This document shows positions 1 through 64,000 of a DNA stretch of 64,000 nucleotides, piece after piece. The stretch is from Marinobacter bohaiensis (GTDB lineage Bacteria > Pseudomonadota > Gammaproteobacteria > Pseudomonadales > Oleiphilaceae), in contig NZ_QGEH01000001.1 in the NCBI RefSeq assembly GCF_003258515.1, forward strand, positions 1-64,000, read 5' to 3'. The notes beneath the pieces were generated by a model, which saw only the letters and a list, made by a program, of their open reading frames with translations, had not been told where the DNA came from and ran no database searches. Each line of letters begins with the position of its first letter. Position 1 is the stretch's first letter. Position numbers and translations under genes: made by a program.

Positions 1-1068
1 ATCCCCGGCGACAAGACCTGGCGCCCCAAGACGCCGAACCGCCCGATCATGGACGGCCCGCAGATCGCGATCGTCACCGGCCCGGCCGGCGAAGAGATCC
101 ACTGCGATGCGCACGGCCGGGTCAAAGTAAGATTTCCCTGGGATCGCTACAGCCAAAATGACGAACACAGCAGCGCCTGGCTGCGGGTCAGCCAGGGCTG
201 GGCCGGGGGCAACTACGGCTTCATGGCCCTGCCGCGCATCGGCCACGAAGTCATCGTCTCCTTCCTGGACGGGGATCCGGACCAGCCGATCATCACCGGG
301 CGCACCTACCACGCCACCAACACGCCGCCCTACGCGCTGCCGGAGCACAAGACAAGAACCACCCTGAAAACCCAGACCCACAAGGGCGAAGGTTCCAACG
401 AACTGCGCTTCGAGGACGAGGCGGACAAGGAACAGATCTACGTCCACGCCCAGAAAGACCTGGACCTGCTCACCGAGAACGACCGCACCGAAGTGGTCCA
501 CAACAACAGCCACCTGACTGTCGACCAGGACCGTTACACCCAGATCCAGGCCAACGACCACAGCACCGTGACCGGCGAGAAGCGGGAGAAAGTCGGGGCA
601 GACCACAGCTTCGACGTCACCGGCAGCCTCCACATCAGGGCCGGCACCGCCTGGCTCAGCGAATCCGGCCAGGAACTGCACGTCAAGGCCGGCCAGAAAG
701 CCGTCATCGAAGCCGGCGCCGAAATCACCCTCAAAGGCGGCGGCAGCTTCGTCAAGATCGACCCCAGCGGCGTGGCACTGAGCGGCCCCGCGATCAACCT
801 CAACGCCGGCGGCTCGGCCGGGAGTGGCTCGGGGCAGGCGGCGAAGGTGCCGGAGGTGCCTCAGGGGTTGGCGGCGCATACGGGGGCGAAAGTAGAGCCC
901 GTGGCTCTGGCCGAAGTCGCCCAGCGCGCCGATGCCAAACCGGTGGTTGCGCACCGCCTGAAACAGGGCCGGATTCAGCGTACAGCCTTGGTCGAACAGT
1001 GCCAGGAACAGCCGGACGGTACGTGCCCGCTCAGTGATTGCCCCTGTGGCAAATCGGCCACGGCATAG
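1..1068 (+). CDS. vgrG: Type VI secretion tip protein VgrG, C-terminal part (5' end outside window)
   Basis: This is the C-terminal part of the trimeric spike that caps the Hcp tube of the type VI secretion system and carries effectors. The frame is open from base 1, so the start lies upstream and the ATG at 49 is internal. The first ~110 residues are the gp5-like OB-fold, with the typical stretch '[11 protein letters not shown]' and a '[27 protein letters not shown]' type segment. The DUF2345 beta-helix region follows (for example '[20 protein letters not shown]'), then a Gly/Ser/Ala linker and a distinct tail ending in a cysteine cluster (C-x9-C-x4-C-x-C). The tail differs from a plain VgrG end and may dock the adaptor/effector encoded next. 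Family call is sure; the role of the tail is inference. Confidence 0.95.
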
Positions 1069-1076
1069 AAGGGCTG

Positions 1077-1646
1077 ATGATCATGAAGCCGAAGCTGAAC
1101 AGCAAGACCGTGTTCGTCATTATCGAGGGTCATCCAAAGCGGCCCGTATTACCTGTTTTGTACGAACTGGAGCCAAAGCCTCAATGGCAGTATCTGTTTG
1201 CGGACACCGAATGGAGTCCCTACCAATCGGAAAGTCCCTTCCTGGTAGCCACAGAAGCCGGCTCCGCTTTTCTGAGCCATGTCATCTCCGAAATGCAGGA
1301 TCCTGACGGTTGGCGCGGCCTGATCCTGGAATCTTCAGAGGATTTTGATGCGGTTATGGGCTGGGCCCGGCAGCGCCTGACGGTTGCCTTTGATCCGCCC
1401 CGCACGGGCTTGCTGCGTTACTACGATCCGCTCATCTGGCATGAGCTCTGTTCAGTGAATGAAACGGCCAGCCGCATGATCCAGCAGGGGCACTATTGGT
1501 TGGAGGAGGGCGATTCAGGCCAGTGGCGCTCCATCGAATACCCGGAACCCGTTTCAGATCCAGCAGGGCCCAGCCTCAGCCCGGTTCAGCTCCAGGCGCT
1601 TTCAGCCCTCGCCAGCCGCCGCAACAGCGGCCAGTCCCCCAGTTAA
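1077..1646 (+). CDS. DUF4123 domain protein, probable T6SS effector adaptor/chaperone
   Basis: This protein of about 189 residues resembles DUF4123 (Tap/Tec) adaptors, which load a cognate effector onto VgrG. It shows the usual pattern of a hydrophobic start 'VFVIIEG', a mid segment 'SPFLVA', then 'GWARQRLTVAFDPPRTGLLRYYDPLI', matching the family's R-F-Y-D-P block. It starts just after the vgrG stop. ATG 1077 or ATG 1083 both follow an AGAAGG ribosome site at 1067; the longer frame from 1038 would overlap vgrG and has no such site. It lies 12 bp before the big effector gene, the standard vgrG-adaptor-effector order. The assignment rests on pattern and context, not on a search. Confidence 0.8.
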   Translation: MIMKPKLNSKTVFVIIEGHPKRPVLPVLYELEPKPQWQYLFADTEWSPYQSESPFLVATEAGSAFLSHVISEMQDPDGWRGLILESSEDFDAVMGWARQRLTVAFDPPRTGLLRYYDPLIWHELCSVNETASRMIQQGHYWLEEGDSGQWRSIEYPEPVSDPAGPSLSPVQLQALSALASRRNSGQSPS

Positions 1647-1658
1647 AGGAAGACAAGG

Positions 1659-4600
1659 ATGTCGGAAAATCAATCGAGCCAAGCGTCTGCCAGCACCGGT
1701 CCGGCCTGTGAAGGCGAGAACCTGATCATTGAAGTGATTGGCAAACAACACCCTGAAGGTCAGGCGTTTCGCCTTTACGACACCACGGACATGGTTCAGC
1801 AGGAATGGCTGGAGAGCCAGGTCAAACAGGAAGAGCTGGACGATAGCATCCTGCACGTCTGGCCGATGAAAGGCGAGGCCGACAAAAACGTCTGGCTGGA
1901 GATAGCGGCTGACGAAGGTGCGCCGATCCGGGTGCCGTTTCTGAAGGAGGAAGGGGCTGTTGAGCGGCAGGAAGAGCGCCAGAAGCATGTGATCCTTCCC
2001 GTGGTTCCGGCGACATTGATCCAGGGCGTCACTCTGAAGGAAAGCAACCCAGCCCATCACGTCATGCTGCGTGCAGGTTTTCTCTATTTATTTCATCAGG
2101 GAAAACTCTGGAGAGAAATTGAAATCCGAATCTCCGAACAGGGTGTGACCACTTACCACGACGTTCCAATATCGCAGTACCGTGCAGATGGTGGGTTCGA
2201 GTACGGTTCCCGAAAAGCGACGGGCAAGGGTTTGTCGGAGATCTGGTTGCCTGCCCGCATAGATGGTGCTTGGCTGGATATCCAGGTGGCCTACAGTGAG
2301 TTTCAACTGCCTTCCGCCCGTTTGAGCTATTTCGAGAAAACAGGCCGAAATCGAGAAGACCGGTTCAATCTCATTAATCTTGAGATCAGAGCGCCGGAGA
2401 CTGAAGAGGGTGAAACGCGCCGGCTCGGCACCGGGCCTGAACATGCTTTTCTCGCCGAGAAACTGGATCCCCAGCGGTCTCGCAAACCGGCAGCAGAGTG
2501 GCAGTGTGACCGCCCTGAACGCTACCTGTGTGATGTTAATGGTGAATACCCCACAACGAGTTGGAATGACGCCAAAGCCATACACCAAAGGCAAGAGTCC
2601 CAAGAGCCACAGGATGAGATATATGACGACGAACGCCCGGAAATGGGCGCTTTATCGCTTTGCCTTGAAAGAACCTTGGAAGAACTGGAAAGCAGCAACG
2701 ACAACGCAGACGAAGCAACGCAAGAGGATCAGAGCGATAACGCCGGGGCTTCGGAGCCTTCACTCTGGGAATCAGGCGGTCAGTGTGTTCCTGACGCTTT
2801 GCAGGATGCACGGGATCGAGGCATTGGATGCATCTCGGTAGACGATGGCATTTATCGTCTACGCTATCTTACCCAGCGAAAGTTGATTGCTGACTGGTTC
2901 AACAGTGCGGCGGTAAGAAGGGCCAAATGTCGGCCCTATTTCGATTCGGCATTTCTTGTCCATTCCACCATCGTGCCTTCCGACTTCGATGGTAAGCCAA
3001 ACCCTCTCCACAAGTTTATTTCGGAGCTGTCTTCAACCGGCCGCAATGAAATTGATCGTTCGGTTGCGAACTCTGAACGGACGATGGCGCAACGGTATTT
3101 TGAGCATCTCCAGCGTGACTTATTGGTCGCCGTTAACAATATTGGAATACAAAGCGCGTTGACCGATATGTTTACGTGCGATGGTTTCGACTACGCCGGA
3201 GCGTTTCAGTTCGTCAGCGGTATCATGAAGGATCTGGTAAAAGACTCTCGCGAAGCCGATGCACTGAACCTGCACAAAGGCGACACCTCAGAAAACGATG
3301 CAAAGCAATGGTTTCGAGGCTTTTGTCGGGGCGAGAACAGTGCTTCGCTCTATAGCATTCTTTTCCCCAAGGCAACTCCCGAAACGCTCGAATCCCCATA
3401 CGTTGTGCCAGGTGAGCTGGAAGAAAACGATGGCAGCGGTCTGTTTCGCGGGACCGAGCTAGCGAAGTTGGAGAATGCGGACTTGCCTAAGGTGGAAGAC
3501 GTCCAGTCGTTTCACGGTCTCGAACTCGTTGCGGCCGCAAGTGAGGGCGCTTTCACGTCGATGCTGGCATTCTATGTGCGGGCTGGCAGTGGGATTCTGA
3601 TGAATATCCACGGCGAACTTTGGTCAGCCATTCATGACGCGGAGAAAAAGCTGACCGATGATCCTGAATTCAAGAAGAAGCGCCAGGAGTTGGCGGACCT
3701 CGACAAGCAGCTGAAAGAAGTCAATGACGAGCGAGGGAACCTGAGGAAACAAAGAGCGGACGCTAGAAATACCGTCGCAAGAGCCGATGAACTGTATGAA
3801 GAGCTTGGCGAACAAAAAAGGAACTTGCAGCAAGCCAGACAAGTAAAAGCAAGGCAGTTGAACGCGATCAATAGCAAGGCCATAACCGCAAAGATGCGTT
3901 TGTACGCAGGATCCTTACAGCAGATTCGAGCCTCACTACCCAAATTTTGGGGTGAAATGACGTTTGAGCGACTTTCCAAGGCTCTGCAAAGTGATTATTA
4001 CGTGATTGGCTGGCTGGATGATTTGGCCGATGAATCGAACATGAACCAAGGTGTTCGAGTTTTTGGTGACATCTTTGATGACAGCACCGGAGAACGAACG
4101 GCTGTCGCATCGACCAATCGAAGGCGGGCGAACGCTCAGGGGATTGACTCGGAAGTGCCAGAAGAAGCGCGGCTTCTCGTCTTACCGAAGAGTGCCAAGG
4201 CGGCAAAGGCTCTGTTCGAACTCAGCAGCAAGGAAAGTGCGGTCATCGCGGCAGAGAAACAGGCAGAGGCGGCCAGGAAGGCTTTCGTTGAAGGGGGAGA
4301 AGCGAGTATCAACGCCCGGCAGCGTCTTCAAACTGCAACTGAACAACTTGATGAGGCAAGTAAAAAATTCAAGTCGCTTACATCACGGATGGGTTCGCTG
4401 CGAGAGGATATAGATGCTCCGAAAAAGGTCATTGCCGAAACTAGGGGTGGGGTAGCATATCGCTCTTTGAATACTCCTGTTTTGCCGGCATTTGTCATGT
4501 TAGTAGAGGCATATAACGTTACCGCTAACTCAAGCTCCTTTTCCGCCCTAACCAGGAAGCGGGGCGGAAACAGAGCTATGGCGGGGATGGGGAGTGCTTT

Positions 4601-5723
4601 GTACGATTTTACTGTTACGGCAAGCATTCTTGCAGAAAGATTCAAGAACGCGATACCAGCACAACTTGGCCGGACGAGTCGATTCGTTACGGCTATTTCA
4701 GCAAAGTTGGACAGAAATGTTGGCGGTTTGGTCGGAATAGTGCTGGAAAAGTTGGTGGGCGGACCGGTTGTTATGAGAGCTGCACTGGGTGCAGCAGGCG
4801 CTTTTGCTACCGGCGTTATATTTTTGTTCGATGCTTCTCATGCTTTTGACATGGGCAACACCGGTCTCGGCATTAGTTACAGTCTGCTTGCTGCCGGCAG
4901 TTTCGCTATGGTGATCAACGGCATTTTTGGCGCGGGCCTTATACTGGGCCCCATATGGTGGCTGGTCATTGGAATTGCACTATCGGTTGCGGGAGCACTT
5001 GGTGTTTGGTGGTTTAGCGAGGATCCAATCGAGACCTGGATGCGTCACGGGCCGTTTGGTGATTTGACGGAACTGGCTTTTCTTAAAGATCCTGACGAAG
5101 CGTACTACCGATTGATCAGTTTGTTAATGGGAGTACGAATATCTCTTGAGCCGAACGATAAACGCTCTGACGTGCTAAATGGAACCATCGAGAGCGAAGG
5201 TAAGCTCCTGGAAGCACAACTTGCGGCAGATTCCTGTTTGCGGATTGAGAGTTCCATTCCTGGTTTGTTCGAAGATGCCGAGCACAAAAGAGTGGACGCT
5301 TACTTGCGTCTGATAGAAAAAGTTGATGCACACGTCGATTCCAACCCCTCTGAAAAAACGGGTCGAGGCCGGGTTGAATTGCCTCCAGGGGAACGCCTTA
5401 TTGGGGGCGAGGAACTGAAAAGGTATGCCTTGTATGAAGAGAAGATAGATAACGGATGGCTTGTTTATTTAAAGGCTCCCCAGCCCCGTAGAGTTGAAAA
5501 TAGAACCTGGTTTGGAGGCACACGAACAAGTTTGTATACCTATGTTTGGAGCGTAAGGGCCCAGATTCACGTCCAGGACGAAGGGCGTGAGGTGGTATTC
5601 CCGGCACCGCCACCAGACGATCCATTGAAGTATGATAAGACAGATCTGGACCATACAACGCCGGACTTTTCGGAAACGGGCAAAGATTTCTGGTTCGATG
5701 AGAAGGTTAATCAAAATGGATGA
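1659..5723 (+). CDS. Large MIX-type (VasX-like) T6SS effector with C-terminal membrane segments
   Basis: This 1354-residue protein is probably the toxin delivered by the upstream VgrG. Residues 137-145 read LRAGFLYLF, an exact fit to the hRxGhhYhh core of the MIX motif that marks many T6SS effectors. Two charged regions likely to form coiled coils lie near residues 660-740 and 855-920. Three hydrophobic helices sit at about 1040-1058, 1072-1090 and 1094-1118, followed by a soluble tail, an arrangement like pore-forming VasX-class effectors. A ribosome site (AAGGA) precedes the ATG. The gene looks clearly richer in A and T than its neighbours, suggesting acquisition. It overlaps the next gene by 8 bp. 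Membrane disruption as the toxic act is inferred from the helices and family; no enzymatic motif was seen. Confidence 0.8.
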   Translation: MSENQSSQASASTGPACEGENLIIEVIGKQHPEGQAFRLYDTTDMVQQEWLESQVKQEELDDSILHVWPMKGEADKNVWLEIAADEGAPIRVPFLKEEGAVERQEERQKHVILPVVPATLIQGVTLKESNPAHHVMLRAGFLYLFHQGKLWREIEIRISEQGVTTYHDVPISQYRADGGFEYGSRKATGKGLSEIWLPARIDGAWLDIQVAYSEFQLPSARLSYFEKTGRNREDRFNLINLEIRAPETEEGETRRLGTGPEHAFLAEKLDPQRSRKPAAEWQCDRPERYLCDVNGEYPTTSWNDAKAIHQRQESQEPQDEIYDDERPEMGALSLCLERTLEELESSNDNADEATQEDQSDNAGASEPSLWESGGQCVPDALQDARDRGIGCISVDDGIYRLRYLTQRKLIADWFNSAAVRRAKCRPYFDSAFLVHSTIVPSDFDGKPNPLHKFISELSSTGRNEIDRSVANSERTMAQRYFEHLQRDLLVAVNNIGIQSALTDMFTCDGFDYAGAFQFVSGIMKDLVKDSREADALNLHKGDTSENDAKQWFRGFCRGENSASLYSILFPKATPETLESPYVVPGELEENDGSGLFRGTELAKLENADLPKVEDVQSFHGLELVAAASEGAFTSMLAFYVRAGSGILMNIHGELWSAIHDAEKKLTDDPEFKKKRQELADLDKQLKEVNDERGNLRKQRADARNTVARADELYEELGEQKRNLQQARQVKARQLNAINSKAITAKMRLYAGSLQQIRASLPKFWGEMTFERLSKALQSDYYVIGWLDDLADESNMNQGVRVFGDIFDDSTGERTAVASTNRRRANAQGIDSEVPEEARLLVLPKSAKAAKALFELSSKESAVIAAEKQAEAARKAFVEGGEASINARQRLQTATEQLDEASKKFKSLTSRMGSLREDIDAPKKVIAETRGGVAYRSLNTPVLPAFVMLVEAYNVTANSSSFSALTRKRGGNRAMAGMGSALYDFTVTASILAERFKNAIPAQLGRTSRFVTAISAKLDRNVGGLVGIVLEKLVGGPVVMRAALGAAGAFATGVIFLFDASHAFDMGNTGLGISYSLLAAGSFAMVINGIFGAGLILGPIWWLVIGIALSVAGALGVWWFSEDPIETWMRHGPFGDLTELAFLKDPDEAYYRLISLLMGVRISLEPNDKRSDVLNGTIESEGKLLEAQLAADSCLRIESSIPGLFEDAEHKRVDAYLRLIEKVDAHVDSNPSEKTGRGRVELPPGERLIGGEELKRYALYEEKIDNGWLVYLKAPQPRRVENRTWFGGTRTSLYTYVWSVRAQIHVQDEGREVVFPAPPPDDPLKYDKTDLDHTTPDFSETGKDFWFDEKVNQNG

Positions 5724-6771
5724 TTTGGCGGCAATGAAAGACGGGGTTGATGGTTATTATGGGAATTCAGCCTACCATCCGGATAAGCTGCCACGGCAGC
5801 GGCCGCAACTCTCGGATCCCAATCAGTCGGCGCTAAAACGCATGACGGCAGTCCGCTTACCGTGGGGGCATGCAGAAGACGTTGTACCCGACAGAGTTTA
5901 TAACGTCGCAACGCCGGAGTTGCTGCGTAAGATTGAGCAACATGGCAGTTTGCTCGACAGCATTAATGATCAGGGGGAAATGGATCATGAGTGCTTCCGT
6001 TTTGCGCCGCTGGCCAGGCGAGTTCTGCTCTTGGATCTAGCAGAGGGATTTTCCAGGCTTGCCTTGAAGATTTTGTTTCCTCTTACCATTGCTACCGTAT
6101 TGTTAGGTTGGTTTTCTTCTTCGGAAATGCATTACTGGCAACGAACGATAGGTGATTGGGATTTTTTCGTTTGGCTGTTTGGTATACCCGGAGGAATTTG
6201 GTTAATCTCACGCCTGCTTATTAAGTACTGTCTCCGCTGGGTGTTGAAAGCCGGAAAAGGTCCTATATGGGAGCTCAACAGACGCACCGGTATCGTGACC
6301 GTCTGGAAGTACCCATTCAAAATCCCGTTTATTCCGCGCGGCAAACCAGATGCCAAACAGTTCCCGTTTATCGAGTTCGATGCCTGGGTCAGCGCCCGAG
6401 CAGACCGCTATGGTGCGTTGAACCGGCTGCGGCTTTTCCACCGGTACAGCCAGTGCGAAGTCGACATAGGAGCGGCGACGGGCGATCACAGCCTGCCCGA
6501 GTCCTGTTATGCCATGTGGGATTTTATCCAGAACTACATGGACGTCAGCCGACCCCTGCCTGATATTCCGGTATTGGAACCCTATCGCCACAAGGACCCG
6601 GTGACCGCCGAGCACGATCGTCAAACCAACCGCCCGGAACGCTATTGGCGTGATATGGACGATGAGACGTTCAAGGCCTGCGAGAGCGAAATGAACCTCA
6701 ACGTGCGAATGATGAGCATGCTGAGCCGGGAAAATATTATGGCCGGCAAGGTCGTATACTCAAGTAGTTAG
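5716..6771 (+). CDS. Membrane protein, probable immunity partner of the T6SS effector (DUF6708-like)
   Basis: This 351-residue protein starts at ATG 5716, inside the end of the effector gene (8 bp overlap) and 9 nt after a GAGAAGG ribosome site, so the two are translationally coupled. It has a soluble N-terminal region, two membrane helices at about residues 116-133 and 150-171, and a C-terminal cytoplasmic-looking domain with 'GPIWELNRRTGIVTVW', a pattern like the DUF6708 proteins often found beside T6SS effectors. Position and membrane topology fit an immunity protein that protects against a membrane-active toxin, as for VasX. The base composition of the first half is also AT-rich. Immunity is inferred from context; an accessory chaperone role is the main alternative. 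Confidence 0.6.
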   Translation: MDDLAAMKDGVDGYYGNSAYHPDKLPRQRPQLSDPNQSALKRMTAVRLPWGHAEDVVPDRVYNVATPELLRKIEQHGSLLDSINDQGEMDHECFRFAPLARRVLLLDLAEGFSRLALKILFPLTIATVLLGWFSSSEMHYWQRTIGDWDFFVWLFGIPGGIWLISRLLIKYCLRWVLKAGKGPIWELNRRTGIVTVWKYPFKIPFIPRGKPDAKQFPFIEFDAWVSARADRYGALNRLRLFHRYSQCEVDIGAATGDHSLPESCYAMWDFIQNYMDVSRPLPDIPVLEPYRHKDPVTAEHDRQTNRPERYWRDMDDETFKACESEMNLNVRMMSMLSRENIMAGKVVYSSS

Positions 6772-6998
6772 GCCATGCGTTTTTATGGCGAGCAAAGCGA
6801 GCACGGGAAGTTCGTTTTGCTTCCCACCCCGTTAATGATCTCAGTCGGCAAGCCGAAGGCCGTTAAACCGTTGCTTGGCCCGCGATATTCCTCGAAACTG
6901 TAGCCACCTCGCAAAACCCGCCCCCATAACCGATCCTTACCGCTATGGAAGCGGACAAACCCGCATCAGACAGCCGTCAACAACAGAGGCCAACCGCC

Positions 6999-7478
6999 AT
7001 GCCCGGAACCCAACGTGAAGTAACCCTGAGATTCCTTGCCGAGCCGACCGACCAGAACTTCGGTGGCAAGGTCCACGGCGGGGCTGTGATGAAGTGGATC
7101 GATCTGGCGGCCTATGCCTGCGCCGCGGGGTGGAGCGGTAAGTACTGCATCACCGCCTACGCCGGCGGGATCCGGTTCGTGAAGCCGATCCTGGTGGGCA
7201 ATCTGGTGGAGGTGAACGCCAAGGTGGTGCTCACCGGGAACACGTCCATGCACATCGCCATCGATGTGGAGGCCGGGCACCCGACGGAAACGGAGCGTTC
7301 GACCACCACCCGCTGCATCGTGATCATGGTGGCGGTGGACGATCAGGGCCAGCCGAGTCCGATCCCGGCCTGGGTGCCGACGGATCCGATCGACATCGAG
7401 CAGCGGGATTCCGCCCAGCGGCTGATGGACATGCGCAAGAAGCTGCAGGAGGAGACGGTGCACGTGCACGGGCTTTGA
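6999..7478 (+). CDS. Acyl-CoA thioesterase, hotdog fold (YciA/BACH type)
   Basis: This is a cytosolic acyl-CoA hydrolase of about 159 residues. The N-terminal 'REVTLRFLAEPTDQNFGGKVHGGAVMKWID' type stretch is the hallmark of the YciA/BACH branch: the conserved N-x-x-G-x-V-H-G-G loop followed by the hot-dog helix. The body 'GGIRFVKPILVGNLVEV' and 'TRCIVIMVAVDDQG' complete the fold. I prefer ATG 6999 because a CAGAGG site lies 9 nt upstream; ATG 6945 in frame would add 18 low-complexity residues without a good ribosome site. It stands alone, followed by the ligase gene 91 bp later. Substrate chain length cannot be read from the sequence. Confidence 0.85.
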   Translation: MPGTQREVTLRFLAEPTDQNFGGKVHGGAVMKWIDLAAYACAAGWSGKYCITAYAGGIRFVKPILVGNLVEVNAKVVLTGNTSMHIAIDVEAGHPTETERSTTTRCIVIMVAVDDQGQPSPIPAWVPTDPIDIEQRDSAQRLMDMRKKLQEETVHVHGL

Positions 7479-7569
7479 TCGCCGCCTGTAAACTGCCGAT
7501 GGGCAGCCGGCCTCACGGAGGGGGCCGCTGACCACACGCGTTTTCATTCAATGACACAGGGAGTGTGCC

Positions 7570-8436
7570 ATGACCCATACCCACCCGCGCCCGTGGGCGC
7601 CCTTTCTTGTTCTCGTTCTCGTTTTTCTGTTGGCCGGGCCGGCGATGGCCGGTGTCCCGCAGCTCACGTTGGCCCAGGTGTACGAGCAGGGCGTGCCCCT
7701 GGAAGACTACTGGGTCAGCGAAAAGCTGGACGGCGTGCGCGCCTATTGGGACGGTGACAAGCTCGTCTCGCGCCAGGGCCACCGCTTTCACGCGCCCGAC
7801 TGGTTCACCCGGGATTTTCCGGACACGCCCATGGACGGCGAGCTCTGGTTGGGGCGCGGCACCTTCTCTGAGCTGTCCGGGGTGGTGCGTAAGCTTGAGC
7901 CGGTGGATGCCGAATGGCGCCAGGTCCACTACGAGATCTTCGACCTGCCGGCGCATCCCGGGCCCTTCTCGGAACGCGTTGCGGCGATGCAGCGCCTGCT
8001 GCAACCCTCGCCATCGCCCTACCTGTCGATGATCGAACAAACCCGGGGCACCACTCACGCGGCGCTAATGGGCCGACTCGACGATGTGGTGGCCGCTGGC
8101 GCCGAAGGGCTGATGCTCCATCGCGGCGACAGCCGCTACCACGCCGGCCGCAACGACGATCTGTTGAAGGTGAAAAAGTACCAGGACGCGGAAGCCGATG
8201 TGGTGGGCTATTCACCCGGCAAGGGCAAATACGAGGGCATGCTGGGTGCGCTGGTGGTGGAGCGGTCGGACGGGCGGCGATTCAAGCTGGGTACGGGCTT
8301 CAGCGACGAGCAGCGGGCGCATCCGCCGGCGATGGGGGCGACGGTCACCTACAAGTTCTACGGCTACACATCCACTGGCCTGCCGCGTTTCGCCAGTTTT
8401 ATGCGGGTGCGTGACGACGAGCCAGCGGAAGAATAG
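7570..8436 (+). CDS. ligE: Exported ATP-dependent DNA ligase (LigE type)
   Basis: This minimal ATP-dependent DNA ligase has 288 residues and no extra DNA-binding domains. A signal peptide (hydrophobic run at ~11-26, ending 'AGPAMAG') suggests a periplasmic enzyme, as described for proteobacterial Lig E. The nucleotidyltransferase motifs are visible: motif I K52-L-D-G-V-R with the adenylated lysine, motif III 'YEIFDLP', motif IV 'AEGLMLHRG' and motif V 'LLKVKKYQDAEADVVGY', then an OB domain. A GGGAG site precedes the ATG. LigE proteins are linked to repair of incoming or extracellular DNA. No competence genes lie nearby, so the biological role here is open. Confidence 0.9.
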   Translation: MTHTHPRPWAPFLVLVLVFLLAGPAMAGVPQLTLAQVYEQGVPLEDYWVSEKLDGVRAYWDGDKLVSRQGHRFHAPDWFTRDFPDTPMDGELWLGRGTFSELSGVVRKLEPVDAEWRQVHYEIFDLPAHPGPFSERVAAMQRLLQPSPSPYLSMIEQTRGTTHAALMGRLDDVVAAGAEGLMLHRGDSRYHAGRNDDLLKVKKYQDAEADVVGYSPGKGKYEGMLGALVVERSDGRRFKLGTGFSDEQRAHPPAMGATVTYKFYGYTSTGLPRFASFMRVRDDEPAEE

Positions 8437-8516
8437 TCGCCGGGTTGGGAGCGGTCGGGGCAGGGCGCTTTCAGAGGTTTTTAAGCGGTTCTTCAGAGGG
8501 TTCACCGCACGGCGGG

Positions 8517-9692
8517 CTAGCCCGGCCAGCGGTGAATCTGCTCGCCGATCAGCGTATCGCCCGCCACGTTGACCGGCCCTTCGCGGCCTTCGATGACGTG
8601 GCTGAGGTAATGATTGCCCTCGGTCTTGGCGTCCACCTTGGGCGTGTCGATGCCGGCATCCCGGGCAGCTTCCCGGAAGATGGCCGGTTTGACGATGGTG
8701 CGGATGTCCTCGGCACTGGCGTCGTCGAGTTGGCCCCAGCGCGCCAGGCGCGTGGTGAGCCAGTGAGCCTGGGACAGCCAGGGGAAGTTCGCACTGTCGC
8801 GGAAGAAGTGCTGGTGCAGGCGCGGGTGGAACAGTGAGAACGGGTGACCGTCCAGGGCCTGGACCTGGTTACCCAGGTAGCGTTCGTCCGAGAGGATGTC
8901 GCGCAGGGCCGGATGGTGGTCCGGGTCGTCCAGCCACTGGCAGGCGCGCAGCAGCACGCGGATCAGCCGGCGATGGATCTCGGGATGCTGTTCGGCCCAG
9001 TCCTGCCGCATGCCCAGCACTTTCTCCGGGGAGTTCTGCCAGATCTGGTGACCGGCGTGCAGGATGACGCCCAGGTCCTGCCATTCCAGCAGGCTGTTCC
9101 AGGGCTCACCCACGCAGCAGCCCTCGATGGCACCGGCGCGGAACGCGTCCATCATCTGGATGGGGGAAACCGGAACGATCTGGATGTGCTGGCGGGCGTC
9201 CGGGCCGGCCGATGCGACCCAGTCGCGCAGCTGCAGGTCGTGACTTGACCAGGGCGCGACCGACGCCAGCTGGATCGGCGAGCCGCGACGCTGGGCCACA
9301 TCGACCAGCGCGCGGGCCGAGGCCAGCGGGTCGTTGCGATCGGCGCCGGCGGACACCAGCTTGGGATAGAGGGACGTGGACACGGTGATGCCGTTGCCGT
9401 TGCGGCTCAGCACCATGGCGGTGGTGATGGGCACGCGCGGGCGATCCGTGGCCAGGGACATGGCCAGCGGCATGGGCGCCAGCATGTGGGCGCCGTCCAG
9501 CAGGCCAAACGACACCTTGTCGCGCAGGGACGCCCAGGACCCTTCACGGACCAGCTCCACGTCCAGGCCTTCGCGGAAGAACAGCCCCAGTTCGTGGGCG
9601 ATGATCAGCGGCGCACTGTCGAGCAGCGGAACGAAGCCCAGCCTCAACTTGAAGCCCTTGCGGCGGTGCAGCGGAATCGGGTCGGCCACCAT
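8517..9692 (-). CDS. nasS: Nitrate/nitrite sensor, NrtA-like periplasmic-binding fold (NasS)
   Basis: This 391-residue protein has the NrtA/CmpA-type binding fold ('LRLGFVPLLDSAPLIIAHELGLF' type start) and lacks a signal peptide, so it stays in the cytoplasm. It is encoded just downstream of an ANTAR regulator. That combination defines NasS of the NasS-NasT pair: without nitrate or nitrite NasS holds NasT inactive, and ligand binding frees it. A GGGAGGT ribosome site lies 5 nt before the ATG, and the nasT gene ends 14 bp upstream. The divergent nitrate reductase gene is the obvious target. An NrtA transport subunit is excluded by the missing signal peptide and the absence of permease or ATPase genes. 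Confidence 0.85.
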   Translation of the reverse strand: MVADPIPLHRRKGFKLRLGFVPLLDSAPLIIAHELGLFFREGLDVELVREGSWASLRDKVSFGLLDGAHMLAPMPLAMSLATDRPRVPITTAMVLSRNGNGITVSTSLYPKLVSAGADRNDPLASARALVDVAQRRGSPIQLASVAPWSSHDLQLRDWVASAGPDARQHIQIVPVSPIQMMDAFRAGAIEGCCVGEPWNSLLEWQDLGVILHAGHQIWQNSPEKVLGMRQDWAEQHPEIHRRLIRVLLRACQWLDDPDHHPALRDILSDERYLGNQVQALDGHPFSLFHPRLHQHFFRDSANFPWLSQAHWLTTRLARWGQLDDASAEDIRTIVKPAIFREAARDAGIDTPKVDAKTEGNHYLSHVIEGREGPVNVAGDTLIGEQIHRWPG

Positions 9693-9706
9693 CGGTACCT
9701 CCCGCG

Positions 9707-10324
9707 TCAGGATGCGCGCTGGAGGTTGCCGGCGTCATCCTTGCCGAGCATGTCGATCACCCGCTGGGCAATCTGCCCCATGCGCAGGCTGTGGTCCATG
9801 GCGGCTTTCTGCAGCACGCGGTAGGCCTCGGCCTCGTCGCACTGTTCGCGTTTCATGATCAGGCCCTTGGCGCGGTCGATCAGCTTACGCTCTTCCAGCT
9901 GTGTGCGGGTCTCCTGCAGCTCTTCGCGCAGGGACTGGAACGCCTCGAAGCGGGCCACGGCGGTGTCGATGATGCCGCGCACGTGCTGCGGCTGGATGCC
10001 GTCCACCACGTAGGCGCTCACACCGGCGCGCACGGCGGCCTGGATGGTGTTGCGGTCGCTCTGCTCCTGGGCGAAGAACACGATCGGGCGCGGCGCATGG
10101 TCGTTGAGCGTGCTCATGTTTTCCAGGGTGTCGCGGTCCGGCAGGTCCATGTCGATGATGACCATGTCCGGCTCGTCGCGGGCCACCGCAGCGGTCAGAC
10201 CGACCGCGTTGGGGCGGTGGCTGATGACCTCGTGACCTTCCGCCTCAAGCGCCTTGCGGACGGTGTCGGCCCGCTCGGTGTCGTCGTCGATCAACAGGAT
10301 TCGGAGTGGGTCAAAAGCGTTCAT
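9707..10324 (-). CDS. nasT: ANTAR response regulator and transcription antiterminator NasT
   Basis: This protein has about 205 residues. It has an N-terminal receiver-like domain (acidic D13-D15 group and D58 in 'MVIIDMDLP') and a C-terminal ANTAR RNA-binding domain ('LEERKLIDRAKGLIMKREQCDEAEAYRVLQKAAMDHSLRMGQIAQRVI'-type region). The usual receiver lysine position reads 'YVVDGI', so phosphorylation control is unlikely; NasT is instead controlled by NasS. Start ATG 10324 has a GAGGACA site; an in-frame codon at 10360 has none. Its RNA target is expected in the leader of nasA, where a two-hairpin-like element and terminator are visible. It is transcribed with nasS, away from nasA. Confidence 0.9.
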   Translation of the reverse strand: MNAFDPLRILLIDDDTERADTVRKALEAEGHEVISHRPNAVGLTAAVARDEPDMVIIDMDLPDRDTLENMSTLNDHAPRPIVFFAQEQSDRNTIQAAVRAGVSAYVVDGIQPQHVRGIIDTAVARFEAFQSLREELQETRTQLEERKLIDRAKGLIMKREQCDEAEAYRVLQKAAMDHSLRMGQIAQRVIDMLGKDDAGNLQRAS

Positions 10325-10546
10325 GGCTATGTCCTCGGATGTCTGTCCGGGAATAAGCAACTTCCTGACCAGATCCCGGGGTTATTTCAGTAAGTCCCTG
10401 AAATGCTGATTTTTTACGATAATTGAGAAAGTCAGGGGTTGGCGCCGGGCCGGTTTTGGCTGATCCAAACCGGTTCAATTTTGGGCGCTTTGCACTGTTT
10501 TGGGTGCTGGCTGGGCCGATTTGCCCGGGAATCGTGGGGTTTCGTC

Positions 10547-10562
10547 TGGCCTTAAACTTGCT
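10547..10562 (+). promoter_or_regulatory. Sigma-54 promoter for nasA
   Basis: The sequence TGGCCTTAAACTTGCT fits the sigma-54 consensus (TGGC at -24, TTGC at -12, with the essential GG and GC separated by 10 nt). A start near 10573 would give a leader of about 165 nt. Sigma-54 dependence implies nitrogen control through NtrC, which suits nitrate assimilation. No NtrC sites were mapped. Confidence 0.7.
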
Positions 10563-10590
10563 TTCGAGAGGGACAGATGCATTTTGCGCA

Positions 10591-10646
10591 GGCTGCGGCG
10601 ACAATCGCCGGCCGGCGCCGACAAGGTCCAGGCAACGAAGCCCGGG
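10591..10646 (+). promoter_or_regulatory. Probable NasT (ANTAR) RNA target: two hairpins in the nasA leader
   Basis: Two hairpins lie between the sigma-54 promoter and the terminator. The second (10627-10646) has two 3-bp helices around an A-C mismatch and a six-base loop AACGAA, with A at loop position 1 and G at position 4, which are the bases ANTAR proteins recognise. Its 3' arm contains the CCCGGG that also forms the 5' arm of the terminator, so the two folds exclude each other. The first hairpin (10591-10613) is strong but I read a five-base loop (ACAAT), which does not match the rule exactly. Confidence 0.6.
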
Positions 10647-10693
10647 CGTGACGAGGCCAATATTCCAGGCCGTCGTCGCGCCCGGGTTTTTTT
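10641..10693 (+). terminator. Intrinsic terminator in the nasA leader (attenuator)
   Basis: The arms 10641-10658 and 10668-10686 are complementary over about 18 bases with one bulge and one mismatch (CCCGGGCG pairs with CGCCCGGG at the base). They are followed directly by seven T residues at 10687-10693. The terminator sits before the nasA start codon rather than after a gene, as expected for an attenuator that NasT overrides when nitrate or nitrite is present. Confidence 0.85.
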
Positions 10694-10739
10694 ATGGGTG
10701 CCGGGCCGGGAGCAGCAAAGGTCCGTGAGTAACGAGGCA

Positions 10740-13379
10740 ATGACAACCTGCAAAACCACCTGTCCCTACTGCGGCGTCGGCTGCGGCGTACTGGCTGATC
10801 CCAGAGGCGCGGTCCGTGGCGACGACAGCCATCCGGCCAACCGTGGGCGCCTGTGCGTCAAGGGTTCCAGCCTGCACGAGACCCTCGGTGACCACGGGCG
10901 CCTGCTGGCGCCGCGTGTCGATGGGCACCGGGTGTCCTGGGACCAGGCCATCCAGGCCGGCGCCGACGCCATCCGCGAGGCGGTCGAAACTCACGGGCCG
11001 GGGTCCGTGGGCTTCTATCTGTCCGGCCAACTGCTTACCGAGGACTACTACGCCGCCAACAAGCTGGCCAAGGGCTTCATCGGCACGCCCCACGTGGATA
11101 CCAATTCGCGGCTGTGCATGTCGTCCGCCGTGGCCGCCCACAAGCGGGCCTTCGGGGCGGACGTGGTGCCGGGCTGCTACGAGGACCTGGAGCTGGCCGA
11201 CCTGCTGGTGCTGGTGGGCAGCAACGCCGCCTGGAACCACCCGATCCTGTTCCAGCGTATGAAGGCCGCCGCGCGGGACGGCCGGCGCGTGGTGGTGATC
11301 GACCCGCGCCGCACCGCCACCAGCGATCTGGCCGACCTGCATCTGAGCCTGCGTCCGGGCAGCGATGCCCTGCTGTTCAACGGGCTGCTGGCCTGGCTGG
11401 CGGAACAGGGGCGGCTGGACAAGAACTATATCGACGATCACTGCGAAGGCTTCGACCGTGCGCTCGCCGCCGCGAGAGAGAGTGCGCCCAGCGTGGCCGC
11501 GGTGGCGGCCGGGTGCGATCTGGACGAAGCCGAGGTGTTGCGGTTCTTCCAGTGGTTTGCCGAGCACGACCGCACCGTGACGATGTTCTCCCAGGGCGTG
11601 AACCAGTCCAGCTCGGGCACCGACAAGGGCAACGCCCTGATCAACTGTCACCTGGCGACCGGTCGGGTGGGCAAGCCCGGGGCGTCGCCGTTCTCCATCA
11701 CCGGCCAGCCCAACGCCATGGGCGGTCGGGAAGTGGGTGGCCTGGCCAACACCCTGGCGGCACACATGGATTACGACGAGCCCGCCGACCGGGACCGGGT
11801 CACGCGTTTCTGGCAATCGCCGGGACTGGCGGGCGGGCCGGGCTACAAGGCCGTGGACCTGTTCGACGCGGTGCATCGCGGCGACATCAAGGTGCTCTGG
11901 ATCATGGCGACGAATCCGGCGGTGAGCCTGCCCGACAACGACCGGGTGCGCGAGGCGCTGGAACGCTGCCCCACGGTCATCGTCTCCGACTGCGTTGCGG
12001 ACACCGACACCGCCGCCTACGCCCGCATCCAGCTACCCGCCGCCGGCTGGGGCGAAAAGGACGGCACGGTGACCAATTCCGAACGCTGTATCTCCCGGCA
12101 GCGCGCCTTCCTGCCGCTGGCCGGCGAGGCAAAACCCGACTGGTGGATCATCAGCCGGATGGGGCAGGCGCTGGGCCATGGCGCGGCGTTCGACTATCAG
12201 GCGCCTGTGGATATCTTTCGGGAGCACGCGGCGCTGTCGGCGTTCGAGAACGACGGGCAGCGGGCCTTCGACCTGGGCGGCCTGAGCCGGATTCCGGCCG
12301 CCGATTACGACGCGCTGGCGCCGATCCAGTGGCCGGTCAACGCGCAGCATCCGGAGGGGGGCGCGCGTCTGTTCGGCGACGGCCGGTTCGCTACCGCGGA
12401 CCACCGGGCCCGGTTTGTTGCCATAAGCCCCGAATCACCGCATCAGCGCCCGGACGCGGACTACCCGCTGATCGTCAACAGCGGCCGCATCCGCGACCAC
12501 TGGCACACCATGACCCGCACCGGCCGTGCCGCGCGTCTCTGGCAGCATCGCGCCGAGCCGTTCATCGAGGTGCATCCCGACGATCTGGCCCGGCTGGGTC
12601 TGGAGGCCGGGCAGTTGGGCCAGCTCGACGGACCCTGGGGGCGTTTCGCCGGCCGCATCCAGTCGGTACCGGAACAGCGCCGGGGCGAGGTGTTCGTGCC
12701 GATCCACTGGAACCGGCAGTTCGCCAGCGACGCCCTGGCATCCCGGCTGATGGGCGCGGTGGTGGACCCCGTATCGGGGCAACCGGAGTCCAAGCACGGC
12801 GTGGCCCGCCTGACGGCGCTCAACACCCGCTGGGAAGCGCGCCTCCTGTGCAGTCCGGATTTCCCCCGCTACTGGCAGGCGGAGCAATGGGCCCGGGTGC
12901 CGCTGGATGGCTGCGAAAGCTGGTGGCTGGCCGGGGAACAGACACCCGACTGGCCGGACTGGGCCGGACGCTGGCTGGGCGGGCGGCCCCAGATTGAAAT
13001 GGCTGATGCCCGGGTCGGGCGCTACCGGGCGGCCCGTTTTCATCAGGGCCGGTTGTTGGCCCTGCTGATGGTCGAGCCCGCCGGGTGCGCGTTTCCGGAT
13101 CTGGGTTGGCTCGCCGGGTGTTTCGCCCGCGAATCACTGTCGGTGAACGAGCGCCGCGCCATCCTGGCCGGGCGCGATGCCGACCAGCCGGACATCGGCC
13201 CGGTGGTGTGCAGCTGCTTCCAGGTGGGGCAGAAGCAGATCGAGGCGGCGGTCGAGGCGGGTGCCGACTCGGTCGAGTCCCTGGGGGACAAACTCAGGTG
13301 CGGGACCAACTGTGGCTCCTGCCTACCGGAAATCCGCAAATGCCTGGCCGAGCCGTCGGTGACGCAGGAAGCCGGGTGA
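10740..13379 (+). CDS. nasA: Assimilatory nitrate reductase catalytic subunit with C-terminal BFD-type [2Fe-2S] domain
   Basis: This 879-residue cytoplasmic molybdoenzyme reduces nitrate to nitrite. The N-terminus carries the [4Fe-4S] motif C-x3-CPYCGVGC, followed by 'RGRLCVKG'. 'NSRLCMSSAV' holds the likely molybdenum-ligand cysteine, and the bis-MGD binding regions run to about residue 700. The C-terminal ~60 residues form a BFD-like domain ('VVCSCFQVG...CGTNCGSC') seen in many NasA proteins. ATG 10740 starts at the typical 'MTTCKTTCPYC'; GTG 10725 in frame is an alternative, and both have poor ribosome spacing. No nitrite reductase or nitrate transporter gene is adjacent, so nasA appears to be a single-gene unit controlled by the leader. 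Confidence 0.95.
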   Translation: MTTCKTTCPYCGVGCGVLADPRGAVRGDDSHPANRGRLCVKGSSLHETLGDHGRLLAPRVDGHRVSWDQAIQAGADAIREAVETHGPGSVGFYLSGQLLTEDYYAANKLAKGFIGTPHVDTNSRLCMSSAVAAHKRAFGADVVPGCYEDLELADLLVLVGSNAAWNHPILFQRMKAAARDGRRVVVIDPRRTATSDLADLHLSLRPGSDALLFNGLLAWLAEQGRLDKNYIDDHCEGFDRALAAARESAPSVAAVAAGCDLDEAEVLRFFQWFAEHDRTVTMFSQGVNQSSSGTDKGNALINCHLATGRVGKPGASPFSITGQPNAMGGREVGGLANTLAAHMDYDEPADRDRVTRFWQSPGLAGGPGYKAVDLFDAVHRGDIKVLWIMATNPAVSLPDNDRVREALERCPTVIVSDCVADTDTAAYARIQLPAAGWGEKDGTVTNSERCISRQRAFLPLAGEAKPDWWIISRMGQALGHGAAFDYQAPVDIFREHAALSAFENDGQRAFDLGGLSRIPAADYDALAPIQWPVNAQHPEGGARLFGDGRFATADHRARFVAISPESPHQRPDADYPLIVNSGRIRDHWHTMTRTGRAARLWQHRAEPFIEVHPDDLARLGLEAGQLGQLDGPWGRFAGRIQSVPEQRRGEVFVPIHWNRQFASDALASRLMGAVVDPVSGQPESKHGVARLTALNTRWEARLLCSPDFPRYWQAEQWARVPLDGCESWWLAGEQTPDWPDWAGRWLGGRPQIEMADARVGRYRAARFHQGRLLALLMVEPAGCAFPDLGWLAGCFARESLSVNERRAILAGRDADQPDIGPVVCSCFQVGQKQIEAAVEAGADSVESLGDKLRCGTNCGSCLPEIRKCLAEPSVTQEAG

Positions 13380-13431
13380 ATAATCCCCGTTTATAGAGAA
13401 AGGGGCTCAGGAGCAGGAAGGGTGAGGGACG

Positions 13432-14127
13432 CTAGCGGTGCGTCAGCATCGACAGCGGCACCCGGTAGCGCGCGCCACGCCAGCGGCCGGTGCCCTGCAC
13501 CGTGCAGGTACGGCGATTGACTCGAATCACCCGCCCTTCCCGGGGGCGCTCCTCATGACCGAAGCGCACATCATCCCCCACCGCAAACCGGCGGCTGTCG
13601 GCTTCCGCGGCGACCAGATCCATCCCCTCCCGCGGTAAAACGATGCCCCGACCTTCGCACTGATCGACCAGGTGATGGCGCACCGCGCGGGCGCCGCCGC
13701 TGGCGTGCAGTTCATCCAGGATCTTGTAGAACGCCGCGTTGTGAACCGACCCGTGCCGGCGCCCGCCGCTGATGCTCTGCAGCAGGTGCGCGAACTCGTG
13801 GCAGCAGGTGTGGGCAAGCAGGTTGGCGGTGGACACCTCGCCGTCGAAGTAGCCGCGCCGCTGGATTTCGCGGGTGGAGAGCCAGCCCTGGCTGCTGTGG
13901 GCTTCGAACTTGGCGGCCACCATGCGCTGGCCGTAGGTGATCAGGTGCTCGCCGTTGGCCGGATCGAAGCGGTGGTAGGTGGCCTGTCCGCGGCCGGCGC
14001 GGCAGGTCAGCTCGCTCTTGCGTGAGCGCTGGCGGACCCAGTCCCGGGCCGGTTGCCAGAGAACGTTTTCGGTGGCGCGGCCCATAAGCTGGGCAATCTG
14101 CTGTGCGGTTTCCGGGCTGACTGGCAT
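13432..14127 (-). CDS. SprT-like zinc metallopeptidase
   Basis: This 231-residue protein carries a zinc-peptidase motif HEFAH at residues 110-114 ('HTCCHEFAHLLQ'), followed by 'HGSVHNAAFYKILDELH', where a further histidine can be the third zinc ligand, as in the SprT/Spartan family. A small C-terminal domain ('VGDDVRFGHEERPREGRVIRVNRRTCTVQG') resembles a KOW/SH3-like strand set. ATG 14127 was chosen because the upstream extension to 14247 is low-complexity and not typical. It points toward nasA (52 bp apart) and diverges from the isoquinoline oxidoreductase operon. The substrate is unknown; SprT proteins in eukaryotes act on DNA-protein crosslinks, but that should not be assumed here. Confidence 0.75.
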   Translation of the reverse strand: MPVSPETAQQIAQLMGRATENVLWQPARDWVRQRSRKSELTCRAGRGQATYHRFDPANGEHLITYGQRMVAAKFEAHSSQGWLSTREIQRRGYFDGEVSTANLLAHTCCHEFAHLLQSISGGRRHGSVHNAAFYKILDELHASGGARAVRHHLVDQCEGRGIVLPREGMDLVAAEADSRRFAVGDDVRFGHEERPREGRVIRVNRRTCTVQGTGRWRGARYRVPLSMLTHR

Positions 14128-14448
14128 GAGCTCGATGGTTAGGTGTGATCGGTAGGCGTGACTCCCGAAAACGATAATCGCCCCGGGTCGTCGAGGCAAC
14201 CCCGGAAGTCCGGCTGGCTTGTCCAAACCTGCTGCAGGATTTGCCAAGGATTGGGTTTGTAAGCGCTACGTCGCCTGACTAGCTTTAAAGGAACGCTCCA
14301 AACAGCAATGACTGGCCGAGCATGCTTTCTGCCCCGAGCCGGGATCCAGCCAGTCGTTCCCGATAATAAAAGAGCCCGACGGTTGCCGGTGTTGGCCTTT
14401 TTCGAGGGCAGCGCCGATCAGTCGGGCCGTTCCTGATGGGAGGCCGTT
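14128..14448. other. Divergent intergenic region between sprT-like gene and iorA
   Basis: The 321 bases hold no convincing gene. A pair of complementary arms (GCCCGAC at 14374-14380 and GTCGGGC at 14421-14427) could form a large stem-loop in the iorA leader that encloses a run of six T residues near 14398. I could not match it to a known riboswitch such as the Moco RNA. Promoters for both flanking genes must lie here, but I see no strong match. Confidence 0.35.
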
Positions 14449-14910
14449 ATGGCATTCACGTTCCAGCTCAATGGCAAAGAGGTGACCGCGGACGTCGAGC
14501 CCGACACCCCGTTGCTCTGGGTGCTCCGCGATCATTTTGGACTGACCGGCACCAAGTTCGGCTGCGGCATCGCCCAGTGCGGCGCCTGTACCGTCCACAT
14601 GAATGGGCTCACCCGGCGTTCCTGCATCACGCCCATCTCGCAGGTGGACGGTGGTCAGGTGGTCACCATCGAGGGGCTGGGCGGGCGCGAAGCCCAGGCC
14701 GTGCAGGATGCCTGGGTGGCGCTGGACGTGCCCCAGTGCGGATTCTGCCAGTCCGGTCAGGTGATGTCCGCCGCCGCCCTGCTGCGGGAAATCCCCAAGC
14801 CCACCGATGACAACATCGACCAGGCGATGGCCGGCAATATTTGCCGCTGCGCCACCTATGTGCGCATCCGCAAGGCCATTCACCAGGCGGCGCAGACGCT
14901 GGAGGGCTGA
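14449..14910 (+). CDS. iorA: Isoquinoline 1-oxidoreductase-type small subunit, two [2Fe-2S] clusters
   Basis: This 153-residue protein is the iron-sulfur subunit of a molybdenum hydroxylase of the xanthine oxidase family. The plant-ferredoxin-type cluster uses C39-x4-C44-x2-C47 and C59 ('[11 protein letters not shown]', 'RRSC'). The second cluster uses C96-x2-C99 and C131-x-C133 ('CGFCQSGQ', '[10 protein letters not shown]'). It has no signal peptide and probably crosses the membrane as a complex with the Tat-exported large subunit. It lies 3 bp before iorB. A GGGAGG site precedes the ATG. The two-subunit layout without an FAD subunit is the isoquinoline oxidoreductase/aldehyde dehydrogenase branch; the true substrate cannot be read. 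Confidence 0.9.
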
Positions 14911-14913
14911 TCC

Positions 14914-17109
14914 ATGACGTATCCATTTCGCGTTGAGACGCCGCAGGAGCGGGGGCTGACCCGTCGCGGTTTCCTCAAGGGCTCGGCGGCGGTCGCCACC
15001 AGTCTGGTCATCGGGGCCCACCTGCCGGGGCGGGCGTTCGCAGAAGCGGCCTCATCGGCGGCTGATAGCGGGGCCATGGCGCCCAACGCCTTCGTCCGGA
15101 TCGATCCGGACAGCACGGTGACGGTCATCGTCAAACACATCGAGTTCGGCCAGGGGCCGGTGACCGGCCTGGCCACGCTGGTGGCGGAAGAGCTGGACGC
15201 GGACTGGGGCCAGATGAAGGCGGAACTGGCCCCGGCCAATACCGAAAAGTACACCAACGCGCTGTTCGGCTTACAGGGCACCGGCGGCTCCACCGCCATG
15301 GCCAGTTCCTACGAGCCGATGCGCAAGGCCGGGGCGGCGGCTCGGGTCATGCTCGTGCAGGCGGCCGCCAAGCGCTGGCAGGTGGAGCCTTCGGCGATCA
15401 CCGTCGAGAGGGGCGAAGTCCGTCACGGTGATCACAGCGCCTCGTTTGGCGAACTGGTGGCGGAGGCGGCGCAGGTAGCGCCTCCCAGCGATCCGCCGCT
15501 GAAATCACCGGACGACTTCAAGCTGATCGGCACCCAGCTGACGAAGCTGGATTCCCGCGACAAATCCGACGGCAAACAGATGTTCACGCTGGATCGTTAT
15601 CCCGAGCAGCTGGTGGTCGCCACCATCCTGCATCCGCCGGTCTTCGGCGCCACCGTGGCCTCTGTGGACGATGCCGACGCGCGGGCGGTGAAAGGGGTTA
15701 TCGACGTCAAGACCGTGCCCGCCGGCGTGGCCGTCTACGCCGAGAACACCCACGCCGCATTGAAAGGCCGCAAGGCGCTGAACGTGTCCTGGGATGAGAG
15801 CCAGGGGGAAACCCGCTCCACCCAGCGGATGGAGCAGGATTACAGCCAGGCCGTGAAACAGCCGGGGCTGGACGCCCGGCTTGAAGGCGATGTGGAGGCG
15901 GCACTGGCCTCCGCCGACACCGTGATCGAGGCGGAATACTACTTCCCGTTCCTGGCGCACGCACCGATGGAAACCCTCGATGCTGTGATCCGCTTCCGGG
16001 AGGGCCTGGTTGAGGCCTGGATGGGGACGCAGATCCAGACCATGGACCATGGCGCCATCGCCCAGGTGTTCGGCGTGCCGCCGGAGAAAGTGTCGCTGTA
16101 CACCGAATACGCCGGCGGCAGCTTCGGCCGCCGGGCGCAGCCGGGCGGCGAGTTTGCGGCGGAAGCGGCCCAGGTGGCCAAGGCGCTGGGCTCGGAGCGC
16201 CCGGTCAAGCTGATGTGGACCCGGGAAAACGACATCCAGGGCGGCCGTTATCGACCGCTGGCGGTGCATCGCCTGCGCGGCGGGCTGGACAGCGACGGCA
16301 ACATCGTCGCCTGGGATCAGCAGATTGCCGTGCAGTCCTTCATGAAAGGCACCGCGTTCGAGCAGTTCATGATCAAGGACGGCATCGATGCCACGGCGGT
16401 GGAAGGCTCCAAGGAACTGCCGTACGGGGTGCCCAACCTGCGGGTGGGGCAGCATCTGATGGACAACGGCGTGTCTGCGCTCTGGTGGCGGTCCGTGGAA
16501 CACACCCACAACGCCTACGCCAACGAAACCTTCCTCGATGAGTTGCTGGAACGAGCCGGAACCGATCCGGTGAAAGGTCGTCTGGCGCTGCTGGGTGACA
16601 AGCATCCGCGCCACAGCGGCGTGCTGAAAAAGGTGGCCGACATGGTCGACGCCGCCGGCAGCGTGCCGGACGGGCGCGCCCGAGGGGTGGCCGTGCACAA
16701 GAGCTTCGGCAGTTTCGTGGCGCAGATCGCGGAAGTGTCCGACAACGGCGCGGGCGAACCGCGGGTGCATAAGATCTGGTGTGCGGTGGACTGCGGCGTG
16801 CCGGTCAATCCGGACGTTATCCGCGCCCAGATGGAAGGCGGCATCGGTTATGGCATCGGCGCCGTTCTCTACGACGCCATCACCCTCGGCGACGGCGGCC
16901 GGGTGGAGCAGGCCAACTTCGACCGCTACCGCTCCCTGCGCATCAACGAGATGCCCGATGTGGAGGTGGAAGTGATTCGCTCCGCCGAACCGCCCACCGG
17001 TGTGGGGGAGCCCGGCACACCGCCCTCCGGCCCGGCCATCGCCAACGCCTGGCGACGGCTGACCGGCAAGAGCGTTTACCGGTTACCCCTGGTTCCGATC
17101 GTCAGCTGA
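14914..17109 (+). CDS. iorB: Isoquinoline 1-oxidoreductase-type large subunit, Tat-exported molybdopterin enzyme
   Basis: This 731-residue large subunit binds the molybdopterin cytosine dinucleotide cofactor. The N-terminus carries a twin-arginine signal (T-R17-R18-G-F-L-K, then a hydrophobic stretch and 'GRAFA'), so the complex works in the periplasm. Family segments include '[22 protein letters not shown]', 'GTGGST', '[22 protein letters not shown]' and, near the end, '[20 protein letters not shown]' with the conserved Gly-Glu pair used in catalysis. It is followed 12 bp later by a diheme cytochrome, the likely electron acceptor. Such enzymes hydroxylate N-heteroaromatics or oxidise aldehydes; which of these applies is open. 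Confidence 0.9.
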
Positions 17110-17121
17110 GGAGGCGACACC

Positions 17122-17760
17122 ATGACTCGTACCATCATAGCCATCGCCTGTGCCGCCCTCGTGTCGCTGGCCCTGAGCCTGAAAATCGGCTCCGCCATTG
17201 CCGCTGACGAACCGGTGGCGAAGAGCGAAACACTGCGCTCGCCCGAATCGTTTGCCGACATCCAGGAGCCTGCCGAGCGCTCTGTCGCGATGTTCAACGA
17301 AATGGGCAAGGTGCTGACCCATCCCCGCTGCGTGGCCTGCCATCCCAAGGGCGACACGCCGCTGCAGGGCATGAGCCTGCAGGCGCACCAGCCACCGGTC
17401 GTCCGGGGCGTGGGTGGCATGGGCGCTGCGGGCATGCGCTGCTCCACCTGCCACGGCGAAGAGAACGTGGCCTTCGACACCGCCGAGGGCTCCATTCCCG
17501 GACACCCGGGCTGGCGGCTGGCGCCGGCATCCATGGCCTGGGAGGGCAAGAGCCTCGCCCAGATCTGCGAGCAGCTCAAAGACCCCGAACGCAGTCACAT
17601 GACGCTGGAGGAACTGCAGAAACACAACGCCGAAGACGGCCTGGTCGGCTGGGGCTGGCATCCCGGAGAAGGGCGGATTCCCGTGCCCGGGACCCAGGCC
17701 ATTTTCGGGGAACTGACCCAGGCGTGGATTGATACCGGGGCGGTCTGTCCGGAGGGCTGA
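17122..17760 (+). CDS. Periplasmic diheme cytochrome c of the iorAB operon
   Basis: This 212-residue exported protein (signal peptide ending near residue 28, 'GSAIAADE') carries two heme c sites, CVACH at 70-74 and CSTCH at 107-111. It is the third gene of the iorAB unit, with a GAGG site before the ATG, and probably takes electrons from the molybdoenzyme to the respiratory chain. The remaining sequence ('[13 protein letters not shown]', 'GWGWHPG') matches the small 'isoquinoline oxidoreductase subunit' cytochromes that accompany such operons. The electron-transfer partner downstream is not encoded here. Confidence 0.85.
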
Positions 17761-17773
17761 GCGCGATTGGCGC

Positions 17774-18640
17774 CTACCGCAACTGATACCGGATCGGGAT
17801 GGTAAATGCGAAGCTCTTGCCCTGCATGCTGTCCGGCACGGCCGGTAGCGGGTCGCTGGAGCGGATGATCTCCAGCGCGGCTTCGTCCAGGATGCGAAAG
17901 CGGGAACTGTTCGCGATGGACGCGGAGATCAGGTCGCCGTGGCGATCGAACTCGAAGCGCACCACCGGTGTGCCTTCCTGTCCACGGCGCCGCGCCCGGC
18001 GTGGGTATTCGTAATGCTGCGCCAGGTGCCGGTTGAGTTTCGACAGGTAACTGTCCTCGGCGTCGGAGCGCCCGGCGGTCAGCTCCACCTGTTGCGGCTG
18101 GGACGCACCCGGCTCGCCTTGCGTTGACGAGCTGGATGTCTTCTCGGCCGTTGTCGCGCTTGGGGCGGTTGCGCTGTCGGTCGTCGCCCGGGCGGTTTGT
18201 TCCGGCTCTGGCTTGGGCTCCGGTTTTGGATCGGGCTTGGGTTCCGGTTTGGGCGTGGGCTCGGGCGTCGGCTCCGGCTTGGGCACTGGTTTCGGATCCG
18301 GCTTTGGCTCGGGTTTTGGTTTAGGCTCCGGTTTCGGCTCTGGCTTTGGCTTGGGTTCCGGTTCCGGCTTGGGTTCGGGTTTGGGTTCAGGTTCAGGCGG
18401 CTGTTCCGCCTGCGGTTCCGGTTTGGGTTTCTGGGGTTCCGCCGTCGGTTCGGGGTCGCCGGTGGCGGCCTGCTCGGCGTTGGGGCTGGCCAGGCTGAGA
18501 CTGATAACGGCCTGTGCCGTAACGTTGCCATTGCCTTTGGGCGCCGGGATGGTCTCCGACGAGCGTGCGAACAGGTAGCCCACGCCCAGGGCGATGGCCA
18601 GGGCGACAATGGCGAAGACGAAGCGGATAGCGGTGCTCAC
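17774..18640 (-). CDS. tonB: TonB energy transducer with a long Pro-Glu/Pro-Lys spacer
   Basis: This 288-residue protein has an N-terminal membrane anchor (residues ~7-25), a spacer of about 90 residues made almost only of Pro, Glu and Lys (around 62-150) and a TonB C-terminal domain ('[24 protein letters not shown]', '[16 protein letters not shown]'). It transmits the proton-motive force from ExbB-ExbD to outer membrane receptors; the stiff acidic/basic spacer crosses the periplasm. Its start overlaps the upstream exbD stop (ATGA), so the four genes form one unit. The DNA of the spacer is a degenerate tandem repeat and may vary in length between strains. Confidence 0.9.
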
Positions 18641-19050
18641 AGTCTGGGCTCCGTCAGCAGGGTGACCTTGTCGTAACCGGCCTGTTCCAGGGTGTGTAGC
18701 AGGCTCTCCAGATCGTCCAGGGTAATGCCGGCGTCGGCCGCAATACGCAGCGGCCGGGCGGCATCGGGCCTGGGCAACTGCTGCAACAGTTGCTCGCGTG
18801 GGACGACCTGCTTGCCGATCTGCCAGTCGCCGTCGGCGGTGACCATCATGTCGGCTTTCGGCGCACTGCTTTCGCCTTCCTCTGCCGTGCCCGGCAGCGT
18901 CGGCAACGGATCGTCGGTCAGGTGCCCCGCCACGATGAAGAACAGCAGCAGCAGGAAGACCAGGTTAATCAGCGGCAGCATCGCGTCTTCCACGCGATCG
19001 AGCAGGTTACGGCCGTCACCGTCCTGGGATTGGGGGAGCAGTGGCTTCAT
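18637..19050 (-). CDS. exbD: ExbD/TolR family protein (second copy)
   Basis: This 137-residue protein has one N-terminal membrane helix ('[22 protein letters not shown]') with the family's membrane-embedded acidic position nearby (E-D-A-M before the helix) and a periplasmic domain. With ExbB it forms the proton channel that drives TonB. It overlaps the neighbouring exbD and tonB by 4 bp on each side. Two tandem ExbD proteins suggest a heteromeric stator or a TonB2-like system. Confidence 0.85.
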
Positions 19051-19463
19051 TGGGGATCGTTTACGTCTGTATCGCTCTGTGAGGTCCGCCGCCAGTGGGT
19101 GTTTATGCCCGCTGACTGGAGCTGGGTCAGGCCTGCGGTGAAGGTGCCCAGCGGGACGTCGCCTTCGGTTTCCAGGTTCACTTCGCGTTCGCCGGCGCGC
19201 AGCAGGGCTTCGGCCAGCGACGTCGCGCTCAGGGTGCGTTCATTCCACTGGATCCGGCCGTCGGCTTCCATAACCAGCTCCGGCAGGGGCTCGCCTTCTT
19301 CACCGCCGCCGCTGGTCCCGGTGCGGTTGTCCAGATCCAGGTGGCTGGTGGGCGCCAGGCGCGACGTCACCATAAAGAACACCAGCAGGATAAAGACAAC
19401 GTCGATCAACGGGGTCATCCGGATCGGCAGGCGCCGACGCGGACGGGGATCAACCAGCTGCAT
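19047..19463 (-). CDS. exbD: ExbD/TolR family protein (first copy)
   Basis: This 138-residue protein begins 'MQLVDPRPRRRLPIRMTPLIDVVFILLVFFMVTSRL'-like: a basic cytoplasmic end and a helix that carries the proton-path aspartate in 'PLIDVVFILLVFF', as in canonical ExbD. Its start lies 14 bp inside the end of exbB and its stop overlaps the next exbD. It keeps the aspartate clearly, whereas the second copy has Asn ('[13 protein letters not shown]'), so this is probably the proton-carrying subunit. Confidence 0.9.
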   Translation of the reverse strand: MQLVDPRPRRRLPIRMTPLIDVVFILLVFFMVTSRLAPTSHLDLDNRTGTSGGGEEGEPLPELVMEADGRIQWNERTLSATSLAEALLRAGEREVNLETEGDVPLGTFTAGLTQLQSAGINTHWRRTSQSDTDVNDPQ

Positions 19464-20226
19464 GGGCGAACCGCTTCTCCTCGCCGGCTTCCCTGAGTTC
19501 GACCTGCTCCTGCCTGGTTTCGCTCTGTACCTGCGGTTGAGGGGCCTGGTGCATGTCCTCGGTGACCGACAACACCCGCACCAGCAGGTCGTTCATGTGG
19601 CTGCTCAGGCGGCGCAGGCGGAACTCGATCCAGGCGGCCATGGCCGCCATGGGGATGGCGATGACCAGGCCCGCCGCGGTGGTCATCAGCGCCTGGTAAA
19701 TACCGCCACTGAGCTGGCTGGCACTGGCGCGCCCTTCCGTGGACGCCATGGTGCTGAAGGCCTCCATCATGCCCATCACCGTGCCCAACAGGCCCAGCAG
19801 GGGCGCCAGGGCGGCGATCACTTCAATAATCTTGAGAGGCGACTCGAACGGCTGCAGGGCGCGCTGGGCAAGGCGTGCGATATTTTCACGCTGCTGGGTT
19901 TCCGACGCGCTGCCCAGGGCGCCGCGCATGGCCGTTTCGACCAGGGCCGGCAGCGGGTTGAACCGGTTCAGGCCGGAGCGGGTGGCATGGATGTCGTCAG
20001 CCAGTTCCGGGGAGGGCGCGGATTCCCACTGATCGACTTCGGCGCGAATCCGGCGTGAGCTGCGCGGCGCAAACAAGGCGCCGACCAGTACGACGTAGAT
20101 GAAGGTCGCCAGGCCAATCAAGGCGAGGACCAGAAGCACGCCCATGACCGGGCCGCCGTAATCCAGGAGCTGACTGATGGGGCCAAACTGACCTGCGGCG
20201 CTGACAGTGGCGGATGATTCAGGCAC
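19450..20226 (-). CDS. exbB: ExbB/TolQ/MotA family proton channel protein
   Basis: This 258-residue inner membrane protein has three membrane helices: one near residues 20-45 and two in the 'PLLGLLGTVMGMMEAF' and 'GIYQALMTTAAGLVIAIPMAAMAAWIEF' regions, which are the ExbB/TolQ signature. It forms the pentameric core of the TonB motor. The start is GTG 20226 with a GGGAGAA site 8 nt upstream. It is the first gene of exbB-exbD-exbD-tonB, preceded by a Fur-like box at 20263, so iron-repressed expression is expected. Confidence 0.9.
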   Translation of the reverse strand: MPESSATVSAAGQFGPISQLLDYGGPVMGVLLVLALIGLATFIYVVLVGALFAPRSSRRIRAEVDQWESAPSPELADDIHATRSGLNRFNPLPALVETAMRGALGSASETQQRENIARLAQRALQPFESPLKIIEVIAALAPLLGLLGTVMGMMEAFSTMASTEGRASASQLSGGIYQALMTTAAGLVIAIPMAAMAAWIEFRLRRLSSHMNDLLVRVLSVTEDMHQAPQPQVQSETRQEQVELREAGEEKRFAHAAG

Positions 20227-20262
20227 GGTGGATTCTCCCGGGAATAAAAGCTGAAGTTCAAA

Positions 20263-20280
20263 TAATAACGATTCTTATTA
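20263..20280 (-). promoter_or_regulatory. Fur-box-like palindrome upstream of exbB
   Basis: TAATAA and TTATTA form a perfect inverted repeat with six bases between them (CGATTC). The surrounding AT-rich 19-mer resembles the Fur consensus GATAATGATAATCATTATC on the opposite strand. It lies 37-54 bp before the exbB start codon, where the promoter should be. Iron-dependent repression is the natural reading. Confidence 0.65.
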
Positions 20281-20434
20281 GACTACGCTACCTAAAGGAT
20301 ACAGGCAGGTCATGACGGGTCTGTTAGACTGGGTATCGAAGGTTAAGGGTCGGAGATAAGGCGAACCCGGCCCGGTGATGCCCGTTCGCCGGCCGTGCCG
20401 GCGGATGACGACAGCAGTAGGTGGAGGTACATCA

Positions 20435-22807
20435 TTGATTGACAGGATTCGACGCTGGTTCGATAGCCTTAAGAACCGGGCCGTCGTCATGGTCGTCCTG
20501 CTTGTCGTCCTGATCACCGTAACCGCGACGGTGATCGCCGTCTCCCTTGGCCAGTCGGAACTTGAAGCCCAGGCCCGCAACCAGCTACAGACCCACGCGA
20601 TGATCATTGCCGACGACGTGGACGAGAAGCTGGCCGAGCGCTTTGATGCCATCACCCGGGTGGCCGCCGGGCTCACCATGTACGAAGAGGCGCTTTTCAG
20701 CCGTGCCCAGGTGATCCTGAACCGCCAGACGGCCCTCAACTCGCTGTTTCACCGACTCTATCTCATCAATCACCAAGGCCATGTCCAGGCCGTGCTGCCT
20801 GAGGACAAGCCCGCGCGCGGTATCGATGTGTCGGATCGTCCCTACTATCGCCAGACCCTCCAGCAGATGACCACCCTGATCTCGAAGCCGATCTTCTCTC
20901 GCGACGAGGGCGAGCCGGTGGTGGTGGTAACGGCACCGATCTTCGATCACAGCCAGCGCCTGATCGGTATCCTGGCCGGGTCGATCAAGCTGAGCGAAGA
21001 CAGTTTCCTGGGGGCCCTGGCTGATCTCAGTATTGGCCAGACCGGTTTTGTGGCGATGGGCACCCGCTCCGGGGTGATCCTGGTGGAGCCGTTCGATTAT
21101 CCGGACCTGGGACGCCTGAACGACAACAGCCCCCTGCACCAGGCCGCGCGACGGGGAGAGGAAGGTGTGACCGTGGTGCCCATGAATAGCGGTGGCAAAC
21201 GGGTGGTGGCGTACCGGCAGCTGAACCAGGCGCCCTGGTTCGTGACCGTGTCGTTGCCCACGCGGGAGGCGTTCGAACCCATCCGCACCCTGACCAACGT
21301 CATGGGATGGGCGGCGCTGATACTGCTGATTCTGTTTATCCCCCTGTCGCTGCGGATGTTCAGTGACCTCCTGTATCCGCTGCAGCGCCTGGCGGTGCAG
21401 ATCCGGGCGTTGCACGAGGGGCGTCAGGAGCGCCCGGAGCCGGTGGGCGGCGGGCGCGAGATCCGCGAGCTGGAGCGCACCTTTGCCGAGGTGCGGGAGG
21501 AACGCCAGGCGGCCCGCCAGGAGCTGGAGCAGAAGGAGGCTTATTTCCGCTCCCTGTCCGAGCGCGCCCCCATCGGCATCATCCAGACCGACGTGCTGGG
21601 CCGGATCGAGTTCGCCAACCCGGCGTTCGAGGCGATTGTCGGCCAGCCGCTGGCGCGCATCCGCAACCAGCCGTTCCTGCCGTTTATCTACCGGCCGGAC
21701 CAGGAGCAGGCCCGTATCGAGTGGGAACGGGTGCAGCGCCAGGGGGAAGTGGCCCGCGGCGAGCAACGGCTCTACGATCCCCGCACCGAACGCATTATCT
21801 GGATCTCCTACATGCTGGCCCCGATCCAGACGCCGGACCGGGCGCTGGGGACCGTGTGTGTGGCCCGGGACATCACCCACGAGCTGGAAATCGAGGCCGA
21901 GTTGCGCGGCGCCCGGGCCCGGGCGGAACGCATCCTGGAAGTCCTCGATGAAGGCGTGGTGATGACCGATAATCATGGTTTCATCAGTTTCGCCAACCCC
22001 ACGTCCTGGCCGTTCCTGGGCAGCCAGAGCACGGTGGTCGGCTTCAATCTGTTCGACCTGGTCCGGGTGACCATCGATGGCAGCGACTGGACCTTCGACG
22101 ACTTCCGCTGCCATCCCCAGGTCAACGAGCTGGACGCGGTCATGACCAACCGCCAGGGCCAGCCGTTCGAGGTGGAGCTGACCATGTTGCGGCTGGACGG
22201 CGAGCAGGCCGAGCAGTTCGTTTTCGTCATGCGCGACGACAGTGAACGCCGCCGCCAGGAAGAGCGGCTGTCCTGGGAAGCCAGTCACGACCCGCTGACC
22301 CGCCTGTCCAACCGGCGTGGATTCAACTCGGCGCTCGCCAGCCTGCTGCAGCAGGAAACCCGGGAAGGCAATCCGTCGGTGGTGATGATGATCGACCTGG
22401 ACCACTTCAAGCCGGTCAACGACAACGGCGGCCACCTGCTGGGGGACGAGCTGCTGCGCCACATCGCCGATATCCTGCGCAGCCGGGTGCGCCAGTCCGA
22501 CATGGTGGCGCGGCTGGGCGGCGATGAGTTCGGTGTGATCCTTCCTGCCTGCGGCGTGGCGCGCGCGCGGGATATTGCCGAAGCCCTGCGGGTGGGGATC
22601 GAGCGACTCATCCTGGAGGACAACGAGCGCCAGTACGGCGTGACGGCCAGCATTGGCCTCACCGCCATCACGCCTGCCGATGTCGTGGCCAAGGATGTGG
22701 TGGCCCGCGCGGATGAAGCCGCCTACGCCGCCAAGGCGCAGGGGCGCAACCGGGTCATCGTATTCGGCGAGCACGATCAGGCCTCCGAGCCGCTGATCCG
22801 CCTCTAG
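20435..22807 (+). CDS. Membrane diguanylate cyclase with Cache sensor, PAS domains and GGDEF
   Basis: This protein of about 790 residues makes the second messenger cyclic di-GMP. Order of parts: membrane helix near residues 17-38, a periplasmic dCache-type sensor (~40-270, with 'DRPYYRQTL' and 'ISKPIFSRDEGEPVVVVTAPI'), a second helix (~290-312), two PAS-like domains (~380-495 and ~505-620) and a GGDEF domain. The active site LGGDEFG is near residue 694 and the inhibitory I-site RQSD lies five residues before it. The likely start is TTG 20435, 6 nt after a GGAGGT site; ATGs at 20375 and 20405 lack one. It diverges from the exbB operon. The ligand of the Cache domain is unknown. Confidence 0.9.
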   Translation: MIDRIRRWFDSLKNRAVVMVVLLVVLITVTATVIAVSLGQSELEAQARNQLQTHAMIIADDVDEKLAERFDAITRVAAGLTMYEEALFSRAQVILNRQTALNSLFHRLYLINHQGHVQAVLPEDKPARGIDVSDRPYYRQTLQQMTTLISKPIFSRDEGEPVVVVTAPIFDHSQRLIGILAGSIKLSEDSFLGALADLSIGQTGFVAMGTRSGVILVEPFDYPDLGRLNDNSPLHQAARRGEEGVTVVPMNSGGKRVVAYRQLNQAPWFVTVSLPTREAFEPIRTLTNVMGWAALILLILFIPLSLRMFSDLLYPLQRLAVQIRALHEGRQERPEPVGGGREIRELERTFAEVREERQAARQELEQKEAYFRSLSERAPIGIIQTDVLGRIEFANPAFEAIVGQPLARIRNQPFLPFIYRPDQEQARIEWERVQRQGEVARGEQRLYDPRTERIIWISYMLAPIQTPDRALGTVCVARDITHELEIEAELRGARARAERILEVLDEGVVMTDNHGFISFANPTSWPFLGSQSTVVGFNLFDLVRVTIDGSDWTFDDFRCHPQVNELDAVMTNRQGQPFEVELTMLRLDGEQAEQFVFVMRDDSERRRQEERLSWEASHDPLTRLSNRRGFNSALASLLQQETREGNPSVVMMIDLDHFKPVNDNGGHLLGDELLRHIADILRSRVRQSDMVARLGGDEFGVILPACGVARARDIAEALRVGIERLILEDNERQYGVTASIGLTAITPADVVAKDVVARADEAAYAAKAQGRNRVIVFGEHDQASEPLIRL

Positions 22808-22860
22808 CGTTCACGTTGGGCAGGCGGCCGAACTTCCCCAGAACCCGATCGAAAAGGTGA

Positions 22861-23760
22861 TTGATGTCAGAACAGGCCCTCCGATTGCGAGGCTTTATGA
22901 TCGTCGGGCTGGGCGTGCTGCTGCTCTCGCCCGACGCGCTGCTGGTCAAATCCACCAGTGTGTCGTCGGAGGTGTTCCTGTTCTGGCGTGGCCTGCTGCT
23001 GGCGCTCAGTTTTGCGGTGATCCACAGCGTTCGCTACGGCCGGGAGCTGTTGCCCGCCATGCGCGCCTGCGGCCGGCGCGGGTTCTACTGCGGCCTGGCC
23101 TTCGCCGGCAGTACCCTGGGCTTCGTGACCGGTATGAAACACACCGCCGCCGGCAACGTGCTGGTGATTCTCAACACCGCGCCGGTCATCGCCGCGCTGC
23201 TGGCCTGGCTGATCTGGCGCGAGCGTCTGCCGCTGCGCACCTGGGTGCTGATCCTGGTGTGCGTGTCCGGGGCCACCCTGATGGCGCTGGGAGAGATGGG
23301 CAAGGGCCAGCCGCTGGGGCTGCTGATGGCGGGGTTGGCGGCGTTTTCACTGGCTTCCAACCTGGCGGTGGCCCGCTCGCGACCGCAGGCGGACATGAGT
23401 CTGATGCTGATTTTCGGTGCCTTGCTGATCTGCGGGGCCGCGGCGCTGTTCGGCGGCATGCAGTGGCCCGGTTGGCCGGACTTCGGGTTCATCGTCCTGC
23501 TGTGCATCGGTTTCCTGCCCGCGGCCAGCATTCTGATCCAGACCGGGCCGCGTTATCTGCCGGCGGCTGAAGTCAGCCTGTTCCTGCTGCTGGAGACGGT
23601 GATTGGCTCGCTGCTGGTGTGGCTATTCCTCGATGAATTGCCCGGCCCGCTGGCCTTCGCCGGCGGCGCCATCATCCTCTCCGCCCTGGCCATCAACGGT
23701 GTTATCGAGCGGCGTCGCCAGCGCCGGGTGGCGACCCTGGCCACGACCGACCTCAGCTGA
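22861..23760 (+). CDS. EamA/DMT-superfamily transporter
   Basis: This 299-residue protein has about ten hydrophobic helices in two EamA repeats, ending in a basic tail ('RRRQRRVATL'). Typical segments are 'FWRGLLLALSFAVIH', 'VLVILNTAPVIAALLAWLIWRERL' and 'SLFLLLETVIGSLLVWLFLDE'; the glutamate-rich loop motifs belong to the RhaT/YdcZ-like drug/metabolite group. Substrates of this superfamily cannot be predicted from sequence. It converges with the TSUP gene, sharing 8 bp at the stops. Confidence 0.85.
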   Translation: MMSEQALRLRGFMIVGLGVLLLSPDALLVKSTSVSSEVFLFWRGLLLALSFAVIHSVRYGRELLPAMRACGRRGFYCGLAFAGSTLGFVTGMKHTAAGNVLVILNTAPVIAALLAWLIWRERLPLRTWVLILVCVSGATLMALGEMGKGQPLGLLMAGLAAFSLASNLAVARSRPQADMSLMLIFGALLICGAAALFGGMQWPGWPDFGFIVLLCIGFLPAASILIQTGPRYLPAAEVSLFLLLETVIGSLLVWLFLDELPGPLAFAGGAIILSALAINGVIERRRQRRVATLATTDLS

Positions 23761-24520
23761 TCCAGCCGGCGGTTTGCGCCGCCTGCCACAGCAGGCGCAG
23801 GGCCAGTGCCGTCAGCAGCAGGTTGAAGAAGAACTGGAAACGGCGGTTGCTCAGCCGCTGCAGCACGTGCAGGCCCAGCCAGGTCCCCACGAACCCGCAC
23901 AGGATCATGCCCAGGATGAACGGCAGCCACTCGCCCAGGGCGAAGCCGGCCAGGCCGAACACCACTGCCTTGGCCGTGTGCTGCAGCGTCATGGCGGAGG
24001 CGAAGGTGGACACCGTGCGGAAGCGGTCGCCGTGCACCTGCTTGACGAAGGCTCCGACCAAAGGCCCGGTGGCGCCCACAAACAGGGTCAGGAAGGTGGT
24101 TGCCACCGCTGCGGCGAAGGTGCCCGCCGGCCCCAGGATGGCCCGGGGCAGCGCCGGCCCCCAGCACAGGTAGAGAATGAACAGGGCGATGGTCAGTTCC
24201 CAGATCGCCGGCGGCAGGTGCACCAGTACCAGCGCCCCGAGGCCGGCGCCCAGCAACACGCCGGGGAGGAAGGCCAGGATCAGCTTCCAGTCGATATGGC
24301 GCCAGGTCAGGCTGGCGCGGCCCGCGTTGGAGCCCAACTGGATCAGCCCGTGCACCGGGATGATGGCGGCGGGCGGCAACCATAGCGCCATCAGGGCCAG
24401 CAGCATGGCGCCGCCGCCGGCACCGAGGCTGGCGGTGATCATGGAGGTCACGGCGGAGGTGGCGAACAGGGCGAGCGCCAGGGGCAGGCTCAGGGCATCG
24501 GGCAGGGACAGCAGCTCCAA
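23753..24520 (-). CDS. TSUP family permease (TauE/SafE, sulfite exporter-like)
   Basis: This 255-residue membrane protein has about eight helices in two homologous halves, with glycine-rich segments 'ITASLGAGGGAMLLALMALWLPPAAIIPVHGLIQLGSN' type near the N-terminus and 'GATGPLVGAFVKQ' in the second half. That is the TauE/SafE (DUF81) pattern, a family linked to export of sulfite, sulfoacetate or similar organic anions. It ends overlapping the convergent EamA gene. The gene context does not reveal the substrate. Confidence 0.85.
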   Translation of the reverse strand: MELLSLPDALSLPLALALFATSAVTSMITASLGAGGGAMLLALMALWLPPAAIIPVHGLIQLGSNAGRASLTWRHIDWKLILAFLPGVLLGAGLGALVLVHLPPAIWELTIALFILYLCWGPALPRAILGPAGTFAAAVATTFLTLFVGATGPLVGAFVKQVHGDRFRTVSTFASAMTLQHTAKAVVFGLAGFALGEWLPFILGMILCGFVGTWLGLHVLQRLSNRRFQFFFNLLLTALALRLLWQAAQTAGWIS

Positions 24521-24566
24521 ACGGTCACTCCTGGTATCGGTTGTTTCGGATCAATACGCGCCCGGG

Positions 24567-25673
24567 TTACGGTGCATCGGCACAGAGCGTGTCGTCGGCC
24601 ATGCGCGGCAGCCGGCACAGGGCTTCGCCGGCCAGCTCCACGTCCGCCACATAATACAGGGACGACAGCCCCAGACGATTGCGCCCCAGGTTGTGGTAGA
24701 CCAGCCCGAAGGCGATGTCGCCGGCACTGAAGCGTTCCGGATGATCGGCGAAATAGGCGGCTGGCTGGGCCAGTTCCTCATCTTCCAGCAGCGTCAGCAC
24801 GCGCGCGGCACCGCCATGATACGCCTGCACCAGCAGCAGCGTGAACAGCCGGTCGCGTTTGGCCGGCGGCAGCTTGCCGAAGCGTGCTTCGAACGCCGGG
24901 CGCAGGTTGCGGGCGTTCTGGCTGGTCAGACGCATGGCGCAGTCCAGTTGCGCCAGCCGGTGCCAGTAGTTGCCTGGACTGATACCGCAATCGTCCAGCA
25001 CCATGTCCGACAGCTGCATGATGCCACGGGCATTGGCCGCGGAATGGGCCTTGCGCTGGCCGCCGCTCTCGATCAGCAACTGACCCGCCAGATAGCGCGG
25101 CATTTCCGCCGGCAGGTTGAGTCGCTGCTGGTTGTTGCGGGTGTCGTAGATATAGCGCAGGGCGGCGTGCAGCGATTTCGGATCGTCGGCGGAGGCGAAG
25201 GTGAGGTCGTCCCAGTCGCCCCAGATACGGTCCGCCGGCAGGCTGCCCACATAGCGTGCCAGGGCGTCATCCATGTTGACGTGGGGCTGGTCGCAGGCCA
25301 GGGCGAACGGGTAACCGGTGGTCTGCGGGTCGCCCGCCACCCAGTAGTCCGCGCGGCCGTTGGCCGCCATGCGTTGGCGGGTGTCGTTGAGCTTCCGCTG
25401 GGTGCCCTGCCGGGTGGGGGCATTGTTCATGTAGCCGAGGAACTGGCCGCGCCGGTCGAAGAGGATGTGGCGCTCGATCTCGCTGCAGTAGCCGCTGCTG
25501 TCCAGGATCCAGCGTCGGATGGTGAGGATGTTGCTGTAGACCCCCTGGCTTTCCCAGTAGGGGGATTCGCGGATCACCGAGGTCCAGTCCTTCAGTTTCT
25601 CCGCGGCGGCCGGGCTGGCACCGAGGGCAAGCAGGGGCAGCAACAGCAGGCAACGGGCTGTCCGCAGGGGCAT
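24567..25673 (-). CDS. Exported lytic transglycosylase (SLT domain)
   Basis: This 368-residue exported protein (signal peptide 'MPLRTARCLLLLPLLALGASPAAA') probably cuts the glycan strands of peptidoglycan. The catalytic SLT core is in 'LAGQLLIESGGQRKAHSAANARGIMQLSDM': the glutamate in L-I-E-S, the G-x-x-x-x-S turn and the A-x-G-I-M-Q-L helix are the family's defining elements. About 190 residues of unfamiliar sequence precede the SLT domain. ATG 25673 follows a CGGAG site; the TTG at 25688 is unlikely. It stands alone between convergent and divergent neighbours, and no partner was recognised. Confidence 0.85.
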   Translation of the reverse strand: MPLRTARCLLLLPLLALGASPAAAEKLKDWTSVIRESPYWESQGVYSNILTIRRWILDSSGYCSEIERHILFDRRGQFLGYMNNAPTRQGTQRKLNDTRQRMAANGRADYWVAGDPQTTGYPFALACDQPHVNMDDALARYVGSLPADRIWGDWDDLTFASADDPKSLHAALRYIYDTRNNQQRLNLPAEMPRYLAGQLLIESGGQRKAHSAANARGIMQLSDMVLDDCGISPGNYWHRLAQLDCAMRLTSQNARNLRPAFEARFGKLPPAKRDRLFTLLLVQAYHGGAARVLTLLEDEELAQPAAYFADHPERFSAGDIAFGLVYHNLGRNRLGLSSLYYVADVELAGEALCRLPRMADDTLCADAP

Positions 25674-25844
25674 GGTGAATCTCCGCAAAGGGCCGGTTAT
25701 TGGCGGTGAATGCTCCAGAGTTTGGCGAGCGGTGCGGTTCCCTGCAACTGTCTTCGATTGCGCGCGGTCGTGAAACCGCGCAGGCCTGTAGGACGTATGA
25801 TGGAGACCTGAGAAAGCCTGCAGGGCGAAAGGGAGGAAGGTGCC

Positions 25845-26384
25845 ATGGCTTGTCGTCTGTTCCTGGGAGCGGTGATCGCGGCCGCGTCATTCACCGTCGA
25901 TGCCGCCTGTCCGGAGTGGCTGGACCATTCCGTCAACCGACTGCGGTCCACCGAGACGGTCAATTTCTGCGATCTGCAGGACGGCCGCCCCATGCTGATC
26001 GTCAATACCGCCAGTTTCTGTGGCTATACCGGCCAGTTCCGCGAGCTGGAGACGGTCTACCAGACCTATCGCGAACAGGGCTTCACGGTGGTCGGCGTGC
26101 CGTCCAACGATTTCCGCCAGGAAGCCTCCGACCCCTCCAAGACCGCCGAAGTCTGTTTCGTCGACTACGGCGTTACCTTCACTATGACCGCGCCCCAGGC
26201 CGTGAAGGGGGAGGGCGCCCATCCGGTGTTTCGGGCCCTGGCCGAACGGAGTGGCGCTGAGCCGGGCTGGAATTTCAACAAGTACCTGGTCAGCGGCGAT
26301 GGCGACCGGGTCTGGCATTTTCCCAGCCGCACATTGCCGGATGGGCCGGAAATCACCGCTCAGGTTGAGGCCCTTCTTAAATAA
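25845..26384 (+). CDS. Exported glutathione-peroxidase family thiol peroxidase
   Basis: This 179-residue protein has a signal peptide (cleavage near residue 20, 'FTVDA') and the glutathione peroxidase fold. The catalytic cysteine is C59 in 'LIVNTASFCGYTGQF', with Gln, 'VVGVPSNDFRQE' and 'WNFNKYLV' supplying the remaining catalytic Gln, Trp and Asn. It is a Cys-type (not selenocysteine) enzyme and, being exported, probably uses thioredoxin-like or other periplasmic reductants rather than glutathione. It precedes the amidase by 78 bp, but there is no sign that they work together. Confidence 0.88.
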   Translation: MACRLFLGAVIAAASFTVDAACPEWLDHSVNRLRSTETVNFCDLQDGRPMLIVNTASFCGYTGQFRELETVYQTYREQGFTVVGVPSNDFRQEASDPSKTAEVCFVDYGVTFTMTAPQAVKGEGAHPVFRALAERSGAEPGWNFNKYLVSGDGDRVWHFPSRTLPDGPEITAQVEALLK

Positions 26385-26462
26385 GCTGAACGCAGTGTCA
26401 TTTGTTTGGACCCCCGGGTATGCTGATGTCGAATCCGCTGCGAATGAACCAAACGCCTATCC

Positions 26463-27971
26463 ATGAAAGTCAGCGATTACTTGCAGTTCGACGCCGTCGG
26501 ACTGGCGGATCTGGTGCGCCGCAAGAAAGTCACCGCCCGCGAGGTCTTGAACGCCGCGATCCAGCGCGCCGAGACCGTCAATCCGGCCATCAACGCCATC
26601 TGCCTGCCGCAGTTCAGCGATGCCATGAAAGCGTCGGTGCCGGAGGGTGGGGCGTTTGCCGGTGTGCCTTTCCTGCTCAAGGATCTGGCCCAGGAGCAGG
26701 CGGGCAAACCCTGCAGCTACGGCAGTCGCGCCCTGCGCGATCAGGTACCGGAGCAGGATTCGGCCTATGTGCGGCGTGCCAAGGCGGCGGGGCTGGTCAT
26801 CATGGGGCGCACGGCGACGCCCGAGCTGGGCCTGAAGGCGGTCACCGAGTCGCGCCTCTGGGGGGCGACCCGTAACCCCTGGGATCTTCGGCTGACGCCG
26901 GGCGGCTCCAGCGGCGGCTCCGGCGCGGCGGTGGCGGCGGGTATTGTCCCCATGGCCGGGGCCAATGACGGCGGCGGCTCGATCCGCATCCCCGCCGCCT
27001 ACAACGGCCTGTTCGGTCTCAAACCGTCGCGCGGCCGGGTCTCTGCGGGTCCGGGCATGGGCGAGCACTGGAATGGCGCTTCCACCGATCTGGTGGTCAG
27101 CCGCAGCGTGCGGGACAGTGCGGTGATGCTGGACTGCCTGGCGGGCGCCGAGCCCGGCGACCCCTTCCGGATTCCTCCGCCTGAATGGCCGTATGCCGAC
27201 TGCGTTCGGCAGGCGCCGAGACCGCTGCGCATTGGTGTGTTCACCGAGTCGCCCTATGGCAGCGACGTCGCGCCGGAGTGCGTCGAGGCGGTGGAAGCGA
27301 CGGCCCGCACCCTGCTGGAACTGGGGCATCACGTGGAATACGCCCGCCCCGGGGTCGATGGCCGCGACCTGGCGCGCAGCTATCTGGGGCAGTATTTCGG
27401 GGAGGTCTCGGCCATGATGGACCAGGCCCGGGAACAGTACGGCGCCCGCGACCGGGATTTCGAGCTGGAAACCCGACTGCTGGGCATGCTCGGCCGGACC
27501 CTGCCGGTGCCGGAATACGTCCGCCTGCGCCAGCAATGGAACGATTTTGCCCGCGCCCTGGGGGCGTTCTTCGAAGGTTTCGATCTCTACCTGTGCCCCA
27601 CCACCGGCCAGATGCCGGCCCGCATTGGCGAGCTGGACACACCGGGCCACTTGCAGGCGGCCAGTCGCCTGATGCTGTTGCTTCGGGCCGGCCGCCTGGT
27701 GCACCGCAGCGGGATGGTCGACGACCTGGCGATGGAGAGCCTGGCGCGTACGCCGTTCACCCAGTTGGCCAACCTGACGGGCACGCCGGCGATGTCGATG
27801 CCCCTGCACTGGACCGCCGAGGGCTTGCCGGTGGGCGTGCATTTCGGGGCCGCGCACGGGGGCGAGGGCGTATTGTTCGGGCTGGCCGGTCAACTGGAAG
27901 CGGCGTTGCCCTGGTGGCATCACTACGAGCGCCTGGCGGAATTGGGGCGTGGTGAACGCGCGGCCGGGTAA
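26463..27971 (+). CDS. Amidase signature family hydrolase
   Basis: This 502-residue enzyme has the Ser-cisSer-Lys triad of the amidase family: K73 in 'FLLKDLA', S149 in '[15 protein letters not shown]' and S173 in '[20 protein letters not shown]', with the usual 24-residue spacing between the serines. Such enzymes hydrolyse amides of many kinds (6-aminohexanoate cyclic dimer, aryl acylamides, indoleacetamide). The absence of gatB and gatC next to it and the divergent C-terminal half argue against GatA. The start ATG is preceded only by a weak site. Substrate unknown. Confidence 0.9.
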
Positions 27972-28016
27972 AGAATGACCGCCGTGGGGTTGTGATCCGG
28001 TCCATGCGTCTCCACG

Positions 28017-28045
28017 TTTAACCTTTTGCGGAGACACGCTATGCT
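28017..28045 (+). promoter_or_regulatory. Candidate sigma-70 promoter for the gene at 28175
   Basis: TTTAAC (28017-28022) and TATGCT (28040-28045) are separated by exactly 17 bp. The -10 matches 4 of 6 consensus bases and the -35 3 of 6. A small inverted repeat (GTCTCC and GGAGAC) surrounds the -35 and could be an operator. This is only a pattern match. Confidence 0.35.
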
Positions 28046-28174
28046 GTAGTTGGGAGTTGCCCGACTTCCATGGCGATCACTGAATAGACGACCTGTCTGC
28101 CGTGAGTGCGCCGGACAGGCGGTTTTGTCCAGTGTCTCCCCCTTCCCTGATGGCACCGAGGAGGCGAGCGTACC

Positions 28175-28771
28175 ATGAACCAACCGATTGCGATCGACGA
28201 GCTTGTATCTGTCGCACAGGGCGAAGCCATGGGAGAGCTGGATGCTCCCATGATGGCGATTGTCCTGTCGTCAGAACAGAGTTACGACTTGCCCATCCAA
28301 AGCCTCGAGACCGAAGCCGACAAGGCTCGCTGGGCGTTGATCCTGCGTGCCGCGCGGGAACACGTCGAAGCCGACGCCGTTGCTGTGCTTTATCCGGCCT
28401 GGACGACTATCAAGTCCAAGCCTGAGCCGGAACCGGAGCCGGCGGTTGAAGAGATCAACGACGACACACCCAGCCCGATCGACACGCTGTTTGTGCAGCT
28501 GCACACCCGGGATCGGGTTTACTGGCGCGGCTTCGAGCAGATTCGCGATCCGCGCCACCAGCGCATCATCGGCTTCCGTCGGATCGGCGCCCTGTCGACC
28601 GATTACGACCGGGATGACGTGCCATCGGTGGCGGCCTGGCTCAACACCCTGTTCGAGCCCCTGCCGGACGAAGGCGAAGAAACCGAAGTGGATCGCGAGC
28701 TGGCCGATCTGCTGGAAGAGCCGGAAGTCAGCGCCGCCCTGTACCCGCGTCAGATGCGTAATCTGCACTGA
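28175..28771 (+). CDS. Acidic protein of unknown function
   Basis: This 198-residue acidic protein is not recognised. It has an N-terminal region of about 80 residues, a short flexible P-E-P-E-P-E-P-A linker near residue 90 and a second region with 'FVQLHTRDRVYWRGFEQIRDPRHQRIIGFRRIGALSTDYD', then an acidic tail. There is no signal peptide or membrane helix. A GAGGAGG site lies 9 nt before the ATG, and a candidate promoter lies at 28017, so it is probably a real single gene. It converges with the HupE gene; a GC-rich hairpin at 28807-28827 separates them. Confidence 0.7.
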   Translation: MNQPIAIDELVSVAQGEAMGELDAPMMAIVLSSEQSYDLPIQSLETEADKARWALILRAAREHVEADAVAVLYPAWTTIKSKPEPEPEPAVEEINDDTPSPIDTLFVQLHTRDRVYWRGFEQIRDPRHQRIIGFRRIGALSTDYDRDDVPSVAAWLNTLFEPLPDEGEETEVDRELADLLEEPEVSAALYPRQMRNLH

Positions 28772-28806
28772 CCGCCTGAAAGAAAACCTGTTGATGGCTG
28801 TGCGCT

Positions 28807-28827
28807 CGCCGCCCGGGAAGGGCGGCG
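28807..28827. terminator. GC-rich hairpin between convergent genes
   Basis: CGCCGCCC (28807-28814) and GGGCGGCG (28820-28827) form a perfect 8-bp stem with a five-base loop, between the ends of two convergent genes. There is no T run on either strand, so intrinsic termination is uncertain. Confidence 0.35.
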
Positions 28828-28830
28828 ACG

Positions 28831-29943
28831 CTAGGCGATCGACAGCCCCGCCACGCGCTCGACCACCCAGTACAGACTGATCGCCGACACCGCCAGCGCC
28901 AGCGCGGGCACCATCGCCCGCTGGTACAGGCGCAACCGGCTGCAGGCGTAGAGCAGCGGGAAGACCAGAAGCAACAGCGCAATCTGGCCCAGCTCCACGC
29001 CGATGTTGAATCCCGCCAGGGCCAGCACCGTCTGTGACGTGCCGCTGGTCAGGTCGCCCAGCACGCTGGCGAAGCCGAACCCGTGGATCAGCCCGAAGCC
29101 GAAAGCCAGGCGCCAGGTGTGGCGGCCGAATATCGGGAAAAACAGGTTGAGGGCCGCCAGGGCGATCGACAGGGCGATGACGATTTCGATCCAGGCAATG
29201 GGCGGGCGCATCACATCCATTGCCGCCAGGCCGAGCGTAATGGAGTGGGCAACGGTGAACGCGGTGACGATGCCGGCCAGCTCCCACAGCCGGCGCCGCG
29301 GGCCTCGTTGTGGCTCGTTCCGGCGCACCAGGGTGGCGGGCAGGATCAGGACCAGCAGGAACAGCACGTGGTCGAAACCGAACACCAGGTGCACGATGCC
29401 CTGGTAGAGGAAATCGCCGAACAGCGTCAGCGGCGATGCGGAGACGGTGGTCAGGTCCAGTGCGTTCTGGTCGGGCCCCAGCACCGCCAATTGTTCCGAG
29501 TCGCCCAGCCGGCGCTGGACCAGTCCCCGGTGCAGGCTGTCCACCTCGAACAGCAAGCGGTAGGTCAGTCGCGTCGGGGCGGCGTCGCCCGGACAGTCGA
29601 TGGCGTAGCGCGCTGCCGCGTAGGGACCGTCGCTGTGCCGGGTGAGGCCCCATTGCAGGCCATTCAGGGCGCAGGTTGCGTCGCCGGCCGCCACGGTCAC
29701 GCCGGTTTCCAGGTAGTGGGTGATTTCGGCCCGCGCGTCCTGTAGCTCGCGGCCGGACACCTGTCGGTCGTCATCGCGGTCCAGCGGCACGACCAGGGCC
29801 AGGTCGCGCAGGGCCAGGTCAATCCGTAGCTGGGGCGGCGTGTTCGTCTGATCGAGGTAGACGAACCCGTCGCTGGCCTTGTGAGCCCAGCAGGCGGGGG
29901 CGAGCAAGAGGCCGATCAGCAGGCCGGTCAGGAAGCGCGTCAT
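28831..29943 (-). CDS. HupE/UreJ family membrane protein with N-terminal periplasmic domain
   Basis: This 370-residue protein starts with a signal peptide ('MTRFLTGLLIGLLLAPACWA') followed by a periplasmic domain of about 170 residues, then a C-terminal block of about seven helices. The block has the HupE/UreJ-2 signature 'GFDHVLFLLVLIL', 'FTVAHSITLGLAAM', 'IEIVIALSIALAALN' and 'FGLIHGFGFASVL', with the repeated histidines that suggest metal handling (nickel or cobalt in characterised relatives). It is the last gene of a four-gene unit and overlaps the TPR gene by 4 bp (ATGA). No hydrogenase or urease genes lie here, so its job in this operon is unknown. Confidence 0.85.
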   Translation of the reverse strand: MTRFLTGLLIGLLLAPACWAHKASDGFVYLDQTNTPPQLRIDLALRDLALVVPLDRDDDRQVSGRELQDARAEITHYLETGVTVAAGDATCALNGLQWGLTRHSDGPYAAARYAIDCPGDAAPTRLTYRLLFEVDSLHRGLVQRRLGDSEQLAVLGPDQNALDLTTVSASPLTLFGDFLYQGIVHLVFGFDHVLFLLVLILPATLVRRNEPQRGPRRRLWELAGIVTAFTVAHSITLGLAAMDVMRPPIAWIEIVIALSIALAALNLFFPIFGRHTWRLAFGFGLIHGFGFASVLGDLTSGTSQTVLALAGFNIGVELGQIALLLLVFPLLYACSRLRLYQRAMVPALALAVSAISLYWVVERVAGLSIA

Positions 29944-31142
29944 GGGGTGGTCTCCGGATAGCGGGCATCCGTCTGGTTGTTGTCCGCGAGCCAGTCGCGC
30001 ACCTCACGTTCGACGTCCGCTGCATCGGCGGCCCGTGCGGCCCGAAGCAGCAAACGGGTGTCCAGCGGTTCACGCTGCTGTTGCCAGTTGTCCCTGGCCA
30101 CCTGCAGCGCGTCGTCGGGCTGGTTCTCCACATCGAGCAGGAAACGACTGTAATCGCGACGGTGCAGCAGGTTGCCGCGCCAGCGAGCCTCCGCGAAACG
30201 CTGACGCAGATGCGCCACGAGCTCGGTGTCGTCCCGTTCCAGCTGCGTCAGGGCGATGGCCCGCAGGACCGCCAGGCTGTCCACCGCGTCGTAGCCTTCG
30301 GTCAGGGCGAGGGCGGCGTCGGGGCGGCTGTGCTGCAGCAACCAGTCGGCGTATTGGGTGCGGGCGTAGAGGTCTCCGGGGGTCAGGGCCAGGACCTGCT
30401 CCCAATGGTCGGGCGCGGCAGGCTGGCCCAGTTGGGCGGCCAGGTCCGCCAGGGTGCCAAGCGTCCAGGCGGCAGCGGTCCGGTCGCGGCTGGGATTGGA
30501 CCTGTCCAGCTCCCGCTGCAGGGCCTGGTAAGCCGCGTCGGCATGGCCGGTGCGCGCGGCCACCTGGGCCTGGCAACTGGCGGACATCAGGCCGGGCCGG
30601 TCCTGCGCGAGATCCGAACAGGCGTCACGGGCCGCCGGATAGTGGCCGCGCACCAGTTCGATGGTGGCCCGGGTCAGGTGCGCCTGGGCGCGTAGCGCCG
30701 GTGATGTCGTTGTCTCCAGCACCGCTTGCAGTTCCTCCAGCGCCGGATCGAACCGGTGCAGGCTCTGGTCCAGCGTCGCCTGCAGCAGACGCAGTCGGGG
30801 CGGCCTGTCTGCGCCCGACCATTGCTGTAAGGTCCGTTGCGCGTAGCCGAGATAGCGCGGATCCCCTTCGCGCCGGGCCAGCTCCAGATAGGTGCGGGCC
30901 TGCCGGGCCAAACCCTCGGCGCTTGTGGCCCGAGGCTGGACGCCCAGGGCCTGGTCGGGGAGTCGCGCCAGGACGGCCTCGGCGTCGATCGGCTCGATGG
31001 CAGGGGCGGCCCATACCGGCCCGCCGGCCAGGGCCAGCAGAAGACATCCGAAAAAGACCCCGCTCCGAAGAGCGGGGGCAGGGTCGGCCGGCTTCCTGCC
31101 TCGTGAAAGCCGGCCAACAGGTACCCGGTTACTCGAGCACAT
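29940..31142 (-). CDS. Exported TPR-repeat protein of the DUF4331 operon
   Basis: This protein of about 400 residues has a late signal-like segment ('GVFFGCLLLALAGGPVWAAP') and a body of helix pairs rich in Ala and Leu, typical of tetratricopeptide repeats ('LEELQAVLETTTSPALRAQAHLTRATIEL', 'DAAYQALQRELDRS'). The only start codon that fits is ATG 31142, which overlaps the end of the lipoprotein gene by 14 bp and gives a long basic N-region. Remarkably, the first codons contain an intrinsic terminator (31051-31077). A scaffold role for the membrane proteins of the same operon is plausible but unproven. Confidence 0.7.
   Translation of the reverse strand: MCSSNRVPVGRLSRGRKPADPAPALRSGVFFGCLLLALAGGPVWAAPAIEPIDAEAVLARLPDQALGVQPRATSAEGLARQARTYLELARREGDPRYLGYAQRTLQQWSGADRPPRLRLLQATLDQSLHRFDPALEELQAVLETTTSPALRAQAHLTRATIELVRGHYPAARDACSDLAQDRPGLMSASCQAQVAARTGHADAAYQALQRELDRSNPSRDRTAAAWTLGTLADLAAQLGQPAAPDHWEQVLALTPGDLYARTQYADWLLQHSRPDAALALTEGYDAVDSLAVLRAIALTQLERDDTELVAHLRQRFAEARWRGNLLHRRDYSRFLLDVENQPDDALQVARDNWQQQREPLDTRLLLRAARAADAADVEREVRDWLADNNQTDARYPETTP
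31051..31077 (-). terminator. UUCG-loop intrinsic terminator inside the 5' end of the TPR gene
   Basis: Read on the minus strand, CCCCGCTC, loop TTCG, GAGCGGGG and then TCTTTTT. The 8-bp GC stem closed by a C(UUCG)G tetraloop is very stable and has a T tract. It follows the lipoprotein stop codon by about 50 nt, so it should end most transcripts of the first two genes; the TPR gene reads through it. Confidence 0.8.
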
Positions 31143-31371
31143 CGTCGAACGCGTCCTCGTCGTCCTGATTGTTGAACTGGAAATCCAGCTCGTTGATGGC
31201 CACCGCGTCGCGGTCGTCACGGGTGTTGTCGATCTCAGCCTTTACGAACTGGTTGAAATCGACTTCCGCATTGCCGTTATCTTTGCCGTTGTTGTGCCCG
31301 TCGCTGTCGGCGCATCCGGCGGACAGGCATGCCGCCAACACCAGGCCGATGAGTGCTGTTTGCTGTGTCAT
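31129..31371 (-). CDS. Small acidic lipoprotein
   Basis: This 80-residue protein has a lipoprotein signal: 'ALIGLVLAACLSAGC' gives a lipobox L-S-A-G-C20 at the cleavage site. The mature part is short, highly acidic and Asn/Asp-rich ('DDRDAVAINELDFQFNNQDDEDAFDD'), without a known domain. A GGAGG site precedes its ATG by 6 nt, 14 bp after the DUF4331 stop, so the two are made together. It is not recognised; a metal- or partner-binding peptide anchored in the outer membrane is one possibility. Confidence 0.75.
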   Translation of the reverse strand: MTQQTALIGLVLAACLSAGCADSDGHNNGKDNGNAEVDFNQFVKAEIDNTRDDRDAVAINELDFQFNNQDDEDAFDDVLE

Positions 31372-31385
31372 GACAACCTCCGCGC

Positions 31386-32915
31386 TCAGGGCGTGTTCGG
31401 ATTCGGCGAGCCGGGCAGCGGTGTCCCGAGGTACGGGAAGCCGTCCAGCAGCAGGGTGCGATCCACCACGGCGCCGTCGGTCAGCGGCGCGCCGCCGTTG
31501 GGATCGGTTTCACCGAAGAACGGCAGGGTCGCACCGATGGCCACCCGCAGGGCGATGTCCACGACGTCGTCTACCGGACGTCGGCCGTTGGGAAAACCGG
31601 TGGCGTCGGGGCTGCTCGCCAGCAGGCCCAGGTCGGACTGGTTGTTCACGTCCGGATCGGCCGCCGGCAGGTCGGTATTCAGACGCAGCATGTCAGAGGC
31701 CTGCACGCCGGCCGGCTCGTTGGAGAAGATCACGTCGCCGCCACCGTCGGTCAGGGTCAGACCCGTAAGGAAGGCCGCGACCAGGTCGACCCGCGGATAG
31801 ACCTCGGGCTCCTGGATCGCACCGCCGGTCACGATTTCCAGCAGTTGCGGCAGGGTCGGGTTGGTGACGTAGGTGGCGAACTGGGCGTCGTCGGCCGGCT
31901 CACTGGCGTTGAAGCGGTCCTTGTCGGCCAGACCGATGACTACCTCGTTGACCAGCGGCATGCCCAGCCTTGAGACCTGGGTGTAGGCACCGCCTTCCAC
32001 GGTGGCGCCCTTGCCGTTACGGGTCGGCGCCGGGTTCAACACCCGCGCCTGGCGCACGCTGGCCGTGGTCCAGGCGCCGATGACCGGATCGCCGTCCGCG
32101 GTCTGGGACGAGCCGGTCACGCAGTCGATGGGCACTTCCAGGGCGAACGAGGTCACGTTGGCCCCGGTCAGGGTATCCAGATCCTGGTCGCGGCTGCCCA
32201 GGGGATCGGCGATGTTCACCAGATCGAAGATCTCACCCAGGTTCACCGCAAAGGCGTCCTTGCGCTGGCCCACGAACACCCGCCCGTTGGCGGAACAGCC
32301 CGGCAGCGCCACGTCGTAGACATGGTTGGCGGCGTAGGCGGCGTAATCGCTGATCGAATTCGTGCCGATATTGTCCACCGGTTTGCGGAAATCGCCGGTG
32401 CCGGTGGTCACGTTGGTGGCGGTCTGCACCTGTCCGCTGCGCCGGTCGCCGCGGATCACGTCCAGGCTGTACTCCTGGCGCACCTGAACGTTATCCGTGG
32501 CGGTGGCGGCCGGGCCGATGCCGCCGATGTTCTTCAGCGGCACCGACACCATCTCTCCGCCCACATCGAGCTGCAGGTCCTGGGTCACGTCGCTGAGTGA
32601 GAAGCGGAAGGTGATGTCCTCTTCCGCGTCGGCGGTGTTGTCGATGTGAATTTCGTAGATGGCGTCCTCATCCAGATCGAAATAGTTCGGGCCACCGTAT
32701 GGATCCTGGAGCGGCAGGTAATTCGCGATGAGGGTCACCGTGTCTTCGCGCCCCGGCTCATAGCTGCGAAACAGGTAGAAGTCGGTGCCGTCCACTTTCG
32801 GAACTTCGGTGATGAAGGGCGCTTCCCGGTGGCTGGAAGCGTTCGCAGCGCCGCTGGCAAGGCACAGTGCGGCCAGGGTGGCTGAGAGGGCTGACCGTTG
32901 TGGTTGGAAAGTCAT
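31386..32915 (-). CDS. DUF4331 family exported protein
   Basis: This 509-residue exported protein has a signal peptide ('SATLAALCLASGAANA') followed by S-S-H-R-E-A-P, the conserved start of the mature DUF4331 proteins, and segments such as 'DGTDFYLFRSYEPGREDTVTLIANYLPLQDPYGGPNYFDLD'. The family has no established function. ATG 32915 has an AGAGGAA site. It is the first gene of a unit with a lipoprotein, a TPR protein and a HupE/UreJ protein, divergent from an ECF sigma/anti-sigma pair. The 'ExPYGGPNYF' motif region and repeated acidic loops suggest a secreted beta-rich protein. Confidence 0.85.
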   Translation of the reverse strand: MTFQPQRSALSATLAALCLASGAANASSHREAPFITEVPKVDGTDFYLFRSYEPGREDTVTLIANYLPLQDPYGGPNYFDLDEDAIYEIHIDNTADAEEDITFRFSLSDVTQDLQLDVGGEMVSVPLKNIGGIGPAATATDNVQVRQEYSLDVIRGDRRSGQVQTATNVTTGTGDFRKPVDNIGTNSISDYAAYAANHVYDVALPGCSANGRVFVGQRKDAFAVNLGEIFDLVNIADPLGSRDQDLDTLTGANVTSFALEVPIDCVTGSSQTADGDPVIGAWTTASVRQARVLNPAPTRNGKGATVEGGAYTQVSRLGMPLVNEVVIGLADKDRFNASEPADDAQFATYVTNPTLPQLLEIVTGGAIQEPEVYPRVDLVAAFLTGLTLTDGGGDVIFSNEPAGVQASDMLRLNTDLPAADPDVNNQSDLGLLASSPDATGFPNGRRPVDDVVDIALRVAIGATLPFFGETDPNGGAPLTDGAVVDRTLLLDGFPYLGTPLPGSPNPNTP

Positions 32916-33127
32916 GGTCTGTTCCTCTGCTATGGTTAGGATGCGAGTCAATGTGGAAGACAGCGTCAGCGAGTGGCTGTCCTGAGGCGGTTACGGCCCG
33001 GCATCCGGAATGGTTGCACTTCGGAAATAAATTATTCAGGTGGTGTCCTGGCCGCATCTCGACGGCCCGGTCAGACGTAATGTGGCTACCTGATCTGCAT
33101 CGGTGATGGAACGCGAGAGCAAGCAAA
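32916..33127. promoter_or_regulatory. Divergent control region with two CATC...CG(G/T)AA elements
   Basis: On the plus strand, CATC at 33002 is followed 16 bases later by CGGAAAT, and CATC at 33055 is followed 17 bases later by CGTAAT. The pair has the size and spacing of an ECF -35/-10 promoter and lies upstream of the sigma gene, so it may be autoregulated. No equal element was found for the DUF4331 direction. Confidence 0.3.
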
Positions 33128-33685
33128 ATGGCAGTTGAGACAGGTCAGGACGAAGAGTTGATGGCGCTGCTGGCCCGCGTGGCGCAGCACGACAGGGCGG
33201 CTTTTCGGGCGCTCTACGAACGTATGGCCGGCCGCATGTTCGGGGTTTGCCAGAAACTGGCGAACCAGCCGGAGCTGGCGGAGGAAGCCTTGCAGGATGC
33301 GTTTGTGCGTATCTGGCACCACGCCAGCGAATACCACAGCGAGCGGGGCACGCCGCTGAACTGGATGCTGACGATCGCGCGCTATCGCACCCTGGACCTG
33401 ATCCGGGCGCGCAAGGTGCGGCAGACCGCCGGCGACGACCGGCTGGAGCAGGTGGCTGACGACAGCGCCAATCCGCTGGATGCCTCGCTCCAGGCGGATG
33501 GGGCGGCCGCGTTACAGGGTTGTCTGGAGGAACTGAGTGAAGACCAGCGTGACAGCATCCTGCTGTCCTACTACCGCGGTTTCACCCATGAGGAGCTGGC
33601 GACGGCGCTGAGTACGCCGATCGGCACGGTCAAGAGTTGGATCCGACGTGGTTTACTGGCGTTGAAGAGGTGTCTGGAACAATGA
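33128..33685 (+). CDS. ECF-type RNA polymerase sigma factor (SigK-like)
   Basis: This 185-residue sigma factor has region 2 ('FRALYERMAGRMFGVCQKLANQPELAEEALQDAFVRIWHHA', then 'TPLNWMLTIARYRTLDLIRARK') and region 4 ('LSEDQRDSILLSYYRGFTHEELATALSTPIGTVKSWIRRGLLALKRCL'). It resembles the SigK/ECF19-like group that is paired with a membrane anti-sigma of the RskA type, which is indeed the next gene, overlapping by 4 bp. The ribosome site is weak. Divergent orientation suggests that it controls the DUF4331 operon. Confidence 0.9.
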   Translation: MAVETGQDEELMALLARVAQHDRAAFRALYERMAGRMFGVCQKLANQPELAEEALQDAFVRIWHHASEYHSERGTPLNWMLTIARYRTLDLIRARKVRQTAGDDRLEQVADDSANPLDASLQADGAAALQGCLEELSEDQRDSILLSYYRGFTHEELATALSTPIGTVKSWIRRGLLALKRCLEQ

Positions 33686-34377
33686 AACGAACGCCGGAAC
33701 GGATTGAACGGCTCGCCGCCGAATACGCCCTCGGAGCCCTGAAGGGCCCTGCGCGCCGGCGCTTTGAGCGCTGGATGATGGAGTCCTGGTCGATTCGCCA
33801 GGAAGTCTGGTACTGGGAAAAGCAGCTGGCGCCGCTGGCTGAAGCGGTGCCCGCCGAAGACCCTCCGGAACGGGTATGGCGTGCGATCGAACAGCGCCTG
33901 TGGCCGGAGACGGCGGCCCCGCGGCGAACCGGCCCGAGCTGGCTCTGGGCCGGCTGGAGCCTGGCCGCCACGGCGGTTGTGCTGGTGCTGGCGGTGTTGC
34001 TGGTGAACCAGCCGCAGGCGCCGGAAGGGCCGCTGTTGTCGGGCGCGGTGGTACCGGAAGAAGGACAGGATCCGCTCTGGCTGGTGTCCGAGGGCGGTCC
34101 GGCTGGCCAGCTCAGCCTGCAGCCGGTGGCGGCCCAGCCCGCGGAAGGGCAGCACGACTACGAACTCTGGGTGGTGCCCAAGGACGGCAACCCGATGTCC
34201 CTCGGGGTGATCCCGGTCGGCGAAGACAGCGTGCGGATTACCCTGACCCCGGAAACCCGGGCGGCGCTGGCGGCTTCCCGAACTCTGGCGATCAGCCTGG
34301 AGCCCAAGGGAGGCTCGACCACCGGGGCGCCGACCGGGCCGATCCTGCACATCACCCGACTGCACGAACTGCAGTAG
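33682..34377 (+). CDS. Membrane anti-sigma factor, RskA-like
   Basis: This 231-residue protein begins 'MKRTPERIERLAAEYALGALKGPARRRFERWM', the zinc-free anti-sigma N-domain of the RskA type. It has one membrane helix at about residues 91-110 and a periplasmic C-terminal RskA domain ('LWVVPKDGNPMSLGVIP', 'RITLTPETRAALAASRTLAISLEPKGGS'). Its ATG overlaps the sigma factor stop (ATGA). It would hold the sigma factor at the membrane until a periplasmic signal releases it. The signal is unknown. Confidence 0.9.
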   Translation: MKRTPERIERLAAEYALGALKGPARRRFERWMMESWSIRQEVWYWEKQLAPLAEAVPAEDPPERVWRAIEQRLWPETAAPRRTGPSWLWAGWSLAATAVVLVLAVLLVNQPQAPEGPLLSGAVVPEEGQDPLWLVSEGGPAGQLSLQPVAAQPAEGQHDYELWVVPKDGNPMSLGVIPVGEDSVRITLTPETRAALAASRTLAISLEPKGGSTTGAPTGPILHITRLHELQ

Positions 34378-34384
34378 CGGGTGG

Positions 34385-35785
34385 TTACCGCGCCAGCAGG
34401 CTGATGCAGAGCTGGGCCTGCTGCACGAAATGGCTGAAGGCGACCAGTTGGTCGTCGCTCAGCCTGGCCTGCAGGTCGCCGTTGTCGGCGTAGAACAGCC
34501 CGACCCGCCGCGGCCCGGCAAACAGCGGTCCGACCAGGGCCGGCCGGGTGCCAATCCAGGCGTCGCAGTCGGGCAGCAGCGGGCGATCGCCGGCCTCGAT
34601 CAGCGCGCATTGATCGGTGAGCAGGCACTGCAGGTCACCGGCGTCGTCGCGGTTCACCACGAAGTGATCGGGCCAGGCGTCGGTGCCACTGCCCAACCTT
34701 TTGCGGGACACCAGTTGGTTGCCCGTGCGATCGGCCATCAGCAGCCCCACCCGGCGCAGCCCCACGGCCCGGTGGATGCCTTCCACCACCATCTGGCAGA
34801 TGCCGTTCAGGTCGAGCTGGGTCGCCAGCGCGGCGGAGATATCCCGCAGGATACTCAGTTGCAGCGTGGGGTCGCCCTGGGGCGCCTGCGGTGTTTCGTG
34901 GCTGTCCGCGTCGTCGCTGCCGGGCAACAGGCCGCGGATCTGGGGGATGCCGAAGGACACCGCAATCTCTTCCGCCTCACCGGCATTGAGGCGAACCTGA
35001 TCGCGCACGCTGGCGGGCTGTTCACCGATGGCCGCGGCGATCCGGGCCAGGCGTTTGTCCACGGCCTTCGAGCGCCAGCCGTTCTCGGCCTCCCGCGCCA
35101 GCTCCACCGATTCCCGGACCAGGGCGACCGCCGGCGAGCTGGCCCGCCCGGCGCTGACCACGTCCTGGATGAAGCGTCCGAGCTTCCAGCTTTCCACCAG
35201 CCCGCGGGTGATCTCCACAAAGGTGGTGCCCAGGATCTCCTGTTGCAGCTCGGCCGGTTTGTCCGCCGGCAGCCGGGCGGCCAGTTCGCCGGCCTGGTCG
35301 GTGGGGCAGGACCAGAACGCCAGCTCGCCGATGTTGGTCAGCAGGGCGCCGATGAACGCCTCTTCGTGGGCCTGCTCACTGTTGCCGGGCAGCAGGCAGC
35401 GCGCCTGGACGGCGGCGTGGAGCGCCCGGGCCAGGGCCTTGAGCAGGTGCGGCCGGGGATTGCGCTGGATCAGGCTGTCGATCAGCAGCGACGAGATCGC
35501 CATGGACTTCACCGCGTCGAAGCCGATCAGAGTAATGGCGCGGCTGACGGTGCTGACCTGCACCCGGCTGTGGTTGTAGAACGCCGAATTGGACAGTCGC
35601 AGAACCTGGGACGTGAGCTGGGCGTCGTTGAGGATCACCGCGGCCAGCTCACTGACGGTCGAGTTGTTGCTCTCGGTCAGGTGATTGATGCGGCGCAGGG
35701 TATTGGCGAGAACGGGCAGTTCCACCTGACTCAGGTAATCCACCCAGGCGTGGGTCGACTGCAGGCGGACGGGGGATTCGCTCAA
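34385..35785 (-). CDS. HDOD domain protein with C-terminal GAF domain
   Basis: This 466-residue cytoplasmic protein has an HDOD domain (~20-215: 'LPVLANTLRRINHLTESNNSTVSELAAVILNDAQLTSQVLRLSNSAFYN') and a C-terminal GAF-like domain (~315-455). HDOD proteins act as non-enzymatic signalling scaffolds, often with cyclic di-GMP or chemotaxis networks. The likely start is TTG 35785, 8 nt after a GGAG site; the frame continues upstream without a better start. Three other signalling proteins are in this window. It converges with the anti-sigma gene, 7 bp apart. Confidence 0.85.
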   Translation of the reverse strand: MSESPVRLQSTHAWVDYLSQVELPVLANTLRRINHLTESNNSTVSELAAVILNDAQLTSQVLRLSNSAFYNHSRVQVSTVSRAITLIGFDAVKSMAISSLLIDSLIQRNPRPHLLKALARALHAAVQARCLLPGNSEQAHEEAFIGALLTNIGELAFWSCPTDQAGELAARLPADKPAELQQEILGTTFVEITRGLVESWKLGRFIQDVVSAGRASSPAVALVRESVELAREAENGWRSKAVDKRLARIAAAIGEQPASVRDQVRLNAGEAEEIAVSFGIPQIRGLLPGSDDADSHETPQAPQGDPTLQLSILRDISAALATQLDLNGICQMVVEGIHRAVGLRRVGLLMADRTGNQLVSRKRLGSGTDAWPDHFVVNRDDAGDLQCLLTDQCALIEAGDRPLLPDCDAWIGTRPALVGPLFAGPRRVGLFYADNGDLQARLSDDQLVAFSHFVQQAQLCISLLAR

Positions 35786-35943
35786 GGCGTGTACTCCAAA
35801 AAATATGACTTCTTGTTCATGCAATAAGTCTAGCGGATTGCGACCTGCGCGCCGAGCCGGGCGTTGCGGCATGCCCCGATTCGGGTTTGATGGCCGTCTG
35901 CGGTATACTGCGCGGCCATTTTTCGGTATTGCAGAGATGCCCC

Positions 35944-36951
35944 GTGATTGAATTCGTCGAGGTCCACAAGGCCTACACGGTGGAAGGCCGGGAGATCCCC
36001 GCGCTGCAGCCCACCAACATGGCCATCGAGAAAGGCGAGGTGTTCGGCATCGTCGGCCATTCCGGCGCCGGCAAGTCCACCCTGGTGCGCCTGATCAACC
36101 GCCTGGAGGACCCCAGCGGCGGCCGTATCCTCATCGATGGCGAGGACGTGACCGGCTACGACGCAGGCGAGCTGCGCGCCTTCCGCCGCAAGGTCGGCAT
36201 GATCTTCCAGCACTTCAACCTGCTGTCCTCCAAGACGGTGGAAGACAACATTGCCTTTCCCATGAAGCTGGCGGGCATCTATTCCCGGGATGAGATCCGA
36301 ACCCGTGTGGACGAGCTGCTCAAGCGGGTCGGCCTGAGCCACCACGCGCGCAAGTTTCCCAACCAGCTCTCCGGCGGCCAGAAGCAGCGGGTCGGCATCG
36401 CCCGCGCGTTGGCCTGCCGTCCCAGCATCCTGCTGTGCGACGAGGCCACCAGCGCCCTCGATCCGCAGACGACCCAATCCGTACTGCGCCTGCTGGCGGA
36501 CCTGAACCGCGAGCTGGGCCTGACCATCGTGCTGATCACCCACGAGATGGACGTGGTGCGCCGGGTCTGTGACCGGGTGGCGGTGATGGACGCCGGCGAG
36601 GTGGTGGAAATGGGCCCGGTGACCGACGTGTTCCTGCACCCGCAACACCACACCACCCGCGACTTCGTGTTCGAAAGCGAGCACGTGGACGAGCGCGAGC
36701 AGCAGGCGGATTTTGCCCAGGCCGAGGGCCGCATCCTGCGCCTGACGTTCCGCGGCGAGTCTACCTACAAACCGCTGCTGGGGAGCGTGGCGCGGGAGAC
36801 CGGGGTGGATTTCTCGATCCTGTCCGGCCGTATCGATCGCATCAAGGACACGCCCTACGGGCAACTGACCCTGTCCCTGGTGGGCGGTGACCTGAATGCT
36901 GCCCAGCGCGCCTTTGAAGACGCCGACGTGCACGTGGAGGTAGTACGCTGA
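35944..36951 (+). CDS. metN: Methionine ABC transporter ATP-binding protein MetN
   Basis: This 335-residue ATPase has Walker A 'GHSGAGKST', Q-loop 'FQHFNLL', signature '[15 protein letters not shown]', Walker B '[12 protein letters not shown]' and H-loop 'ITHEMD'. The C-terminal ~80 residues form the NIL/ACT-like domain that lets methionine inhibit transport. The start is GTG 35944, preceded by a weak GAGA site. It overlaps metI by 1 bp. A -10-like TATACT lies at 35904, but no clear MetJ box is present. Confidence 0.95.
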
Positions 36952-37616
36952 TGGAAGACCTGCTGAGTAACGTGGACTGGGGCGAAATCGGCTACGCCAG
37001 CTGGGACACCCTGATCATGGTGGGCGCGTCGCTGTTCTTCAGCGTCCTGTTCGGCCTGCCGATCGGTGTGCTGCTGTTCCTGACCGGCAAACGCCAGTTG
37101 CTGGAGCAGCCGGTGGCCTACGCGGTGCTGTCGTTCGTGGTGAACGTGCTGCGTTCGGTGCCGTTCATTATCCTGCTGATCGTGATGATCCCGTTCACGG
37201 TCATGCTGATCGGCACTTCCCTGGGCGTGGCCGGTGCGATTCCGCCGCTGGTGGCCGGGGGCGCGCCGTTCTTCGCGCGGCTGGTGGAAACCTCCCTGCG
37301 CGAGGTGGACCGGGGCATCATCGAGGCCACCCAGGCGATGGGCGCCACCGTGCGCCAGGTCATCTTCGGCGCGCTGCTGCCGGAGGCCCTGCCAGGCATC
37401 ATCGCCGGCATCACGGTGACGGCGATCACGCTGGTGTCCTACGCCGCCATGTCCGGTGTTATCGGCGGGGGCGGTTTGGGTGACCTGGCTATCCGTTTCG
37501 GATATCAGCGATTTCAGACCGACGTCATGGTGATTACCGTGGCGCTTCTGGTTGTTTTTGTGCAAGTGCTGCAAATGGTGGGCGACCGGCTGGTATTGCA
37601 CTTCAGCCGTCGCTGA
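36951..37616 (+). CDS. metI: Methionine ABC transporter permease MetI
   Basis: This 221-residue permease has five hydrophobic helices and the EAA coupling loop 'EATQAMGATVRQVIFGALLPEALPGIIAG'. It starts '[23 protein letters not shown]', typical of MetI. It shares one base with metN and is followed by metQ after 66 bp, giving the usual metNIQ order for D- and L-methionine uptake. Confidence 0.95.
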   Translation: MEDLLSNVDWGEIGYASWDTLIMVGASLFFSVLFGLPIGVLLFLTGKRQLLEQPVAYAVLSFVVNVLRSVPFIILLIVMIPFTVMLIGTSLGVAGAIPPLVAGGAPFFARLVETSLREVDRGIIEATQAMGATVRQVIFGALLPEALPGIIAGITVTAITLVSYAAMSGVIGGGGLGDLAIRFGYQRFQTDVMVITVALLVVFVQVLQMVGDRLVLHFSRR

Positions 37617-37682
37617 TCCACGTGCGCCGTTGTGGTAACGGCGCAAAGAAAAAGAACACTCATCGTAGACACGAGGAAGATT

Positions 37683-38465
37683 ATGAAACTGACAAAGATT
37701 CTGGCGCTGGCTGCCTCCCTGGTGGCTTTCTCATCCGCCCAGGCGGCGGACAAACTGACCGTGGCGGCCACCGCCGTTCCCCACGCGGAAATCCTGGAAT
37801 TCGTAAAGCCCATGCTGGCCAAGGAAGACGTGGATCTGGATGTGAAAGTCTTCACCGATTACGTCCAGCCCAACATCCAGGTGGCGCAGGAGCGTATGGA
37901 CGCCAACTTCTTCCAGCACCAGCCGTACCTGAGCGAGTTCAACGACGGCAAGGGCACCAACCTGGTCAGCGTTATCGGCGTTCACGTCGAGCCGTTCGGC
38001 GCCTACTCCAACAAGATCGAGTCCCTGGACGACCTGGAAGACGGCGCCACCATCGCCATTCCCAACGATCCGACCAACGGCGGCCGTGCGCTGCTGCTGC
38101 TGCAGAAAGCCGGTCTGATCACGCTCAAGGACAGCAGCAAGATCACCGCGACGCCGCGTGACATCGCCGAGAACCCGAAGAACCTGGACTTCTACGAGCT
38201 GGAAGCCGCCACCCTGCCGCGGGTGCTGGGTCAGGTCGACGTGGCCATGATCAACACCAACTACGCGCTGGAAGCGGGCCTGAACCCGACCAAGGACGCA
38301 CTGATCATCGAGGGTGCCGATTCTCCGTACGTCAACATCCTGGTGGCCCGTCCGGACAACAAGGACAGCGCGGCCATGCAGAAGCTGGCGGACGCCCTGA
38401 CCAGCGATGAGGTCAAGCAGTTCATCAACGACAAGTACAAGGGTGCCGTGGTTCCGGCCTTCTGA
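37683..38465 (+). CDS. metQ: Methionine-binding protein MetQ
   Basis: This 260-residue periplasmic binding protein belongs to the NlpA/MetQ family ('LTVAATAVPHAEILEFVKPMLAKEDVDLDVKVFTDYVQPN', 'QVDVAMINTNYALEAGL'). The signal peptide 'MKLTKILALAASLVAFSSAQA' ends without a cysteine, so unlike the E. coli lipoprotein this copy should be a soluble periplasmic protein. A GAGGA site precedes the ATG. A strong hairpin terminator follows. Confidence 0.92.
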   Translation: MKLTKILALAASLVAFSSAQAADKLTVAATAVPHAEILEFVKPMLAKEDVDLDVKVFTDYVQPNIQVAQERMDANFFQHQPYLSEFNDGKGTNLVSVIGVHVEPFGAYSNKIESLDDLEDGATIAIPNDPTNGGRALLLLQKAGLITLKDSSKITATPRDIAENPKNLDFYELEAATLPRVLGQVDVAMINTNYALEAGLNPTKDALIIEGADSPYVNILVARPDNKDSAAMQKLADALTSDEVKQFINDKYKGAVVPAF

Positions 38466-38487
38466 GTCAGCGCGTTGATCGACGCCT

Positions 38488-38522
38488 AAAAAAAGACCCC
38501 GGCCTCGGCCGGGGTCTTTTCG
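38488..38522. terminator. Bidirectional intrinsic terminator between metQ and the peroxiredoxin gene
   Basis: GACCCCGGCC and GGCCGGGGTC pair perfectly over 10 bp around a two-base loop, flanked by seven A residues on the left and four T residues on the right. It can stop metNIQ transcripts and those of the convergent peroxiredoxin gene. Confidence 0.9.
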
Positions 38523-38540
38523 TTTCGGGACGGGAAACGG

Positions 38541-39194
38541 TTACTCGCCGTTCCAGTTGGCTTTCGGGTCCGGCGTCATGCGCAGGTAGGGGCGCACCGC
38601 CTTGTAGCCTTTGGGGAAGCGCTGCTTGATCTCATCCTCGTCCTGCAGGGACGGCACGATCACCACGTCGTCGCCGGCTTCCCAGTTGCCCGGGGTGGCC
38701 ACCTTGTGGCTGTCGGTCAGTTGCAGGGAGTCCACCGCCCGCAGCACCTCGTTGAAGTTACGGCCGGTGCTGGCCGGGTAGGTGATGATCAGGCGCACCT
38801 TCTTGTTCGGGTCGATCACGAACAGCGAACGCACGGTCATGCTGTCGTCCGCGTTGGGGTGAATCATGTCGTACAGGGTGGATACCGTGCGGTCACCGTC
38901 CGCCAGGATCGGGAAGTTGACGCTGCAGCCCTGGGTCTCGTTGATGTCGTTGATCCAGGATTTGTGCGACTCCACGTCGTCCACGCTCAGCGCGATGGCC
39001 TTGATGTTGCGCTTGGTGAACTCGTCCTTCAGTTTGGCGGTCAGGCCCAGCTCGGTGGTGCACACCGGGGTGAAATCGGCCGGGTGCGAGAACAGGATGC
39101 CCCAGCCGTCGCCCAGCCACTCGTGGAAGCGGATGCGGCCTTCGCTGGAATCCTGTTCAAAATCGGGTGCGGTATCGCCTAGACGTAAGCTCAT
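38541..39194 (-). CDS. 1-Cys peroxiredoxin (Prx6 type)
   Basis: This 217-residue cytoplasmic peroxidase removes hydrogen peroxide and alkyl hydroperoxides. The peroxidatic cysteine is in 'HPADFTPVCTTELG', and the C-terminal half has the Prx6-type pieces 'RLIITYPASTGRNFNEVLRAVDSLQ' and 'ATPGNWEAGDDVVIVPSL'. No resolving cysteine is seen. A strong GAGGAGGAG site precedes the ATG. It converges with metQ. Confidence 0.93.
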   Translation of the reverse strand: MSLRLGDTAPDFEQDSSEGRIRFHEWLGDGWGILFSHPADFTPVCTTELGLTAKLKDEFTKRNIKAIALSVDDVESHKSWINDINETQGCSVNFPILADGDRTVSTLYDMIHPNADDSMTVRSLFVIDPNKKVRLIITYPASTGRNFNEVLRAVDSLQLTDSHKVATPGNWEAGDDVVIVPSLQDEDEIKQRFPKGYKAVRPYLRMTPDPKANWNGE

Positions 39195-39348
39195 GAATAC
39201 TCCTCCTCTGGATCGGTGACGCCGACCGGCGTCGATCTTCCTGTAACCGTCTGTCTTGACTCACTGAATGCCGTGACTGTCAGAGACTATTGGGCCGGCG
39301 GCGGATTTATCAAAAGACTGTTTCGTTCTGCTTTATAACCTTATGTTA

Positions 39349-40701
39349 TTACGGGGTTTTGACGCCTTCACGCTCGAAATGTTCCCGAGTCAGACGGAAG
39401 ATCACCGGGCTCAGCAGCGCCAGCGCCACCAGGTTGGGCAGGGCCATCATCGCGTTCAGGGTGTCTGCTACCAGCCAGATAATGCCCAGGTTGGAGGTGG
39501 CGCCGACGGGAATGGCGATGATCCACAGCACCCGATAGGGCCAGATGGCCTTTACGCCGAACAGGAACTCGATGCAGCGCTCGCCATAGAACGACCAGCC
39601 CAGGATGGTGGTGAAGGCGAACACCGCCAGGGCGATGGCCACCAGGTAGTTGCCGACGCTGGGCAGGGCGTGGGCGAAGGCCATCGAGGTCAGGGCGGCA
39701 CCGGACTCGCCGCTGGTCCAGACGCCGGAGGTGATGATCACCAGGCCGGTGATGGTGCAGATGATGATGGTGTCGATGAAGGTGCCCAGCATGGCCACCA
39801 TGCCCTGCTTGATCGGGTTGTTGGTCTGCGCCGCGGCGTGGGCGATGGGTGCCGAGCCCAGGCCCGCTTCGTTGGAGAAGATGCCGCGCGCCACACCGAA
39901 GCGGATAGCGGCCCACACGGCGGCCCCGGCGAAACCGCCCTGGGCGGCGATGGGGCTGAAGGCGTGCTCCACCACCAGGGCGATGGCGGCGGGAATCTCG
40001 GTGGCGTTGATGGCCAGTACGATCAGCCCGGCCACCAGGTAGGCGATGGCCATCAGCGGCACCAGCGAGGACGCCACCTGGCCGATGCGCTTGATGCCGC
40101 CGATCAGGACCAGGCCCACCAGCACCGCCAGTACCAGGCCCGTGACGATGTGCGGCACGTTGAAGTTGGTTTCGATGACGTCCGCCACCGAGTTGGCCTG
40201 CACGGTGTTGCCGATGCCGAAGCCAGCCACCGCAGCGAACACGGCGAACAGCACGCCCAGCCAGGTCCACTTGTGGCCCAGGCCGTTGCGGATGTAGTAC
40301 ATGGGCCCGCCGACGTGGTCGCCGCGCTCGTCCACCTCGCGGTAGTTCACCGCCAGCACCGCTTCGGAGTACTTGGTGGCCATGCCCACCAGGGCGGTCA
40401 GCCACATCCAGAACAGTGCGCCCGGACCGCCGAGGAAGACCGCCGTGGCTACACCGGCGATGTTACCGGTCCCGACGGTGGCCGACAGCGCGGTCATCAG
40501 GGCCTGGAACGGCGGAATCTCGCCGTCGTCGCCGGACTGGCGGCCCTGCCACATCAGCTTGAAGCCGGTGCCCAGCTTCAGGATCGGCATGAGCTTCAGG
40601 CCCAGGCTCAGGAACAGACCGACACCCAGGATCAGGACCAGCATGGGCGGCCCCCAGACCAGGCCGTTGATCGCGGTGATGACATTCGACAGGGCTTCCA
40701 T
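39349..40701 (-). CDS. Alanine/glycine:sodium symporter (AGCS family)
   Basis: This 450-residue carrier has about eleven helices and AGCS signature segments: 'FQALMTALSATVGTGNIAGVATAVFLGGPGALFWMW', 'GGPMYYIRNGLG' and 'GVARGIFSNEAGLGSAPIAHAAA'. It takes up alanine or glycine with sodium, common in marine and halophilic bacteria. ATG 40701 follows a GGAGGAA site; the longer frame to 40824 starts without one. A promoter fit lies at 40739. Confidence 0.92.
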   Translation of the reverse strand: MEALSNVITAINGLVWGPPMLVLILGVGLFLSLGLKLMPILKLGTGFKLMWQGRQSGDDGEIPPFQALMTALSATVGTGNIAGVATAVFLGGPGALFWMWLTALVGMATKYSEAVLAVNYREVDERGDHVGGPMYYIRNGLGHKWTWLGVLFAVFAAVAGFGIGNTVQANSVADVIETNFNVPHIVTGLVLAVLVGLVLIGGIKRIGQVASSLVPLMAIAYLVAGLIVLAINATEIPAAIALVVEHAFSPIAAQGGFAGAAVWAAIRFGVARGIFSNEAGLGSAPIAHAAAQTNNPIKQGMVAMLGTFIDTIIICTITGLVIITSGVWTSGESGAALTSMAFAHALPSVGNYLVAIALAVFAFTTILGWSFYGERCIEFLFGVKAIWPYRVLWIIAIPVGATSNLGIIWLVADTLNAMMALPNLVALALLSPVIFRLTREHFEREGVKTP

Positions 40702-40738
40702 GGACGTTTCCTCCGTTGAATCCAGTGCTGATCGGCAG

Positions 40739-40766
40739 AGTATAGACCGATCCTTATTGTTGTTGA
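40739..40766 (-). promoter_or_regulatory. Candidate sigma-70 promoter for the AGCS gene
   Basis: On the minus strand TCAACA (40766-40761) and TATACT (40744-40739) are 16 bp apart, matching 4 of 6 and 5 of 6 consensus bases. They lie 38 bp before the start codon. Confidence 0.4.
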
Positions 40767-40911
40767 TAAAGGGCCTTTCAGAATAACAAGTTACAACGAT
40801 AATGCACTGTTTTTGTGCGGGCAATTGGCCGGTCTGGCGTGGCGAGAGTCAATGGAGACATGGCGGCGCCCCGGGAATCCAGTATCCTCGGGGTAACGGA
40901 AGGAGAACCCT

Positions 40912-41838
40912 GTGAATGTAGCCTTGAAGCATTACCCGCCCGAATCGCGCCGTATCGGCGCCAATGGCCTGGAATTCTGCGTCGAGACCCGGGGCAACCC
41001 GAGCGGCGAACCGGTGGTGTTCATTATGGGCCTGGGCGCCCAGATGACCCTGTGGCCGGAGAGTCTGCTCAACGCCTACGCCGAAGCCGGCTATTGGGTG
41101 GTTCGTTTCGACAACCGGGACATCGGCCTGTCCACGCACCTCAAGGCGCACCTGCAGGATCATCCGCTCAAGGCCATGTTGAACTCCCGCCTGGGGCGGC
41201 CCGTGGCTGCGCCCTACACGCTGCACGACATGGCGGCGGACGTAGGCGGCCTGATGGACGCGCTGGAGATCGGGCGCGCGCACCTGGTGGGCGTCTCCAT
41301 GGGGGGCATGATCACCCAGGTGCTGGCGGGGGATTATCCACAGCGGGTGCGTTCGGCCACCCTGGTGATGACCTCCACCAACAGTCCGCGCCTGCCCATG
41401 CCCAAACTGGGGCTGGTCTGGCGGTTATCGGGGATCGGCGTGAAAGGCCACGATGAGGACGCGGTGGTAGCCCGCTCGCTGGACTTCTGGCGCGCCATCC
41501 AGAGCCCGGATTATCCCACCGCGCCGCACACCGTGCGTGAACGACTCATTAGCGACTACCGACGCGCGTACCACCCGGCCGGCATCCTGCGTCAGACCCG
41601 GGCGATTCTTGCCAGCGGCAGCCTGTCCTCCATCACCCGCCGCATCCAGGCGCCCACGGCGATCATCCACGGCGCGGCGGACCCGCTGATCCGGCCGGTG
41701 GCGGCGGAGCAGCTGCAGTACCTGATTCCCCACGCCCAGGCGCGGCTGATTCCCGGCATGGGGCACGATCTGCCGGAGCCGCTGGTGGCCACGATCGCCG
41801 AGACGAGTCTGGGCGTGATGGGTTTGGCCAGCCGCTGA
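40912..41838 (+). CDS. Alpha/beta hydrolase (esterase-like)
   Basis: This 308-residue hydrolase has the nucleophile elbow 'VGVSMGGMI' (G-x-S-x-G), an acid residue in 'GAADPLIRP' and a histidine in 'PGMGHDLPEPL'. The oxyanion region reads 'VVFIMGLGAQMTLWP'. It belongs to the broad carboxylesterase/methylesterase group; the substrate cannot be assigned. GAAGGAGAA precedes the start (codon at 40912). It stands between two divergent/convergent genes and is probably single. Confidence 0.85.
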   Translation: MNVALKHYPPESRRIGANGLEFCVETRGNPSGEPVVFIMGLGAQMTLWPESLLNAYAEAGYWVVRFDNRDIGLSTHLKAHLQDHPLKAMLNSRLGRPVAAPYTLHDMAADVGGLMDALEIGRAHLVGVSMGGMITQVLAGDYPQRVRSATLVMTSTNSPRLPMPKLGLVWRLSGIGVKGHDEDAVVARSLDFWRAIQSPDYPTAPHTVRERLISDYRRAYHPAGILRQTRAILASGSLSSITRRIQAPTAIIHGAADPLIRPVAAEQLQYLIPHAQARLIPGMGHDLPEPLVATIAETSLGVMGLASR

Positions 41839-41857
41839 AGTCGGGCGGCGCCGGGAG

Positions 41858-42298
41858 TTACCAGCTCCCGGTATTTTCCATGCTGGCCCAGGGCTCCTGC
41901 GGCGGCAGGGCGTCGCCTTTCTGCAGCAGTTCGATGGAGATGTTGTCCGGCGAGCGCACGAACGCCATGTGACCGTCCCGCGGCGGGCGGTTGATGGTGA
42001 CGCCGCCGGCCTGCAGTTTGTCGCACAGCGCGTAGATGTCATCCACCCGGTAGGCCAGGTGGCCGAAATTGCGGCCGCCGGTGTATTCCTCGGGATCCCA
42101 GTTGTAGGTCAGTTCCACCATCGGCGCCTTGTCCGCCAGGGCGCGCTCGCGATCTTCCGGCGCGGCCAGGAACACCAGTGTGAAACGGCCTTTGTCGTTG
42201 TCCATGCGCCGGACTTCTTCCAGACCCAGCAGGTTGCAGTAGAAATTCAGGGACGCATCCAGGTCGGCGACCCGGACCATGGTGTGCAGGTATTGCAT
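41858..42298 (-). CDS. gloA: Lactoylglutathione lyase (glyoxalase I)
   Basis: This 146-residue enzyme converts the methylglyoxal-glutathione hemithioacetal to S-lactoylglutathione. It begins '[31 protein letters not shown]', with metal-ligand positions H5, the Glu in 'MVELTYNWD', the His in '[11 protein letters not shown]' and the Glu in '[10 protein letters not shown]'. ATG 42298 follows a GAGGAC site. Most of the protein matches GloA closely, including the short form used by nickel/cobalt-type enzymes. Confidence 0.92.
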
Positions 42299-42458
42299 GG
42301 TGTTGTCCTCATCAGGATGACGTGGGTTCTTTGTCGCGCATTGTCTCACATCGGCCGGGGGGCGGCGGAAGAGGTGCTAGACCGGAGCGATGAGATGGAT
42401 CGTGGCGCTGGAATGAGTGGGAGAAACGGGAGGGGAAAATCAGGGCGCAGAAAATAAA

Positions 42459-42490
42459 ATAGCCAGCCCAAGACATCTTGAGCTGGCTAT
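42459..42490 (-). terminator. Intrinsic terminator for the small gene at 42550
   Basis: ATAGCCAGC and GCTGGCTAT form a 9-bp stem, extended after one mismatch by CAAGA/TCTTG to a two-base loop. On the minus strand it is followed by TTTTATTTT. It lies 60 bp after the small gene's stop codon and terminates its message. Confidence 0.85.
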
Positions 42491-42549
42491 CAACTGGGAA
42501 TACTCAAAATGAGATCCCTCCGTGTTGTTTTATCTTCTTCGCGTCCCGA

Positions 42550-42711
42550 TTAACGCTGGCGCAGAGCGGCCTTGATGCTGCGGGACTGAGCCGGACGATT
42601 GAGCGCTTCAAGGCTCATGGTCTGGCGGCGGCTGACGGCTTCTACCCGGCTGTTTTCGGGCATGGCGACCTGGTTACGCCGGAACCGGACGACGATGTTG
42701 CTCAAACGCAT
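42550..42711 (-). CDS. Small basic protein, 53 residues, not recognised
   Basis: This small gene encodes 53 residues, starting 'MRLSNIVVRFRRNQVAMPEN' and ending 'SIKAALRQR'. It is strongly basic (11 Arg, 1 Lys) with few acidic residues and no membrane helix or signal peptide. The ribosome site GGAGGTG ends 5 nt before the ATG and is the best in the neighbourhood. A candidate promoter (TTTACA then TTTAAA, 19 bp apart) lies upstream and an intrinsic terminator follows at 42459-42490. These four elements together argue for a real gene. The pattern is unlike DUF1127 or ribosomal proteins; a nucleic-acid-binding or stress peptide is possible. Confidence 0.65.
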   Translation of the reverse strand: MRLSNIVVRFRRNQVAMPENSRVEAVSRRQTMSLEALNRPAQSRSIKAALRQR

Positions 42712-42987
42712 ATTTCACCTCCAAATGGAACTAGGATCTCCGGGTCTACATGGAGCGACCCGTCATTTAAAACGCCTTGGCGATGTACTGTGTAAAGACG
42801 TTGCTGTGGAGGCCACGCACGTCGCCCTGAAGGACTTCAGGGCACGTTTCAGGGAGGATCCCCGAAACGCAGGAGAAATGTACATTAATCAAACAGCTTA
42901 GGGAATAAGTAGTAGGCGAACATTGTTAAAAAGTGTTGCCTGACCGGTGATCCATCGTTGCGTTGAGGCCGCGGCGGTCTCCAGAAG
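42712..42987 (-). other. Structured upstream region of the small gene
   Basis: Two hairpins lie side by side: a perfect 9-bp palindrome GCCCTGAAG/CTTCAGGGC at 42824-42843 and an imperfect one GTTTC...GAAAC at 42846-42868. The minus strand also holds a weak sigma-70 fit (TTTACA near 42798, TTTAAA near 42773). The hairpins lie upstream of that promoter, so they could be an operator or belong to an earlier, longer transcript. No known riboswitch was recognised. Confidence 0.4.
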
Positions 42988-44022
42988 TCAGAGCAGCGGG
43001 ATGCGCGAGCGCTGTCGGCCATTCATCAGCACCAGCGTGCCCGAGTCCGATTCGGGTTCCGGCAGGCCCTTCTCCAGTTGTTCCAGGATCTCGGCCACGC
43101 CCATCCGGCCGTCGATGGTTTTCAGCGCCGCAAAAGCCAGGTGATGGGGCGGCGTATAGGCGGGGTCGCCATTCTGCGTCAGCCGGTTGGCCACCATGCC
43201 CAGGCGAACCAGCAGTTGGGCCCGCTCGCCCTCATGGACCATGAGCAGGAAATCGCGTGTGTCCAGGGTGCCCACCGTGTCGAAAAAGTCCAGGGCGCCC
43301 AGCAGGCGTTCACTCCAGTCACGGCGGACGGCGTTGTCGGCCTCGGCGGAGGTGTTCCCGGTGTCCGCCGGCGTCACCCGCAGCCACACCAGCGTGATCT
43401 CACCGCCGATCATCTTGATGCGCTGGGTGGACTCCTCCAACTGGCGGGTGATGCCGGCCCAGTTCCACAGGCCGGTGACCTCGTCCAGCAGGTTCTCACG
43501 GGGGCCGCCGTGGATCGTGTCGCGGCGGTTGGCGGGGCTTTCGAAGGCGAACTCGCGCTCGGCCAGGGCGGCCAGGTCCCGCAAGACGCTGAAGTCGAAT
43601 TCGCTGGTGGCGTGGGGCCGGGAGTCGATCACGCACAGGGTGCCGACCGGAATCCGTTGCTGCACCCGCAGCGGCAGGCCGGCATAGAAACGGATGTGGG
43701 GTGGGCCAGTCACTAGCGGGTTGTCGTCGAAGCGCTCGTCCCGCAGGGTGTCCTCGACGACGAAAATATCGTCCTCCAGCAGGGCGTGACCGCAGAAGGA
43801 AACGCGCCTTTCGGTGGCTTTCGCCTCCAGACCCTGGATCGACTTGAACCACTGGCGATCCTCGTCCACCAGGGTGATGGCGGCGATGGCGACGCCATAG
43901 AATTTCTGTGCCAGCCGGGTAATGCGCTCGAAACGCTCTTCCACCGGCGTGTCCAGCACGCGCAGGGCACGCAGACTGTCGATGCGTTGAGGCTCGTCGG
44001 GAGCAAGGGGCGGTGCTTTCAT
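42988..44022 (-). CDS. GAF domain protein with degenerate GGDEF domain
   Basis: This 344-residue cytoplasmic protein starts with a GAF domain (~20-165: 'RFERITRLAQKFYGVAIAAITLVDEDRQWFKSIQGLE', 'RRVSFCGHALLEDD', 'GTLCVID'). A GGDEF-like domain follows ('DEVTGLWNWAGITRQLEE'), but where the active site should be the sequence reads 'TLDTRDFLLMV', without G-G-D/E-E-F. It is therefore unlikely to make cyclic di-GMP and may be a sensor or a binding partner. It is transcribed alone. Confidence 0.8.
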   Translation of the reverse strand: MKAPPLAPDEPQRIDSLRALRVLDTPVEERFERITRLAQKFYGVAIAAITLVDEDRQWFKSIQGLEAKATERRVSFCGHALLEDDIFVVEDTLRDERFDDNPLVTGPPHIRFYAGLPLRVQQRIPVGTLCVIDSRPHATSEFDFSVLRDLAALAEREFAFESPANRRDTIHGGPRENLLDEVTGLWNWAGITRQLEESTQRIKMIGGEITLVWLRVTPADTGNTSAEADNAVRRDWSERLLGALDFFDTVGTLDTRDFLLMVHEGERAQLLVRLGMVANRLTQNGDPAYTPPHHLAFAALKTIDGRMGVAEILEQLEKGLPEPESDSGTLVLMNGRQRSRIPLL

Positions 44023-44207
44023 TGCGGATCCGGCGTGTTCGGACGAGTGTCCATTATAGACAGATCCGGGCGACGGGTTAACGGGCGATGAAGTCTCGGC
44101 TCACTTCGGCGCACTGGTTGACTTCCTGATGTTTCCATCCCGCCGATCTTTGCCTAGCTTTAGGGGAGGGCGGTTTGAATGCCGGCCCCTGAACAGGAGG
44201 CACGCTT

Positions 44208-44639
44208 ATGCGATCACTCAAGGTCAGTGACGTCATGTGGAATCACATTGAGCCCGTGCGTTGCGGCACCTCGTTGTCGAAGGTGGTGAATGTGCTCTTG
44301 CGCAACCACGTGAGTGGGCTGCCGGTCGTCGACGAGAAACGCCATGTGCTGGGATTCGTTTCCGAGCAGGACTGCATCCACGCGCTGCTGGTCACGAGCT
44401 ATCACCACGAGGGCGAACCGGTTGTGGATGATGTCATGTTTGCTGATCCGCTGACGGTACCCCCGGAAATGGCCATGGTGGACCTGGCACAGAATCTCGG
44501 CCGCAACAAACCCAAGATCTACCCGGTGGTCGATGGCGGTAAGCTGGTGGGCATCGTCACCCGCGCGGCGATCCTCCAGGCACTGGCCAAATCCGGTTAC
44601 GGCTCCCAGGTTCCCCGTTTCGCCACCGAGGACGATTAG
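44208..44639 (+). CDS. CBS-pair domain protein
   Basis: This 143-residue protein consists of two CBS domains (~8-65 and ~75-135), with typical pieces 'VSGLPVVDEKRHVLGFVSEQDCIHALL' and 'YPVVDGGKLVGIVTRAAILQAL'. CBS pairs bind adenosine ligands such as AMP, ATP or S-adenosylmethionine. It has no attached enzyme or channel domain, so its target is unknown. A GGAGG site precedes the ATG; a terminator follows at 44729. Confidence 0.88.
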   Translation: MRSLKVSDVMWNHIEPVRCGTSLSKVVNVLLRNHVSGLPVVDEKRHVLGFVSEQDCIHALLVTSYHHEGEPVVDDVMFADPLTVPPEMAMVDLAQNLGRNKPKIYPVVDGGKLVGIVTRAAILQALAKSGYGSQVPRFATEDD

Positions 44640-44728
44640 CCACCGTCCGTTCCGGTCTGGATGAACGCCGGGGTGTGTTGTCGTTCCAGGCACGGGCGCG
44701 CCATAATGGCTGGATCGACAGGACAATC

Positions 44729-44762
44729 GGGCCCCGCGACGCTGGTCGTGCCGGGCTTTTTT
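44729..44762 (+). terminator. Intrinsic terminator after the CBS gene
   Basis: The arms GCCCCGCGAC and GTCGTGCCGGGC pair around the loop GCTG with one wobble and a small bulge, followed by six T residues at 44757-44762. It sits about 90 bp after the CBS stop and 85 bp before fghA, so it could also be a leader attenuator of fghA. Confidence 0.7.
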
Positions 44763-44847
44763 ATTGGGTGCGGTCCGCCGCGCGATCGTCACCGGTCAGG
44801 CGATCCGGTTCGGGCCCGCCCCGAGACAGCACTAGAGGAACCCCACC

Positions 44848-45684
44848 ATGGAACTGCTTTCATCCAACCGCTGCTTTGATGGTGAGCATCGCCGGTATCG
44901 CCATCGCTCCGACGTGCTCAACTGCGATATGGAATTTGCCGTCTTCCTGCCTCCCCAGTCCCGCAAGGCGCCTGTGCCCGTGCTCTACTGGCTGTCGGGG
45001 CTGACGTGCACGGACCAGAATTTCATGCAGAAGGCCGGGGCCCAGAAGCGCGCGGCGGAGCTGGGGATGGCGATCGTCTGCCCGGATACCAGCCCGCGCG
45101 GCGTGAACCTGCCGGGCGAGGATGACAACTACGATTTCGGCAGCGGCGCCGGCTTCTACGTCAACGCCACCCAAGAACCCTGGTCGGCCCACTACCGCAT
45201 GTACGACTACGTGGTCAGCGAGCTGCCCACGCTGGTGGAAACCAACCTGCCGGTGACCGAAACGCGCTCGGTCTCCGGTCACTCCATGGGCGGACACGGC
45301 GCCCTGATCGCCGCCCTCAGGAATCCGGGCCGCTATGCGTCGGTGTCCGCCTTCGCGCCTATCTGCCACCCCACCGCCTGCCCCTGGGGCCAGAAAGCCT
45401 TCCTGGGCTACCTGGGCAGTGACGAGTCCACCTGGGCCGAGTACGACGCCACCCTGCTGATTCCGGAGGCGGACGAACGCCTGCCGCTGCTGATCGACCA
45501 GGGGACGGCGGACCAGTTCCTGGAAGAGCAGCTCTATCCGGAGACACTGGCCGAGGCCTGTGAGCGGGTGCATCACCACGTCACCCTGCGCATGCACAGC
45601 GGCTACGATCACAGTTACTTCTTCATCGCCTCGTTCATCGACGAGCACCTGGAGCATCACGCCAAGGCTCTGGGTCTGCTGTAG
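44848..45684 (+). CDS. fghA: S-formylglutathione hydrolase
   Basis: This 278-residue esterase-D family enzyme splits S-formylglutathione to formate and glutathione, the second step of formaldehyde detoxification. The nucleophile lies in 'VSGHSMGGHGALIAALRNPGRYASVSAFAPICHPTACPWGQKAF', with histidine in 'MHSGYDHSYFFIASFIDEH'. 'VLYWLSGLTCTDQNFMQKAGAQ' is near-invariant in FghA. No adjacent frmA-like dehydrogenase gene is present, so the pathway partner lies elsewhere. Confidence 0.95.
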   Translation: MELLSSNRCFDGEHRRYRHRSDVLNCDMEFAVFLPPQSRKAPVPVLYWLSGLTCTDQNFMQKAGAQKRAAELGMAIVCPDTSPRGVNLPGEDDNYDFGSGAGFYVNATQEPWSAHYRMYDYVVSELPTLVETNLPVTETRSVSGHSMGGHGALIAALRNPGRYASVSAFAPICHPTACPWGQKAFLGYLGSDESTWAEYDATLLIPEADERLPLLIDQGTADQFLEEQLYPETLAEACERVHHHVTLRMHSGYDHSYFFIASFIDEHLEHHAKALGLL

Positions 45685-45723
45685 CGGGGACATCCCGCTG
45701 TAACACCGGCGTCAACAAGCTGT

Positions 45724-45749
45724 CACGACAGTGCCATCGCACTGTCGTG
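45724..45749. repeat. Perfect 10-bp inverted repeat upstream of the 5'-nucleotidase-like gene
   Basis: CACGACAGTG and CACTGTCGTG are perfect reverse complements six bases apart. No T run follows on either strand. A direct repeat TGTTACA, 10 bp apart, follows at 45772-45788. The position between fghA and the next gene allows either a terminator for fghA or an operator. Confidence 0.5.
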
Positions 45750-45828
45750 TTCGGTCGCCAGCATGTCTATTTGTTACAGGCTGTTACAAAAGCGGCCGTG
45801 AACAAATGATTCGAGCTGGAGACGGGAC

Positions 45829-47895
45829 ATGAAGGGAACCAAAACGCTTTTGGCGCTTGCCGTCAGCGCGTCGGCACTGATCCTAACCGGTTGCAACGAC
45901 GATGACGACCGAGATGAATACACGCTGCAGTTGCTGCACTTCGCGGATGTGGATGGTGCCCCCGGCGCCATCGACGAGGTGGATCGATTCTCCGCGCTGG
46001 TCAACGCCTTCCGCGCCGACCGGGACAACACCCTGCTGGTGAGTTCCGGTGACAACGTCATCCCCGGCCCGCGCTACTTCGCCGCCAGCGACGACGCCCT
46101 GGTCGAAGCGCTGGGTGTGCCGGCCAACGGCCGCGCCGACATCGCCTTCATGAACGCCATGGGGGTGTCGGTGTCCGCCATCGGCAACCATGACCTGGAC
46201 GGCGGCACCGGGGAATTTGCCGCCATGCTCAGCGCCGAAACCGACGGCGACAACAGCTACCCGGGCGCCGCCTTCCCATTCGTGTCCGCCAACCTCGACG
46301 TCACCACCGACGACGCCCTGGCGCCCCTGGCCACCGACGCCGGGCAGGACAACGCCGCCATGGCCGGTCGTATCGCCGCTTCCACCGTCGTGACCGTCGG
46401 CGGTGAGCGCATCGGGGTGGTTGGCGCCACCACGCCGGCCCTGGCGTCGATCACCAGCACCGGCGGTATCACCATCACGCCGGACGTCGTGGCTGAGGAA
46501 GCCCAGCTCTATGACGACATCGCCGCGGTGGTGCAGCCGGCGGTGGACGAACTGACCGACGCCGGCATCAACAAGGTGGTGCTGGTGGCCCACATGCAGC
46601 AGATCGCCTACGAGAAAGCCCTGGCGCAGCGCCTGAACGGCGTGGACGTGATCGTGGCGGGCGGCTCCAACACCCTGCTGGCGGACGCCGACGACGTGCT
46701 GCGCGACGGCGACACCGCCGCCGACACCTACCCGCTGTCGTTCGAATCCCCCGACGGCGAGCCGGTGCTGGTGGTGAACGTGGACGGCGACTACAAGTAC
46801 CTGGGGCGCCTGGTCCTGACCTTCAACGCGGACGGCGTCATCGACACCGACCGGCTCGACCCGGCGGTGAACGGCGCCTGGGCTTCCACGGAGAGCACGG
46901 TCGACCAGTTGATGGGCGAGGTGAACCCGCGCGTGGCGGAAGTCTCCCAGGCCATCCGCGAGGTGCTGGCGGCGCGCGACGGCAACATCGTCGGCCAGAC
47001 TTCGGTCTACCTCGACGGCCGCCGCGGTCAGGTGCGCACCGAGGAAACCAACCTGGGGAACCTGAGCGCCCAGGCCAACCTGTGGTACGCCCAGTCCTTC
47101 GATCCGGACACGGTGATTTCCCTGAAGAACGGCGGCGGCATCCGTTCCGCCATCGGCCAGATCGTGCAGCCGGCCGGCTCCAACGACCCGGACGACGCCG
47201 AGTTCCTGCCGCCGGCGGCGAACGACAGCGTGGGCAAGGAAGAGGGCGATATCTCCCAGTTCGACATTGAAGGCTCGCTGCGCTTCAACAACAGCCTGGC
47301 CCTGCTGACCGTGACCGGTGCCGAGCTTCACGACCTGATGGAGCACGCGGTTGCCGCCACCGCGGACGGCGCCACACCCGGTCAGTTCCCGCAGATCGCC
47401 GGTATGCGCTTCAGCTTCGATCCGGCCCGGACCGCCCGCACCGCAGGCGATACCAACACCGGCGCCGCGACCACCGGCCGCCGTATCCAGTCGCTGGTGG
47501 TGGAAACCGGTAGTGGGGACGTGACCGTGGTTGAGAACGGCAGTCTGGTGGCCGCGCAGGCGTCGACCGGGTTCCGGATGGTGACCCTGGGCTTCCTGGC
47601 GTCCTGCGTGCAGACGGGCACCGAAGCCGGGGCGGACAGCTGCGGCGACGGCTATCCGTTCAAGAACCTGACCAACGACCTGCGAGAGGAACTGCCGGAC
47701 ACCGACGGCACCGACGACCCGGGCCTGACTGATTTCGCCGGCTACGGCAGCGAGCAGGACGCCCTGTCGGAATACCTCAGGGCCACCTTCGATCCGACCG
47801 GCAGCGTGTTCTTCAGCGAGGCGGAGACGGAAGCGGCCAACGACGAGCGTATCCAGAATCTGTCGGTCCGTGCCGATTCTGTGATCGTTCCCTGA
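45829..47895 (+). CDS. 5'-nucleotidase/metallophosphatase family lipoprotein
   Basis: This 688-residue lipoprotein has a lipobox L-T-G-C22 ('ASALILTGCNDDDD'), the calcineurin-like metallophosphatase domain and a 5'-nucleotidase C-terminal domain. Metal-binding blocks are 'LLHFADVDGA', 'LLVSSGDNVIPGP', 'SAIGNHDLDGGTGEF' and 'VVLVAHMQQ'. The first block reads D-x-D where the usual UshA motif is D-x-H, a variant worth noting. The C-terminal substrate block is 'KNGGGIRSAIGQ' with 'DIEGSLRFNNSLALLTVTGAELHDLMEHAV'. It probably hydrolyses nucleotides or other phosphoesters at the cell surface, perhaps to scavenge phosphate. Confidence 0.85.
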   Translation: MKGTKTLLALAVSASALILTGCNDDDDRDEYTLQLLHFADVDGAPGAIDEVDRFSALVNAFRADRDNTLLVSSGDNVIPGPRYFAASDDALVEALGVPANGRADIAFMNAMGVSVSAIGNHDLDGGTGEFAAMLSAETDGDNSYPGAAFPFVSANLDVTTDDALAPLATDAGQDNAAMAGRIAASTVVTVGGERIGVVGATTPALASITSTGGITITPDVVAEEAQLYDDIAAVVQPAVDELTDAGINKVVLVAHMQQIAYEKALAQRLNGVDVIVAGGSNTLLADADDVLRDGDTAADTYPLSFESPDGEPVLVVNVDGDYKYLGRLVLTFNADGVIDTDRLDPAVNGAWASTESTVDQLMGEVNPRVAEVSQAIREVLAARDGNIVGQTSVYLDGRRGQVRTEETNLGNLSAQANLWYAQSFDPDTVISLKNGGGIRSAIGQIVQPAGSNDPDDAEFLPPAANDSVGKEEGDISQFDIEGSLRFNNSLALLTVTGAELHDLMEHAVAATADGATPGQFPQIAGMRFSFDPARTARTAGDTNTGAATTGRRIQSLVVETGSGDVTVVENGSLVAAQASTGFRMVTLGFLASCVQTGTEAGADSCGDGYPFKNLTNDLREELPDTDGTDDPGLTDFAGYGSEQDALSEYLRATFDPTGSVFFSEAETEAANDERIQNLSVRADSVIVP

Positions 47896-47926
47896 GTCGC
47901 CGCCCGATTTCCCGCCTGAGTCAGCG

Positions 47927-48829
47927 TCAGCCGGCGGCCGCCGAGTCGCCGGCTATCCCCCGGGCGGGACAGCTCAAGGCCGTGAAATCCGTCCGCAGCT
48001 GGCGGATTTCGCGTGTCAGGTGGGTCCGTTGCGCGGGCGTGGACTGGTTGACCAGATCGGTCACCAGCCCGGCCAGCGCCTGGCGGCTGTCGGCGCGCAT
48101 GGCCTGGTAGGCTTCGCCGCGGGCCGCACCGTCACGGCTCAGCAGCTGCCGGACCTGGCTGGGGAAGTGCGGCTCGTGGCGCTGCTCCAGACTCTCCATC
48201 AGGGCTGCCTGCCAGCGGCCGCGGCCCTCCAGCCAGATTTCCGTTATCGGCCCTCGCCCCTGATTCCAGTTCACCAGGGTGGCGCGCTGTTCACCGGTGA
48301 GCGGTCCCAGCCAGCGCTCGGCCCGTTCATTCATGCGCGCCAGCCGCCGGCCGGCTGGATCGTCGCCCAGCAGCTCCTCGCGCTTGTCCGCCTGGTTGCG
48401 GGCCATGGCCTGTCCCAGTGCGATCACCTGTTCGTCGCTGAGGGACGACAGCAGACGCGTGGCGCCGGGCTCGATCCGCGCCAACAGCCGGTCCAGGGCA
48501 TTGAAGAAGCGGTTCTGCAGGTGCGCCACCTCGGTTTCCCGGATGGGGGGCTGGAGCGCGAGGCTTTCCAGGTCGGCTAACCAGGCGTCGTAGCGGGGCA
48601 GTTCGTGGCGGCAGTGCCATTGCCGGAAGGCGCGGACGTCCGCCTGCAGACGGGCGTCCTGGCGGTTGTCCAGGGGGATGTAGTCGTCCACCCACCAGGC
48701 CGCGAACCAGTCCATCTGCTGATAGGCGAATCGGGTGGTGCTGCAGCCGCCCAGCAGCAGGGCCAGCGCCAGCAGCACGGCGACGCGCCTAACGGTCGCG
48801 GGTTGGCGCTGAGCAGAGGCTGCAGTCAT
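47927..48829 (-). CDS. DUF6279-like lipoprotein
   Basis: This 300-residue lipoprotein (signal 'VRRVAVLLALALLLGGC') has the pattern 'STTRFAYQQMDWFAAWWVDDYIPLDNRQDARLQADVRAFRQWHCRHELPRYDAWLADLE', typical of the DUF6279 family, and otherwise long helices ('LARIEPGATRLLSSLSDEQVIALGQAMARNQADKREELL'). The family has no known function. Its start overlaps the preceding DCC gene by 41 bp, so the two are likely co-transcribed. Confidence 0.8.
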   Translation of the reverse strand: MTAASAQRQPATVRRVAVLLALALLLGGCSTTRFAYQQMDWFAAWWVDDYIPLDNRQDARLQADVRAFRQWHCRHELPRYDAWLADLESLALQPPIRETEVAHLQNRFFNALDRLLARIEPGATRLLSSLSDEQVIALGQAMARNQADKREELLGDDPAGRRLARMNERAERWLGPLTGEQRATLVNWNQGRGPITEIWLEGRGRWQAALMESLEQRHEPHFPSQVRQLLSRDGAARGEAYQAMRADSRQALAGLVTDLVNQSTPAQRTHLTREIRQLRTDFTALSCPARGIAGDSAAAG

Positions 48830-49157
48830 AGCGTCGCTGATAACGGCGGTGGGCCCAGGTGGTGTAGAAGCGGTCGGCCAGTCGGCGCAGGCCCGGCCAG
48901 CGCAGCGGACGCAGCAGCGCTCCGAACGGGGTGTGGGACCAGGCCCGGACGGTGGCGTCGAGCCCTACCAGCCAGTGCCCGTCGTCCGTGCGCAGATGCA
49001 GCCGGCGCAACAGGCTCTCACGGTCCGGGTGCTGCGGGTCCGGGACAAGCGTGTGGATGTCGGCCAGGTTCAGGCCGCCGGTCTGCCAGCGGCCCAGGAG
49101 GTCGATTTCGTGACGGCACAGCGGGCAGCGGCCGTCGTAGTAGAGTGTGTCAGCCAT
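48789..49157 (-). CDS. DCC family thiol-disulfide oxidoreductase-like protein (DUF393)
   Basis: This 122-residue protein has the D-x-x-C-P-x-C motif of the DCC family in 'LYYDGRCPLCRHEIDLLGRW'. It has no signal peptide. Such proteins have a thioredoxin-like core, but enzymatic activity is unproven. Another cysteine pair lies near the C-terminus ('CSLCSAP'). Confidence 0.85.
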   Translation of the reverse strand: MADTLYYDGRCPLCRHEIDLLGRWQTGGLNLADIHTLVPDPQHPDRESLLRRLHLRTDDGHWLVGLDATVRAWSHTPFGALLRPLRWPGLRRLADRFYTTWAHRRYQRRYDCSLCSAPTRDR

Positions 49158-49236
49158 GGTCGCGGAATCCAGAGAGGCTTCTTCCAGTGTACGTCATTTT
49201 TAACGTACGCCGCGTGACGATGGCTGGATGAGCGGT

Positions 49237-50202
49237 TCAGGTCGCCACTTGCAAGAGCACTTTGCCCTGGTTCTCGTTGGCCTGGAGATAGGCCATGGCC
49301 GCTTCGGCATCGGCGATGGGGAAAACCCGGTCGATCACCGGCCGGATCTGGCCGCTGGCCAGCAGTGGCCAGACCGTCTCGTACAGGGCATCCATCACCT
49401 CGCCTTTGAGCGCGACCGGCTGCGAACGCAGGGTGGAGCCGATCAGGCGCTGGCGTTTCATCAGCATCACGCCCAGATCCACCTCGCCCTGGCGCCCGCC
49501 CATCAGGCCGATCAGCACGATGCGGCCGTTCAGGTTGAGCACCTTCTGGTCATCGCCGATGTAGGCTCCGCCAACCGGATCCAGCACCATATCGACGCCG
49601 CCCCAGTCGCGCACCGCGTCGACGAACGGACCGTTGTGGCGGTTCCAGCCCGCCTCGGCGCCCAATTCCTTGCAGGCCTCGATCTTGGTGTCGCTGCCGG
49701 CGGTCACGAACACCGGATTGTCCAGTTCCCGGGCCAGTTGGATCACCGCGGTGCCGACGCCGCTGGCGCCGGCGTGCAGCAGGATCCGCTCGCCCGGTTT
49801 GAGGGCCGCTTCCATGTACAGGTTGAGCCAGGCGGTGGCGAACACCTCCGGCAGGCCGGCGGCATCGCGCAGGGAGACGCCGTCGGGCAGCGGCAGCACC
49901 TGCACCGCTGGCACACGGACACGCTCGGCGTAACCGCCTCCGGTCAGCAGGGCGCACACCGGATCTCCGGGTTGCAGGTGGGTGACGTCTTCGCCCACCG
50001 CGCGCACGTGGCCGCTGACCTCCAGACCCAGAATCGTCGAGGCTCCGGGCGGCGGCGGATAGGCGCCCGCCCGCTGCATCAGGTCGGCCCGGTTCATGCC
50101 AGCGTAGGCCACGTCGAGGGTGACCTCGTCCGCCGCCGGTTCGCCCGGCGCGTCGTGGTCACGCCACAGGAGGCGTTCCCCGTCAATCGCGATGGCTTTC
50201 AT
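49237..50202 (-). CDS. NAD(P)H quinone oxidoreductase, PIG3 type
   Basis: This 321-residue medium-chain reductase has the nucleotide-binding segment 'ILLHAGASGVGTAVIQLARE' and an N-terminal GroES-like domain ('VAYAGMNRADLMQRAGAYPPPPGASTILGLEVSGHV'), which together match the PIG3/quinone reductase branch without the catalytic zinc ligands. It is encoded just after a DJ-1/PfpI protein with a 4-bp gap, so both belong to one unit that likely handles quinones or other electrophiles. A TetR-like palindrome precedes the pair. Confidence 0.88.
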   Translation of the reverse strand: MKAIAIDGERLLWRDHDAPGEPAADEVTLDVAYAGMNRADLMQRAGAYPPPPGASTILGLEVSGHVRAVGEDVTHLQPGDPVCALLTGGGYAERVRVPAVQVLPLPDGVSLRDAAGLPEVFATAWLNLYMEAALKPGERILLHAGASGVGTAVIQLARELDNPVFVTAGSDTKIEACKELGAEAGWNRHNGPFVDAVRDWGGVDMVLDPVGGAYIGDDQKVLNLNGRIVLIGLMGGRQGEVDLGVMLMKRQRLIGSTLRSQPVALKGEVMDALYETVWPLLASGQIRPVIDRVFPIADAEAAMAYLQANENQGKVLLQVAT

Positions 50203-50206
50203 GGGC

Positions 50207-50887
50207 TTACCCCTTGATGGCCTGGACCACCGCCTTGGCCGCGGCTTCCGAGGACGCCGGGTTCTGGCCGGTGATCAGTTTGCCGTCGATTTCCACGTGG
50301 CTGCCCCAGTCGTCGGTGCGGCCAAAGTCCGCGCCGTTTTCCTTGAGCATGTCTTCCACCAGGAACGGCACCACGTCGGTCAGCTGCACGCCGGCTTCCT
50401 CGGAGTTGGTAAAGCCGGTCACACGGCGGCCCTTGACGATGGATTCGCCGTCGGCGCCCTTGACGTGGCGGAACACGCCCGGGGCGTGGCATACGGCGCC
50501 GATCACCTTGTCACTGCCGGCCGCGGTTTCCAGCAGGTTGATGGAGACCGGATCTTCCGACAGGTCCCACAGCGGGCCGTGGCCGCCGGGGTAGAAGATG
50601 GCGTCGTAGTCGGCGCTGGACACGGCATCGAGCTTCAGGGTGTTGGCCAGCGCTTTGCGCGCCTCGGTGTCCTGCTTGAAACGACGGGTGGCATCGGTCT
50701 GGGCGTCTTCGGCGTCGCTGTTGGGATCCACCGGAGGCTGACCGCCGGCGGGGGAGGCCAGGGTCACGTCGATGCCGGCATCGACAAACGCGTAGTAGGG
50801 TGATGCGAACTCTTCCAGCCAGAAGCCCGTCTTGTGGCCGGTATCGCCCATCTGGTCGTGAGAGGTCAGAACCATCAGTACTTTCAT
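50207..50887 (-). CDS. Type 1 glutamine amidotransferase-like protein (DJ-1/PfpI, Hsp31-like)
   Basis: This 226-residue protein belongs to the DJ-1/PfpI superfamily, in the branch with 'GHGPLWDLSEDP' and the nucleophile elbow 'IGAVCHAPGVF', containing the reactive cysteine. 'FWLEEFASPYYAFVDAGIDVTLASPAGGQPPVDP' is a typical Hsp31/YDR533C-like N-part. Relatives act as glyoxalase III or chaperones against methylglyoxal damage. GGAGGAG precedes the ATG. It is the first gene of the pair with the PIG3-type reductase. Confidence 0.88.
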   Translation of the reverse strand: MKVLMVLTSHDQMGDTGHKTGFWLEEFASPYYAFVDAGIDVTLASPAGGQPPVDPNSDAEDAQTDATRRFKQDTEARKALANTLKLDAVSSADYDAIFYPGGHGPLWDLSEDPVSINLLETAAGSDKVIGAVCHAPGVFRHVKGADGESIVKGRRVTGFTNSEEAGVQLTDVVPFLVEDMLKENGADFGRTDDWGSHVEIDGKLITGQNPASSEAAAKAVVQAIKG

Positions 50888-50948
50888 GTTGCTCCTCCTG
50901 AGTCCGGTTAGTGAGAGCTGAATGGAATGGCCTTACCGTAACGATTAT

Positions 50949-50963
50949 TAGACCGGTCGTCTA
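50949..50963. promoter_or_regulatory. TetR-family-like operator palindrome upstream of the DJ-1/PIG3 pair
   Basis: TAGAC and GTCTA flank CGGTC, giving an inverted repeat of 5-bp arms with ACCGGT inside. It resembles the TAGACC/GGTCTA boxes bound by NemR-type TetR repressors of electrophile-response genes and lies 62-76 bp before the start codon. No repressor gene is in this window. Confidence 0.5.
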
Positions 50964-51028
50964 CTTAATGGGTCCAGTGCAGCGCGTTTGACCTGTCGTG
51001 GAAACCCGCAACCCGTCTGCGTTGCGGT

Positions 51029-51832
51029 TCAGAGCCGCAGGTTGCCGTCGAGCCAGTCCGCCAGGTCACCGGCCCGCTCCGGCGCGAGATCCGGGTTGGC
51101 CGCGTACCAGACGATCTCCATGACTTTCATGATCGTCGAGGCCTGCGTCAGTTCCTTTACGGGGAAACCGGTCAGGCGGCTCAGTGACGTTATCTGTCTC
51201 GCGTCCAGGGCAAAGCCGTTGATGGCGCCGCCGATGTCCAGCCTTGGGTCGCCCAGGCCGGCGAACTCCCAGTCCAGCAGCGTCCAGCCGCCGGGCCCGA
51301 TCACCAGGTTACCCGGATGCCAGTCATTGTGGCAGAGAACCCGGCGGTCTGTGGCGGGCAGGTCGGCCAGGAGCGGTTCGATGCGGGCCCGGGTGCGGCT
51401 TTCCGGCATGCCGCAGCGGCTGATCAGGCGGCGCAACTGGTCGGGAATGTCCAACGCGGGCCAGTCACCGGGGCACGTGTGGACGCTGTTGAGCGCGTGG
51501 GCGAGCCAGTGCAGGCGGGCCCCGGAGCCGCCGGCGGGCGGGCTGCCCTGGACCCAGTCGGTGAGCAGGCAGTGGCGGTCCCGGTAGCGCACCCGTGGGG
51601 CCCAGGGCTGGTCGGCGATGCCGTCGAGAATGGCGCCTTCGCGCGCCGGGTCGATGCCCAGGGCATCCGGCGCCGGGTTGTTGAGGCGCAGGGCCAGACT
51701 TTGCGGGCCGCTGTCGACGCGATAGACGTGGTTGCACAGGCCGGCCGGCAAATGTCGGACCCGGGCGCCGGCCAACGCCGCCTGCCAATCAGCGGGCAGC
51801 GCCTCTAGCGGGCGTTCCTGTGGGGCGTTCAT
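51029..51832 (-). CDS. Choline/thiamine kinase-like phosphotransferase
   Basis: This 267-residue protein has the aminoglycoside-phosphotransferase-like kinase fold: 'VLCHNDWHPGNLVIGPGGWTLLDWEFAGLGDPRLDIGGAIN' contains the catalytic H-N-D-x-x-x-x-N and the D-W-E metal site. The N-terminal 'AGLCNHVYRVDSGPQSLALRLN' is the ThiK/LicA-type glycine-poor nucleotide loop. Substrate could be thiamine, choline or a related alcohol. It is a single gene, with its promoter side shared with the HD-GYP-like gene downstream. Confidence 0.8.
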   Translation of the reverse strand: MNAPQERPLEALPADWQAALAGARVRHLPAGLCNHVYRVDSGPQSLALRLNNPAPDALGIDPAREGAILDGIADQPWAPRVRYRDRHCLLTDWVQGSPPAGGSGARLHWLAHALNSVHTCPGDWPALDIPDQLRRLISRCGMPESRTRARIEPLLADLPATDRRVLCHNDWHPGNLVIGPGGWTLLDWEFAGLGDPRLDIGGAINGFALDARQITSLSRLTGFPVKELTQASTIMKVMEIVWYAANPDLAPERAGDLADWLDGNLRL

Positions 51833-51880
51833 GTTCGGGGGAGAAAGGGCGTGTGCATGGGCGCGGTTATCGCACAGGGA

Positions 51881-53035
51881 TCAGGAGCGATCAAATCCCC
51901 ACAGCTGGCCGAAATCCATGGAGGGCAGGTCATCGGGCACTTCCACCTGCTGGATCTGGTACTCCGGGCGGGTGCAGTCGCGTTTGAAGGCGCCCACGTA
52001 ACGGTTGCCGGTGGGATTGACGATGGCCTGGGCCACGGCGCCCTGCAGGCCGGTGGGGCGATGGGTAACGACCGCCACCTCGTTGTTGGCCAGCCGCACC
52101 AGGGCGCCGGGCGGATACGGGGTGAGCGCCCGCAGCAGGGCCTGGTGCAGGGAACGGTCCTGTAGCCGGTGGCTGGCCTCGGCCAGGGCCTGGCGCGCTT
52201 CGGTGATGTTGTAGCGGTTGCGGTAGGCGCGCCGGGTGATCATCGCCGTGTAGCGTTCGGCCAGGGCGACGATGCGGGCTTCCGGCAGGATGTCCGGGCC
52301 CGACAGGCCGGCCGGGTAGCCGGAGCCGTCCGGTTGCTCGTGGTGCTGGGCGACGATGGTGAGCAACAGCCGGTTGTCGATCCCGGCGCGTTCCAGGGCC
52401 GCCACGGCCAGCTCCGGATGCTTGTGGATGATGGCCCGCTGGGATTCGCTGAGCCGGTGGCGTGACTGGTTGAGCTTGTCGGAAAACGGCAGCAGGGCCA
52501 GGTTGGCGGTGAGCGCCGCGCCGATCAGAACACGCAGGCGTTTGTCCTCCATGCCCAACTGGTCGCCGACGAAGTAGCAGATGATGGCGTAGAACAGCGT
52601 TTGCTCGTAGGCGGTGGGCTCGACCGAATACAGGTGGACCAGCGCCAGGCAGGGATCGGGCGCTTCCCGGCAACAGCGTATCACCAGGTTGGCCAGCCCC
52701 AGCACCCGTTGGCGGGCGTCCGGCGCGGGCCTGTCGATGGCACGCAGCGCCAGTTCCAGGGTGTGCAGCAACTGCGGGTAGTCGCTGAACGGGTTGCGTG
52801 GGCGCTCATCGATGTCGTTGGCGGCCGGCTCCGGGGCAGGGGCGTCGCTGCGTCTGGGATAGAACAGCCCGCGTTCGAACAGCTGCTCGAGCTGGACATC
52901 GGTCTGGATGACGTAGCCCTGAGTGAGCAGCACATTGCCCTCGGCGTCGTAAACCGTCCACGGCAGCGGTTTGCCGATGACCAGGGCGCCGGGAGCAATT
53001 CGAACCAGGTTTGACACAGCGGGTAGGCCCTTCAA
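51881..53035 (-). CDS. HD-GYP-like protein lacking the HD residues
   Basis: This 384-residue protein has the later half of the HD-GYP phosphodiesterase: 'HKHPELAVAALERAGIDNRLLLTIVAQHHEQPDGSGYPAGLSGPDI' carries H-x-H-E-x-x-D-G-S-G-Y-P. Where the helix 'HDIGK' is expected, the sequence reads 'AALTANLALLPFSDKL', so the metal ligands His-Asp are missing. It probably binds rather than cleaves cyclic di-GMP, or has lost activity. The N-terminus has a short PilZ/DUF3391-like segment ('KPLPWTVYDAEGNVLLTQGYVI'). Confidence 0.75.
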   Translation of the reverse strand: MKGLPAVSNLVRIAPGALVIGKPLPWTVYDAEGNVLLTQGYVIQTDVQLEQLFERGLFYPRRSDAPAPEPAANDIDERPRNPFSDYPQLLHTLELALRAIDRPAPDARQRVLGLANLVIRCCREAPDPCLALVHLYSVEPTAYEQTLFYAIICYFVGDQLGMEDKRLRVLIGAALTANLALLPFSDKLNQSRHRLSESQRAIIHKHPELAVAALERAGIDNRLLLTIVAQHHEQPDGSGYPAGLSGPDILPEARIVALAERYTAMITRRAYRNRYNITEARQALAEASHRLQDRSLHQALLRALTPYPPGALVRLANNEVAVVTHRPTGLQGAVAQAIVNPTGNRYVGAFKRDCTRPEYQIQQVEVPDDLPSMDFGQLWGFDRS

Positions 53036-53150
53036 CTGAGCGAACGGATACTATTAATAGTGTTTTTTCTAATCTATCGCATCTGTTGATAGTTTGTAAT
53101 TGAAAAAGCCGGTCCCGCCCAGACCCTCTGACAATGTTTTGCGTTTCCCG

Positions 53151-53600
53151 TCAGGCCTCTCCGGCATGGCTGATCCGCGTTTCCGGAGCGCCCCGGGCCA
53201 GTTTCTCGCGGATGGCGTCGGGCACCGGCGTCTTGCCGCCGGCGCTGGGGGCGATCATGACGTAGGTAATGTCGGCGGTCGCTACCGGCCGCTGTTCGCC
53301 CAGCTCGACAAACGCCAGGTGCAGGGTGAACGACGTAGTGCCGATCCGGCCCGGCTCGATCCGCGCGCACAACACGTCGTCATAGCGCGCCGGTGACTGC
53401 CAGCTCTGGTTCAGGTTGACCACCTGGAAGTCCAGATCCTGCTCCAGCAGGTGCCGGTAGTCCCCGAACAGGGTGCGGATGTACTCGTTGACGGCGATGT
53501 CCACGTAGTCGCCGTAGCGGGCGTTGAACACCACACCCTGGGCGTCGCATTCGCCGTAACGGACGCGGAAGCGGAACTCGAAGGGGGCTGGCATGGGCAC
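53151..53600 (-). CDS. Acyl-CoA thioesterase, 4-hydroxybenzoyl-CoA type hotdog
   Basis: This 149-residue hotdog protein begins 'FRVRYGECDAQGVVFNARYGDYVDIAVNEYI', with the catalytic aspartate in C-D-A-Q-G of the 4HBT/YbgC group. 'SWQSPARYDDVLCARIEPGRIGTTSFTLHLAF' continues the fold. It is distinct from the YciA-type enzyme at 6999. Substrate unknown; a GAGTG site precedes the ATG. Confidence 0.85.
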   Translation of the reverse strand: MPMPAPFEFRFRVRYGECDAQGVVFNARYGDYVDIAVNEYIRTLFGDYRHLLEQDLDFQVVNLNQSWQSPARYDDVLCARIEPGRIGTTSFTLHLAFVELGEQRPVATADITYVMIAPSAGGKTPVPDAIREKLARGAPETRISHAGEA

Positions 53601-53825
53601 TCCTCAGTGGGTGTTACGGGTAAAGCGGGATTGCATCGCTTTTTTTAACATTTAACGGGAAAAGCCTACCTTTTTGCCAGGAAGTGGCTAGGCTATGGAC
53701 AGTTTTACCGGTCTACTGTCCGCTCGGCCAAGGCCTGGGACGAGTCGGCCCGTTCCGGATGATCCACAACCAATAATAATTCGTGCGTCGTGCCCGCAGC
53801 TCGCGCCGGCATACTGGCCTGCCCT

Positions 53826-54863
53826 ATGTTCTATCGATTGAGACACGATTTTCAGCTGTCGATCATTACCCTGCTGGGCGCCTGCGCGGTGTTCGGGATC
53901 ACGCCGTTCGCCATCTTCCGTTTCGCCACCGGCAACCTGGTGGCGGCGATCGTCGATCTGCTGATCCTGGCGTCCATCTGCGTCACCGTGACTTATGCCT
54001 GGCGCACCGGCGACAACCGCCGCAGCGGCTTTTTCCTGGCGTTGTGCACCTGCGCCGGCGGTACTGCGGTGGCGACGGTGGTGGGTGGGGTTGGCCTGTT
54101 CTGGCTGTACCCGGCGATGGTCACCAACTTCTTCCTGACCCTGCCGATCATCGCTGTGGCGATCAACGGGCTGGCGGTGGCCGGCCTGATGCTGCACGGC
54201 CAGGCCTTCGAATCCAGCGAGCAGATGCTGTCGTTCGCCACGACCTGCGTCGTGGTCAGCGCCTGCGCCTATATTTTCGCCCGCCGCAACCAGCACCAGC
54301 GCGAGCGCCTGGAGCGGCTGGCCACCCACGATCCGCTCACCGGGGCGAAGAACCGGCGCGCGATGGAAGAGGACATGCAGGCGGCGGTGGCCGGCTTCGA
54401 ACGCAACGATATGCCCCATGTGCTGATCCTGTTCGACCTGGATCATTTCAAGCGCATCAACGACCAGTTCGGCCATCGCCAGGGAGACGCCACACTGATG
54501 GAATGCGCCAATCTGATCCAGCGGTATATCCGGCGCACGGACACCATGTACCGGTTCGGCGGGGAGGAGTTCGTGTTGATCATGCCGGGCGTGCAGGAGA
54601 CCGGTACCCGGGCGGTGGCGGAAAACCTGCGCCACAAGCTGGCCACGGAGCTGCGTTGCCCGGGCGGGCGGGTGACCGCGTCGTTCGGTGTCGCCTCGCT
54701 TTATGCCGGCGATGACGTGGACAGCTGGATGGCGCGCGCCGACTCGGCTCTTTACGAAGCCAAGGCCAGCGGACGCAACTGCGTGGTTATCCGGGAGCGA
54801 GTGCCGGTGACGGCGCCTGAAAACGGAACAGTCGCGTCCCCAGCATCACCCCGGCCGACATAA
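53826..54863 (+). CDS. Membrane diguanylate cyclase
   Basis: This protein of about 345 residues has five to six helices in the first ~160 residues (no known sensor domain recognised) and a GGDEF domain: 'LTGAKNRRAMEEDM', 'LDHFKRINDQFGHRQGD', active site 'RFGGEEFVLIMPG' and an RRTD I-site five residues upstream. It should make cyclic di-GMP. ATG 53826 is the preferred start, though GTG 53790 in frame is possible; neither has a strong ribosome site. Its 3' end overlaps the convergent MATE gene by 77 bp. Confidence 0.9.
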   Translation: MFYRLRHDFQLSIITLLGACAVFGITPFAIFRFATGNLVAAIVDLLILASICVTVTYAWRTGDNRRSGFFLALCTCAGGTAVATVVGGVGLFWLYPAMVTNFFLTLPIIAVAINGLAVAGLMLHGQAFESSEQMLSFATTCVVVSACAYIFARRNQHQRERLERLATHDPLTGAKNRRAMEEDMQAAVAGFERNDMPHVLILFDLDHFKRINDQFGHRQGDATLMECANLIQRYIRRTDTMYRFGGEEFVLIMPGVQETGTRAVAENLRHKLATELRCPGGRVTASFGVASLYAGDDVDSWMARADSALYEAKASGRNCVVIRERVPVTAPENGTVASPASPRPT

Positions 54864-56190
54864 GGCCGATGGTCAGCCCCACCCAGAAACCGGCGGCGCC
54901 CATGGGCTCGACGATCAGGTCGGTGAAGGTGAGTGCCCAGCCCAGCGGCAGCCCCACGCCCCAGAACGAGAACAGCATGATGAACAGGGTCACGCGGGTG
55001 TCCTTGTAGCCGCGCAGGGCGCTGGCGCAGGTCACCTGGGTGACGTCGGCGATCTGGAACAGCGCGGCGAAGATCAGCAGGTGCGCGGTCACCGCCTGGA
55101 CATCCGTCTCATGGGTGTAGAGCCGGGCAATCAGCGTGTTGCCGAAGCCCAGCAGGGCGGCGAAGACCAGCGCGATGGCCAGGGACAGCAGCAGGGTGCT
55201 GCGCCCCAGCAGGCGGGCGGTGTCGGGCTGCCGCGCGCCCACCAGGAAGCTGATGCGCAGGGTCAGCGCCATGCCCAGGCTCATGGGCACCATGAACACC
55301 AGCGACACCACGTTCAGTGCGATCTGGTGCCCGGCCACCACCACCGGCCCCAGCGGCGCCAGGAACAGGGCGATCACCGAGAACATGCTGGCCTCGATGA
55401 AGATGGTCAGGCCGATGGGCACGCCCAGACGCAGGATCTCGTTGACGATGTGCCAGTCCGGTCTGGCCCGCTCGCGCCAGAGGTGGAACGAACGGTAGGC
55501 GCGGCTGAGGTTGAGGTAGATCAGCAGGCCCAGCGCGGCGATCCAGCTCGACAGGGCCGTGGCCCAGCCGCAGCCCACGCCGCCCATGGCCGGCAGACCC
55601 AGCTTGCCGTAGATGAAGATGTAGTTCAGTGGCAGGTTGACCGCCGCGGCGATGATCGAGAACACCATGATCACCTTGGTGTGCCCCAGACCGTCGGTCA
55701 GCCCGCGCAGGGCGGTCATCAGCAGGATCGCCGGCACGCCCCAGCAGAAGGCGTCCAGGTAGCCCTGGGTGATCAGGGCGGTGTGCAGGTCCAGGTCCAG
55801 CACGTCGAGCACCGGCCAGACGTTGATCAGCAGCCCCACCATGACCAGCGTGGCCGCGAGGCCGATGTAGATGCCCTGCCAGGTGACCGGCATGATGCGG
55901 TGCAGCTCGCCGGCGCCGCGATGGCCGGAGATGATCGGCTGCAGCGCGCCGAGCAAGCCCATGAACATCAGGAACAGCGGAATCCACAGGCTGCTGCCAA
56001 TGCCCACCGCGGCCAGATCCTCGGCGCTGGCGTGGCCGGCCATCACCGTGTCGATCACGCCATTGGCCACCTGCGCCAGCTGCGCGACCAGGATGGGGCC
56101 GCCCAGTTTGGCCAGGGTCCGCCATTCGGACAGCGTGCGGGCGAGCCGCCCTTGCTGGGCGACCGGTATGGGCTGATGGGTTTCGTCCAC
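54787..56190 (-). CDS. MATE family multidrug exporter
   Basis: This 467-residue protein has twelve helices in two MATE repeats ('EWRTLAKLGGPILVAQLAQVANGVIDTVMAGHASAEDLAAVGIGSSLWIP', 'MALTLRISFLVGARQP'). Such carriers export cationic drugs with sodium or protons. It resembles the NorM branch. It runs against the cyclase gene. Confidence 0.9.
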   Translation of the reverse strand: MDETHQPIPVAQQGRLARTLSEWRTLAKLGGPILVAQLAQVANGVIDTVMAGHASAEDLAAVGIGSSLWIPLFLMFMGLLGALQPIISGHRGAGELHRIMPVTWQGIYIGLAATLVMVGLLINVWPVLDVLDLDLHTALITQGYLDAFCWGVPAILLMTALRGLTDGLGHTKVIMVFSIIAAAVNLPLNYIFIYGKLGLPAMGGVGCGWATALSSWIAALGLLIYLNLSRAYRSFHLWRERARPDWHIVNEILRLGVPIGLTIFIEASMFSVIALFLAPLGPVVVAGHQIALNVVSLVFMVPMSLGMALTLRISFLVGARQPDTARLLGRSTLLLSLAIALVFAALLGFGNTLIARLYTHETDVQAVTAHLLIFAALFQIADVTQVTCASALRGYKDTRVTLFIMLFSFWGVGLPLGWALTFTDLIVEPMGAAGFWVGLTIGLMSAGVMLGTRLFRFQAPSPALAPG

Positions 56191-56443
56191 GGGATGATCC
56201 GGTTGATAGTGCCTGGTTGAGAATGCCCCGGTTGAGAGCGATCGGATCGACAGCGATCCGGTTAAAGGTTGTTCAGACAGCCGGCAAGCCTACCATGAAG
56301 CTACGCCGGCGAGCGGTTGTCCCGCATTGTGGAATCTACGGATCGCAAACGATCTGTTAGTCTCGGATCTCCGCCCCCGCAAACGCGCCAGAAGGAACTG
56401 GGCCATCGACCGTTTTGCCGCTTTTCGCAGCCACGATCACCTC

Positions 56444-57307
56444 ATGATCCTGCCCGACGGGCGCCGTCTGATGTACGCCGACCTGGGCGATCCCGACGGC
56501 GTCCCGATCCTGTTCGCCCACGGCATGCCGGGTTGCCGCATGGAAGGCTGGTTCTTCCATCGCCAGGCCCGGCGGCACGGCTTCCGCCTGGTGGTGCCGG
56601 ATCGTCCCGGTATTGGCGGCTCGTCGGCGCAGCCCGGACGGGTGCTGCTCGATTACCCAAGGGACGCGGCCGCGCTGGCCGATGCCCTGGGCATCGACCG
56701 CTTCGTGGCCATGGGCTGGTCCAGCGGTGGCTCGCGCACCCTGGCCTGCGCCCACGCCCTGGCGGACCGGGTCTCGCTGGCGGTGTGTCTGTCCGGCTAT
56801 ACCCACTTTGCCGAGTACCCGCGCCGTGGGCCGCTGCTGGAAACCACCCGCTGGCCCGGCCCGGCGCTGGCGTCATGGAGCCCGCGGCTGTTGCGGCTGG
56901 TGGTGCGCGCGCTGGTGTGGCTGTCCCGCCGTCATCCAGGCCTGTACCTGCGCGAAGCGCGCCAGTTGACCAGCGGCCAGGATCGCGAGCTGCTGGCCCG
57001 GCACGGGCCCACCCAACGCTTCCAGGCGGATCAGATCCTGTGCCTGGGCAGCGGCGCCCGGGCCATTGCCGACGACCTGATGACCGAACTGGTGGACTGG
57101 GGCTTCCGGCTCGGCGAGGTCGCCATACCGGTGTGGCTGTACCAGGGCGGGCAGGATCCGTTCGTTCCCGCCGATTACGCCCGGCACCTGGCGTCCCGTT
57201 TGCCGCGGGCGGACCTGGAGCTGATGCCCGGGGCCGGGCATCTGTACCCGCTGTCGGAAACGTTTCAGGCGCAGTTGTTCGGGCGCCTGCGGCAATGGCT
57301 GTCGTGA
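56444..57307 (+). CDS. Alpha/beta hydrolase
   Basis: This protein of about 287 residues has 'MILPDGRRLMYADLGDPDGVPILFAHGMPG', with the oxyanion H-G region, nucleophile elbow 'AMGWSSGGSRTLACAHAL', acid 'GGQDPFVPADYA' and histidine 'PGAGHLYPLSETF'. The reading frame is open upstream to a TTG at 56327, which would add 39 residues. Neither start has a clear ribosome site, so the N-terminus is uncertain. The substrate is not predictable. Confidence 0.75.
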   Translation: MILPDGRRLMYADLGDPDGVPILFAHGMPGCRMEGWFFHRQARRHGFRLVVPDRPGIGGSSAQPGRVLLDYPRDAAALADALGIDRFVAMGWSSGGSRTLACAHALADRVSLAVCLSGYTHFAEYPRRGPLLETTRWPGPALASWSPRLLRLVVRALVWLSRRHPGLYLREARQLTSGQDRELLARHGPTQRFQADQILCLGSGARAIADDLMTELVDWGFRLGEVAIPVWLYQGGQDPFVPADYARHLASRLPRADLELMPGAGHLYPLSETFQAQLFGRLRQWLS

Positions 57308-57598
57308 TCGCTATTCATCGCCGCTATTCATGAACTCATGAGCGTTATCGGGTTGATGCAATGGATTTGCGTGGATCGATAGCGACCTGCTATTAGCGTG
57401 TTATACGATCTATTTTTGCGCTTCTGCCCTCGGCCAAGGATAATTGCGCTCCTATCGAGGTGCTAGCTGGCGAGGTGCTGGCTGGCGAGGTGATGGCGGG
57501 ACGATCCCGGTCAACGATCGTCGCCGGCCGAGTAATCCAATGCCGCTATCCAGCGTAAATGCGTCATTGTGTGTATCCATCAGGGCAGAGGCTTTCCC
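57308..57598 (+). promoter_or_regulatory. folE upstream region with a 15-bp tandem repeat
   Basis: Three consecutive 15-bp units of the form CGAGGTGCTGGCTGG (57456-57470, 57471-57485, 57486-57500, differing at one to a few bases) lie 99 bp before the folE start. An AT-rich stretch with a possible -10 (TTATACGAT) lies near 57400, and GCGACC with TATTAGC at 57376-57392 recalls the half-sites of the REP-like repeat described elsewhere. No gene is supported here. Confidence 0.4.
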
Positions 57599-58294
57599 AT
57601 GTCGCAGCAATTGCAGACTTCGTCCCTCCGCGAGGCGGACTCCGTCGCGGTATCACGGCTCAGTGAAGAGGCGCTCGCGGTGCGCAGCGCGCTGGTGGAA
57701 CGGGGCCTGGAAACGCCCATGGTGGACAATCACCTGACCCGCGACCAGAAGGTCGAGCGGATCCGTGAGCTGATGCGCCAGATGACCCAGACCCTGGGGC
57801 TGGACCTGAACGACGACAGCTTGGCGGAAACCCCCGACCGCATCGCCCGGATGTACGTGGACGAGATTTTTGCCGGCCTGGATTACAGCCAGTTTCCCAA
57901 GATCACCCAGATCGAGAACAAGATGGGCGTTGAGGAAATGGTCAAGGTGCGCGACATCAGCGTCACCAGCACTTGCGAGCACCATTTCGTCACCATCGAC
58001 GGGCTGGCCCGGGTGGCCTACCTGCCCAGGGACAAGGTGATCGGCCTGTCCAAGATCAACCGCATCGTGCGGTTCTTCGCCAAGCGCCCGCAGGTGCAGG
58101 AACGCCTGACCAACCAGATCATGGTCGCCCTGCAGACCCTGCTTGATGTGGAAGACGTGGCCGTGCACATGGACGCTACCCACTACTGCGTCAAATCCCG
58201 CGGCGTACAGGACACTCATTCCCAGACCGAAACCATGGCCCTGGGCGGACGCTTCAAGACCGATCCCCAGTACCGGCGCGAGTTCCTCGGCTGA
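57599..58294 (+). CDS. folE: GTP cyclohydrolase I
   Basis: This 231-residue enzyme converts GTP to 7,8-dihydroneopterin triphosphate, the first step of folate synthesis. Signature segments are '[24 protein letters not shown]' (zinc ligands Cys and His-His) and '[26 protein letters not shown]', with the third zinc cysteine in '[10 protein letters not shown]'. ATG 57599 has an AGAGG site at about 9 nt. The length is usual for FolE with a short N-terminal extension. Confidence 0.95.
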
Positions 58295-58383
58295 GCCGGA
58301 TCAACGCCGGTGCGCGGCAGGCGCCCGGTAAATCCCGTATACTGCGCCGCCTGAATCCGCGATCCCGAACGATGGAGTGAGTT

Positions 58384-59259
58384 GTGGCGCTGCTGGTCTT
58401 CGTAACCGTCCTCTGGGCGTTTTCTTTCAGCCTGATCGGTGAGTTCCTCGCCGGCCACGTGGACAGCGACTTTGCGGTGCTGAGCCGGGTGGTCCTGGCC
58501 GGGCTGGCGTTCCTGCCGTTTACCCGCTGGCGCGGCGTGCGCTGGGAGCTTAAGGCCGGCGTCACCGTGGTCGGCGCCCTGCAGTTCGGCATCACCTACC
58601 TGTGCCTGTACCGGTCCTTCGCCTACCTGAGCGTGCCGGAAGTGCTGCTGTTCACCATCTTCACGCCGCTCTACGTCACCCTGTTCGACGATGCCCTCAA
58701 TCGCCGCTTCTCGCCCATGGCCCTGGTGGCCGCGGCGATCGCCACCCTGGGGGCGGGCATCATCCGCTACGACGGTCTAAGTGAGGACTTCCTGACCGGC
58801 TTCCTGCTGCTGCAGGTGGCCAACGCCACGTTTGCCGCGGGGCAGGTGGGCTACAAACACCTGATCCAGCGTTTCCCCACCGAGGTTCCGCTGTTCCGCT
58901 TCTTCGGTTACTTCTACGCCGGCGCCCTGGTGTTCGCGCTGCCGTCATTCCTGATCTTCGGCAACGCCGACAAGCTGCCGCACACCGCATTGCAGTGGGG
59001 CATCCTGGCCTGGCTGGGGCTGGCCGCGTCGGGCATCGGCCTGTTCCTGTGGAACCGCGGCGGCTGCCTGGTGGACGCCGGCACCCTGGCGATCATGAAC
59101 AACGCCCTGGTGCCCGCCGGCCTGCTGGTCAACCTGCTGATCTGGAACCGCGACGCCGACCTGGGCCGCCTGCTCGCCGGGGGCGCGGTGATGATGCTGT
59201 CGCTGTGGGTGAACGCCCGGTTCTCGCGCGGGCGGCTGGCACTGAGGAACGCTGTCTAG
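58384..59259 (+). CDS. EamA/DMT-superfamily transporter
   Basis: This 291-residue protein has about ten helices: 'LLVFVTVLWAFSFSLIGEFLAGHV', 'VGALQFGITYLCLYRSFAYLSVPEVLLFTIFTPLYVTLFDDA' and 'ASGIGLFLWNRGGCLVDAGTLAIMNNALVPAGLLVNLLIWN'. This is a CarO-like or YdcZ-like DMT branch with a longer first repeat. Substrate unknown. It is separate from the one at 22861, which differs in sequence. Confidence 0.85.
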   Translation: MALLVFVTVLWAFSFSLIGEFLAGHVDSDFAVLSRVVLAGLAFLPFTRWRGVRWELKAGVTVVGALQFGITYLCLYRSFAYLSVPEVLLFTIFTPLYVTLFDDALNRRFSPMALVAAAIATLGAGIIRYDGLSEDFLTGFLLLQVANATFAAGQVGYKHLIQRFPTEVPLFRFFGYFYAGALVFALPSFLIFGNADKLPHTALQWGILAWLGLAASGIGLFLWNRGGCLVDAGTLAIMNNALVPAGLLVNLLIWNRDADLGRLLAGGAVMMLSLWVNARFSRGRLALRNAV

Positions 59260-59276
59260 CGGTCTCACTTGAGCCT

Positions 59277-59367
59277 GATCGAAGCGGATGTCCCGAAGGA
59301 GGCATAGGGACGTGCCGGTCGCTATTACGCCCAGGAATGGCCGTTAATAGCAGCGAAGGCAAGGGTG
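59277..59367 (+). repeat. REP-like dispersed repeat, copy 1
   Basis: This segment starts GATCGAAGCG, contains AGGGACGT, GGTCGCTATTA and TTAATAGCAGCG, and ends near AAGGGTG. It matches the reverse strand of 63495-63593 over most of its length, with a 10-base gap near the left end. GCTATTA and TAATAGC (59321-59327 and 59345-59351) form a hairpin with more weakly paired bases inside. It follows the EamA gene by 17 bp, as REP elements usually do. Confidence 0.75.
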
Positions 59368-59565
59368 GAGCACCCGCTTCCCACCCCAAGGCCTGAATGC
59401 CTGTAATGCCGTCTCCTGCCGCAAAGCCCCTTGCCCGTGATGGTTTTGTGAACTTTCCTTTATAGACTCTTTAGCGGGCCGTGATGGGCCCGTGAGCGGG
59501 TGTTGTCAGGCTGCGTCCTGTCCCCTGCGGCATTTGGCCGTGGGTCCATGACAGGAGAACGCATA
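59368..59565 (+). other. Upstream region of the Met-rich peptide gene
   Basis: This 198-base stretch holds no recognised feature except an AT-rich block (TTTCCTTTATAGACTCTTTAG) about 100 bp before the start that probably contains the promoter. No repeat of it was seen in front of the two-component or msrAB genes. Confidence 0.3.
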
Positions 59566-59862
59566 ATGAAAACACTGACCCCGATCGTATTCGCCGCCGT
59601 CACCGTCCTGCTTTCCGGCACCGCAGTCGTCCACGCTGATGAGATGATGGACGGCGAGGACCACATGACGTCGGACATGCAGCACGAGACCATGGCGGAC
59701 GACGGCATGGCCAAGGAGTCCATGCACGACGACATGAAAAAGGATGCCATGCACGACGACGGCATGATGAAAGACGATGGGATGCAGGACGAGATGCATC
59801 ACGACGACATGAAGGACGCCGGCATGAAAGGCGACGACATGAAGCAGGATGCCATGCAGTAA
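59566..59862 (+). CDS. Exported methionine-rich acidic peptide (MXKDX-like)
   Basis: This 98-residue protein has a signal peptide of 24 residues ('VLLSGTAVVHA') and a mature part of 74 residues with 17 methionines, many aspartates and several histidines, in loose repeats of M-K-D, M-H-D-D and G-M. An AGGAG site lies 8 nt before ATG 59566. The pattern resembles the 'pentapeptide MXKDX' proteins and the Met-rich MrpX scavenger peptides. It precedes a two-component system and an exported methionine sulfoxide reductase. Two readings are possible: a sacrificial oxidant sink, or a soft-metal (copper/silver) binder. Confidence 0.8.
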   Translation: MKTLTPIVFAAVTVLLSGTAVVHADEMMDGEDHMTSDMQHETMADDGMAKESMHDDMKKDAMHDDGMMKDDGMQDEMHHDDMKDAGMKGDDMKQDAMQ

Positions 59863-59945
59863 TCCCCGGCAGCCGCCATCGGCCCTGGCCGGTGGTGGCC
59901 GCCCGCGCAGCCCCCGAGGCCGCGTAACCGGCAACTGAGACAACC

Positions 59946-60647
59946 ATGACCCGAACCGTACTGATCATCGAAGACAACCCGGGCATCGGCCAGCTGGTCA
60001 AGATGCACGTGGAAGACATCGGCTGCGAGGCGATCCTGGTGCCGCGCGGCGATGATGGCCTCAAGCGCTACCAGGAAGGCGGCATCGACCTGGTGGTGCT
60101 GGACCTCATGCTGCCCGGCCTCGACGGCCTGTCCATCTGCCGCGAGATTCGCGCCGGGACGGGCTATGTGCCGGTACTGATGCTCACCGCCAAGTCCACC
60201 GAGCTGGACCGGGTGCTGGGCCTGGAAATCGGCGCTGACGACTACCTCACCAAACCCTTCAGCGTGGCCGAACTGGCCGCCCGCATCAAAGCCCTGTTCC
60301 GCCGTGTGGATGCCATGAGCGCTCCGGCCGACGACGCCAGCCCGGGCGATCGCATCGACGTTGAGGGCCTGACCATCGACCCCGAGCGCCGCCGGGTCAC
60401 CGTTGCCGGCAATGAGGTGGAGCTGACCGCGCGGGAGTTCGATCTGCTCTACCACTTCGCCCGTCAGCCGGGGCGGGTTTTCAGCCGCAGCCAGCTGCTG
60501 GATTCCGTGTGGGGCTACAATCACGAAGGTTACGAGCACACCGTCAACACCCACATCAATCGCCTGCGCGGCAAGATCGAGCGCGACCCGTCCGACCCGT
60601 ACTACATCCAGACGGTGTGGGGCGTTGGCTATCGCTTCCGGGACTGA
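59946..60647 (+). CDS. OmpR/PhoB-family response regulator
   Basis: This 233-residue regulator has a receiver domain with phospho-acceptor D53 in 'LVVLDLMLPGLDG', conserved lysine in 'YLTKPFS' and a C-terminal winged-helix domain ('VELTAREFDLLYHFARQPGRVFSRSQLLDSVWGYN', 'VNTHINRLRGKIERDPSDPYYIQTVWGVGYRF'). The sensor gene follows after 3 bp. It lies between the Met-rich peptide and msrAB, which are the probable targets. Confidence 0.95.
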   Translation: MTRTVLIIEDNPGIGQLVKMHVEDIGCEAILVPRGDDGLKRYQEGGIDLVVLDLMLPGLDGLSICREIRAGTGYVPVLMLTAKSTELDRVLGLEIGADDYLTKPFSVAELAARIKALFRRVDAMSAPADDASPGDRIDVEGLTIDPERRRVTVAGNEVELTAREFDLLYHFARQPGRVFSRSQLLDSVWGYNHEGYEHTVNTHINRLRGKIERDPSDPYYIQTVWGVGYRFRD

Positions 60648-60650
60648 ACC

Positions 60651-62138
60651 ATGCTGAATTCGCTGTACACCCGCCTGGCTGCGGGGCTGTTCGTGCTGAT
60701 GGTTGCCGTGGGGCTGGTCTACACCTTCATCAGCACCGTGTCATTGCGCGAGTACTACGCCTCGGTGAATCAGGAGCTGAACCGCAACCTGGCCCGGGAC
60801 CTGGTCTCCGACCGCAACCTGGTGGACGAGGGGCGCATCGACCAGACAGCCCTCAAGGAGCTGTTCGCGCTCTATATGACCATCAACCCCAGCATCGAGA
60901 TCTACCTGCTCGACCCCGACGGCAAGATCCTGTCCTACTCCGCCGATCCGGAGAAGATCAAGCGCAACCGGGTGTCCCTCGACCCCATCCGCAACCTGCT
61001 GGTCGACGAGACCGCCTACCCGGTGCTCGGGGACGACCCGCGCAGCCACGAACGGCAGAAAGCCTTCTCGGTGACGCCGGTGCCCTCGGCTGACAACATC
61101 CAGGGCTACCTCTACGTGGTGCTGCGGGGCGAGGAATACGACTCCGTGGAAATGATGGCCCGGGAAGGGCATTTCATCGGCATGAGCGCCTGGGCCGTGG
61201 CCTTCAGCCTATTGTTCGGCCTGGTGGCGGGGCTGGCGGTGTTCCGTCTGCTGACACGACGTCTGACCCGCCTGACCCGGCTGGTGGAGCAGTTTGAACA
61301 GGGCGACCCGTCCGCCTGGGCCGCCCGGGCGCGCTGGGCCGACGAGCGCGGTCGCAGCCGGGACGAAGTGGACTACCTGGGCGTCGCCTTCGACCGCATG
61401 GCTGACCGCATCGTCTCCCAGATCGAACAGCTGCAGGAGAAGGACACGCTGCGCCGGCGCCTGATCGCCCAGGTCTCCCACGACCTGCGCACCCCGCTGG
61501 CGTCCATGCAGGGCTATGTGGAAAGCCTGCGCATGAAACGGGACAGCCTCTCGCCGGAACAGCAGGGCCGCTTTCTGGATGTCGCCCTGGATGAAAGCCG
61601 GCGCCTGAGTCATCTGGTGGACGAACTGTTCGAGCTGGCGGCGCTGGAAGCTCGCGAGAAACGGCCTCAGCCGGAACCGTTCACCCCGGCCGAGCTGATC
61701 CACGACGTCGCCCAGAAGCACGGCCCCGAGGCGGCCCGCAAGGGCGTCGAACTCCGGGTGACCGGAAATCTGGGGCTGCCCATGGTGCTGGGTGACCTGG
61801 GCATGACCGAACGTGTACTGGACAACCTGATCCGCAACGCCCTGCGCTACAGCCCCGAGCACAGCGACGTGGTGCTCGATCTGGCGGGAGACGAGCGCTG
61901 GCTTACAGTCACGGTGCGCGATGCCGGGCCGGGCATCCGCGAGGCGGACCTGCCCCATGTGTTCGATGCGCTCTACCGCGGCGAGCAGCGCGACGAACCC
62001 GGCCACGCCGGTCTGGGGCTGGCCATCGCCAAGCGCATCATGGATCTGCAGGGCGGCGATATCCGCGTGCGCAACGAGGCGGAGGGCGGCGCGGCGTTCG
62101 CCATTCGCCTGCCGTTCCAGTCGGCGATGGCCGACTGA
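60651..62138 (+). CDS. Membrane sensor histidine kinase
   Basis: This 495-residue kinase has a first helix near residues 7-29, a periplasmic sensor domain of about 150 residues (30-175), a second helix (~180-205), a HAMP segment and a kinase core with H-box 'QVSHDLRTPLASMQGYVE', N-box 'LDNLIRNALRYS', G1 'DAGPGI' and G2 'GLGLAIAK'. The periplasmic domain contains 'YLYVVLRGEEYDS' and 'SIEIYLLDPDGKILSYS', PAS/Cache-like. It is preceded by its regulator. The signal is unknown; methionine or oxidant sensing fits the neighbours. Confidence 0.93.
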   Translation: MLNSLYTRLAAGLFVLMVAVGLVYTFISTVSLREYYASVNQELNRNLARDLVSDRNLVDEGRIDQTALKELFALYMTINPSIEIYLLDPDGKILSYSADPEKIKRNRVSLDPIRNLLVDETAYPVLGDDPRSHERQKAFSVTPVPSADNIQGYLYVVLRGEEYDSVEMMAREGHFIGMSAWAVAFSLLFGLVAGLAVFRLLTRRLTRLTRLVEQFEQGDPSAWAARARWADERGRSRDEVDYLGVAFDRMADRIVSQIEQLQEKDTLRRRLIAQVSHDLRTPLASMQGYVESLRMKRDSLSPEQQGRFLDVALDESRRLSHLVDELFELAALEAREKRPQPEPFTPAELIHDVAQKHGPEAARKGVELRVTGNLGLPMVLGDLGMTERVLDNLIRNALRYSPEHSDVVLDLAGDERWLTVTVRDAGPGIREADLPHVFDALYRGEQRDEPGHAGLGLAIAKRIMDLQGGDIRVRNEAEGGAAFAIRLPFQSAMAD

Positions 62139-62147
62139 TCCCGAATC

Positions 62148-62168
62148 CGTTATGAATTCGTAATAACG
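62148..62168. repeat. Inverted repeat between the kinase gene and msrAB
   Basis: CGTTAT and ATAACG lie nine bases apart, with GAATTC between them. The arms are at 62148-62153 and 62163-62168, 10 bp after the kinase stop. It could be a regulator-binding site for msrAB. Confidence 0.4.
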
Positions 62169-62240
62169 TGGGGAAAATGGTGTGAATCTTTTACCCGATA
62201 CTGGAGTCTCAAAACTGGGACACCCGAAGAGGTAAGTGGT

Positions 62241-63428
62241 ATGAAACGCATAACCCTGGCTGCCATCCTGATGCTGTCCGCCGGCACGGTCGGACTGCAG
62301 GTCTACGCGGCCGATGACGAGCCCAAAGCGGATACCGAATTTGCGCCGGACGATCCGTCGCTGGCGGTGGCCACCTTCGCCGGCGGCTGCTTCTGGTGCG
62401 TGGAAGCCGGTTTCGAGAAGATTCCCGGCGTGGTGGAAGCGGTGTCCGGTTACGCCGGCGGCGATGAGGCCGATCCCACCTACAAGCAGGTGTCCTCCGG
62501 CCGCACCGGCCACACCGAGGCGGTGCAGGTCTATTACGATCCGGACGTGATCACCTACCAGGGACTGCTGCAGGGATTCTGGCGCTTCATGGACCCGACT
62601 GATGCCGACGGTCAGTTCGTCGACCGCGGCCAGCAGTACCGTCCAGAGATTTTCTACGACACGGCCAAACAGCAGCGGTTGGCGGAAGTCTCGCGTGACG
62701 CACTGGCGGACTCCGGCCGCTACGACAAGCCGGTGGTGATCGAGATCACCGCGCTCAAGCAGTTCTACCCGGCCGAGAAGTACCACCAGGACTACTACAA
62801 GAAGAATCCGGTGCGCTACAAGTTCTACACCTTCAACTCCGGCCGCTACCAGTTCATCGAGCAGGTCTGGGGCGAGGATCAGGACATCGATTTCGCCCAG
62901 TTCCGGCCGGAGAACGTGGACTCCGACGACGGAGGGCAGGCGATGAAAGGCGCCGATGCCAAGGGCTTCGACGACGCCAGTTTCGTCAAGCCGAGCGACG
63001 AGAAACTGAAGTCGATGCTCACCGATATGCAGTACAAGGTGACCCAGAAGGACGGCACCGAGCCGGCGTTCGAGAACGAATACTGGGACAACAAGCAGGT
63101 GGGCCTGTACGTGGACGTGGTGTCCGGTGAGCCGCTGTTCTCATCCGCCGACAAGTACAAGTCCGGCACCGGCTGGCCCAGCTTCGTGCGCCCGATCAAG
63201 CCGGACGCGGTGGTCGAGAAAGAGGACAAGTCCTGGTTCATGACCCGCACGGAAATCCGCAGTAGCGTGGCGGACTCCCACCTGGGCCACGTCTTCAAGG
63301 ACGGCCCGGCGCCCACCGGCCTGCGCTACTGCATGAACTCGGCGGCCATGAAGTTCATTCCCAGGGACGAGATGGTGGCGGCCGGTTACGGCGAGTACCT
63401 GGATGAAGTGGGGCCGCCGCTGAGCTGA
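62241..63428 (+). CDS. msrAB: Exported methionine sulfoxide reductase, MsrA-MsrB fusion
   Basis: This 395-residue exported protein (signal '[19 protein letters not shown]') is a fusion of MsrA and MsrB. MsrA has the catalytic 'GGCFWCVE' with C50, and the usual '[23 protein letters not shown]'. MsrB has '[12 protein letters not shown]' and '[17 protein letters not shown]...[13 protein letters not shown]', with the reactive cysteine near residue 364. The zinc-binding CxxC pairs of many MsrBs are missing. It repairs oxidised methionine in the periplasm. A Met-rich exported peptide and a two-component system lie upstream. Confidence 0.95.
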
Positions 63429-63494
63429 GCAAAGCGATGGCCCGGTAACCCGCTTTTCGACAAGCGGGGCATCTGGGTGCCGGCAGCGAATGAA

Positions 63495-63593
63495 CACCCC
63501 TGCCTACGCTGCTATTAATGGCCGTCCCTGGCCATAATAGCGACCAGGACGTCCCTGTCCTTCCTTCGGCAGGGGCGTCCATTCGCTTCGATC
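63495..63593 (-). repeat. REP-like dispersed repeat, copy 2 (inverted)
   Basis: This is the reverse-strand match of copy 1 at 59277. Its hairpin is stronger: GCTATTAATGGCC (63511-63523) and GGCCATAATAGC (63530-63541) around a six-base loop GTCCCT, with one bulge. It lies 67 bp after the msrAB stop and ends 42 bp before the receptor gene. The two copies flank 4.1 kb in opposite orientation. Confidence 0.75.
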
Positions 63594-63634
63594 CAATCCC
63601 ACGGTATTCGCTCACCCATATCGGCTTTGCGGGG

Positions 63635-64000
63635 TCAGACGCTGAACCGCGCCACCCGGGTCCGCAGGTTTTCACCCAGCTGCGCCAGCTCGGTGCTGGA
63701 CGAGGCCACCTGGGTCGCGGCGCTGGCGGACTGGTCGCTGATGTCGCGGATGCGGGTGACGTTCTGGTTGATGTCTTCCGCCACCGACGACTGCTGCTCC
63801 GCCGCCGTGGCGATCTGGCTGTTGAGCTGGCGGATCTCCTCCACCGACTGGGTGATCGCCTTGATGGTGCGGCCCGCGGTCTGGGCGCGGTCCAGGGTGC
63901 GGCCGGCGAGGTCGGTGCCTTCGCTCATGGCCGTCACCGAGGCTTCCGCGCTGTGCACCAGTTTGTCGATCAACGATTCGATCTCCTCCGCCGAACTCTG
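63635..64000 (-). CDS. Methyl-accepting chemotaxis protein, C-terminal part (5' end outside window)
   Basis: The frame is open to the window edge, so the start lies beyond 64000. The visible ~122 residues are the C-terminal end of the cytoplasmic signalling helix: 'IEEIRQLNSQIATAAEQQSSVAEDINQNVTRIRDISDQSASAATQVA' type heptads, with the typical glutamine/glutamate-rich methylation stretch. A transducer with a sensor domain is expected upstream. Its ligand cannot be known from this fragment. Confidence 0.9.
   Translation of the reverse strand, partial: QSSAEEIESLIDKLVHSAEASVTAMSEGTDLAGRTLDRAQTAGRTIKAITQSVEEIRQLNSQIATAAEQQSSVAEDINQNVTRIRDISDQSASAATQVASSSTELAQLGENLRTRVARFSV

Follow-up and report, generated by a model that had tools for sequence, protein, structure and literature searches.

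The window analysed, a stretch of 64,000 nucleotides of the Marinobacter bohaiensis contig NZ_QGEH01000001.1 (assembly GCF_003258515.1), contains a block of four (+) strand genes between positions 59566 and 63428, in the order Met-rich peptide, response regulator (RR), histidine kinase (HK) and MsrA-MsrB fusion. As listed in Table 1, short GTGA repeats, termed boxes below, precede the first and the last of these genes. A preliminary description had recognised here a Met-rich exported peptide, a two-component system and an exported MsrAB, and this is borne out by the Pfam domains and by the composition of the peptide.

Table 1. Features of the peptide-RR-HK-MsrAB block and its surroundings (coordinates of the window)
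Feature	Coordinates	Strand	Remarks
Inverted repeats, 75 nt each	59293-59367 and 63495-63569		84% complementary
Box 1, GTGATGGTTTTGTGA	59437..59451	+	GTGA in direct repeat, 11-bp period; proposed RR site at the operon promoter
Candidate -10 element TATAGA	59461..59466	+	between boxes 1 and 2; read from sequence
Box 2, GTGATGGGCCCGTGA	59481..59495	+	44 bp (four 11-bp steps) past box 1; pairing accompanies peptide genes
Met-rich exported MxKDx-like peptide, 98 aa	59566..59862	+	TIGR02953 match, composition; signal read from sequence
Stem-loop, 12-bp RNA stem	59872..59899	+	peptide-RR gap; folding z = -2.34 for 59855-59948
Response regulator, OmpR/PhoB-type	59946..60647	+	PF00072 and PF00486 (Response_reg, Trans_reg_C)
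Membrane sensor histidine kinase, 495 aa	60651..62138	+	HisKA, HATPase_c
msrAB box, GTTATGAATTCGTAA	62149..62163	+	just past kinase stop codon, upstream of msrAB
Exported fused MsrA-MsrB	62241..63428	+	PF01625 208 bits, PF01641 164 bits; signal read from sequence

The kinase has no Cys among its 495 residues, and its HAMP domain scored 22.8 bits, under the 25-bit cut-off. The structure model of its sensor is of moderate confidence (pLDDT 75.9) and a fold search pointed to a PAS/PDC-like domain; because just one match reached E ≤ 0.001, the ligand cannot be named. CusS was among the weak fold matches. Met76 of the sensor is invariant across 23 aligned sequences. The whole protein is 37.3% identical over 485 aa to a kinase of E. 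coli ATCC 25922, and the sensor alone 33.7% over 169 aa, so the relationship is a distant one. The neighbours of the E. coli gene encode a molybdopterin oxidoreductase, a cytochrome b and a protein that begins with a Met-rich stretch, from which gene order we infer that this kinase is OrhK itself. In uropathogenic E. coli, OrhK/OrhR is described as responding to peroxide and driving MsrPQ-like genes together with a Met-rich peptide (PMC8550376). The M. bohaiensis block thus shares with OrhK/OrhR a homologous kinase, sensor domain included, and a Met-rich peptide beside the kinase pair.

The MsrAB protein combines both reductase domains, the catalytic cysteines and a signal-like N-terminus read from the sequence, as is to be expected of an exported MsrAB. 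There are three Cys in all (positions 50, 53 and 364), found in GCFWC at 49-53 and RYCMN at 362-366. The PilB protein of Neisseria has an N-terminal thioredoxin-like domain; the window protein is without one, its alignment with NF010625 starting at profile position 203 of 521. A profile search of the M. bohaiensis genome gave no match to MsrP, so that the place of the adjacent MsrP (YedY) of MrpX-type systems is here taken by MsrAB. A DsbD-type protein is present in the same genome. In some relatives a true MsrP, usually with MsrQ, occupies the MsrAB slot: 4 of the 10 scanned scored 413-473 bits for MsrP, where the cut-off is 207. On the kinase tree the MsrP label changes at least 4 times, a count that comes from a quick tree with several long branches flagged and does not separate gain from loss. 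No Msr gene was recognised near 27 of 80 loci of the wider kinase family. Since MsrP fills the slot in some of these relatives, the function of the block is, as judged from sequence, very likely the reduction of methionine sulfoxide in connection with the Met-rich peptide.

From residue 25 onwards, the mature peptide consists of 74 residues, among them 17 Met, 20 Asp and 6 His, and is free of Cys; at a background of 2.5%, at least 17 Met in 74 positions has a binomial probability of 3e-12. The match to TIGR02953 (penta_MxKDx; 38.3 bits, E = 9.6e-10) narrowly misses the curated cut-off of 41, and by sequence the peptide is clearly a relative, not a strict member, of the pentapeptide MXKDX repeat proteins. 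MrpX of Azospira is reportedly an exported Met-rich peptide paired with YedY, and the 17/74 found here agrees with the at least about 20% Met of small exported peptides of that type; among 58 related peptides, the median was 23%. HxxM/MxxH spacings can be read in the window peptide. In the alignment of the mature peptides, the invariant or nearly invariant columns are nine Met and two Asp, none of them His.

The six His and the HxxM/MxxH spacings of the window peptide, the appearance of CusS among the sensor fold matches and the reported repair by E. coli MsrPQ under copper stress, with its focus on CusF (PMC9302797), would fit a peptide that buffers Cu(I)/Ag(I) in the manner of SilE, PcoE or CusF, with a kinase sensing metal and MsrAB protecting the methionines of the buffer. 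We regard such a role in metal handling as improbable: in 21 of the 58 mature peptides there is at most one His, HxxM/MxxH is missing from 21 of 58, and the family as a whole lacks the conserved His/Met motifs of SilE, PcoE and CusF. In addition, the enzyme partners are methionine sulfoxide reductases and the homologous OrhK/OrhR system is reported to answer peroxide (PMC8550376).

The distribution of the genes was followed in a family sample of 151 genomes. With cut-offs of E ≤ 1e-130 for the kinase (retaining 84 of 95 genomes), 1e-6 for the peptide (55 of 58) and 1e-100 for MsrAB (107 of 113), an orthologous kinase was found in 84 genomes, all of which have MsrAB. Confident peptide matches occur in 55 genomes, every one with the kinase, and in none of the 67 kinase-less genomes; 29 of the 84 orthologous-kinase genomes have no confident match, which is not the same as absence, the profile being incomplete (it missed G129, whose locus L056 bears a peptide by the ORF rule). 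In 16 of the 55 genomes, the match lies away from the kinase. The preliminary description had named peptides occurring without msrAB or the kinase as an observation that would speak against a methionine sink; with 16 of 55 peptides displaced and 0 of 55 in a kinase-less genome, the outcome favours it.

Orthologous neighbourhoods were read at 56 loci (the window, and 55 of the other 83 genomes in the sample that possess a kinase ortholog). RR, HK and MsrAB keep the same order and strand in 56/56, whereas the peptide belongs to the block in 32 and is missing from 24. For this count, L054 was taken as peptide-bearing (98 aa, 22 Met, found by an earlier rule and missed by the strict Met-rich rule) and L089 as peptide-less despite a Met-rich stretch before the RR gene without a recognised signal start. 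The neighbourhoods of all 11 distant-kinase genomes were also read, as were those of 14 of the 23 genomes with MsrAB and no orthologous kinase, one of which (L123) comes from the distant genus g8; among the nine others, G012, G024 and G034 bear only a distant kinase and were seen as L099-L101. The persistence of kinase and MsrAB without peptide at 24 of 56 loci indicates that the core function does not depend on the peptide.

The four genes, with two bracketing repeats, had been described as having the look of a single unit. Their association is upheld by the constant RR-HK-MsrAB core; the peptide is optional, and the repeats are no boundary. The repeats do exist, but M. bohaiensis has 7 matches to them, six measuring 73-75 bp and one 27 bp, and such dispersed genomic repeats do not delimit the unit. 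A mobile-element reading was dropped as well, the eight proteins scanned for domains showing no sign of one. In the peptide-RR gap, the stem-loop of Table 1 is a possible, unproven, partial terminator or stabiliser of minor importance; a terminator scan found no T-run terminator between the two genes, and terminators in the scanned DNA were not in excess over shuffled sequences. To judge from the sequence comparisons, the four genes form a conserved and, it seems, co-regulated unit.

Co-regulation is suggested by the boxes. Comparison of the orthologous upstream regions gave the consensus GT(G/T)A-N7-GT(G/A)A, and in the consensus of 72 sites the box is followed by a TA-ACT stretch. Upstream of the operon, a box is present at 54 of 56 orthologous loci, where shuffled sequences would lead one to expect 0.7. 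Upstream of msrAB, it is present at 56 of 56 linked loci and at 0 of the 14 MsrAB loci read in genomes that lack the orthologous kinase. A scan for the sigma-70 consensus reported no promoter at the boxes, the TATAGA element included. In its own genome, GTKAYNNWWTYGTRA has 5 matches, box 1 among them, and the reversed control none. The third box there (G000:C2:435441) precedes the gene of a 102-aa exported protein without Pfam match, which we note as a lead; the matches at C1:1430729 and C1:1799297 have no obvious correctly oriented target. A search of the regions upstream of the E. coli and Rahnella genes did not find the GTGA box as defined, but TGTGA half-sites only.

The number of boxes follows the peptide gene. 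Two are present in 27 of 28 loci with a peptide upstream of RR (strict rule) and one in 21 of 24 peptide-less loci; where the peptide gene lies between HK and MsrAB (3 loci), the pair accompanies it and RR has a single box. Paired boxes were also found at 11 of the 16 peptide genes displaced elsewhere in the genome. (The ORFs next to three displaced genes were considered as nitric-oxide-reductase accessory genes; the idea was given up, since Pfam matched one piece to no more than generic AAA domains and had no match to the second.) Pairs spaced by 44 bp occur 42 times in 970,732 bases: 40 precede a Met-rich ORF by rule, and the other two are at L054, whose peptide escapes the strict rule, and at L048, where the peptide gene is lost and the promoter kept. 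Across all 96 loci, 36 have both peptide and 44-bp pair, 44 neither, 15 the peptide only and 1 the pair only; the 15 reflect the fading of the pair outside the Marinobacter-Halomonas group. Of 16 phylogenetically independent pairs of these loci, about 12.7 agree, none disagrees and 3.3 show no difference. In a 74-locus subset (Marinobacter, Halomonas and close kin), picked after the 44-bp pair was seen to be confined to them, there are 14 phylogenetically independent pairs; in about 12.7 of them peptide and box pair change together, and in none do they change in opposite directions.

An unlikely alternative is that kinase and MsrAB constitute the functional unit, devoted to general envelope repair, and that the peptide, although co-regulated, is a dispensable accessory while MsrAB acts mainly on other substrates. 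It accords with the 24 peptide-less loci and with the reported repair of envelope proteins by the periplasmic MsrAB of Haemophilus influenzae (PMC9404787). However, confident peptide matches never occur without the kinase in the 151 genomes and 11 of 16 displaced peptide genes carry paired boxes, so that the peptide looks like a dedicated member of the regulon.

The closest published system is OrhK/OrhR, which also joins a kinase pair to an adjacent periplasmic Msr-type enzyme and a Met-rich peptide (C3566-C3568, PMC8550376). It differs in its enzyme, an MsrP-like/MsrQ-like pair encoded on the divergent strand, and in operon order; its published candidate site is TCACA-N15-TGTGA (PMC8550376), and our own search found no 11-bp GTGA repeat there. 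MrpX/YedY of Azospira and BcrXQP of Brucella (PMC8315932) likewise associate an exported MxKDx-type peptide with a periplasmic methionine sulfoxide reductase, but of the MsrPQ type, and BcrXQP is controlled by an ECF sigma/anti-sigma pair instead of a two-component system (PMC8315932). In E. coli, HprSR-MsrPQ is reported to respond to H2O2 and HOCl (PMC10151825): there too a two-component system stands over a periplasmic Msr, and the available text mentions no Met-rich peptide. The MsrAB proteins of H. influenzae (PMC9404787; periplasmic, tied to envelope methionines) and Bacillus cereus (PMC5526929; tied to Met-bearing exoproteins but called cytoplasmic) come without mention, in the text available, of a dedicated peptide or kinase. 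The preliminary description had not met with an account of this exact arrangement. Two-component system, Met-rich peptide and Msr-type enzyme are known together from OrhK/OrhR (PMC8550376), and no description of peptide, kinase pair and MsrAB together was found in the literature searched. What appears to be new here is the MsrAB version.

The block is probably a self-contained, oxidant-induced regulon for a periplasmic methionine sink and its repair, similar to MrpX and OrhKR, with recycling by MsrAB. By homology, the cysteine-free OrhK-type kinase would sense oxidant stress in the envelope and phosphorylate RR, which, as the conserved boxes suggest, would bind the 11-bp GTGA direct repeats. 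It would thereby activate both the peptide-RR-HK operon, the paired boxes marking the peptide promoter, and msrAB, the latter through one separate box. The peptide would be oxidised sacrificially, and its methionine sulfoxides, with those of other envelope proteins, would be re-reduced by the exported MsrAB, with electrons probably supplied by DsbD. MsrA and MsrB activities together deal with both methionine sulfoxide diastereomers.

The lack of Cys in the kinase, the invariance of Met76 and the presence of boxes at the kinase's own operon could also be taken to mean that the peptide is a redox signal, its reduced or oxidised form binding the sensor and setting the state of the kinase in a feedback loop with MsrAB, and not a bulk sink. 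This we find very hard to credit, given the 29 of 84 orthologous-kinase genomes without a confident peptide match; Met76 may be merely structural, and confidence in the sensor model is no more than moderate.

A methionine sink recharged by MsrAB may be one case of a modular regulon, an extension on which our opinion is evenly balanced. There, one cysteine-free kinase family would run whichever Msr fills the slot (MsrAB or MsrPQ) and a mobile peptide gene would bring its own paired-box promoter, giving an inducible and rechargeable periplasmic redox buffer that, depending on the lineage, draws on thiols through MsrAB or on quinones through MsrPQ. Sacrificial methionine defence in marine and halophilic proteobacteria is indicated to be modular and not bound to the molybdenum-dependent MsrPQ. 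The two unrelated reductases behind one type of sensor offer a natural contrast between the peptide as substrate and envelope methionine sulfoxide reduction alone; through the conserved boxes the signal can be reported directly, and the cysteine-free kinase narrows the possible ways in which oxidants are sensed.

Four genes make up the block at 59566-63428 (Table), which is preceded by genes for an EamA-type transporter and GTP cyclohydrolase I and followed by a chemoreceptor fragment. On recounting, the mature part of the peptide contains 17 methionines in 74 residues, exactly as in the preliminary description. That description also took the bracketing repeats as a sign that the block is one unit. 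The repeat is intergenic and has seven matches in the genome, including these two (one match is just 27 bp), and is thus uninformative on unity; the inverted placement of the two copies around the block is probably due to chance. The strong hairpin listed in the Table could raise the level of the peptide relative to the regulator.

Table. Coordinates of the features of the block and its surroundings, and of one further box in the same genome (G000)
Feature	Position	Strand	Remarks
Met-rich peptide	1st gene of block	+	98 residues, exported
Response regulator (RR)	2nd gene of block	+	OmpR/PhoB-type
Sensor kinase (HK)	3rd gene of block	+	starts 3 bases past RR stop codon
MsrA-MsrB fusion (MsrAB)	4th gene of block	+	exported; 102 bases beyond HK
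75-nt inverted repeat, first copy	59293-59367		
75-nt inverted repeat, second copy	63495-63569		
RNA hairpin	59872-59899		12 bp, between peptide and RR genes; z -2.34; no T-run
Tight-box match (locus L230)	G000:C2:435441-435455		5' of a 102-aa exported protein

The kinase is present in 6/6 genomes of the genus, own genome counted, the five others being 77-83% identical to that of the window. In a family sample of 151 genomes, 95 gave a kinase match at 1e-70, and 84 had an ortholog at 1e-130 or better. Among the latter, 56 neighbourhoods were read (the window and 55 others): all have RR, HK and MsrAB in this order on a single strand, so that gene order does support the view of the block as one unit. 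The same order is found in named relatives, including Marinobacter halodurans, M. oulmenensis and M. changyiensis. The search for the peptide beside msrAB and the kinase in other genomes, suggested earlier, was positive for 32 of the 56 loci, window counted: the peptide gene is 5' of RR in 28 (strict rule for a Met-rich signal-bearing ORF) plus one (L054, earlier rule), and between HK and MsrAB in three. It is missing from the 24 others, one of which (L089) retains a Met-rich stretch without recognised signal start. A role in general envelope repair, with the peptide as an optional element, stays a serious alternative to a methionine-based oxidant sink because the RR-HK-MsrAB core persists without the peptide.

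Over whole genomes, orthologous MsrAB was found in 84/84 genomes with the orthologous kinase, and in 23 genomes of the sample without it. Each of the 55 genomes that gave a peptide match at 1e-6 has the kinase. Peptides occurring without the kinase, which by the preliminary description would contradict the sink, were not seen at this threshold in any of the 67 kinase-less genomes, with a profile that missed at least one true peptide (G129, locus L056). The Fisher value for peptide-kinase linkage, 5e-20, is overstated because the sampled genomes are phylogenetically clustered. For 16 of the 55 genomes, the peptide match is not in the neighbourhood of the kinase.

The upstream regions have in common the box GT(G/T)A-N7-GT(G/A)A, an 11-bp direct repeat; such repeats are the type of site bound by OmpR-family regulators. 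Among the 56 loci, 54 have a box 5' of the operon, against 0.7 expected from dinucleotide shuffles, and 45 have one in the interval from HK to MsrAB, against 0.8 expected. When the 500 bases 5' of the MsrA active-site codons were scanned, boxes overlapping the kinase stop included, all 56 linked MsrAB genes had a box, against 0/14 in genomes without orthologous kinase and 0/3 in the distant genus g8, whose own kinase is distantly related. A tightened pattern gave five matches in the own genome (none with the reversed control), two of them being the peptide and msrAB promoters. The protein downstream of the L230 match, for which a Pfam search gave no match, is a possible extra regulon member.

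Two boxes are present in 27 of the 28 loci with the peptide 5' of RR (strict rule), and likewise in L054; the 24 peptide-less loci have one box (21 loci), none (two) or two (L048). In L048, from the window's own genus, the peptide gene is gone and the paired promoter is kept, now directly 5' of RR. Where the peptide lies between HK and MsrAB (three loci), the pair is at the moved gene and a single box is at RR. In 970,732 bases from 100 loci, scanned for box pairs 15-120 bp apart, the spacing was exactly 44 bp for 42 of 43 pairs; by rule, 40 of these 42 are 5' of a Met-rich signal-bearing ORF, the remaining two being those of L048 and L054. On the kinase tree, independent pairs of loci that are unlike in the peptide differ likewise in the paired box in about 12.7 of 14 cases, and the opposite way in none, for a 74-locus Marinobacter-Halomonas subset picked after seeing where the 44-bp pair occurs; for the full 96 loci about 12.7 of 16 agree, and 15 peptide loci are without the pair. 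Halomonas-type loci have the 44-bp pair when they have the peptide (five) and one box when they do not (two). More distant lineages show spacings of 11 or 22 bp, or no recognised box. The 44-bp pair accompanies 11 of the 16 displaced peptide genes; three others show part of the arrangement and two none of it. In L124 and L125, whose genomes have their sole peptide match away from the kinase, the gene carries paired boxes and is divergent from an MsrP-like/MsrQ-like pair. In L126, L131 and L134, a neighbourhood recurrent in three genomes, it adjoins a similar 607-aa ORF, with a similar AAA-type ORF also upstream in L126 and L134.

The nature of the reductase was surveyed in named-genome loci with a related kinase. 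In the best 80 of a longer list, MsrAB, MsrA or MsrB is nearby in 43, MsrP in 10 and neither in 27 (some contigs are short); 34 have a peptide gene. Out of the ten MsrP proteins four were scanned, each proving a strict NF003767 member (413-473 bits for a cut-off of 207); MsrQ is beside MsrP in nine of the ten loci. In Halomonas/Vreelandella (7/7 loci) MsrP replaces MsrAB immediately 3' of the kinase, and a box (relaxed pattern) is at or adjoining the kinase stop codon. In a 134-kinase tree, built by a quick method and with long branches flagged elsewhere, the Halomonas group is nested inside the Marinobacter MsrAB group, and the MsrP label requires four changes even when starred branches only are trusted, such changes being silent on gain versus loss. 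Separately, 150 related-kinase loci were scanned, and 21 of them (L099-L102, L104, L105, L109, L170, L174, L177, L187, L202, L204-L206, L208, L210-L213 and L217) encode exported Spond_N-like proteins close to RR, often paired (one representative confirmed, PF06468, 39 bits); some of these loci also have MsrAB or MsrB.

Related systems have been described. In the available parts of the sources, a Met-rich peptide and an MsrPQ-type enzyme are under an ECF sigma factor in Brucella (PMC8315932) and under a two-component system in E. coli (PMC8550376), whereas the Marinobacter block combines its Met-rich peptide with a two-component system and MsrAB. In uropathogenic E. coli, OrhK/OrhR is reported to activate directly Msr-like genes and the Met-rich C3568 upon peroxide, independently of OxyR (PMC8550376, in part). 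In the relatives from Rahnella and E. coli ATCC 25922, a molybdopterin oxidoreductase and a cytochrome b are encoded divergently from the kinase pair; the Rahnella locus also has a protein annotated as MXKDX, and that of E. coli a hypothetical protein whose start is rich in methionine. From gene order we infer that the ATCC 25922 kinase is OrhK; it is 37.3% identical to the window kinase over 485 aa (33.7% in the sensor). Judged by sequence, these oxidoreductases are MsrP-like and not strict MsrP, because that of Rahnella scores 65.6 bits only on the MsrP model and C3567 is given as 27.6% identical to MsrP (PMC8550376, in part). The OrhK/OrhR locus has an MsrP-like enzyme and a divergent kinase pair, the Marinobacter block MsrAB on the same strand behind the kinase. 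MsrAB by itself has been described (PMC9404787; PMC5526929, both in part). No description of Met-rich peptide, two-component pair and MsrAB together, or of the paired box, was found in the literature searched; relative to the parts of it available, the MsrAB version with peptide and kinase and the paired box are new, while the MsrPQ-type versions are known.

In the mechanism we propose, the kinase would sense oxidant stress and the regulator would bind the boxes. A thiol switch inside the kinase is excluded because the predicted protein is cysteine-free. Its sensor is predicted, with moderate confidence, to have a PAS/PDC-like fold; sensor Met76, invariant among 23 aligned sequences and aligned with a methionine of the E. 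coli kinase, may be structural. As to the peptide, the conservation of methionine and the variability of histidine make a role as metal buffer less likely; a signalling role is possible but unsupported. MsrAB, with three cysteines in all, lacks a thioredoxin domain, and a DsbD-type protein encoded in the own genome is a plausible electron donor; the same genome has a separate msrA-msrB pair with no obvious signal, and no MsrP match. What speaks most strongly for a role of the block in handling methionine sulfoxide is that two unrelated enzymes of one shared activity follow a sensor and peptide of the same type. The peptide would be oxidised instead of other proteins, and MsrAB would reduce it.
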